From: Marine Group III euryarchaeote CG-Bathy1
GTDB lineage: Archaea; Thermoplasmatota; Poseidoniia; MGIII; CG-Epi1
Assembly (NCBI GenBank): GCA_001875425.1
Contig: MIYU01000003.1
Location: 1-35,415, forward strand
Length of the DNA stretch: 35,415 bases
Direction of reading: 5' to 3'
The notes beneath the pieces were generated by a model. The model made no database searches. It worked only from the letters and a program-made list of their open reading frames with translations, and was not told the origin of the DNA. Shown piece by piece: positions 1-35,415 of the stretch (position 1 is its first letter; each line of letters begins with the position of its first letter). The translations under genes and the position numbers were made by a program.

Positions 1-2
1 AC

Positions 3-65
3 CCTAAAAAAGTTAAAAAAATGGTAGAACCTGTCAAAAATGGGATGCTGGTTCCACTACATTAA
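3..65 (+). CDS. Possible C-terminal fragment of a gene entering from the left edge
   Basis: An open frame runs from the window edge to TAA at 63-65 and encodes 20 residues ending NGMLVPLH, with a Lys/Val-rich stretch before it. It would end 58 bases before the convergent nadE stop, a normal spacing here. No start codon with a plausible upstream region is needed if the gene begins outside the window. The fragment is too short for family assignment, and a chance open frame of this length is quite possible. Confidence 0.3.
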   Translation, partial: PKKVKKMVEPVKNGMLVPLH

Positions 66-123
66 ACAATAAAAATAGATAATATAATGATTCGCTAATT
101 AACGTAATAACTCGATTTTAGAT
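66..123. other. AT-rich convergent intergenic gap
   Basis: About 58 bases, strongly A+T rich, between the possible fragment's stop and the nadE stop. It holds several short T and A runs that could terminate transcripts from either side. I see no hairpin or open frame of note. Confidence 0.4.
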
Positions 124-927
124 TTATCGGCTTCCTATGGTCTCCCGCCAATCCAAACCAACCGTACGGCGACCTATTTTACACACTGGTGGAAAGACAC
201 GTTTGTGAATCGAAAGTTTGACCAAATTACCGATTCTTTCCACAGACTCCGAATCGATGCCAGTTTTAGAGGATATCCTTTTAAAGGAGAATTGGCTTTC
301 CAGACCCAATAATATTTGATCTAAAGTGGCATAATCAATTCCTAATTCATCCTCATCTGTTTGACCTTCCCATAGCTCTGCTGTAGGCTTTCTATCCAAT
401 ATTCCCTTAGGAATGCCCAAATCTTTGGCGAGGAGATAAACCTGTGATTTGTACAGGTCCCCCATAGGCAGAAAATCCGATGCTCCATCTCCCCATTTAG
501 TATAATATCCAACCAGAAGTTCAGATTTGTTGGAAGTTCCCATAACTAAGGAACCTGAGTGAAAAGCTTCACCATACAGAAATGTCATACGGACTCGTGA
601 ATGCAAATTGCCCTCAGATGCCTTCGATGAAAAGGAATCTGTCTTGGCCTTGAATGACTCAACTACTGATGAAATATTTAGTTCCTTGATCTCAACATTC
701 AAGGATTTAGCATGACTGGATGCCAATTCAACCGATTCAGTGTGAATAAATGGCATGATCAATCCCGTGACGTTCTCACTTCCCAGAGCCGAAACTGCCA
801 AGGCAAGAGTGGTAGCTGAATCCACACCACCTGATAGACCAATGACAGCACCTGTGACTCCAGCCTCTTTAACTCTGGTCTGGATGAACTTTTCAATTAT
901 CTTCTGTGTATCTGGAAGCAGTTTCAC
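124..927 (-). CDS. nadE: NAD+ synthetase, ammonia-type (NadE)
   Basis: 267 residues, GTG start at 927. It adenylates nicotinic acid adenine dinucleotide and replaces the adenylate with ammonia to make NAD+, the last step of NAD biosynthesis. The ATP pyrophosphatase loop SGGVDSA lies at residues 32-38. Further family motifs are GTSNKSE (130-136), the KWGDGASDF segment (144-152) and the KPTAELWEGQTDEDELG stretch (from 180). The length fits the stand-alone synthetase; no glutaminase domain is fused. A nitrilase-family amidase is transcribed divergently 72 bases away, so ammonia from glutamine could come from a separate polypeptide; that is inference. A TATA-like AT stretch lies about 26 bases upstream. 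Confidence 0.93.
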   Translation of the reverse strand: MKLLPDTQKIIEKFIQTRVKEAGVTGAVIGLSGGVDSATTLALAVSALGSENVTGLIMPFIHTESVELASSHAKSLNVEIKELNISSVVESFKAKTDSFSSKASEGNLHSRVRMTFLYGEAFHSGSLVMGTSNKSELLVGYYTKWGDGASDFLPMGDLYKSQVYLLAKDLGIPKGILDRKPTAELWEGQTDEDELGIDYATLDQILLGLESQFSFKRISSKTGIDSESVERIGNLVKLSIHKRVFPPVCKIGRRTVGLDWRETIGSR

Positions 928-999
928 GTCTACTTCACCAAGTAGGCCTTATTGAAATTTAGTAATAACATCTATTATTAATGGGTCTAAATGGGTTCC
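928..999. promoter_or_regulatory. Divergent promoter region, nadE / nitrilase
   Basis: This 72-base AT-rich spacer must hold both promoters. On the minus strand an A/T stretch around 950-960 is about 26 bases from the nadE GTG. On the plus strand TCTATTATTA at 971-980 lies 20-29 bases before the ATG at 1000, the usual archaeal TATA distance for a leaderless transcript. The shared spacer makes co-regulation possible. Assignment is by spacing and composition only. Confidence 0.5.
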
Positions 1000-1785
1000 A
1001 TGCATTTGGCAATGGGTCAGGCTCCTGTTGTTCTTGGAGATATCGATAAAAATCTGAAGATAATGGAGGGACTAATCCATGAAGCGCAAAGAGATGAACA
1101 GAATATAGATCTCATCGCCTTTCCTGAGCTTTTCATAACTGGATACAATCTACGGGACAACTACAATGATGTCGCTGAGAAAATACCGGGTAATGGAAAA
1201 GCCCAAACTGGAATGTGTAAACTGGCTAAGGAATACAACATACATATCACGACAGGGATTGTAGAGAAAGCGGGGAAATCACTATTCAATTCTGCAATCC
1301 TAATCGGACCTGAAGGCTATATTGGGCACTATCGTAAACAGTTCTTACCTAATTTTGGTCCATTTGAAGAAAAGATATTCTTTGGAGAGGGTGACAAAAC
1401 ACCCGTTTTTGAAACTCCCTTCGGAAAAATTGGAATTCAGATCTGTTATGATATATTCTTTCCGGATACGTCCATGGGTCTAGCTCATAATGGAGCTGAC
1501 TTAATCCTTAACCTATCAGCAAGTCCAACTACCTCAAGGCCTTTGTTCCACAGGGTGCTACCTGCTAGAGCGATAGAAACGACCTGTTTCTATGCTTATG
1601 TCAACAACGTTGGGACACAGGGAAGTCTTACATTTGCGGGAGAGTCTACAATTGTTGACCCAAGAGGGAAAATTATAGCTGAGATCCCGGCTTTCGAGGA
1701 GGGTGTCATCGTTTGCGAGATTCCCATTGAAGAACTTGATTCATTCCGAGATGCCAGACCAATCCTAAGAGATTCCAAAAAGTAA
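1000..1785 (+). CDS. Nitrilase-superfamily amidohydrolase (C-N hydrolase)
   Basis: 261 residues from the ATG at 1000. I prefer this to the in-frame ATG at 991 because MHLAMGQAPVVLGD matches the family's usual beginning and the TATA-like box is better placed. The Glu-Lys-Cys triad is visible: E43 in AFPELF, K113 in YRKQFLP and C149 in IQICYDIFFPD. The family hydrolyses amide C-N bonds (omega-amidase, carbamoyl-putrescine amidase, glutaminase domain of NAD synthetase). The divergent nadE suggests this may be the glutamine amidase partner of NadE, which many organisms carry fused as one protein. Substrate cannot be read from sequence alone. No signal peptide, so cytoplasmic. Confidence 0.88.
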   Translation: MHLAMGQAPVVLGDIDKNLKIMEGLIHEAQRDEQNIDLIAFPELFITGYNLRDNYNDVAEKIPGNGKAQTGMCKLAKEYNIHITTGIVEKAGKSLFNSAILIGPEGYIGHYRKQFLPNFGPFEEKIFFGEGDKTPVFETPFGKIGIQICYDIFFPDTSMGLAHNGADLILNLSASPTTSRPLFHRVLPARAIETTCFYAYVNNVGTQGSLTFAGESTIVDPRGKIIAEIPAFEEGVIVCEIPIEELDSFRDARPILRDSKK

Positions 1786-1786
1786 G

Positions 1787-1797
1787 GGCTTATTATC
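1787..1797 (+). promoter_or_regulatory. TATA-like box for the geranylgeranyl reductase gene
   Basis: GCTTATTATC, centred about 27 bases before the ATG at 1819. The spacing fits an archaeal TATA box with transcription starting at or next to the start codon. It lies right after the nitrilase stop, so the reductase probably has its own promoter rather than depending on read-through. Confidence 0.5.
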
Positions 1798-1818
1798 AAG
1801 GCTCATTCGGACTATTCT

Positions 1819-3078
1819 ATGTTTGATGCAGCTGTAATTGGACAAGGACCTGCTGGAGGAATGGCTGCCCTGCGTTTAGCTGAAGCTGGACATTCAGTTG
1901 TAGCTTTCGATCGTAAGAAGAGAGTTGGAGACCCTATCCATTGCGGTGAAGGTCTAGGTAAAATAGCTCTGGAACATACAAATTATCCTGTAGGAGACTG
2001 GGCGATAAGGGAAGTAAAAGGTAATCGGATTAGGATGCCTAATGGAAAATCCGTTGGATTGATGTCCCCTGGATATTCCATACACCGCTGGGGTCTGGAT
2101 AGCAAAATCTCGGATGATGCTGTAGCTGCCGGTACTGAAAGGCATGAAGGAATCAAAATATCAAAAGTAACCAAGGAAAATGGTCACTGGGACCTCTTCT
2201 CAAAGGATGGAGAAGTAGCAAAAGCCAAACAATTGGTAATTGCTGAAGGCAGAGTTCCTAATATTGTGACACAGGTTGGCTTGAAAGGCAATGATAAATT
2301 TCGCCTTTTACCAGGTCTCCAATACAAATTCAAGACGAGTGATGTTGATTTTCCAGACAACGATTATTTTGATTTCTACATTGATCCAATGTATGCTGAC
2401 GGTTACGTCTGGGTATTTCCTCGAGACGATATCTTCAATGTTGGGATTGTAGCTACCAATGGTGCCAAGGACGGTCTAGAATATTTCTGTAGAGAACAGA
2501 TGAATGTTGACCCTGAAAAGAGAATCCTGAACGATCTAGGGGACAAACAGAATGGTGGACTTATTCCAAGAGACGGTCCAATCTCTCAGTTTTCTACCAA
2601 GGGCGCTTACGTTGTCGGTGATTCTGCAGGCCTGACGAACCCAATAACCAAGGGTGGTGTCCATGTCGGGATGTTATCTGGTGAATACGCTGCAATCGCT
2701 ATCAGTAATGAATTGGGAAGTGGAAAACTGGTACCGCCGTCACATGCAATTAATCACCATGAATTGAGGGGACAATACTGGGAAAACTGTGGAGAAGCAC
2801 TACACCCTGATTTAGAATCGCATGTATGGTATGACCGAATCCTGAAAAGACAGCCCTGGACCAAACAGAAATTTGTCGACCAATCCAAATTAATCTATTC
2901 TCTGGACAAGAGAGTTCTGAACTTGATAGGCGAGATATATGACGGTAGAAACTATTCTGATCTACCATGGTTAAAGATGTTTGCAGTATTAATCAAGAAT
3001 CCAGACCTAGCGCCTCTGGCCGGAAAACTATTGAAAATCAAAGCTAGCCTGAAAATTACCGAAACCTATGGTTGGTAA
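1819..3078 (+). CDS. Geranylgeranyl reductase family FAD protein (archaeal lipid saturation)
   Basis: 419 residues. FAD-dependent reductases of this family hydrogenate the geranylgeranyl chains of archaeal membrane lipids (digeranylgeranylglycerophospholipid reductase); relatives act on chlorophyll and quinone side chains. The N-terminal dinucleotide motif GQGPAGG is at residues 8-14, followed by a conserved RVGDPIHCGEG segment (35-45). The second FAD motif YVVGDSAGLTNPITKGGVH lies near residues 265-283. Length is typical. A C-terminal region of about 100 residues after the FAD domain looks alpha-helical. Its stop overlaps the convergent methyltransferase gene by 13 bases. In an archaeon the lipid role is the likeliest, but the exact substrate is inferred. 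Confidence 0.85.
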   Translation: MFDAAVIGQGPAGGMAALRLAEAGHSVVAFDRKKRVGDPIHCGEGLGKIALEHTNYPVGDWAIREVKGNRIRMPNGKSVGLMSPGYSIHRWGLDSKISDDAVAAGTERHEGIKISKVTKENGHWDLFSKDGEVAKAKQLVIAEGRVPNIVTQVGLKGNDKFRLLPGLQYKFKTSDVDFPDNDYFDFYIDPMYADGYVWVFPRDDIFNVGIVATNGAKDGLEYFCREQMNVDPEKRILNDLGDKQNGGLIPRDGPISQFSTKGAYVVGDSAGLTNPITKGGVHVGMLSGEYAAIAISNELGSGKLVPPSHAINHHELRGQYWENCGEALHPDLESHVWYDRILKRQPWTKQKFVDQSKLIYSLDKRVLNLIGEIYDGRNYSDLPWLKMFAVLIKNPDLAPLAGKLLKIKASLKITETYGW

Positions 3079-3713
3079 CTAATCATAACCGAAGTCTGGT
3101 CTGGATCGTATTTTCCATTCCCAAAGACTTCCAATTCAAAGAACTCATCCAATTTAACGGATTGACCTACACAAATCTCTTCGTAGAATCCCTTCGGAAC
3201 CGGATATGTTTGAAACTTATAGGATGAATCAGTGTAGATATTCGCACCTATCCAAAGACAACCGCCTTTGTTCAGAGACTTAATTATTCTATCAATAATG
3301 GCCTTCTGCTTATCTACGGTGAAGCATCCGATAACACCATACATTATGACCAGATCAAATTTATCGTTGGTGTTTTCCAGATATTGAATAATGTCTTCAC
3401 GAAAGAAATTACCGTTCTTCATCTTCTTACGGCACTGATAAAGATTCAAACGACTCAAGTCGACACCGTATGGAACTGCACCTTTCTCCCTTTGTAGAAA
3501 ATCCAGCATTGTACCTGTACCACATCCCAAATCCAGGACATTCTTCCCCTTCAGATCAAGAGAACCTCGGGAAACTGTTTCATTGACCATATGCTCAAGA
3601 TCTGAAGTGTTGAGCTTCAACCAGACTGCGCCGTTACCTGTTATCAGATTGCGAATGGAATAAAGATTCATCAGGAAACGAATATGGAGATAATTTTTGA
3701 TTCGGGTGTACAT
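3066..3713 (-). CDS. Class I SAM-dependent methyltransferase
   Basis: 215 residues, ATG at 3713. Motif I, VLDLGCGTGT, is at residues 59-68; an acidic loop after the next strand (YGVDLSRLN) and a FDLVIMYGVIGCF motif IV region follow, as in Rossmann-type SAM methyltransferases. The substrate is not recognisable. Its start overlaps the stop of the PqqB-like gene by one base (TAATG), so it is the third gene of a tightly packed minus-strand operon with the C26 hydrolase and PqqB-like protein. It could act on the same compound as they do; that is inference. Confidence 0.82.
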   Translation of the reverse strand: MYTRIKNYLHIRFLMNLYSIRNLITGNGAVWLKLNTSDLEHMVNETVSRGSLDLKGKNVLDLGCGTGTMLDFLQREKGAVPYGVDLSRLNLYQCRKKMKNGNFFREDIIQYLENTNDKFDLVIMYGVIGCFTVDKQKAIIDRIIKSLNKGGCLWIGANIYTDSSYKFQTYPVPKGFYEEICVGQSVKLDEFFELEVFGNGKYDPDQTSVMISYQP

Positions 3714-4540
3714 TACAATGGAAACTCCATACCATCAGTTCCAACTTCCCATCCCATTTCACTGACCTGCTGATACTGAGCGGAATCAGGATAATGAAGA
3801 GGATTGGTATGATTAAGGTGGACAAAAACTATTCTTGGATCGCCATCCTGACGGTTACCCAATAATTCAAGCGATTGGGAAACTGGAGGATGAGGAACAT
3901 TCGTCTGAACACGATTCTTTAGTTCATTGTCATCCCAGAAGGTCCCATCTAGGAGAACTATGTCTGCATCCAGAGACTGGAACCAGGCCTTAGGGTTGTC
4001 GTGTCCTAGAGAGGAAAGGGTAGCTCCCCAAGTATCATGATCCGGCAAGAACAGGAGATTGTTGCTTGTGCCCCTGAAAAATAGTGCATGTGTATCAAAA
4101 TCTCTAGCCCTGTGAGGAACTTCAATAGGAATTACGGCGTCTGAAGCGAAAGCGGCTGAAGAAAGATTTCCACGGTCAAACAACTTCTGCCAAATTGAAT
4201 GGTTTTTCACGTAGTTGAGAACTGAATCTGAACAATGAAATCTGACATTCTTCAAATTGATCGATTCTCTACCGAACTGGCCTAATCCTTCGATATGACC
4301 AAGGTGGGCATGGGTCAGCCATATATCTGAGATATCGGGATTACCAACCATTGCCAGTTGATCTCCAATACAACGGGTCGCCTCAACTATACCAAAATCA
4401 TTCCCGTGCAGCCCAAGCGAAACCGGCATCCGGGCAAGACTTCTGTCTTTACGTGCATCTTCACAACAATTATCTGTGCATCCAAACTGAGGTCGACCTG
4501 CATCCTGTGCATTGCCTAGCAGTGTTATTTTGTTGTACAT
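3713..4540 (-). CDS. PqqB-like metallo-beta-lactamase-fold hydrolase
   Basis: 275 residues from the ATG at 4540 (MYNKITLLGNAQDAG). An in-frame ATG at 4564 adds eight residues but lengthens the overlap with the upstream gene. The protein matches the PqqB-like branch: LGNAQDAGRPQFGC followed by a Cys-rich CTDNCCEDARKD segment, LTHAHLGHIEGLGQFGRE as the metal motif, a LLDGTFW segment and a late HPPVSQSLELL segment. The usual Asp of HxHxDH is Gly, which I recall as normal in this branch. PqqB acts in PQQ synthesis, but no pqqA, C, D or E is present, so a PQQ role should not be assumed. Related folds are phosphodiesterases or oxygenases. Confidence 0.8.
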   Translation of the reverse strand: MYNKITLLGNAQDAGRPQFGCTDNCCEDARKDRSLARMPVSLGLHGNDFGIVEATRCIGDQLAMVGNPDISDIWLTHAHLGHIEGLGQFGRESINLKNVRFHCSDSVLNYVKNHSIWQKLFDRGNLSSAAFASDAVIPIEVPHRARDFDTHALFFRGTSNNLLFLPDHDTWGATLSSLGHDNPKAWFQSLDADIVLLDGTFWDDNELKNRVQTNVPHPPVSQSLELLGNRQDGDPRIVFVHLNHTNPLHYPDSAQYQQVSEMGWEVGTDGMEFPL

Positions 4541-5184
4541 CTTTGAAGTTCTTTCCTTAACCATTCACGGGGAAGTGCGCGCCCCAGACCTTCTTCTGTA
4601 CGCTCAGGGTGCCACTGGACAGCAAACCATGGCAATGATTTGTGTTTTACAGCCTCAATCATCCCGTCCGAACTCTTGGAAAGAACTTCGAGATCTCTTC
4701 CTAATTCCCTAACACCTTGATGGTGATGACTTGTAACCTCAAAATCGGAACCTGCCATCTCTATCCAGTGTGCAATGTCACCTACCGGGGGTTCTCCGCC
4801 ATCACCATCCCTATGAATACCACCATCAAAACCACCCTGGCCTACATCTGGCCACAAGGTTCCTCCCAGAAATACATTCATGACTTGCATTCCGCGGCAA
4901 ATTCCCAAGACTGGCATTTTGCGTTCATATGCTCTTTCAAGAAGCTGCCTTTCCAATTCATCCCGTTCTTCCTTGACGCCTCCAATTGGCAAGTTATCGG
5001 TTTGATCCCCGTATGCTCCACTCTTGATTCCCATATCTCCTCCTCCAGACAAAACTAGAACATCATAATTGTCTAAATCTTCAGGCGATGTTATTCTCTG
5101 AGGAGTGCCATCCGCTTCCGTGATAAACTTTGCATAACGTTCAAAATATCTCTCTTCAGACAGTGTCAACGCCGTTGATTTCAT
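4525..5184 (-). CDS. Class I glutamine amidotransferase-like hydrolase (peptidase C26, PuuD-like)
   Basis: 219 residues. The catalytic triad is clear: nucleophile C96 in VLGICRGMQVMN, and H192 and E194 in FAVQWHPE. The LSGGGDM segment near residue 46 forms the oxyanion region of the family. C26 members hydrolyse gamma-glutamyl bonds (gamma-glutamyl-GABA hydrolase, folate gamma-glutamyl hydrolase). At 219 residues it is a little shorter than PuuD. It leads the three-gene minus-strand operon, overlapping the PqqB-like gene by 16 bases. The substrate is unknown; hydrolysis of a gamma-glutamylated compound later acted on by the next two enzymes is one speculation. Confidence 0.85.
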   Translation of the reverse strand: MKSTALTLSEERYFERYAKFITEADGTPQRITSPEDLDNYDVLVLSGGGDMGIKSGAYGDQTDNLPIGGVKEERDELERQLLERAYERKMPVLGICRGMQVMNVFLGGTLWPDVGQGGFDGGIHRDGDGGEPPVGDIAHWIEMAGSDFEVTSHHHQGVRELGRDLEVLSKSSDGMIEAVKHKSLPWFAVQWHPERTEEGLGRALPREWLRKELQRCTTK

Positions 5185-5266
5185 CCTATTAATACAGAAT
5201 AAGACATCCTACTTTAGCCTCACGCTAAGATGATAAATGCAAGCATTCATAACCCATCTATCAAAG
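5185..5266. promoter_or_regulatory. Divergent promoter region, C26 operon / class-V PLP enzyme
   Basis: The spacer holds AT-rich candidate boxes for both directions. CTACTTTAGC at 5209-5218 would serve an ATG at 5237, and GATGATAAATG at 5229-5239 would serve the ATG at 5267 about 27-33 bases on. No strong ribosome-binding site precedes either ATG, so spacing alone decides little. Confidence 0.35.
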
Positions 5267-6379
5267 ATGAATAAATGGACGAACTTGTCATATGCAAATG
5301 TAGCAACGACATCTCCTAAAGCACATTTGATAGCTTCTGAATGGGCTGAATCTTTAGCACGTGGAGGGGCTGCTGAATTCGATGCAGACGCTGAAAAGGA
5401 GGGAATGATGCCTCTTCGGAAAGCTGCGGCAACACTTTTGGGATGCGCAAGTTCAGATGTGTGTGTAGGCTCAAGCGCAAGCGAACTGCTAGGCTCATTA
5501 GCATGGGCAATAGCACCAAAAAAAGGTAATATTGTTTCTACAAGAGCATCTTTTCCATCTACAGTATACCCTTGGCAAAGAGTCGCAGATGAATTCGGTT
5601 CAGAAATAAGGCTCGCACCTTATGACGAAAATTATTATACCAATCCGGATGATATTCTAAGTTTAATCGATAATGATACCAAAATAGTAACTCTCTCGCA
5701 TGTAGAATATGCATGTGGTCAACGTTATAATCTGAAAACTTTTGCTAAGGCAGCTCATGATGTCGGAGCATTATTGATTATCGATGCTACACAATCAATG
5801 GGCATGGTTCCAATAGATGCACAAGAATCTGGTGCAGACGCTATTGTATCCTCGGGATACAAGTGGCTCAGAGGAACTTATGGGGCAGCTGTTGGCTATA
5901 TTTCCCCAACTATTCAATCACTTTCCCCTGGATTGCTTGGTTTTCGCAGTCACAAAGATATTTGGGATATGAAAGCTGATCGCCTGGAATTTCCAAATGA
6001 TGCCAGCCGTTTTGAGTTCACTACTATCCATTTCGGTGCCGTACTAGGGCTCGCATCATCAATTGAGGAAATAACAAACATTGGAATTCAGAAAGTCTGG
6101 GAACATGATATCAAATTGACAAATATGTTGATTGAAGGTGCCTTGGAAAGTGGTCTCGAGATAGCCTCACCTACTAATGATGATGAACGCAGTGCAATAG
6201 TTAGTCTCAAGATTCCTACAGGATTTGATACTGGTGAAGTAGTAAAACAATTACAGGATGAATATGGAATTCTGGTTACAAATCGTTCTGGTTTTCTTCG
6301 CGTTTCTCCTCATATTGATAACACTCCAGAACAAATCACTTTTTTCCTTGAATCTCTGCGTACAATCCTGAATATTTAG
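5267..6379 (+). CDS. Class V PLP-dependent aminotransferase/desulfurase-fold enzyme
   Basis: 370 residues from ATG 5267 (MNKWTNLSYANVATTSP, the usual N-terminus); an in-frame ATG at 5237 adds ten residues. PLP features are visible: LLIIDATQSMG, whose Asp contacts the pyridine nitrogen, and SSGYKWLRG, whose Lys (K199) forms the Schiff base. The C-terminal LRVSPHIDNTPEQITFFL helix is typical. The cysteine-containing loop that makes SufS/IscS cysteine desulfurases work is absent: the matching place reads NRSGFLRVSPH. It may therefore be an epimerase, kynureninase-like enzyme or selenocysteine/aminotransferase relative rather than a desulfurase. It meets the convergent exporter gene with a 4-base overlap. 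Confidence 0.82.
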   Translation: MNKWTNLSYANVATTSPKAHLIASEWAESLARGGAAEFDADAEKEGMMPLRKAAATLLGCASSDVCVGSSASELLGSLAWAIAPKKGNIVSTRASFPSTVYPWQRVADEFGSEIRLAPYDENYYTNPDDILSLIDNDTKIVTLSHVEYACGQRYNLKTFAKAAHDVGALLIIDATQSMGMVPIDAQESGADAIVSSGYKWLRGTYGAAVGYISPTIQSLSPGLLGFRSHKDIWDMKADRLEFPNDASRFEFTTIHFGAVLGLASSIEEITNIGIQKVWEHDIKLTNMLIEGALESGLEIASPTNDDERSAIVSLKIPTGFDTGEVVKQLQDEYGILVTNRSGFLRVSPHIDNTPEQITFFLESLRTILNI

Positions 6380-6987
6380 AACAAGTAAGGGAAAATAAGA
6401 ATTCCAGCCACGGTAAACATTATTCCGGCAATGAATAAATCAATAATTTTCCACGATTCAGGATTATTCAATATTGGTGATAGGCGTTTAGCCCCATATC
6501 CCAATGAAAAGAAAAATACGAAAGATGCGGTAGCTGCACCTATTCCAAACATCAGTTTCTCGTCGCCAACATAGCTACTGGATGCACCGCCAATGAGTAG
6601 CAAAGTGTCCACGTACACATGCGGATTGAGATAAGTGAATGCCAGACCTGCCAAGATTGTCGGCCATAGGTCCTGAGATTCACCTTCACCGACTTCCATT
6701 CCCTTGGGATCCAATGCTGATCTAATTCTCAAACATCCATAGAATATCAGAAACAGTGCTGCACCTACTGACATCCAGATTGCCAATTCCTCTATTTCCG
6801 AGATAAATAATCCAACACCCAAAACCCCTGCAGCAATTAACAAAGCATCGGAGATGGAACATATCAAACAAGCTGCAAAAACGTGTGATCGCAGTAATCC
6901 TTGCCTCAGCACGAAAACATTCTGTGGACCAAGAGCTAGAATTAGTGAAATACTAATAAGAAAACCAGAAATAAAGGCTAATTCCAA
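6376..6987 (-). CDS. LysE/ArgO-family amino-acid exporter
   Basis: 203 residues, TTG start at 6987. The family exports basic amino acids, notably when peptide catabolism overfills the pool. The N-terminus carries the LysE signature LALGPQNVFVLRQGL, and YLNPHVYVDTLLLIGG in the middle is typical of the ArgO branch. About six hydrophobic membrane segments are visible. Only 5 bases separate its start from the stop of a 38-codon minus-strand gene, suggesting co-transcription. In this window it complements the secreted peptidase and amino-acid importers, though they are not adjacent. Whether Arg, Lys or another compound is exported cannot be read. Confidence 0.88.
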   Translation of the reverse strand: MELAFISGFLISISLILALGPQNVFVLRQGLLRSHVFAACLICSISDALLIAAGVLGVGLFISEIEELAIWMSVGAALFLIFYGCLRIRSALDPKGMEVGEGESQDLWPTILAGLAFTYLNPHVYVDTLLLIGGASSSYVGDEKLMFGIGAATASFVFFFSLGYGAKRLSPILNNPESWKIIDLFIAGIMFTVAGILIFPYLF

Positions 6988-6992
6988 GATAT

Positions 6993-7109
6993 TTAGTCTG
7001 ATTCCTCAGACTCATCATAATCCATAGGCACCCATTTTTCCTGTCCGGTTTTGGGGTCTTTAATCATCTTGACAGCCTTGCCCTTGATGAAAGCCTTGAA
7101 ATCTACCAT
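6993..7109 (-). CDS. 38-aa small basic/acidic protein, unknown
   Basis: ATG at 7109 to TAA at 6993. The product is 38 residues: a Lys-rich front half (MVDFKAFIKGKAVKMIKDP), KTGQEKWVPMDY in the middle and an acidic tail DESEESD. Support for a real gene comes from its context: it fills most of an otherwise empty 190-base gap, a TATA-like box lies about 24 bases upstream of the ATG, and its stop is 5 bases before the exporter start. The mixed composition with WVPMDYD does not look random. I recognise no family. There is no membrane segment or Cys. Confidence 0.6.
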   Translation of the reverse strand: MVDFKAFIKGKAVKMIKDPKTGQEKWVPMDYDESEESD

Positions 7110-7126
7110 ATTGTTGCATTGAAAGC

Positions 7127-7138
7127 GGTATATTAGCT
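7127..7138 (-). promoter_or_regulatory. TATA-like box for the 38-aa gene and exporter
   Basis: On the minus strand this reads GCTAATATACC, centred about 24 bases upstream of the ATG at 7109, with no Shine-Dalgarno sequence in between. That arrangement is expected for a leaderless archaeal transcript and would drive both the small gene and the exporter. Confidence 0.5.
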
Positions 7139-7177
7139 TTAATGGTAAACTAAAAAAGGTACACGAGATAGCCCCCT

Positions 7178-7477
7178 ATGGAACTGCAAAATATCCCTGA
7201 AAATGCAGAGATATACGATGAGACCGAAGAATACATTATCATCGATAACCTACAGATGATGCCCATGATAGTCTGGAAGGAGAAGAACGTCACCAGAGAC
7301 CTGAAAGTCAGTAGGACAATGAAAAAGGCAATCCAGAGTGTTGGTGAGAAGAAATACGGCCGTGGTAACTTCTTCATAGATCGGTTCCAAGAAGGCGATG
7401 AGAAATATCTGACCTGGTATTGCAGACCTAATATGAATCCTGAACTGATAAAAGAAAGATCAAAGAATGGCGATTAG
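7178..7477 (+). CDS. Hypothetical protein, 99 aa
   Basis: I do not recognise a family. The product is soluble, rich in charged residues, with a short hydrophobic stretch (EYIIIDNLQMMPMIVW, about residues 18-33) followed by a basic region (KVSRTMKKAIQSVGEKKYGRG) and an aromatic segment DEKYLTWYCRPNM. It could be a small alpha/beta domain. An AT-rich ACTAAAAAAGG box at 7149-7159 lies about 24 bases upstream of the ATG. It is followed 32 bases later by thymidylate kinase on the same strand. Its length, clean start and context argue for a real gene. Confidence 0.7.
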   Translation: MELQNIPENAEIYDETEEYIIIDNLQMMPMIVWKEKNVTRDLKVSRTMKKAIQSVGEKKYGRGNFFIDRFQEGDEKYLTWYCRPNMNPELIKERSKNGD

Positions 7478-7509
7478 ATAACAAATTCTCTAATTAAGAC
7501 CCTTCCGCT

Positions 7510-8103
7510 ATGATTGGAGTGCTTGTAAACCTTGAAGGAATCGATGGTTGTGGGAAATCAACACAGTCCAAACTATTACTGGAGAAACTGGAGGGAGAAG
7601 GTGAGAAGGTCATAATCCTGAAAGAGCCCACCAAAAGGCCACATGGGCAGAAATTATGGGACATGCTGCATGGAAAGAGAAAAGCGACCAACGAAGAAAT
7701 ATTGGAACTTTTTGTTCTAGACCGGAAACAGCATGTAGAGGAGAAAATACAGCCCGCTCTAGATAGTGGGGCCGTGGTCCTGATGGACCGCTATTACTAT
7801 TCATCAATGGCCTACCAAGTAGCCGGAGGGATAGATGTCGAAGAGATTCGTGAAAAGCATGAGTTCGCTCCAAAACCGGATGTTGTTCTGATCTTCGACC
7901 TACCAGTATCTGTTGCTTTGGAAAGAGTAAAGGGGCATAGCGATGCTGATGAATTCGAGAAGGAAGAACATCTGGAAAAGGTCAGGGAGGCTTATCTTAA
8001 TCTCGAGAATGACCCACTGGTCAGAATTGTTGACGCTACAGGAACACCCGAGGAGATCTTCAGAAACGTCTGGAAATTGGTGTCCGAGGTAAGGAATGAC
8101 TGA
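7510..8103 (+). CDS. tmk: Thymidylate kinase
   Basis: 197 residues. It phosphorylates dTMP to dTDP with ATP, a required step for DNA precursors. The P-loop GIDGCGKST is at residues 10-18. The DRYYYSSMAYQ segment is the DRY motif that binds dTMP, and PDVVLIFDLPVSVALER is the usual strand-and-helix before the lid. Length is typical. Its 3' end overlaps the start of the next membrane-protein gene by 8 bases, so the two are likely translated from one message. Confidence 0.93.
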   Translation: MIGVLVNLEGIDGCGKSTQSKLLLEKLEGEGEKVIILKEPTKRPHGQKLWDMLHGKRKATNEEILELFVLDRKQHVEEKIQPALDSGAVVLMDRYYYSSMAYQVAGGIDVEEIREKHEFAPKPDVVLIFDLPVSVALERVKGHSDADEFEKEEHLEKVREAYLNLENDPLVRIVDATGTPEEIFRNVWKLVSEVRND

Positions 8104-8545
8104 TTTCCTCTTCTATGCCAAACTAGTGTTGTTGGTTGTGTTATTGTACGATGTTGGCATACTTTTCAGAAAACCCGAAGAGGGAAGTAAAGTTGCCAAA
8201 CTTGATTTCTGGACGGAGATGCAACGCAAGGGAATCAATGCCATCCTGATTCCAAGCACAATGGTGTTCATTATCTGTCTAGATATCGTTCAACAAGTTG
8301 ATATCTATCTTTCAACCTCACTTTTTGTTCTGAGTCTGGCCTACCTCGGATATCCTCGTCCTTTTGCCTTCGGAAAGAATGGGATTTTACTGGATGGGAA
8401 AATTATTGCTACGGATAGAATCCTAAAGGCCAAGAAAACGGAAAGGGGCGGCAAGATCTCGATTGAATGGTACGGCTGGTTGATGGAGAAAGAACTACCG
8501 GCTTCTGATGTTACGGATTCAATCTTGGAAGAATTTAGCGACTAA
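8096..8545 (+). CDS. Small membrane protein with C-terminal soluble domain, unknown
   Basis: 149 residues. Hydrophobic segments are visible at about residues 5-24, 48-66 and 68-85. A soluble C-terminal half (GKNGILLDGKIIATDRILKA and on) has alternating short strands reminiscent of small PH-like membrane-associated domains; this is a loose impression, not an assignment. It overlaps tmk by 8 bases and is convergent with cysS, sharing 4 bases at the 3' ends. Function unknown. Confidence 0.7.
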   Translation: MTDFLFYAKLVLLVVLLYDVGILFRKPEEGSKVAKLDFWTEMQRKGINAILIPSTMVFIICLDIVQQVDIYLSTSLFVLSLAYLGYPRPFAFGKNGILLDGKIIATDRILKAKKTERGGKISIEWYGWLMEKELPASDVTDSILEEFSD

Positions 8546-9735
8546 GAAAAAACACCGAGAACACATTGGAATACGCTGTACATCCCTGAAATTGGGCTGA
8601 TATCCCCTTTATTCTTCAGCCTGTTTCCAGCAATCATATCCAGTTCCCTCAGAACATCAAGCGTCTTTGGCGTATCCAGATCGTCACTCAAGGCATGCTC
8701 GAATTTGGTGACCAAGGGTGCAGTTTCCTCATCCTCTCTTGGATCTGTCGGTTCCACAACCATACAATCCACAGCATTGATGCCCAAACGTTCACCTTCC
8801 TGACACGCTTCAAGCAATCCCTCTGGTGAATAGGGAGTGAAATCACGATAATGAAAACCCAACAAGTAGAACCTGAGGGCTGGCGGTGGACAATCCTTGA
8901 AGACTTCCTCCAGAGTGATTCTTTCTCCCCGTGATTTTGATAATTTACCTTCAGAATCCTCCATCAGTCCATTATGCATCCAGAAATCACAAAAACTTCC
9001 TAATCCTATCTTCTCAGCAAGGATGATCTCGGATTCATGGTGCGGATAGATCAGGTCTATACCTCCCCAGTGAATGTCTATCGGCAAATTCAGTTCGGAT
9101 GAGGACATCAGTGTACATTCCAGATGCCAGCCCGGCCGACCTGGAGGTAGACCCTCAAATTCCCAGATTTTACCTCCTTCCATAGGAGGGCCCCAGAGCA
9201 ACGTGTCGTGGGGGCTTTCTTTAGGTCCGGAATCAACTTCTGATGTGCCTTGAGTCAGAGATTCCTCGAGATTAACGCCCAATAATTTGCCATGCTCCTC
9301 CTGCTTGATACGCAAGAAAATTCCCTGATCTGTCTGGTAGGCTTCCCCTTTCTCCAACAATTTCCGAGATTCAGCAGCTATTTGCTCAACAAAATCCGAG
9401 GCCCTTGTGTATTTTGTGGCTGGAGTGTTCGAAAGTAGCTTCATTTTACCTAGAAATTCTTTCTCGTATTGAAGAGAGAATTCCAGTTCATCCATACTGG
9501 ACTTTGCGGCTCCGATTGCAGTTTCGTCAGATACATCCGTAAAATTCTGGATGTGATTTACCTCATATCCCTTGTATCCTAACCATCTTTTCAGGATATC
9601 GAACGAGACGTAGGATTTGGCATGGCCCAGATGAGTATCTGAATAAACCGTGGGACCGCAGATATACAATCCCAATTTCTTGGAATCAGGGGCAAAATCC
9701 TCCTTTTGCCCAGATGCGGTATTGAATAGCTTCAA
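8542..9735 (-). CDS. cysS: Cysteinyl-tRNA synthetase, C-terminally short (CysRS-like)
   Basis: 397 residues. Class I features are intact: HLGH at 35-38, KLSKS at 264-268, and zinc ligands C26, C207, H232 and E236, all offset by about two from the E. coli enzyme. RPGWHLECTLM and IDLIYPHHESE are typical. The protein ends at FQCVLGVFS, where E. coli CysRS still has about 65 more residues forming the small C-terminal domain; the DALR helical domain (about 300-397) appears present. The same end point occurs in the CysRS-derived ligase MshC, so a cysteine ligase acting on something other than tRNA is an alternative. The preceding GNAT gene overlaps its start by 4 bases. Confidence 0.85.
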   Translation of the reverse strand: MKLFNTASGQKEDFAPDSKKLGLYICGPTVYSDTHLGHAKSYVSFDILKRWLGYKGYEVNHIQNFTDVSDETAIGAAKSSMDELEFSLQYEKEFLGKMKLLSNTPATKYTRASDFVEQIAAESRKLLEKGEAYQTDQGIFLRIKQEEHGKLLGVNLEESLTQGTSEVDSGPKESPHDTLLWGPPMEGGKIWEFEGLPPGRPGWHLECTLMSSSELNLPIDIHWGGIDLIYPHHESEIILAEKIGLGSFCDFWMHNGLMEDSEGKLSKSRGERITLEEVFKDCPPPALRFYLLGFHYRDFTPYSPEGLLEACQEGERLGINAVDCMVVEPTDPREDEETAPLVTKFEHALSDDLDTPKTLDVLRELDMIAGNRLKNKGDISPISGMYSVFQCVLGVFS

Positions 9736-10583
9736 CCTTTGTCTCCCCCGCCTCTGGCACAGATATTGGCCTCATCTGGCCAATCCTCACCGTAGAACAT
9801 TGACATGCAGTAACTATGGGCACTGTAACCCACGGAATCCAACAAACTGGTGACCCTGAAATTTGGTGCTGGCACAAAGATTTCTACAGTTGAATTGTCT
9901 GGAATAGCCTGAACTGAGGCCTGCAACAGACCTTGCCAATTCTTACACCCAGATTCCACTATCCAAGGACCAATCTCATACCAGGAATCCTCACCTTTGG
10001 CCATGATAAAACCCTTGACCGAGCCATCCTCTCCTAATGCAACAAAGGAACATTGTGGAAGATAATCATTTATCTCTTTCAGGAATTGAGAACGATCTCC
10101 GACAAACTGGCGTAGATCCATCGCTAATATCTCATCCCAGTATCCTTTTGCAGGGACAATATTGGTCTCCGAATCGATATCAAAAGGCTGAAAGGATTTC
10201 ATATTTGCATCAAGCCGGAACTGAGTGGACATTCCCTCTGCAAGAAAACCCAGATCCTTGTAGAATGAAGTAACTTCCATCATAGAATGGACTCTGACAG
10301 ATTTACAGGATTCAAGCCTTGTCATGGCCTCCTTGATTAGCTCCTGACCAACACCCTTTCCTCTACTTTCTTTCGAGACAACAACGTTCCCTATCATTCC
10401 TAGAACACCATAATCAAATGCAGTAGTAATTCCTGCAAGATTGTCTCCATCCACAGCTACTAATGGAATACTTATTCTGAAAAGACGATTCCAATCCTCC
10501 TTCGAATTGCCCCAGTCCTCAACATCAGTAAGAGACTTAGCAAAGTCAAGTTCGGATTTATTCATGTCCCTGACCTTAATCAT
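9732..10583 (-). CDS. GNAT acetyltransferase with C-terminal extension domain
   Basis: 283 residues from ATG 10583 (MIKVRDMNKSE). That start is favoured because it overlaps the stop of the 47-aa gene by 8 bases; an in-frame start at 10616 adds eleven residues. The N-terminal half is a GNAT fold, with the acetyl-CoA loop SRGKGVGQEL around residues 73-82 and a VTSFYKDLGF motif near the end of that half. The opening EDWNRLFRISIPLVAV and the divergent C-terminal half resemble YitH-type two-part acetyltransferases. The acceptor is unknown. It is translationally packed with cysS, overlapping by 4 bases. Confidence 0.8.
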   Translation of the reverse strand: MIKVRDMNKSELDFAKSLTDVEDWGNSKEDWNRLFRISIPLVAVDGDNLAGITTAFDYGVLGMIGNVVVSKESRGKGVGQELIKEAMTRLESCKSVRVHSMMEVTSFYKDLGFLAEGMSTQFRLDANMKSFQPFDIDSETNIVPAKGYWDEILAMDLRQFVGDRSQFLKEINDYLPQCSFVALGEDGSVKGFIMAKGEDSWYEIGPWIVESGCKNWQGLLQASVQAIPDNSTVEIFVPAPNFRVTSLLDSVGYSAHSYCMSMFYGEDWPDEANICARGGGDKG

Positions 10584-10719
10584 CTGAAAGGCCCTCGTCA
10601 CAATCCTGTTGCCCAAATGTCAGGAATTTCTTCTCCTCTCTCTGAAGCTTGAGCCTGCAACTTCCATAACCAAAATCCTCGCCACCATACCAATGTGGAC
10701 AATCCTTGCACTTGAGCAT
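10576..10719 (-). CDS. 47-aa four-cysteine protein (candidate zinc-binding)
   Basis: ATG at 10719 to TAA at 10576. Cysteines lie at positions 4, 7, 21 and 40: MLKCKDCPHWYGG, then GYGSCRLK, then FGQQDCDEG. CxxC plus two further Cys suggests a single zinc site, though an iron-sulfur site is possible. Aromatic and glycine residues cluster around the first pair, unlike chance translation. It fills the gap upstream of the GNAT gene, and its stop overlaps the GNAT ATG, so the two are likely co-translated. I recognise no named family. Confidence 0.65.
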   Translation of the reverse strand: MLKCKDCPHWYGGEDFGYGSCRLKLQREEKKFLTFGQQDCDEGLSDD

Positions 10720-10799
10720 TAATCGTTATCAATGACCAAGATTAATGAAGATATGCATTAGATGAAATCTTATAATAATGTGGCTCTCATGCTAAAAGC
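10720..10799 (+). promoter_or_regulatory. Divergent promoter region with TATA-like box for the M14 peptidase
   Basis: TCTTATAATAATG at 10768-10780 is centred 26 bases upstream of the ATG at 10800, a clear archaeal TATA geometry for a leaderless message. Minus-strand promoter elements for the 47-aa gene must lie in the same 80 bases; AATCTTGGTCATTGATAAC on that strand holds no obvious box. Confidence 0.55.
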
Positions 10800-13148
10800 A
10801 TGAATCGACTCTCACCGGTTGCTTTGGCGGTTATGCTGACCTTGACTACCATGAGTACAGGATCCATTGAATTCGAGGACATTCAGAAGACAAGAGACTC
10901 CTCTAATGGATTTGCAGTAGACGGTAATGATACTCTAAATCGAACCAATACTTTCCCTTTTGATGTTCTTTTCAATGACTACCATGAATACTATGAGGTC
11001 GTTTCGGAATTGCAGAAATTTGCGAACGAGCATCCAGATATTGTTGAGTTTTACACATTAACTGACATAATTCCTGCAGGTAAAACTTGGCAAGGAAATG
11101 AGATTGTTGGTATTAAAATATCAGATAATGTAGCTAACGAACCTGATTTCTATGATGATCCCGATGAAGAGACCTTCTTCATAGTTGGGAATCATCACGC
11201 AAGGGAATGGATGACCGTGGTAACTCCCTTGTATTTCGTTTATTTCCTGACTCACTTCTATGGTATGGGCCCCACTGACAATGACGGTGATGGATTAATC
11301 AACGAAGACATGATTGACGGAGTGGACAATGATGGAGATGGAGAACAAGGTGGGCGTGTTGATGAACAAGGCAGAGCCTTATTTGATGGAATTGACAATG
11401 ACGGTGATGGAATTATAGATGAAGGAATCGATGAAGACCCAAGCGAGGCTCGAGTAACGCACTTAGTTAACAACAGAGAAACTTGGATTATACCCATACT
11501 AAATCCTGATGGATACATATTTGATAGAGAAGACCCTGATAGGTTTTGGCGTAAAAACTTGCGTGATAATTCAGATAATGACAGATATGAAGAGGGATGT
11601 GACGGAGTAGATCTTAATCGAAACTATCCCTTTGAATGGGGACATAATACTCAACTGTTAGCAATAATTGGTGATGATGGGGAACCCGAACTTACCGTTG
11701 ATGATGACAATCCTTGCTCTGATGTTTATCACGGACCTCGTGACCAAAACGATGATGATGGCGACTGTGGAATAAATTGTGATGTCCCATTTGGAGAATT
11801 TGGAGAACAAAATACACAGACAGGGGTGGATGAAGATCCTCCTGATGTTAATAGATATGATGACGATAATGATGGTAAACTTGGAGAGGATAAAGAAGGT
11901 GGTTTTTCAGAACCTGAGACTCAAGTGATAGAGTATCTGACTTGGAGATTAGATATATATGAGGATTATCCGCAAGACAAATATTTAGAAGATTACCAAA
12001 ATGGAATTGTTAGAAGTAATTGGCCAGAAATGTTTGTCGAACTGGACAATGGAGACTATATCCGGAATTATAGAACTGAAGCACATGACATGAAACACAA
12101 TATTATGAATTCGGTATCATACCATTCATGCTCGAATCTCTACATTTGGCCGTGGGGATTCAAGGATCAAGACCCTCCACATGAGCTCTACATGGAAAAC
12201 CAAGTCAAACCCCTTATGAATTTGACTGGATATGGTAACTGGAAGGATCAAGGAGGATACAAAGTATCTGGCGACATCAATGATTACCAATATGGAATGC
12301 AAGGTTCATTTTCATACACAGTTGAATTGAACAGTTGTGGCAGCCAAGGTGGCCTTGAGGGTGGATTCCATGCTGATACTTTGCTCATTAAACCAACTGT
12401 GAGAATGCATCTTTTGACAAATATGCACTTCCTAGATAAATCACCTGAGGCACGAATTGGACAAATGTTCCCAGATTATGGAGACCTCGAAGGTGATGGT
12501 ATTAGCTCACCAGAAGAAACAATGATGCCCAAATTAAGCATAGTGTCATCGAAAGGAGAAGCTGTCGGATTCCAGTCAGATACGGATGTTGATTTTGGAG
12601 ACTACTATACAAAAGACGACCTACCTGTAAGAGTCAAGGTTGAAGATGCACAATTCATGTTGCAGGATTCACTAATATTGAATTATAGAACAGATGAAAT
12701 GGCTGAAGGGGTATGGAAGGAAATACCCATGTCCTGTATCAAGGATTGTGACGCTAAGGATTACTCAGGCTATACTGCTGAGTTCACAATACCAAGAAGA
12801 GATTCTGTATTCAGGGCATACATACCAGAAATTGAAGACTCAACAAACGTTCAATTCTATGCTGTGGCACAGGATTCAAGACTTGCAAACGAATTCGGTG
12901 GCGGATTCATAGTAACTGGCTACGGAGCTGCAGAACCAATTGAAATCTTTGTTGATGACATTATTGGATTTGGTAATCCAATACTTGACTTTCTGGGTGT
13001 TGCAATAATGATGGGAATAATGTATGGTGTTGTCTGGGGAGGACTATACAAGACCGTAGGAATTGCAACCGAAGCTGAAAGAAGAAAAAACGAAGGTGAC
13101 GTGTCACCTAAACCCAGGCGAATAAAAAAATCTGCTAAAGGAAGCTAA
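10800..13148 (+). CDS. Secreted, membrane-anchored M14 zinc carboxypeptidase with Asp-rich Ca-type inserts
   Basis: 782 residues. A hydrophobic N-terminus (about 1-22) is a signal peptide. Catalytic M14 residues are visible: zinc ligands H133 and E136 in NHHAREW, H442 in VSYHSCSNLYIWPWG, the DLNRNYPFEWG substrate-binding segment (271-281), and general base E509 in FSYTVELNSCG. Two inserts rich in DNDGDG-type loops interrupt the catalytic domain at about 158-215 and 316-366; they resemble thrombospondin type 3/EF-hand-like calcium loops. A beta-rich region follows, then a membrane helix at about 728-754 and a basic cytoplasmic tail. It probably removes C-terminal residues from extracellular peptides. 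A Na+ symporter follows after two bases. Confidence 0.9.
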   Translation: MNRLSPVALAVMLTLTTMSTGSIEFEDIQKTRDSSNGFAVDGNDTLNRTNTFPFDVLFNDYHEYYEVVSELQKFANEHPDIVEFYTLTDIIPAGKTWQGNEIVGIKISDNVANEPDFYDDPDEETFFIVGNHHAREWMTVVTPLYFVYFLTHFYGMGPTDNDGDGLINEDMIDGVDNDGDGEQGGRVDEQGRALFDGIDNDGDGIIDEGIDEDPSEARVTHLVNNRETWIIPILNPDGYIFDREDPDRFWRKNLRDNSDNDRYEEGCDGVDLNRNYPFEWGHNTQLLAIIGDDGEPELTVDDDNPCSDVYHGPRDQNDDDGDCGINCDVPFGEFGEQNTQTGVDEDPPDVNRYDDDNDGKLGEDKEGGFSEPETQVIEYLTWRLDIYEDYPQDKYLEDYQNGIVRSNWPEMFVELDNGDYIRNYRTEAHDMKHNIMNSVSYHSCSNLYIWPWGFKDQDPPHELYMENQVKPLMNLTGYGNWKDQGGYKVSGDINDYQYGMQGSFSYTVELNSCGSQGGLEGGFHADTLLIKPTVRMHLLTNMHFLDKSPEARIGQMFPDYGDLEGDGISSPEETMMPKLSIVSSKGEAVGFQSDTDVDFGDYYTKDDLPVRVKVEDAQFMLQDSLILNYRTDEMAEGVWKEIPMSCIKDCDAKDYSGYTAEFTIPRRDSVFRAYIPEIEDSTNVQFYAVAQDSRLANEFGGGFIVTGYGAAEPIEIFVDDIIGFGNPILDFLGVAIMMGIMYGVVWGGLYKTVGIATEAERRKNEGDVSPKPRRIKKSAKGS

Positions 13149-13150
13149 TA

Positions 13151-14689
13151 GTGACTGATGAAAAACCACCTGAGCAATTCTCCTCTAGGTTAGGATTAAT
13201 TCTAACCACAGTCGGCGCTGCCGTGGGTACTGGAAATATCTGGAGATTCCCTCGAGAAGCTGCTGCAAACGGAGGTGGATCCTTTATGATTGGATGGCTT
13301 ATTTTCCTATTTGCATGGTCAATTCCATTGTTAATGGCAGAATTTGCTATTGGTAAAAAAACCAGACTTGGAACCGTTGGGGCTATGAGAGATATGGCTG
13401 GCCGAAATTTTACGTGGCTTGGAATCTGGATGATGTGGGTCGGAACGGCCGTAGGATTCTACTATGCTGTAGTAATGGGCTGGACAATCAGATACTTCTG
13501 GATTGCACTCTCTGGAGAAATGAGTGATGCAACCGATACTGCCCAGACACAAGCCTTGTGGGACAATTTCATAAGCTCCCCAGCTGAAGTTGTATTCTTC
13601 CAATTGATAGCAGTAAGTGTCTCTGCTTTCATCGTCTACAATGGAATAAGTGGAATAGAAAAAGCAAATACGATACTGATTCCATGTTTAGTAGCATTTC
13701 TGGTTGTTGCCATGATCTATCCCTTTATCCTTAACCCATCCGGCGCTATGATGGGATTGAGATTCTTGTTCATTCCACAGTGGGAATACCTGTTCAAAGG
13801 AGAAACGTGGATTAGGGCTCTGGTGCAATCTGCTTGGTCGACGTCAGCTGGCTTTGGAATGGCTATCACATACGCTGTTGCAATGAGAAAGAAAGAGGAC
13901 ATTGGATTGAATGCATTTCTGACCGGACTTGGTAACAACTCGGTTTCATTAATCGCAGGTGTCGCGGTTTTAGGAACCGTCTTTGCGCTTTCTGACACTA
14001 CAGCTGAGGGGTTGGCTGCAGTGGAATCTGGATCATCTGGATTGACTTTTATTCATTTAACCGCACTTTTCGCATCGATGGGGACTGCAGGATGGATCAT
14101 AGGCAGTATATTCTTCCTTGCGATGTCCTTTGCGGCCTTGACTTCAATGGTTTCAACCTTGCAAGGATGTGTCGTAAATTTTGTTGACATGGGGTGGGAA
14201 AGAAAAGAGGCTGTACGCTACATCGCTGTTGCCGTGGCATTGGCTGGTATTCCATCAGCATTGAGCCTAGAATTCCTGGACAACCAGGATTTTGTCTGGG
14301 GTACTGGATTGATTGTCTCGGGACTGATGATTGCTGTGGTTGTAATGCGATTCGGTGTGAGTGATTTCAGAAAGAACCTAATTAACACTCAATATGCTGA
14401 TATCCAAATTGGAGTTTGGTGGGAGTACATCATCAAATACGTTTTCCCTCTTGAATTTATTGCAGTCTTCGGATTCTTTATCTACGAAAAATTACAAAAC
14501 CAGAGCCATTCTCCGATAGAAGGGATGGGACTGGGATTATTCACGATAATAACAATGATTGTGCAATGGGCTATAGTTCTTGTTATCTTCATCCTTGTTC
14601 TGAACAGTCGGGTAGCTGATGCTGTAAAGAAAGGTCCTGTGTCTGACGGTAACTTCGATGATGATGTAGAATGGGCTGAAGAGGTCTAA
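13151..14689 (+). CDS. Neurotransmitter:sodium symporter (SNF/NSS) family amino-acid transporter
   Basis: 512 residues, GTG start at 13151, two bases after the peptidase stop. The family (LeuT is the model) couples Na+ entry to uptake of amino acids or related amines. The N-terminus carries the family signature: SRLGLILTTVGAAVGTGNIWRFPREAAANGGG in pieces across residues 11-41, with the unwound TM1 region GAAVGTGN and the WRFP motif. About twelve hydrophobic segments follow. The tight pairing with a secreted carboxypeptidase suggests capture of the released amino acids, an inference from context. The substrate is not readable. The 3' end overlaps the convergent zinc-ribbon gene by 4 bases. Confidence 0.92.
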   Translation: MTDEKPPEQFSSRLGLILTTVGAAVGTGNIWRFPREAAANGGGSFMIGWLIFLFAWSIPLLMAEFAIGKKTRLGTVGAMRDMAGRNFTWLGIWMMWVGTAVGFYYAVVMGWTIRYFWIALSGEMSDATDTAQTQALWDNFISSPAEVVFFQLIAVSVSAFIVYNGISGIEKANTILIPCLVAFLVVAMIYPFILNPSGAMMGLRFLFIPQWEYLFKGETWIRALVQSAWSTSAGFGMAITYAVAMRKKEDIGLNAFLTGLGNNSVSLIAGVAVLGTVFALSDTTAEGLAAVESGSSGLTFIHLTALFASMGTAGWIIGSIFFLAMSFAALTSMVSTLQGCVVNFVDMGWERKEAVRYIAVAVALAGIPSALSLEFLDNQDFVWGTGLIVSGLMIAVVVMRFGVSDFRKNLINTQYADIQIGVWWEYIIKYVFPLEFIAVFGFFIYEKLQNQSHSPIEGMGLGLFTIITMIVQWAIVLVIFILVLNSRVADAVKKGPVSDGNFDDDVEWAEEV

Positions 14690-15498
14690 CTCAAGAGTTG
14701 AGCTTTGGCTACAGTAAACTCATCATCACTCAGCATACCTTTATCCTTTAGTTCACCAAGCTTTTGTAACTTATTGATTAATATCTCGCGCTCATCCTGA
14801 ACAGCTGCAAGATCCTTACTCTCATCACGACGATCCAATCGCTTCTGAAGACGCGAACCGCACTTCCCACAGATTCGGAAAGTGGATGGTGCTCTAACAC
14901 CACAATTACCACATATTATGTGGAAATCTCCATGCATTACTTCTCGATGTTGATAGAGTGGTGAATCTTTATCCTCACCAGGTGGAATTTCACTCTCAAA
15001 AATGTTGGCTGCCTCATAATCATTAGGGAACCAATCTCTCCTTACTGCAGTAAATGTGTCACCCTCAATAGAATGATAATAAAGGTCCAGACGGCTGATG
15101 GTCTTGTCTATGGCATCAGATCTCAACTCGATAATAACTACTTTATCCTCTCCAGGATTCAGACTTTCAACTATTGTCTGTCCTCGCGCTTTCAAATTAT
15201 CGAATGAAAGGGTTATCGTACTTGCTGTACCATTTCCTGTGTTGCTTAATGTGATCTCCACAGAATTCCATTCACCCGGAGCAAAAGGAGTCTCTTGTAA
15301 TGCAGAAAATTCAAGGAATGGGAGTGTGATAAGGTTCGAACTAGACTCTTCAATAGTTTGGTCTGCCATCTTCTTGGCTGCCAGAACCTCATCAAGTAAT
15401 TTTTCAGCATTGATGTTCGGTTTCTTTCGACCTCGGCGTTTTACCCTTCTAACTTTCTTCTTCGCACCGAAATTCGTAAAGGACACCTTATCGGCCAT
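14686..15498 (-). CDS. CARDB-like / zinc-ribbon / SHOCT-tail protein, unknown role
   Basis: 270 residues, ATG at 15498. Order of parts: a very basic N-terminus (about 12-27), a helical stretch, a beta-rich region (about 57-165) with the NTGNGTAS pattern of CARDB-type Ig-like folds, a zinc ribbon with C196, C199, C210 and C213 (CGNCG and CGKCG), a charged linker, and a C-terminal helical hairpin (about 236-270) of SHOCT type (LQKLGELKDKGMLSDDEF). There is no signal peptide, so an adhesion-type beta domain in an apparently cytoplasmic protein is odd. It lies downstream of dnaK but a TATA-like box just before it suggests its own promoter. Function unknown. Confidence 0.75.
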   Translation of the reverse strand: MADKVSFTNFGAKKKVRRVKRRGRKKPNINAEKLLDEVLAAKKMADQTIEESSSNLITLPFLEFSALQETPFAPGEWNSVEITLSNTGNGTASTITLSFDNLKARGQTIVESLNPGEDKVVIIELRSDAIDKTISRLDLYYHSIEGDTFTAVRRDWFPNDYEAANIFESEIPPGEDKDSPLYQHREVMHGDFHIICGNCGVRAPSTFRICGKCGSRLQKRLDRRDESKDLAAVQDEREILINKLQKLGELKDKGMLSDDEFTVAKAQLLS

Positions 15499-15520
15499 GC
15501 TCTGCTACAGAAGAATAGGG

Positions 15521-15530
15521 TAATTTATAC
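15521..15530 (-). promoter_or_regulatory. TATA-like box for the zinc-ribbon/SHOCT gene
   Basis: On the minus strand this reads GTATAAATTA, centred about 28 bases upstream of the ATG at 15498 in the 48-base gap after dnaK. It is one of the best matches to an archaeal TATA box in the window and implies expression independent of the heat-shock operon. Confidence 0.6.
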
Positions 15531-15546
15531 TTGACTAGGACCCAAT

Positions 15547-17397
15547 CTACTTTTCGTCATCAATCTCTTCATAATCAACATCGACCACGTTATCATCATC
15601 AACCTCTGAATCTGGGCCTTCAGCCTGGTTCTTGGCCTGTTCTTCAGCAGCTTGCTGATATGCCATCTGGCCTATTTCCTGAGATGCCTGCTGGAAGTCC
15701 TCCAGTGCCTTCTTCAGACCCTCCAAATCGTCTTCTTTCATAGCTGCCTCTAACTTTTCCTTGGACTCCTCGACCTTAGCCTTGGTATCATCATCGACTT
15801 TGTCATCGAGATCCTTGATGGCCTTGTCTGTAGCATAGATGAAGGACTCTGCCTGGTTACGAGTCTCGACCATTTCTCTAATCTCTTTATCTTCCTCAGC
15901 ATGCTTCTCGGCCTCCTTGACCTTCTGTTCAATCTCATCATCACTCAGATTTGACTTGGAGGTGATCTCTATCTTCTGTTCGTTATTGGTTCCAAGGTCC
16001 TTGGCAGTGACATTGATTACTCCATTCGTGTCAATATCAAAGGACACTTCAATCTGTGGAATACCGCGGGGTGATGGTGGTATACCTACAAGCTGGAAGC
16101 GACCTAGAGTATCATTGTCTGCGGCCATGGTCCTCTCACCCTGCAGAACGTGAATCTCGACAGCGGGTTGATTGTCTGCGGCTGTAGAGAATATTTTGGA
16201 CTTGTTAGTTGGTATCGTGGTGTTACGGTCTATCAAAGGAGTCAGGACTGAACCTTCGGTCTCAATACCCAAAGTCAAAGGAGTAACATCCAGAAGAACA
16301 ACGTCCTTGATATCTCCTGCCAAGACGCCTGCCTGGATAGCTGCACCCATGGCAACACATTGCATAGGGTCTACACCTCTCTCAGCTTTACGTCCTACAA
16401 ATTTCTCAAACGCCTTCTGGACGGTCGGCATTCGGGTCGGACCTCCAACAAGAATTACTTTGTCAACATCACCTGGCTTGACTTTAGCATCCTTGAAAGC
16501 CTTCTTAATTGGTTTCTCACAACGATTGACAACTGGACCAACAACCTCTTCCAGCTTAGCTCTCGTGAGATCAAGCTCCAAATGCTTCGGGCCGCTAGAA
16601 TCTGACCAGATATATGGTAAGTTGATTGTGGCTTTCAGAGTATTACTCAATTCAATCTTTGCTTTTTCCGCTGCATCACGAAGACGCTGTTTAGATGCAG
16701 GGTCATCACGTAAATCTATTCCATTGTCTGATTTGAAAATGTCTGCTAGGTAGTCAATCATTGCTTCGTCCATATCAGTTCCACCAAGCTCGTTGTCACC
16801 TGAAGTGGATACAACATCGAATACACCGTTGTCCATCTCCATAATTGTGACATCGAAAGTCCCACCGCCCAAGTCCAAGACTGCAACAGTGTACTCCCCT
16901 TCCTTGTCAAGACCATAGGCCAATGCTGCTGCAGTGGGCTCGTTTATGATTCTCTCGACCTTCAAACCGGCTATTTTTCCAGCATCTATGGTCGCCTGTC
17001 TCTGATTATCATTGAAATAAGCTGGAACTGTAATCACTGCCTTTTCAATGTCAACACCCAGATGTGCTTCTGCATCTGCCCGTATCTTCTGCAGTATCAT
17101 TGCAGATATTTCTTCCGGAGAATATTTTTTCTTCTTTATGGTAACCTTGTGCTTGGTTCCCATTTTCCTCTTGATATTCATTATTGTGTTCTCTGGATTC
17201 AATACCGCCTGTCTTTTGGCAGGATCTCCAACAATTCTCTCGCCATCCTTAGTAAATGCAACAACTGATGGAAACATCTTACCACCGAATGTCGAACCTT
17301 CTGCGGAAGGTATAATCACAGGTCTACCTCCCTCAAGATATGCTGCCTCAGAATTGGTTGTACCCAAATCTATTCCTATTATCACTTCTTTTGCCAT
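15547..17397 (-). CDS. dnaK: Chaperone DnaK (Hsp70)
   Basis: 616 residues from the ATG at 17397 ([16 protein letters not shown]). An in-frame GTG at 17406 would add three residues, but it lies within the GGTGAG that looks like a ribosome-binding site about 5-10 bases before the ATG. Hsp70 features: phosphate-1 loop DLGTTNS (10-16), [13 protein letters not shown] (phosphate 2), [10 protein letters not shown] (adenosine motif), a peptide-binding beta domain, a helical lid, and an acidic end [11 protein letters not shown]. It folds and refolds proteins with GrpE, whose gene ends one base upstream. No dnaJ lies next to it in the window. The overall form is bacterial-type, commonly explained in archaea by transfer. 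Confidence 0.97.
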
Positions 17398-17398
17398 T

Positions 17399-17959
17399 TT
17401 ACTCACCTTCTACTACTATTTTCTCACCTTCTTCTTCAAAACCTTTTGATACTACAACCTTAGCTGGCCGTAGTAATTCACCCTCTAAAGTATATCCTGA
17501 CTGAATAACCTCAACTATAGTATTGGGCTCTACACCCTCTTTCTCAACTGTTGTTAAGGCCTCATGCAATCTAAAATCAAATTGTTCACCTTGGGGATCG
17601 AAACGTTCTATGTTGAATGAATCCATCAATGCGGACATCAATTTGTGTATTCCTTTGATTCCCTCCAAGGAACTTTCTAGGTCTGGGTGATCAACCTCAA
17701 CCGCCTTTTCGGCAGTATCTACAATCTCAAGGAAATTGGAAAGTATCTCTCCCCTCAACCTGAGATTTTGTTGTTCCCTATCTCGATCAATGCGCTTCCG
17801 GAAATTATCAAAATCTGCCACGACCCTCAAAAATTTCTCATTATAGTCTTCAACTTCAGATTTCAATTTCTGTATTTCCTCTTCGGGAGTCAAAACTGTA
17901 GGCTCTTTTTCCTCGACAGTTTCTATCTTTTTCTCGTCTTTACTACTCTTGGATTTCAT
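17399..17959 (-). CDS. grpE: Nucleotide exchange factor GrpE
   Basis: 186 residues, ATG at 17959. GrpE releases ADP from DnaK. A long charged coiled coil spans about residues 25-65, a four-helix region follows, and the C-terminal beta domain that contacts DnaK is clear in [16 protein letters not shown] and [19 protein letters not shown] (about 128-170). Length is typical. It precedes dnaK by one base, the usual grpE-dnaK order. An unusual pair of palindromes lies just upstream and could be the operator. Confidence 0.95.
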
Positions 17960-17960
17960 C

Positions 17961-17985
17961 GGTTATGAACCTGAGGTTGTTAACC
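17961..17985. promoter_or_regulatory. Double GGTT-N3-AACC palindrome in the grpE-dnaK leader, candidate operator
   Basis: Two 11-base palindromes of the form GGTT-N3-AACC occupy 17961-17971 and 17975-17985, three bases apart, so the pair is itself near-palindromic. They sit 1 to 26 bases upstream of the grpE ATG. Given the TATA box at 18011-18019, they fall in the first bases of the transcript, where a bound repressor would block initiation. This could be a heat-shock operator; no known binding motif is recognised. Confidence 0.5.
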
Positions 17986-18010
17986 ACTGCTTTCAAAGAA
18001 AAAAGACACT

Positions 18011-18019
18011 ATATAAAAT
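18011..18019 (-). promoter_or_regulatory. TATA box of the grpE-dnaK operon
   Basis: On the minus strand this reads TTTTATAT inside AAATTTTATATAG, about 52-60 bases upstream of the grpE ATG. Transcription would start near 17988, giving a leader of about 28 bases, longer than the apparently leaderless genes nearby. That leader contains the double palindrome. Confidence 0.6.
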
Positions 18020-18026
18020 TTCTTAA

Positions 18027-18425
18027 TTACTTGAGTCCAAACTTCTCTCGAATCTCAGAGACCCGCTTGCGATATGCTTTAGGTAAATGATATCTGGCAA
18101 TTTGCTCAACTTCGGTCCAGTTTCTCTGAAAATCTTTCTTGGAATTGGTTGTTACTATCTCCTCGAAACGATCCATGTAATGCCTAGTTAGCCAAAGATG
18201 ATATGCTGAGAAGGCAAGGATTATCAATCCAAAAATCAAGATCCAGATGTCGTACGCTCCCATAAAATCCAAGATAGTGGTTGGTGACAATGAGGAATCC
18301 TCATACCATCGACCCATTGTTCCAATGAATACCATAAATGAACTTAGTATCGTACCGACCGTGCTAACTGCCAACATATGCTCCTGAAGCCAGGCGTTCA
18401 ACTGGTTTCTCCACTCACTAGCCAT
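18027..18425 (-). CDS. Two-helix membrane protein, unknown
   Basis: 132 residues, ATG at 18425. Two membrane segments are visible, about residues 17-36 (LAVSTVGTILSSFMVFIG) and 58-80 (YDIWILIFGLIILAFSAYHLW), followed by a charged, helical cytoplasmic tail of about 50 residues (HYMDRFEEIVTT to EIREKFGLK). It resembles short DUF-type membrane proteins I associate with Thermoplasmatota, but I cannot name the family with confidence. It lies upstream of grpE on the same strand with its own TATA-like box. Confidence 0.7.
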   Translation of the reverse strand: MASEWRNQLNAWLQEHMLAVSTVGTILSSFMVFIGTMGRWYEDSSLSPTTILDFMGAYDIWILIFGLIILAFSAYHLWLTRHYMDRFEEIVTTNSKKDFQRNWTEVEQIARYHLPKAYRKRVSEIREKFGLK

Positions 18426-18442
18426 TACCCTGCGGATTAATG

Positions 18443-18477
18443 CTTAAGTATAAAGATTACGCAAAAAACAATAATAT
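18443..18477. promoter_or_regulatory. Two divergent TATA-like boxes
   Basis: On the minus strand CTTTATACTTAAG (18443-18455) is centred about 25 bases upstream of the ATG at 18425. On the plus strand AATAATAT (18470-18477) is about 28 bases upstream of the aminotransferase ATG at 18502. Neither start has a clear Shine-Dalgarno sequence, so both transcripts are probably leaderless. Confidence 0.55.
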
Positions 18478-18501
18478 CTGCCATCCACATGCAAAAAGGC
18501 A

Positions 18502-19704
18502 ATGAGTGTGGCCAAAAGAATGGATTTATTGGGAAGTGAAACTGCCTTTGCGGTTTCAGCCGAAGCGGCAACTCTGGCTGCAACTGGTAAGAAAATCTTC
18601 CCATTTCACTTAGGTGATATTAATCTTCCAACACCGGCCACTATAGTCTCTGCCGTCAAAGAGGCCATCAAAGCCGGAAAAACGGGTTACTGCCCTTCCC
18701 CGGGAATACCAGAATTAAGAGAAGCCTTGGGAAAGGATGTTGGAGATTCAAGAGGATTGAACTATGGGATTGATAACGTCTCGATACAACCCGGTGGAAA
18801 ACCAAGTATCGGAAAATACATTGCATCAATGATGGAGAAAGGAGATGTCGTATTGTATCCAAATCCGGGTTATCCCATCTATGAATCACAGATTGAATTT
18901 TACGGAGGTGTGGCACATCCTTATGGATATGTGAATACCTCTGACGGACTGAGACTCGATTTTGATGCAATTGAAAGCGGAATTAAGAAAGGGGCAAAAC
19001 ACATTTTTTACAACAATTACAATAATCCAACAGGGGCATCTTCACCTGATGAGGAAATGCAACGTTTAGCCAATCTAGTTGTTGAAAATGATATATTTCT
19101 GATATCTGATGACGCATATTTTGATACTCTTTACGAAGGAACTCCTCAATCCATAGCAAGTTTGCCAGGAATGTATGATAGAACCTTGACCATGTACACA
19201 TTCTCAAAGAAATTTGCAATGACTGGCTGGAGACTTGGCGGAGCAATCGGTCCAAAAGAGGTGATAGAACAAATCACTAGACTTAACGTCAATATGGAAT
19301 CATGCACCACGCATTTCATTCAATATGCTGGTGTAGCGGGCCTGAACGCGCCCAAAGAAGAGACACAAGCAATTATTGATGAATTAAGAGGCAGACGCGA
19401 TATTCTAGTAAAAATATTGAATGGGATTGATGGCGTTGAAGCGCACATACCTGAAGCTGGATTCTACGTATTTCCAAAAATAACTGGACTTATGCAGAGA
19501 ATGGGATTCAATGATGTTGAGGAATTCAGGAAATCAGCTCTGAATGAAACAGGAGTAAGCTTCTGCTGTAGACACCACTTTGGTAGGCCTTTAGAAGGAG
19601 AAGCTGATTTCTATATTCGAATGGCATTCTCGGGAATTGGGAAAGATGATCTACAGGAGGGAATGGATCTTTTCAGAAACTGGATTGATTCGAATTCAAA
19701 GTAA
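18502..19704 (+). CDS. Class I/II PLP aminotransferase
   Basis: 400 residues. Fold-type I features: NNPTG at 174-178, DDAYFD at 203-208, and the Schiff-base Lys K236 in [15 protein letters not shown], with the substrate-carboxylate Arg in FYIRMAFS near the C-terminus. It is in the aspartate/aromatic/alanine aminotransferase superfamily; the exact amino donor is not determined by these motifs. Possible roles are catabolism of imported amino acids or synthesis of Asp, Ala or aromatic residues. Its stop overlaps the msrA ATG by one base (TAATG), so they form an operon. Confidence 0.9.
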
Positions 19705-20162
19705 TGGCCCAGGCGATGTTTGGTGCAGGATGCTTCTGGGGCGTTGAATACAACTTTGCCAAAATTGAAGGAGTTAATGAGGCAATATCTGGTTACAGTG
19801 GGGGAAAAGTAGACAATCCTACGTACGAACAAGTTTGTACTAATACTACTGATCATGCAGAAGTAGTACTGGTTGATTTTGACCCTGATACTGTTTCTTA
19901 CGAACACCTTTTAGAGGTCTTCTGGGGAAAACATGACCCTACGACTCTTAACCGACAAGGGCCAGACGCAGGAACTCAATATCGTTCAGCCATATTCTAC
20001 TTTGATGATGAACAAAAAGACAAAGCTGCAAAATCTTTACAGAAGAGGCAAACTGATATCGGAAGTAGAAAGATTGTCACTGAGATAACCAAAGCCAGCG
20101 ATTTCTGGCGAGCCGAGGAATATCACCAGAAATATTTTGAGAAACATGGTGGAGGGCACTGA
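19704..20162 (+). CDS. msrA: Peptide methionine-S-sulfoxide reductase
   Basis: 152 residues. It reduces the S-epimer of methionine sulfoxide in oxidised proteins. The active-site motif GCFWG is at residues 9-13 with catalytic C10, and the [15 protein letters not shown] and [12 protein letters not shown] segments are family hallmarks. The C-terminal tail (HGGGH) lacks the extra recycling cysteine of some MsrA proteins. Domain length matches the short form. It is translationally coupled to the aminotransferase and ends 7 bases from the convergent ZIP gene. Confidence 0.95.
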
Positions 20163-20169
20163 GATTCAG

Positions 20170-20979
20170 TTATCCTAGACCAACATCAAGAACCATCATA
20201 ACCGAAAAACCAAGCATTACTCCCATTGTTGCAACATCTCCATTACCTCCTCTATGCGCTTCCGGTACCAACTCCTCCACAACAACGAAAATCATTGCTC
20301 CAGCAGCGAATGCAAGAGCATAAGGCAAAAGCGGATCCATGTAGACAACCACTGCGGCACCTAATACTGCAGCGATGGGCTCTACCAAGGCAGACAATTG
20401 TCCCCACCAGAAGCTTTCTTTTCGAGAAAGACCTTCCCTTCTAAGTGGAAGAGAGACTGCTGCTCCTTCAGGAAAATTTTGCAGTCCTATACCTATGGCC
20501 AAGGCGATTGCAGCACCAATGCCATCCCCAGAAGCGGCGGCACCAAATGCTACTCCCACAGCTAGACCTTCTGGTATGTTATGAAGAGTTATAGCTGAAA
20601 TCAGGAGCATGCTCCTGTGCCAAGTAGTCTTGATACCTTCGGTTTCCTCGGGAGGCGCTCCGGGATGAAGATGAGGGAGATATAGATCTATAAGTCGCAT
20701 ACAAACGCCACCAAGAAGGAATCCAAACAGGACTGGAACAATTCCACCAAGGAAAGGATTGCTTTCCTCGGAATGTTCAATAGCTGGTGCTAACAAAGAC
20801 CAAAAACTAGCTGCAATCATTACTCCTGCGGCAAATCCCAGCATTCCATCAAGAATTTTTCTATCGACTTCCTTAAAAAAGAAGACTAAACCGGCCCCAG
20901 CAGCGGTCATTCCCCAAGTAAAAAGACCTGCGGCTAAGGCCTGTTGAATTGGGTGCCAACCCTCCAAAAACTCCAGCAT
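20170..20979 (-). CDS. ZIP-family divalent metal transporter
   Basis: 269 residues with about eight hydrophobic segments. The metal-site motifs are HNIPEG (133-138) and QNFPEG (167-172) on paired helices, with E200 in the following helix, the ZIP signature. A His-containing loop ([15 protein letters not shown], about 101-115) lies between helices 3 and 4, where ZIP proteins often carry a metal-binding loop. It imports Zn2+ or a similar divalent metal; the closest shape is the GufA/ZupT branch. Metal choice is not readable. Confidence 0.88.
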
Positions 20980-20999
20980 ATCATGAAGGAATAGATTGC

Positions 21000-21935
21000 T
21001 TATTTAGGCTTTGTGATACCCTCTGGAGGTTGGGCATTGACCATCCTGACTCCAAAATAAATCAGACCAAAACTGACTAATTGGATCCAACCCAATTCTT
21101 CATCCAATATAAACCAACTGGATAGAATCCCAAAAACAGGAACTACATTGACAAAACTGGAAGCCCGATTCGCCCCTATTACATCAACGCCAATCGCAAA
21201 GAAAACATAAGAAACGGCTGTTGAAAGTACACCCAGATAGGCTATCAGCAACCATTCCTCCTTACTCCAAACTCGGTCCCAAGGTGCTTCATTAATAACA
21301 AAAGGAATAAAGAAAATACAGCCAATCAAGGATACCCAAGCAATCAGAGATAGTGAACTAAGTTGATCCTCTCCTCTTTCGAGGACATAGCGCCTCATAG
21401 AAACGACGTAGATTGCATAAGTAAATGCACCAAACATTATCAAACTATTACCAGTAATCCGCTCCTCAAATGGAATTTGAACGTTAGGTGAAGCTAAGAA
21501 TATTAGAAGAATCCCAGTAAAACTAAGACAAATACCAATTATTCCTCCTGAATTCATACGATGTGAAAGAAGCCAGATAGAGAGTATAGCGACAAAAACG
21601 GGATTGAAACCGATGACCAGTGATGCATCAGATGCAGCTGTTCTCTGCATTCCAAACATATACCCTACCTGATATAGAAAAACAGAAGTGAAAGCCATCA
21701 AGAATAGTGGTTTCCAATCCTCTTGTTTAGGTATTGTGTTTCCCTCCCTATACCACATCCATGCAAATAGAACTGGAAGGGCAAAACTATACCTCAGAAA
21801 CATCACTGAAAAAGGATAATCAACCAAATCAACTGCCAGAATACGGCCAACAGGCCAGGCAACTCCCCAGAACATAGCAACCGACAACATCATCAGGTTG
21901 GTAATCACTAATTTTCTGCCACTAGGTTGTTCCAT
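21000..21935 (-). CDS. EamA/DMT-superfamily transporter
   Basis: 311 residues with about ten membrane segments arranged as two EamA repeats (residues about 12-150 and 165-300). The segments [13 protein letters not shown] and [13 protein letters not shown] are the paired conserved helix motifs (P-V-F) that end each repeat's core. The superfamily exports or imports metabolites such as amino acids and nucleosides. The substrate is unknown. It lies between the ZIP gene and livF on the same strand; the 11-base gap from livF suggests it could be the last gene of the Liv operon. Confidence 0.85.
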
Positions 21936-21946
21936 AATTGCAGCTA

Positions 21947-22666
21947 TTAGTCTTTCTTGGTACCCAAGAAATATTCATTGATTTGGGGATCAACCAATAT
22001 TTCACTAGCTGGTGCAGTATGGACTACTTTCCCATTAGAAAAGATATATCCTCTATCGGAACGGGATAATGATAATCTGGCGTTCTGCTCAACAATCAGA
22101 ACTGTTATCCCCTTCGCCCTAAGTGCATCAATCCGCTCTATTATCTGTTGCTGGTAAAGGGGACTAAGAGCTGCAGTGGGCTCGTCAAGTAGAAGGAAAT
22201 CGGGATCATTGATTAGAGCTCGGCTAATTGCTAACATCTGTCTTTGGCCTCCAGACAAAGAAGCTGCCACATCATTCATTCTAGGCCTCAGATCCTCGAA
22301 CATATCCAGAGCCCTATCTATACGAGATTCAAGAAGTGGGGTAGGAAGACTGATTCCACCCATCTCCAGATTTTCTCTAACTGATAGGCTTGGAAAAACA
22401 TTGTCTACCTGAGGAACATAGGCAATTCCACGGTTCACTAGAGAATCTGTACGCCATCCCGAAACTTCTTGCCCTTTGTGTTTTACACTACCCTTGTAAT
22501 ATGTAGCAATACCGAAGATAAGCTTAATGAATGTTGATTTTCCACATCCATTTGGACCTATTACTGTCACAAACTCACCCTCATCAACATAAAGATCCAC
22601 GCCATTCATAATCTGAACCTTATCATATCCTCCCTCAAGTCCAGATACATCTAGGACACGGGTCAT
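21947..22666 (-). CDS. livF: Branched-chain amino-acid ABC transporter ATPase LivF
   Basis: 239 residues. Walker A GPNGCGKST at 37-45, ABC signature LSGGQ at 137-141, Walker B FLLLDEP at 157-163, and the downstream VLIVEQNARLSL switch-His region replaced in the family by a Gln-containing EQN, as is normal for LivF. It powers the importer with LivG. Its ATG overlaps the livG stop by 4 bases (ATGA). Confidence 0.93.
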   Translation of the reverse strand: MTRVLDVSGLEGGYDKVQIMNGVDLYVDEGEFVTVIGPNGCGKSTFIKLIFGIATYYKGSVKHKGQEVSGWRTDSLVNRGIAYVPQVDNVFPSLSVRENLEMGGISLPTPLLESRIDRALDMFEDLRPRMNDVAASLSGGQRQMLAISRALINDPDFLLLDEPTAALSPLYQQQIIERIDALRAKGITVLIVEQNARLSLSRSDRGYIFSNGKVVHTAPASEILVDPQINEYFLGTKKD

Positions 22667-23430
22667 GCCGCGGCCCCCAGATAGGCCTCAATCACTTCTT
22701 TGCTATCTTTAACCTCATCAGGTGTTCCTTGCATCAACACCTTTCCCTGATCCATTACGATTATACGGTCAACTCCTCTCCTGAGAATGAAATCCATATT
22801 GTGTTCTATAACAAATATCGAAATCCCTTTCTTCGACACAATACTACGTAGATTATTGAAAATCTTTTCAGCTAATGGCCCTGCTACACCTGCAACTGGT
22901 TCATCAAGAAGCAAAAGGTCAGGTTCACCCATAAGCGCCCTTCCGATATCAACCAGCTTACTCTGACCTCCAGACAACTCACTGGTAAGATTGTGGGCCA
23001 TATGGCTAATCTCTAATTCAGCAAGTGTATCATAGGCTTTGACAAGCCTTTCTCTCTCTTCATCCCTAAAGAAATAGGACATTATGGCCGTTAAAGGATT
23101 GTCTCCAAACTGATTTCGGGGTGGTATCAATAGGTTCTCAATAGTCGTCATTTCTCTCCAGAGACGGGTATGCTGAAACGTACGCGTCAAACCTAACTTC
23201 TGAATCTCATCTGGTCTTAGAACTGTGGCATTTTTCTCAAATACCTCAACTTCTCCTTTACTGGGTTCGAGAAGACCCGAAATACAATTGAACGTTGTTG
23301 TTTTTCCGCAACCATTAGGACCTATCAATCCAACAAACTCCCCTTTACCAACCTCAAAAGATACATTGTCAATTGCACGTAAACCTCCAAAATCCTTGGT
23401 TAAATCAGTAACTTTGAGGACTGAAGACAC
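22663..23430 (-). CDS. livG: Branched-chain amino-acid ABC transporter ATPase LivG
   Basis: 255 residues, GTG start at 23430. Walker A GPNGCGKTT at 37-45, LSGGQ at 152-156, Walker B LLLLDEP at 172-178 followed by the family's AG motif (PVAGVAG), and the switch region FVIEHNMDFI. The TRTFQHTRLWREMTTIENL segment is typical of LivG. The start overlaps the permease stop by one base. LivF and LivG presumably form the ATPase pair under the fused permease. Confidence 0.93.
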   Translation of the reverse strand: MSSVLKVTDLTKDFGGLRAIDNVSFEVGKGEFVGLIGPNGCGKTTTFNCISGLLEPSKGEVEVFEKNATVLRPDEIQKLGLTRTFQHTRLWREMTTIENLLIPPRNQFGDNPLTAIMSYFFRDEERERLVKAYDTLAELEISHMAHNLTSELSGGQSKLVDIGRALMGEPDLLLLDEPVAGVAGPLAEKIFNNLRSIVSKKGISIFVIEHNMDFILRRGVDRIIVMDQGKVLMQGTPDEVKDSKEVIEAYLGAAA

Positions 23431-26400
23431 TATTTTCGCCTCCCTTTGAAATCGACTTTCTCGGCATTATCCTGAGAAGAAGAATGCGAACTAGGGTTTT
23501 CTGGTCTTTTAGGAACCTCGGGCAACAATCCTTTCTCGGAAAGCATTAAACTAACCAAAATTACAAGCCCAATCATTACCAATTTAAGATAAACCAAATT
23601 CATCCTTAGATCATCTGGATTACCTAATGTCTCAGTTATAGATAAATCACTGGTCACGCTCCCAATCACATCCAAAATAAGCCAAGCAAAGAATTCATCA
23701 ATTCCTGCAACACTATCATGAAATTGATTGTCTATATCTCCTCTAGCAAGAGGCAGCAAATTGAATAGAAATTCTGTCAAGACTATGATAAATGCACCTA
23801 TGACCATCCCTCTATTATTGGCCCGTCCACCGACAATAAAAGCGGCCCAGATAAGGAATGTGGATTTGACGGGGCTAATAAAATCGTCCAATACACTCAT
23901 ATTTAACCAAGCCCAGAGGCCTCCGCCAAAACCTGCAATGGCACCACCTACCGCCAGACTCATTGCCTTATGCTGGAATACATTGTGACCATGATGCATA
24001 GTGACATCTTCGTCCTCTCTTATAGCGCGCAGAATCCGTCCCCAGGGAGAATTTAACATCCTTTCAGCTAGAGTCCAGACCAAGAAAAACGATAGCAAGG
24101 CTATTGCAGCAAGCAATACTGTGTAAGGAGCTGCCTCTGTCTGATGGGGATCAAGATGGACTAAATTGAGCCACTCACCAACGGAGTCGTCCATTGTTGA
24201 TACCCACCAGTGTTCCAGCGGTAAGTCATACAATTGGATTCCTATTGCAGTTGTTCCTGTACCAGCTCTAAGAAGTGGTTCGGCCCTCATAGAAATTCTT
24301 ACAATCTCACCTAAAGAGATTGTCACAATTGCAAAATAATCCATACGGAGACGTGCTGTTGGATAAGCAAGAAGCCAACCTGCAATACCAGAAACAATAA
24401 CAGCTGCAAGGATTCCTGAGGTAAAGTCACCATTGAAAATTCCAAAGATAGGTGACCATCCCTGACCTCCAGGTCTATCTTCTGGAACTGTCAGAATACC
24501 CATAGTTATAGCTCCAATTCCAGCAAAGAAAATGACTCCGAAATTTGTCATTCCCGTTATTCCAGTATGTAGGTTCAAGGAGAAGGCCAGAATTGAAAAG
24601 GCACAAACCAAAACAATTATTCTTGATATCTGCATTGATTTTGTAAAATTGGTTACACTCGGCAACCACCAAGCAACGTATATCAGTAGCACTAGGAAAA
24701 AAGCAAATGTAACCCATGAACCACGTTCACTAGAACGTCCATATTGTGCCTTAGAAGGAGGCATTATTGCATTCCAGAGAACACTTTGCAAACGTCCAGC
24801 CTTCTCTGAAACAAAATCTGTAAACGGATTGATCGAATATAAAATGAAGAAAAAACCAAGCATCTTGATCTGACCAAAAGGAACGTAAAGAAACAATATA
24901 ATACCAAAAAGAAAGACATATGGATTTATGTTCGTTAAAACGCCTTCTTTGAGATTACTGAAAGATTCATTATGGTCAATTTCATCCAGCACACGGGATG
25001 GAATACTAAATATGAAAAGACGTACATCATTAAAACTCAATATCAAAAAGAGATAAGCAATCTCTTTCACATACATTTTGGACTCTGTATCCCTCACCAA
25101 ACCCGGCTCTATCATATCCTCAAAGTACAGTAATAATCCTCCTATCAAAACGAATACTAGATTAAGCCGATGATCTATCTCTGCTTTCGATTTAATAACT
25201 GTAAAGAGCGTAGCGGCAACTCCCAGAAGAAGGAATACCAGATACACTAAATCGATTATGTAATAAATAACACCAGAACCTGAAGTTACCACATCCAAGT
25301 AATAGACAAAATAAGTGAACAATATACACCCATAAAGAGTACCCCATTTCTGTATCTCAGGAAGTGCCTTCAATTTCGTACCAAGGTCGTTGAATAAACT
25401 CATTAATTTAGATCTTGACAAAAATAACGTGATTACCACTAGAACAAGGCCGAATATTTGTAAAAGCAAAAATATTACATCTATGAGGTAATAAATAGTT
25501 CCACTACCTGCAACAAGATAATCTGCCCCATATGAAACAAAACTCACTAGGAATCCTGAAACTAAGAGTTGCATCCGTTGTCTATATTTTCCTTCCTTCT
25601 CTTCTAAGGACAACGCCCTTGCGGGGGCGATGATTTTGTTGAGTTCGGGAATAAGTGAAACAGTTGATGAATACAGCGTAATTATACCCACTAGACTCAA
25701 CAAGAAGAATACATAATCGACAAGAAGATAAGCTATACCTATACCAGACGTAAGACCATCAAGTATACTAACAACCGTGATTTGAAATAAAGCTGCTACG
25801 AAGATTGACAATTTCTGTGACGAACTAAATCTACGAAGTTGATCACCTACATATGGTAATTCAGGTAGGGACGGTAGTGTATTCGAAGATCCAACCTTAA
25901 TGTGACTCAAAAGGTAGAACCAGAAAATTATTATACCCCATAAAATTAGTCCAAACACAAAAGTGGATTTCCATATACATATTATTAGCAATGTGAAGAG
26001 AGAGACATTCCTAAGACTGAAAATCGAACCTTGCCTATTTCGTGCTCGTTCAATCTGCCAGTTCTCCAATGCGTCTCCAAGACCCTTTGGCATAATCATC
26101 AATACAGCTATCAAGAACATGTAGGGCATTGCCTCTCCAAAAGCTGCATAAGATGGACGATCCAATACACTACCCGTACCAATCAGTATAGGTTCAGAAA
26201 TAGAGCGGACCAAACCAACAATAATTGCTGCAATCAAAACTCCTCTGACAGAACCAAGAGTACCAAGTACAATAACTGAAAATGCTGGTAGAAGTATGCT
26301 AAGACCTACCTCTGGATTTACACGCACATACATTCCAAATAGTACACCGCCGAATCCAGATATTCCTGCAGCTAGGAATGCACAAGTCATATGCACGCGT

Positions 26401-27575
26401 TCGACATTAATTCCAGAAGAAGCTGCAAGATCAGGATTGTCTGCTACTGCGCGCATCTGACGACCTAGACGGGTCATATTGAGCACAATTAGTAACAAAA
26501 CTACAGACGCAAAGACTCCAATAATCAGTGCAGCTTTGGTGTATTGTAAGTAATATGTTGATTCTTGAATCTCATAAAAAGGCAAATACTCAGTAACATT
26601 ACATATTTCAGACTCGACATCCCAGCTGGATGAAAAATTATCTGGTTTCCCCTCCTCTATACAAGCTGTCTTATCCATATCATCATGACTTTTTTCAACC
26701 GTTCTCTCACCAAAACGGAACCTAGCAGTCTGACTCAAACTACTGGGCCACCACCATTTGTCCCCTGGAAATTCATGTCTGGATGTGGACAAACGCCAAT
26801 CTATGTCTGGAACAAACAAATACTGACTTGCCCCATACCTAAGGTATAAAATCCCACGAAGAATCATAGCAACACCCAAAGATGCGATCATCATCGCCTG
26901 GGGAAGAGCACGATTCTTTCGAAATCGGCTATAGATCAGACGATCGATTAAAACACCCAGAAGACCTGTCAAAACAAATCCCGTTACGCATGCCCAGAAT
27001 AGAAGGTCCCAAGTCAAAACCTCGTCTTTGGAAACATCTATATTCAGAACCTGCTTGTCATTTACTAATGTATAGAAAAAGGGACTCCACATCATAGTAA
27101 AGCCCACATAGGCTCCGAACAACATAATTTCAGCCTGTGCAAAATTACCAAAACGCTGAACCTTGTATGTCAAAGTCAGACCTGCAGCTATGGCCAAATA
27201 TGCTGCCCCCCAGTAAAAACCACTAAAAAGTGTGGATGCCAAATTAAATGTGGTCGATGCGGTGCTTCCTTGTCCAACAAATAATTGTTCCAGACAGAAT
27301 GCAAAAATAAGTAAAATTAATATCGGAGACGAAACGAAAGCAATTGTTCTGAACCAGCCTTGTAAGTTGTTCAACAACCAGTGAAGAATATACATACTGG
27401 AGAGGACATACTCAAAGAATTGAAGAATCCAAAGTGGATCACCATGGATTAACAGCGAGAATATGCCTGAATCATAACGAAGCCCAAAGGAGGCATCAAA
27501 AAATGCAAGAAAAGCAAATTTCAATCCTACAGGGATGGAATCCCAGCTATCTCTAGTTAATGCTAATCTACTCAA
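23430..27575 (-). CDS. Fused LivH-LivM ABC permease with central membrane repeat block
   Basis: 1381 residues, TTG start at 27575 with GAGGT 4 bases upstream. Order: an N-terminal extension with hydrophobic segments (1-105), a LivH-type permease (about 110-505, with QMRAVADNPDLAASSGINVERV and LGTLGSVRGV), a central membrane region (about 515-960), a LivM-type permease (about 980-1340, with LRAIREDEDVTMHHGHNVFQHK), and a charged tail. LivH and LivM are normally separate proteins of about 300-400 residues. The LivH half carries a hydrophilic insert (257-345) with C305 and C325, probably extracellular. The central block holds at least three repeats around D606, D685 and D761. It imports branched-chain or similar amino acids with the gene's neighbours. 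Confidence 0.87.
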   Translation of the reverse strand: MSRLALTRDSWDSIPVGLKFAFLAFFDASFGLRYDSGIFSLLIHGDPLWILQFFEYVLSSMYILHWLLNNLQGWFRTIAFVSSPILILLIFAFCLEQLFVGQGSTASTTFNLASTLFSGFYWGAAYLAIAAGLTLTYKVQRFGNFAQAEIMLFGAYVGFTMMWSPFFYTLVNDKQVLNIDVSKDEVLTWDLLFWACVTGFVLTGLLGVLIDRLIYSRFRKNRALPQAMMIASLGVAMILRGILYLRYGASQYLFVPDIDWRLSTSRHEFPGDKWWWPSSLSQTARFRFGERTVEKSHDDMDKTACIEEGKPDNFSSSWDVESEICNVTEYLPFYEIQESTYYLQYTKAALIIGVFASVVLLLIVLNMTRLGRQMRAVADNPDLAASSGINVERVHMTCAFLAAGISGFGGVLFGMYVRVNPEVGLSILLPAFSVIVLGTLGSVRGVLIAAIIVGLVRSISEPILIGTGSVLDRPSYAAFGEAMPYMFLIAVLMIMPKGLGDALENWQIERARNRQGSIFSLRNVSLFTLLIICIWKSTFVFGLILWGIIIFWFYLLSHIKVGSSNTLPSLPELPYVGDQLRRFSSSQKLSIFVAALFQITVVSILDGLTSGIGIAYLLVDYVFFLLSLVGIITLYSSTVSLIPELNKIIAPARALSLEEKEGKYRQRMQLLVSGFLVSFVSYGADYLVAGSGTIYYLIDVIFLLLQIFGLVLVVITLFLSRSKLMSLFNDLGTKLKALPEIQKWGTLYGCILFTYFVYYLDVVTSGSGVIYYIIDLVYLVFLLLGVAATLFTVIKSKAEIDHRLNLVFVLIGGLLLYFEDMIEPGLVRDTESKMYVKEIAYLFLILSFNDVRLFIFSIPSRVLDEIDHNESFSNLKEGVLTNINPYVFLFGIILFLYVPFGQIKMLGFFFILYSINPFTDFVSEKAGRLQSVLWNAIMPPSKAQYGRSSERGSWVTFAFFLVLLIYVAWWLPSVTNFTKSMQISRIIVLVCAFSILAFSLNLHTGITGMTNFGVIFFAGIGAITMGILTVPEDRPGGQGWSPIFGIFNGDFTSGILAAVIVSGIAGWLLAYPTARLRMDYFAIVTISLGEIVRISMRAEPLLRAGTGTTAIGIQLYDLPLEHWWVSTMDDSVGEWLNLVHLDPHQTEAAPYTVLLAAIALLSFFLVWTLAERMLNSPWGRILRAIREDEDVTMHHGHNVFQHKAMSLAVGGAIAGFGGGLWAWLNMSVLDDFISPVKSTFLIWAAFIVGGRANNRGMVIGAFIIVLTEFLFNLLPLARGDIDNQFHDSVAGIDEFFAWLILDVIGSVTSDLSITETLGNPDDLRMNLVYLKLVMIGLVILVSLMLSEKGLLPEVPKRPENPSSHSSSQDNAEKVDFKGRRK
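25176..25814 (-). repeat. Triplicated membrane module inside the fused permease
   Basis: Residues about 588-800 hold three similar units with period about 76-79: VSILDGLTSGIGIAYLLVDYVF, SYGADYLVAGSGTIYYLIDVIF and YYLDVVTSGSGVIYYIIDLVYL in their cores (shown here as short pieces). Each has a helix, an Asp-containing turn, Gly-Ser-Gly, then a Tyr-Tyr-Leu/Ile-Ile-Asp helix. A fainter fourth unit (LYFEDMIEPG) starts near residue 816. The units are recognisable at the protein level only; the DNA has diverged. Confidence 0.65.
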
Positions 27576-27699
27576 AGCTACCTCTGAACGATAGTGTACC
27601 AGCAGGGGCTCCTATAACTGCCAACCCCCAAACCAGGGCGGCCGGCTCAATGGCGACCGCCCCTTTTTGCTTAGGAGTTCTTTCTCAGACAGATTTGAC
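27576..27699. other. Intergenic spacer with GC-rich hairpin between binding protein and permease
   Basis: 124 bases. GGGCGG at 27636-27641 pairs with CCGCCC at 27657-27662, and CTTTTTG follows on the plus strand. In the direction of liv transcription the hairpin is preceded rather than followed by the A/T run, so it is not a standard intrinsic terminator for these genes; it could protect or process the binding-protein mRNA 3' end and so lower permease expression. The ribosome-binding GAGGT lies at the permease end (27580-27584). Confidence 0.4.
27636..27669 (+). terminator. GC-rich stem-loop followed by T-run, plus strand
   Basis: Stem GGGCGG/CCGCCC with a 15-base loop, then CTTTTTG. The only long-stranded reading with T's after the stem is the plus strand, on which no gene lies. 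It could stop antisense transcription into the binding-protein gene. Archaeal terminators are often simple T-runs, so the hairpin may instead work on the minus-strand message. Confidence 0.35.
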
Positions 27700-30477
27700 T
27701 TAGAGTCTTCTGCGGAGAATTAGTACTACACTAAGTGCAGCAACGGCTGACAATAGACCGAATCCAGGTACCTCATCCTCTTCTTCCACAACTGGTTCTG
27801 GTTCTGGTTCTGGCTCTGGTTCTGGCTCTGGTTCAGCGGTTAGAACACTACAGAAGCCTATGTCGAAGTCTTCTGCTTCATCTGCGAAGCCTTCTGAAGC
27901 ACACCACCATGTGTAGGTTGGGTCTTCTTCAGTACCCTCTGCAAGGAAAAAGTCACAGCCTTCGTCGTCATTTGCGGCACAGAAGTCAAGTACAATAGTT
28001 CCGCATGCTGCACCATCTGCTTCAGACTCTGAGTCTTCACTACAAGGTGCGCCTTCCTCTTCCTGTTCTGCACAGAGAGCTATTCCTGCCTCGGTATAGA
28101 ATGGACAGAATTCCTCATTCTGAGGTATGCCGCCATCAGTAAGGCCATCAAACAGGCCCCATGAACTGTGACAATCCAATGTTGCATTGCCTGCATCATC
28201 AACGCCAAAGGTACATATGTCAAATCCGGAACCGGCTACATCTCCATTCTCGTCAAATATGTGGACTCCACTAGCACCTAGTTGAGGTGTGGCAGGTCCA
28301 GCTACGGTCAAACCGAGCATTTCCTTTACGCCATCATCTACTGGTGTTAGGTAAGCAGTTGCTTGAGCAAGTCCAATGATTGCAACAGCATCAAAGGTTT
28401 CTCTGGTGTAGATTCCACCCTCATATCCTGCTGCCGCAGCTGCTCCTCCATAGATTGCATCAAATAGCATAGACAAAGATGAATCTGCACCTGATGCGGG
28501 CTTGGTTGCGGTGATTCCGCTTATTGCACTGATATCAGTGAATGCATTACCAAAACTAACATCTGCAATTCCATCGCCACCGAAGATGGCAACTTCAAGT
28601 CCCTGTGTTGCGATCTCTTCAGCTATGGCTGCTCCATCTGAAGCATAAGTAATCATGACCACTGAGTCACAGCCGTTATCAGCAACTGCTGCTACCTGTG
28701 ATGTGAAATCTGTAGCGTCGTCATCATAGGTTGACTCTACACATACATCTCCATCCCAGTTGTCCAAGAAAGCTCCGTGGAAACCTGCACCGTAATCATT
28801 GGTCATTGCAATGACCGCTGGATATTCATATCCAGATGCCGCGTAAGCATCTGCAAGTGCCTGTCCCTGCTGAGCATCGCTTGGTACGACTCTGAAAAGG
28901 TAACCATCATCATCGTAGTTGGTTATAGCTGGCGAGGTAGAAGCGTAGGATACCATTGGTACTCCTGCTGCCTTAGCGACCTCAATAGCTCCAAGAGTTG
29001 CTCCTGAACATGCTGCTCCTGCAATACCAACAACTCCAGCATCAATCAGAGACTGAGCTCCAGTTGCTGCCGTTGTTCCGTCACAACCTGAATCTGCTAT
29101 TGTAACAGAGAACTGGAAGTTAAGTGGTTGGATTGTATTCATGTATCCTATTGCGACATTCGCTGCAATAGTGAATCCCGGAGCATAAACTGCAATTGGT
29201 CCTGTGATTGGACTCAATACACCTATGTTGATAGGTGCTGCACCTGGGAAAGATAATGAAGTACCAAAGTGACCATTACATGCCAAGTTTAGACTTGGCT
29301 GGCCGTCCACTATAACTGGATTGAATTGACAGACATCATAACCTGAACCTGCAACATCTCCAACAGCATCAAATGTATGAACTCCACTGGCACCTTGGTA
29401 GCCACTACCAACGGCTGCAATATCGTCCCTTAGATCACCATCTGTATCCTGCATTGCTGCCAGACCGATCATAGTTACTGCATCATAGGTCTCATGGATG
29501 TAAATTGCACTGGCATTACGCTCTTCTGCTTCCCAAGCTGCATCAAATGCGGCTTTAGCGTCACTATCTGAACCTGCTGCAGGTTTGGTAGCAATTACTG
29601 TAGCTGCTGCACTTGCATCCGAGAATTCCGCAAGGAAACCCATGTCAGCAATACCATCTGCACCCATAACTGGGAATGGACAGCCTGAAGAACATACTGG
29701 GGAAGTTGCCCCCTCTACGCCCTGTGTAGCCATCTCTTCCAAGAGGGCTGCACCATCTGTAGCATAAGTGACCATGATTAAGCTGTCACATCCTGCATCA
29801 GCTAATGCTGTAACTTGGGATGAGAAGTCCGTGTTATCCTGATCATATCCAATGTCGACACACATAGCGTCTACACCTGCAGCTGCATATGCTCCCTTAA
29901 CTACGTCAGCTAGACCAGCTCCATAGTCATTGGTCATATAGATTATTCCAGGGTTCTGCCATCCATGAGCTGCTGCCATAGAAGCCATTGCCATACCCTG
30001 CTGGGCATCGCTTGGAACCACACGGAAAAAGTAACCGTCATCATCCACAACAGTCAAAGCTGGTGAAGTTGAGGCGTAAGATACCATTACCGTAGAAGCT
30101 GTCTTAGCTACTTCCAGAGCACCAAGAGTTGCTCCTGAACATGCTGCTCCAGCTATACCTACGACTCCTGAACCTACTAATGAATCAGCTGCCGTTGCGG
30201 CCGTTGTTCCGTCGCAACCTGAATCACCCTCAACCAAGGAGAAAGTATGGGTATCTTGACCAGCATTAAGGTCAGCTATAGCCATTTCTGCTGAATCCGT
30301 AAAGGCTTCAGCATAGACTGCTATTGGACCTGTTATCGGGTTCAATAATCCTATCTTAACTTCAACTGGATCGTCTGCCGCTGCATTAGCGACTGGACCT
30401 ACACCAAATAGAGGCGTCATTACTGAGGCCAATATGGCAAAAGCCACTGCTAGCGTTAATATCTTGCTTGATTTCAT
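27700..30477 (-). CDS. Double-headed LivJ-type substrate-binding protein with PGF-CTERM anchor
   Basis: 925 residues from ATG 30477; an ATG at 30483 is in frame, but GAGGTG at 30487-30492 is 9 bases from the former and 3 from the latter. Residue numbers here count from 30483. A signal peptide ends near VANA (34). Two Peripla_BP_6 domains follow (42-405 and 417-775), sharing near-identical stretches such as GPIAVYA, DSGCDGTTAAT, VVGIAGAACSGATLGA, VSYASTSPA and FRVVPSDAQQG. Then a Cys-rich stalk (790-880, eight Cys), a PEPE repeat (884-897), VPGFGLL, a short hydrophobic stretch and RRR, the PGF-CTERM signal cut by archaeosortase. It captures substrate outside the cell for the fused permease. 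Confidence 0.9.
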   Translation of the reverse strand: MKSSKILTLAVAFAILASVMTPLFGVGPVANAAADDPVEVKIGLLNPITGPIAVYAEAFTDSAEMAIADLNAGQDTHTFSLVEGDSGCDGTTAATAADSLVGSGVVGIAGAACSGATLGALEVAKTASTVMVSYASTSPALTVVDDDGYFFRVVPSDAQQGMAMASMAAAHGWQNPGIIYMTNDYGAGLADVVKGAYAAAGVDAMCVDIGYDQDNTDFSSQVTALADAGCDSLIMVTYATDGAALLEEMATQGVEGATSPVCSSGCPFPVMGADGIADMGFLAEFSDASAAATVIATKPAAGSDSDAKAAFDAAWEAEERNASAIYIHETYDAVTMIGLAAMQDTDGDLRDDIAAVGSGYQGASGVHTFDAVGDVAGSGYDVCQFNPVIVDGQPSLNLACNGHFGTSLSFPGAAPINIGVLSPITGPIAVYAPGFTIAANVAIGYMNTIQPLNFQFSVTIADSGCDGTTAATGAQSLIDAGVVGIAGAACSGATLGAIEVAKAAGVPMVSYASTSPAITNYDDDGYLFRVVPSDAQQGQALADAYAASGYEYPAVIAMTNDYGAGFHGAFLDNWDGDVCVESTYDDDATDFTSQVAAVADNGCDSVVMITYASDGAAIAEEIATQGLEVAIFGGDGIADVSFGNAFTDISAISGITATKPASGADSSLSMLFDAIYGGAAAAAGYEGGIYTRETFDAVAIIGLAQATAYLTPVDDGVKEMLGLTVAGPATPQLGASGVHIFDENGDVAGSGFDICTFGVDDAGNATLDCHSSWGLFDGLTDGGIPQNEEFCPFYTEAGIALCAEQEEEGAPCSEDSESEADGAACGTIVLDFCAANDDEGCDFFLAEGTEEDPTYTWWCASEGFADEAEDFDIGFCSVLTAEPEPEPEPEPEPEPVVEEEDEVPGFGLLSAVAALSVVLILRRRL
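27790..27834 (-). repeat. Hexanucleotide repeat coding the Pro-Glu stalk
   Basis: A run of GGTTCT/GGCTCT hexamers (plus strand) encodes seven Pro-Glu pairs ahead of the PGF-CTERM signal. It is a slippage-prone tract where copy number could change stalk length without a frameshift. Such proline-acidic stalks commonly precede cell-surface anchors. Confidence 0.75.
28159..30360 (-). repeat. Two tandem copies of the substrate-binding domain (intragenic duplication)
   Basis: Copy 1 spans about 29269-30360 and copy 2 about 28159-29235. They share long identical protein stretches, including VVGIAGAACSGATLGA and FRVVPSDAQQG, and many identical DNA words. The region C-terminal to these is more diverged. 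The high identity in the N-lobe could reflect recent duplication or gene conversion. Confidence 0.85.
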
Positions 30478-30508
30478 AAGCATTCACACCTCGCCGTCAT
30501 TGCCGGGG

Positions 30509-30519
30509 GTAAATAAAAG
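30509..30519 (-). promoter_or_regulatory. TATA-like box for the binding-protein gene
   Basis: On the minus strand this reads CTTTTATTTACC, about 26-36 bases upstream of the ATG at 30483. It is followed by a Shine-Dalgarno-like GAGGTG at 30487-30492, unlike the leaderless genes nearby, and flanked upstream by the 18-bp palindrome. Confidence 0.5.
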
Positions 30520-30525
30520 AGTTCA

Positions 30526-30543
30526 TATCCTACGCGTAGGATA
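30526..30543. promoter_or_regulatory. 18-bp perfect palindrome TATCCTACGCGTAGGATA, candidate operator
   Basis: The palindrome is perfect and lies 7 bases upstream of the TATA-like box of the binding-protein gene, in the 165-base divergent spacer. The position suits an activator, or a repressor that hinders TBP/TFB binding. It is about 100 bases from the plus-strand YkgJ-type start, so it could also influence that operon. No known archaeal motif is recognised. Confidence 0.6.
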
Positions 30544-30642
30544 GAAAGAATCCATTACTAGCAGGATTGGGTTGAACAACATAATTAGAGGAGCATTGTT
30601 ATTAACCACATTCATTCTGTTACTCAAAAACTGGTAGTTCTA

Positions 30643-31203
30643 ATGACTGAAGAAAAAAACAAGAGTGCACCTAAATTTGTCTACAACTGCGTTAGATGTG
30701 GACAGTATTGCTCTAAGGTTGACGGCGTCCCGGTATACTTTGATGATCTTAACAGATGGAGGAAAAACGGAACTCTGAGCAGTATTGCACCAAACATTGG
30801 AATGGATATGTCTCAAGGATTCCCGCAACTGGTCTTGGAAACCAAAGAAGGTGAAACGGGGTGCCCTATGTATGATTCGGAAAATAAGAACTGTCAGGTA
30901 TATCATGATATGCCACTTAATTGTCAGGCCTATCCTCTAGGTTACAATGGCGAGAAATACTTCGTAACGGACAAGGCTTGCCAAGGATTAGGCCAAGGTG
31001 AAATGACTGCCGACCAACTTAAAACTCAAAGAGATGCAGCCAAAGTGGATTATGAAGCAAAGGTTGAGAGCAATACCATTGTTCCCCTGATTTATAGTGT
31101 AATAATGGGTGATTTGGTCGACCAGTCACGAAAGGCCATGGAAAATATGAGCGATGAACAAAAAGACCAACTCCAGGATATTATGAAGGAGGAAGAAGAC
31201 TGA
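30643..31203 (+). CDS. YkgJ-type cysteine-cluster (CxxCxxCC-like) protein
   Basis: 186 residues. Cysteines fall in two clusters: C16, C19, C23 (CVRCGQYC) and C74, C84, C94 (GCPMYDSENKNC, LNCQAYPLG), with C113 later. This matches the zinc/iron-chelating cysteine-cluster family (PF03692), of unknown biochemical role. The C-terminal third is charged and helical. It leads the plus-strand cluster, and GGAGG near its 3' end is the probable ribosome-binding site of the next gene. A metal cofactor of iron-sulfur type is likely but not proven by sequence. Confidence 0.82.
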   Translation: MTEEKNKSAPKFVYNCVRCGQYCSKVDGVPVYFDDLNRWRKNGTLSSIAPNIGMDMSQGFPQLVLETKEGETGCPMYDSENKNCQVYHDMPLNCQAYPLGYNGEKYFVTDKACQGLGQGEMTADQLKTQRDAAKVDYEAKVESNTIVPLIYSVIMGDLVDQSRKAMENMSDEQKDQLQDIMKEEED

Positions 31204-31880
31204 AGCCAGTCCTGCTTTCTACGCTCAAATTTTTGGCACTCCAGGGTGGAACAAGGCATCCGGTGCACATCTCCTCCATCAGGTTGTCAAAACAACTGCA
31301 TGTAAGTCAACAATCGGCATCAAGATATCTGATTGAATTAGTTGAGAAAGGATATCTAGAAAGGAGATTGGCACAGGGTGGTCAAGTAGTAACTATAATG
31401 AATAAAGGAATTTCCATTCTGAGAAAGGAATTCTCCGAATATGGACTTATCTTTGGGGCTCAAGAGAAAATAGAAATGAGAGGTATCCTAGAGACTGGGC
31501 TTGGCGAGGGGGGCTACTACATATCCAAAAAAGGATATATGGAACAATTTGAAAGTAAATTGGGTTGGCGGCCTTTTGAAGGAACTTTTAACCTCAGGTT
31601 GAACGAGGATGAAGTACCAAAAATAGAGGCCATGAAGGCAGCAGAAGGAATCTTGATTGAAGGGTTCGAACAGGAAGGCCGGACTTTTGGGAAGGCATGG
31701 CTGTTCAAATGTGTCTTGATAAATGGGACCAAAAAGGTCGGGAAGTGTGCAGTAATATCTCCAAAAAGGACCCATTACAAGAGAGTGATAGAGGTTATTT
31801 CACCAGTCTATCTAAGAGATGAGCTTGAAGCCAAGGATGGAGACTCATTTGTAGTACAAATCGATCTGGGAGATGTTTAA
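31200..31880 (+). CDS. ribK: CTP-dependent riboflavin kinase (archaeal RibK) with N-terminal winged helix
   Basis: 226 residues from a CTG at 31200. No ATG or GTG start exists in frame; CTG at 31200 is preceded by GGAGG at a spacing of 7 bases and overlaps the upstream TGA stop. The reading LKPVLLSTLKFLALQG matches the usual RibK beginning; a downstream TTG at 31233 would cut into that helix. The N-terminal part is a winged helix (SKQLHVSQQSASRYL), which may regulate transcription. The kinase part has GLGEGGYYIS, GWRPFEGTFNLRL and the RTHYKRVIEVISP segment. It makes FMN from riboflavin using CTP, serving the flavoproteins downstream. Confidence 0.85.
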   Translation: MKPVLLSTLKFLALQGGTRHPVHISSIRLSKQLHVSQQSASRYLIELVEKGYLERRLAQGGQVVTIMNKGISILRKEFSEYGLIFGAQEKIEMRGILETGLGEGGYYISKKGYMEQFESKLGWRPFEGTFNLRLNEDEVPKIEAMKAAEGILIEGFEQEGRTFGKAWLFKCVLINGTKKVGKCAVISPKRTHYKRVIEVISPVYLRDELEAKDGDSFVVQIDLGDV

Positions 31881-31918
31881 AATAGGATGCAACCAATGAA
31901 AAGAGAGGCGACAATAGA

Positions 31919-33910
31919 ATGAACCCATTTCACGATTATTATGGTATCGAATGGTATCTCATATTACTGGCTTGGTCTGCAATAGCACTTGGTTCGCATT
32001 TTTACCAAGTTGGATTTGTCGTCAGGTTGATTCGACTCGGAAAAGATGATGATCGTTTCAATTCATGGAAACAGCGATTGACTGAATTCTTGAGAGATTG
32101 GTTAGGCCAGCGCAAAGTCGTTCAGGACAAGGTAGCAGGATATGCACATGCACTGATCTTCTGGGGTTTCTTGCTGCTGGTAAGTGATGTTGTAGATTTA
32201 GGAACTGGTGGACTCTTGCAGGAATTTCTCAGTAAGATCCAATTAGACGGTATTTGGAACCTGAGTGTAGACTTGGGGTACGCCATGGCCACGATAGGAA
32301 TCCTAATCGCCTTATATCGTAGAATAATAATCAGACCTGCAAAACTGAAAGGTGCAAGTATAGAGGGTCCCTTGATTCTACTGGCAATCCTAGGAATCAT
32401 TCTGACAGCTTTTATCGTTGAAGCTGGAAATATGATAGGTGAAGAGACCAAATACAATCCATGGGAACCAATAGGTGTCCTTTTCGCAAAGCAAATGAAT
32501 GGTATGGACCACGACACAATAGCCAGAATGGTTGACATTAGCTACTGGCTACACATGATACTGATAGGTGGATTCTTGATTGAGATTCCTCAGACAAAAC
32601 ATTCCCACTTAATTGGTACTATTCCAAACGTGATGTTCCAGGACCATGATCCAATGGGAGCCATGATTCCTATGCAGACGGATGAAAATAATGAGGCCGT
32701 GAAGACAGACGATTTAGACTTTGACAATCTGACACTGGGTGTTAACAAATTCACAGACTTTACCTGGAGGCAATTATCAGATGGATGGGCCTGTACTGCA
32801 TGTGCCCGATGCCAAGATGTCTGTCCGGCCTATAACAGTGGCAAGACCTTGAACCCCATGCAGATCGTGATGGATGTCAAGGATTATGGAAGAGAACATG
32901 GGTCTCTTCTTCTGACCGGAAAAGAACCTGAAGAGACAATGGTAGACCGATTCACTCCGGACGCGATTTGGGCTTGTACCACTTGTTATGCCTGTGTCGA
33001 AGCCTGTCCAGTCCATATCGAACATGTTCCCAAACTTACAGACACGAGAAGGCATCTGGTAATGGAAGCATCTGATTTTCCTGAAGAATTACAGAACCTG
33101 TTCAACAATTTGGAAAGAAATTCCAATCCTTGGGGATTAGGGGCTCATACAAGGGCAGACTGGGCTGAAGGTTTGGACCTAAAAATAGGTGAACCTGCAG
33201 AATATCTGTTCTTTGTAGGATGCGCAGGTTCTTTCGACGATAGGAATAAAAAGGTTTCAAGGGCAACTGCCAAGCTTCTGAAAGAAGCTGGAGTTGACTT
33301 TTCAATACTTGGGGAAATGGAGACGTGTAATGGCGATCCAGCACGAAGGGCTGGGAACGAATTCCTGTTCCAGACGATGGCTGAAACGAATGTTGATAAC
33401 CTCAATTCCCTAGGAACACTGAAGGTCATCACGGCTTGTCCACATTGTTTCCATACTATAGGAAAAGAATATGAGAAATATGGTGGAAAATACGAAGTTT
33501 ATCACCATTCTCAGGTATTGAATAAACTACGCCAAGAAGAGAAACTCAAAATCAGAGACTTTGAGGATAAAGTAACTTTCCATGATCCCTGTTACTTGGG
33601 AAGGATTGGAGGTGAAACTGAGGCGCCAAGAGGTGCACTCGGAGGAGATCTTATTGAAATGGAAAGACATGGAACCAATTCGTTCTGCTGTGGAGGTGGT
33701 GGGGCCAGAGTGTGGATGGAAGAAGACGCTGATAAGAGAGTTAACGAAATTAGGGCAAAGGAAGCATCAAAAACAGGCGCCGACTGCGTTGCGGTAGGAT
33801 GTCCTTTCTGTATGACCATGATGAGCGATGGTCTGAAGAGCATTGGTGATGATAAGCAAGTCAAGGACATCTCTGAGATATTGTTGGAGAATCTAGAGGC
33901 AAAAACATGA
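31919..33910 (+). CDS. Membrane-bound ETF:quinone-type iron-sulfur oxidoreductase (NarI-like + HdrD/GlpC-like)
   Basis: 663 residues. About six membrane segments (residues 12-235) carry His residues suitable for haem b (H26, H77, H212). Two 4Fe-4S ferredoxin motifs follow: C292-C295-C298-C302 and C353-C356-C359-C363. Then two CCG domains with FFVGCAGSFDDRN, ACPHCFHTIG, HDPCYLGRIGG, FCCGGGGARVWM and GCPFCMTMM, as in HdrD and GlpC. This architecture next to etfBA matches the proposed ETF:(mena)quinone oxidoreductase of syntrophs and other anaerobes, which passes electrons from acyl-CoA dehydrogenases via ETF. Its stop overlaps the etfB start by 4 bases. Confidence 0.88.
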   Translation: MNPFHDYYGIEWYLILLAWSAIALGSHFYQVGFVVRLIRLGKDDDRFNSWKQRLTEFLRDWLGQRKVVQDKVAGYAHALIFWGFLLLVSDVVDLGTGGLLQEFLSKIQLDGIWNLSVDLGYAMATIGILIALYRRIIIRPAKLKGASIEGPLILLAILGIILTAFIVEAGNMIGEETKYNPWEPIGVLFAKQMNGMDHDTIARMVDISYWLHMILIGGFLIEIPQTKHSHLIGTIPNVMFQDHDPMGAMIPMQTDENNEAVKTDDLDFDNLTLGVNKFTDFTWRQLSDGWACTACARCQDVCPAYNSGKTLNPMQIVMDVKDYGREHGSLLLTGKEPEETMVDRFTPDAIWACTTCYACVEACPVHIEHVPKLTDTRRHLVMEASDFPEELQNLFNNLERNSNPWGLGAHTRADWAEGLDLKIGEPAEYLFFVGCAGSFDDRNKKVSRATAKLLKEAGVDFSILGEMETCNGDPARRAGNEFLFQTMAETNVDNLNSLGTLKVITACPHCFHTIGKEYEKYGGKYEVYHHSQVLNKLRQEEKLKIRDFEDKVTFHDPCYLGRIGGETEAPRGALGGDLIEMERHGTNSFCCGGGGARVWMEEDADKRVNEIRAKEASKTGADCVAVGCPFCMTMMSDGLKSIGDDKQVKDISEILLENLEAKT

Positions 33911-34668
33911 ACATAGCAGTGTTAATCAAGATGGTTCCGGACACAGAATCCAGATTAGAGATTGTAGATGGAAAAGTCAAAGAGGACGGATTCAAGTACA
34001 TGGTTAATCCATACGATGAATTCGCAGTGGAACAGGCTGTTCAATTCAAAGAAGCCGTAGGCGGAAAAGTGACATTAGTCAGCTTGTTCTCTGACAATGC
34101 TAGCATCGACACTGACCTGAGAAAGATGATGGCCATTGGAGCTGATGAGACCATAGTTCTCAGACAACAAGAATACAGTGGCAACAAACCTTTGTCAAAT
34201 GCAAGGATATTATCTGAAACTATCAAAGAACTGAATGCAGATCTGATTATGTGTGGTGTTCAGGGCATAGACTACTACCAAGCTGCAACGGGTCCAATGG
34301 TCGCACACTTTCTGGGAGTGCCACACGTATCGGGTGTGACCAATCTGGAATTAAGTGGTGATAAACTAACTGCAAGCAGACAAATTGAAGGCGGTTTACA
34401 GATAATTGAGACTTCAACCCCGGTGTTGATTACCTGCCAGAAGGACATGACCAAAGTAAGATTCCCTGCCCTAAAGGATATCATGATGTCTAAAAGAAAA
34501 CCATTTGACAATCGTGATGTTGATTCTGAATCTGGAAATGATGTACAAACCACCGAATGTTCTCTACCACCTGCAAGAGGTGGAGGTGTGATTCTGGAAG
34601 GAGAGGGTCCTGAAGAGAAGGTCGGTAAATTAATAGAAAAATTAAGGATGGAGGCTAAGGTACTATGA
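33907..34668 (+). CDS. etfB: Electron transfer flavoprotein beta subunit
   Basis: 253 residues. The family opening MNIAVLIKMVPDTESRL and the segments YMVNPYDEFAVEQAVQ, DLIMCGVQGIDYYQA and HVSGVTNLEL are present. EtfB binds AMP and partners EtfA. It overlaps the oxidoreductase by 4 bases and etfA by 4 bases (ATGA at 34665-34668), a tight operon. The partner dehydrogenase is not in the window. Confidence 0.94.
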   Translation: MNIAVLIKMVPDTESRLEIVDGKVKEDGFKYMVNPYDEFAVEQAVQFKEAVGGKVTLVSLFSDNASIDTDLRKMMAIGADETIVLRQQEYSGNKPLSNARILSETIKELNADLIMCGVQGIDYYQAATGPMVAHFLGVPHVSGVTNLELSGDKLTASRQIEGGLQIIETSTPVLITCQKDMTKVRFPALKDIMMSKRKPFDNRDVDSESGNDVQTTECSLPPARGGGVILEGEGPEEKVGKLIEKLRMEAKVL

Positions 34669-35415
34669 GCACTGTAATCTTAGTCGGTGAAACAGATGGT
34701 AGTGGAATAAAGGACGTCTCACAACAAGTTGCTGGAGTTGCAGCCGGGATGGGTGAGGTCGTAGGACTGGTTATCGGTAAAAATGTCTCAGAGTCTGCAA
34801 TGAAACTAGCTGCTGGAAAAGTAGTAATTGCAGATGATGAGGGATTGGAATATTATGATCCTGTAAAATACGCTTCAATTGTTTCTCAGGTCGTTCAAAA
34901 GAACGATGCCACCAAAGTATTGATGGGGGCAACCACAATGGGTAAGGATCTAGGGCCAAGAGTAGCTGCCGAACTAGGATGGGGGTATCTGGGAGACTGT
35001 CTGGAAGCTAGTAGTGAAGGATTCGTTAGACCTGATTTTGCAGGTAAAGTCCTTGCCAGATCGAAACCGAATGGTCCACTGGTTGCAAGTATACGTAACA
35101 ACGCATACCCTATGGGTGAAGCCTGGTCTGGTAGTGTTGAGAATTTCTCAGGAGACATACCTGATTCAACCCTTAATACTACATCTATTGAAAAAATAGG
35201 TGCGGGAACTATTGAATTGACGGAAGCTAACATCGTTGTTAGTGGTGGACGAGGGCTGGAAAGTCCAGAGAATTATGAGGCATTGATACGACCCCTAGCT
35301 GCAACAATGGGAGCTGCGGCAGGAGCAAGCCGGGCAATAGTTGATGCTGGATGGGTACTGCATTCACACCAAGTTGGACAGACTGGTAAGACTGTGACAC
35401 CTGATCTCTATCTGG
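34665..35415 (+). CDS. etfA: Electron transfer flavoprotein alpha subunit, partial (runs off right edge)
   Basis: The first 250 residues are visible from ATG 34665; no stop occurs before the window ends. The C-terminal FAD-binding domain has begun with VVSGGRGLESPENYE, AAGASRAIVDAGW and the SHQVGQTGKTVTPDLYL segment, the diagnostic EtfA region. N-terminal positions fit a normal EtfA of about 320 residues, so perhaps 70 residues lie beyond. It takes electrons from dehydrogenases and passes them to the upstream oxidoreductase, by context. Confidence 0.94.
   Translation, partial: MSTVILVGETDGSGIKDVSQQVAGVAAGMGEVVGLVIGKNVSESAMKLAAGKVVIADDEGLEYYDPVKYASIVSQVVQKNDATKVLMGATTMGKDLGPRVAAELGWGYLGDCLEASSEGFVRPDFAGKVLARSKPNGPLVASIRNNAYPMGEAWSGSVENFSGDIPDSTLNTTSIEKIGAGTIELTEANIVVSGGRGLESPENYEALIRPLAATMGAAAGASRAIVDAGWVLHSHQVGQTGKTVTPDLYL

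Follow-up and report, generated by a model that had tools for sequence, protein, structure and literature searches.

Fused permease and its operon

The described systems closest to the locus analysed here are the LIV-I/HAAT importers, whose permeases LivH and LivM share with it halves of the PF02653 (BPD_transp_2) family, LivF- and LivG-type ATPases as neighbours, and a Peripla_BP_6 binding protein. The window, a stretch of 35,415 nucleotides from the Marine Group III euryarchaeote CG-Bathy1 (contig MIYU01000003.1), differs from LIV-I/HAAT in that the two halves are fused, carry an N-terminal extension, and are separated by a 430-residue linker with about 12 transmembrane (TM) segments. Uncultured marine archaea have here rebuilt a textbook amino-acid importer into a single polypeptide whose membrane linkers are interchangeable, and a literature search found no paper on this LivH-LivM fusion or its linker.

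Two stretches of the 1381-residue open reading frame match PF02653 (E = 6.9e-56; residues ~116-492 and 983-1269), and the frame is therefore a fused LivH-LivM-type permease of Marine Group III archaea (Table 1). Two ABC ATPase genes lie downstream of it and a Peripla_BP_6 binding-protein gene lies upstream. The permease misses the curated NCBIfam cut-offs for the LivH and LivM models (NF008011, 68 vs 379 bits; NF008450, 90.6 vs 366 bits), and also resembles UrtB/UrtC at a sub-threshold level. The operon is predicted to encode an ABC importer of the branched-chain-amino-acid type, with branched-chain amino acids as putative substrates.

The binding protein consists of two halves in internal tandem duplication, which are 51% identical. 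A GC-rich hairpin lies between its stop and the permease start (window 27634-27663, minus strand), and a hairpin of different sequence is present at the equivalent site between the binding-protein and permease genes of five relatives (L002-L006), which suggests a conserved mid-operon RNA element. In the related genome G019 (L047, 3588-6935), the open frame is ~100 residues longer upstream and apparently adds two more hydrophobic segments.

Table 1. Features of the importer operon and of the linker within the fused permease, with positions in the window.
Feature	Position	Strand	Details
LivF-type ABC ATPase	21947..22666	-	
LivG-type ABC ATPase	22663..23430	-	ABC_tran + BCA_ABC_TP_C
Fused LivH-linker-LivM permease	23430..27575	-	1381 aa, TTG start; both halves match PF02653
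LivM half	23433..24740	-	Residues 946-1381; PF02653 match at 23769-24629
R5, final linker hairpin	24810..24923	-	Residues 885-922
R4, hairpin	25002..25169	-	Residues 803-858; acidic turn (FEDMIEPG...YVKE); hhalign 0.3-1.2% vs R1-R3, not significant
R3, repeat unit 3	25188..25352	-	Residues 742-796 (D761, G766, G768, Y771, D775); missing in two-repeat relatives
R2, repeat unit 2	25413..25580	-	Residues 666-721 (D685, G690, G692, Y695, D699)
R1, repeat unit 1	25650..25817	-	Residues 587-642 (D606, G611, G613, Y616, D620)
R0, linker hairpin	25908..26027	-	Residues 517-556; no detectable kinship to R1-R3; missing in two-repeat relatives
LivH half	26031..27260	-	Residues 106-515; PF02653 match at 26100-27230
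N-terminal extension	27261..27575	-	Residues 1-105; ~3 likely TM segments, from alignment and relatives
Substrate-binding protein	27700..30483	-	Two tandem Peripla_BP_6 domains; C-terminal PGF-CTERM-like anchor

Three related hairpins in the linker

The linker between the LivH and LivM halves comprises ~430 residues (residues ~516-945; window 24741-26030). The preliminary description had placed the inserted block at 25176-25814, but the block is about twice as long. As that description had noted, the block contains no permease motif: both PF02653 matches fall outside it, and neither PF02653 nor any other permease profile matches inside the window linker.

The triplicated hydrophobic module that had been proposed between the two halves was confirmed by self-comparison. 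In an ungapped comparison of residues 501-970 with themselves, R2/R3 scored 87, R1/R3 67 and R1/R2 65, against 38 for the best of 30 shuffles and 27 for the next best real offset. Profile-profile comparison of the unit families, using profiles from orthologues, returned probabilities of 97.3% for R1-R2, 97.7% for R1-R3 and 95.6% for R2-R3. Comparisons involving the remaining hairpins of this protein (R0, R4, R5 or the N-terminal one) reached only 0.1-7.3%, and hydrophobicity alone therefore cannot account for the match among R1-R3. These hairpins were considered as further diverged copies and rejected, as profile support is absent. At least three units of about 77 residues had been described; exactly three are detectable, and the conserved unit measures ~56 residues, with spacings of 79 and 76 residues because the cytoplasmic loops vary.

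The aspartates D606, D685 and D761 lie where they had been placed, and a GxG turn and a Y-x3-D helix come after each of them. These aspartates open the motif D-x4-G-x-G-x2-Y-x3-D, which is invariant in 18 of 18 units from seven genomes (unit positions D20, G25, G27, Y30 and D34), and paralogous units are ~25-30% identical outside these residues. As a register control, the number of invariant columns shared by the three paralogue groups was counted; it exceeded two at none of 2915 other offsets and is five in the true register. By these sequence comparisons, R1-R3 are homologous predicted helical hairpins, duplicated from one unit, and constitute a TM-hairpin repeat that had no name before and is marked by five strictly conserved residues.

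Hydropathy indicates paired helices and a short turn in each unit, with the first helix of R2 and the second helix of R5 falling below threshold but being clear from the sequence. The turns of R1-R3 contain 0-1 K/R residues in every relative, and the inter-hairpin loops mostly contain 2-7, apart from one loop of the two-repeat forms with 0-1. Under the positive-inside rule, this charge bias therefore predicts that the motif faces outward, a topology drawn from hydropathy and charge. AlphaFold models R1-R3 as three helical hairpins turning at GxG, at a pLDDT of 52 and a pTM of 0.41 that leave the packing unusable; the model of the whole linker (pLDDT 45) is too poor for interpretation.

The earlier statement that the block belongs to no recognisable family stands, as Pfam, NCBIfam and PDB gave no credible match for the linker hairpins, and a PDB sequence search with the linker profile gave no match up to E 10. 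The R1 region of two-repeat relatives matches NEMP (PF10225) below threshold (E 6.6e-5 to 0.012; best 23.1 bits vs a gathering cut-off of 28.7). This match spans one hairpin and its flank, is confined to the relatives and does not extend to the window protein, and probably reflects hydrophobic composition.

Distribution and history of the linker

The repeat linker is present in 7 of 21 genomes of the family, the window's own included, and always within the fused permease. Three-unit forms are found in the window, G019, G011 and G014, and two-unit forms in G007, G015 and G017, as well as in L003 from another collection. A search for stand-alone homologues, which the preliminary description had proposed, was unsuccessful at every level: every match in 340 class genomes is a fused permease, the other matches in 390 phylum genomes are fragments with E>0.001, no stand-alone unit was found in viral contigs, and a scan of genome collections gave fused permeases only. 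The repeat unit is specific to this lineage.

Two records with the linker carry doubtful labels. G297:C101, which belongs to a genome from a different family within the class, equals G014:C59 in linker profile score and frame length, and one of the two bins is probably contaminated or misassigned. L003 (NZXJ01000078.1) is labelled Candidatus Neomarinimicrobiota but bears a Marine Group III fused permease, and is probably mislabelled or misbinned. In the fused permeases of L002, L003, L004, L005 and L006, an outer loop of the LivH half has an insertion of acidic DxNGxGxxD-like repeats that resemble calcium-binding ones; such repeats are present in G011 and the two-repeat clade and absent from the window, G019 and G014.

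PF02653 proteins of 1020-1335 residues also occur across Marine Group II with conserved fusion order and N-terminal extension, and both the fusion and the extension are found throughout the class, in Marine Groups II and III alike. Other fused permeases of the Poseidoniia share these features and alignable halves with the window protein, but have a short or TM2-like linker, without D-GxG-Y-D units or a profile match to them. Across the class, the site between the halves is occupied by linkers that are unrelated to one another and measure 159-443 residues, and the halves remain alignable. The description of the block as inserted is therefore only partly apt: the linker of this clade is longer and different, but a linker is present at this site in every related fused permease of the class that was read.

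In Marine Group II and in the Marine Group III genomes without repeats, the linkers measure 159-304 residues and are of two kinds: short (G002 and G040), with one hairpin, or TM2-like, marked by a Trp-Pro helix and a stretch of the GxxGxHxFxxxRxxRG type. The TM2 domain (PF05154) is likewise a two-helix hairpin, and the sister-clade linkers match it weakly (E 0.004-0.07, below cut-off). R1-R3 match neither TM2 by Pfam nor the TM2-like linkers of the sister clades by profile, and a derivation of the R units from those linkers was rejected on the latter ground. The fused permeases of most Marine Group II genomes read (L088-L102) have a TM2-like linker together with a variable outer segment, and the site between the halves thereby hosts another type of linker, unrelated to the first.

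In a phylogenetic tree of the permease core, the repeat-linker proteins form one clade (93%), with G002 as sister (100%) followed by G040 (99%), and the two-unit forms are nested beside the window (98%). In a tree of the units, the R1s group together (99%), as do the R3s (94%) and the R2s of both forms (94%), and the two-unit clade has therefore most likely lost R3 and R0. A tree of the linker contradicts the core tree, in that the window and G019 group with G014, apart from G011 and the two-unit forms (99-100%). This conflict may reflect exchange of linkers between lineages or misleading long branches.

For the two-unit clade, dN/dS values are 0.13-0.39 in the linker and 0.01-0.09 in the permease halves, so the linker is under purifying selection, though a much weaker one than the transport core. 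Close pairs give linker values of 0.23-0.39, and values for single units are based on few changes.

Possible roles of the linker

The preliminary description had offered a scaffold, a gate or an ancillary channel as the function of the module. Of these, a scaffold is best supported, given the unrelated linkers in sister clades and the much faster evolution than in the permease, and gate and channel lack positive support. We favour, at a probability of roughly 60%, a multi-hairpin membrane linker, specific to this lineage, that joins LivH and LivM covalently and most likely serves as a scaffold or tether beside the permease core. Such a linker would hold the halves together, so that synthesis is 1:1 and the cytoplasmic ends of both come to lie on the correct side. 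Its six hairpins (12 TM segments) would place every turn outside, and the whole would pack alongside the core and outside the substrate path. R1-R3 arose by duplication of one D-x4-G-x-G-x2-Y-x3-D unit, with the motif predicted at the outer face. Since unrelated linkers occupy the site while the halves remain alignable, the repeat linker is dispensable for basic transport chemistry, and the nested two-unit clade supports tolerance of unit number; together with the weaker constraint, this fits a tether or scaffold. The scaffold role and the position beside the core are proposals, and both AlphaFold models are too poor to locate the linker against the permease. The repeat linker is an accessory feature of one lineage, and a putative binding or regulatory role would be the surprising part.

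Five invariant residues per unit exceed the needs of a bare spacer and speak for a more specific role, either as a structural latch, in which a Gly turn makes Asp/Tyr contacts, or as a putative ligand site. It is possible, though clearly less probable than the tether, that the outward paired Asp and GxG turn form a site for a cation (Ca2+/Mg2+/Na+) or for docking of the binding protein, and so tune activity or recruit that protein. The invariance of D/G/G/Y/D in all 18 units, the predicted position of the turns on the binding-protein side, and the acidic DxNGxG-type repeats in the outer LivH loop of several module-bearing relatives are consistent with such a site. However, no ion-site family was matched, unrelated linkers replace the module in sister clades, and relatives lacking the module have tandem binding-protein domains as well, which leaves no exclusive co-occurrence. 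In a more speculative extension, the site between the halves would be a socket, common to the whole class, into which different accessory membrane domains can be exchanged, and R1-R3 would be a new domain of acidic hairpins that regulates the importer from within by binding an ion or a partner.

The elevated linker dN/dS in close pairs, the loss of a unit in one clade and the wholesale swapping of linkers between clades would also be expected of neutral membrane filler that was duplicated and kept by drift, with selection only for an even number of TM segments. This reading is improbable, because dN/dS is well under 1 and the five-residue motif is invariant over paralogues and species. That the module is a gate or ancillary channel of separate origin, fused into the importer, is very unlikely: the linker is hydrophobic and, like some channels, has TM hairpins that are repeated and carry conserved acidic residues, but no channel or transporter family was matched, no stand-alone copy was found in the 390 phylum genomes, and the unit number is three or two. 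The genome is a draft assembly, and the architecture could in principle be an assembly chimera or frame accident, but the same open-frame architecture recurs in further genomes from this family and in L003, and these relatives refute that explanation, leaving it a negligible chance.

Among Marine Group III genomes, tandem binding-protein domains at first seemed a promising explanation of why the linker exists, but this idea was rejected, as Marine Group II genomes without repeats have double or longer binding proteins (821 aa in G040, 754 in G036, 768 in G023 and 1026-1237 in five others). Across the class, the binding protein has one, two or apparently more domains (frames of 395 to 1237 aa), independent of linker type.
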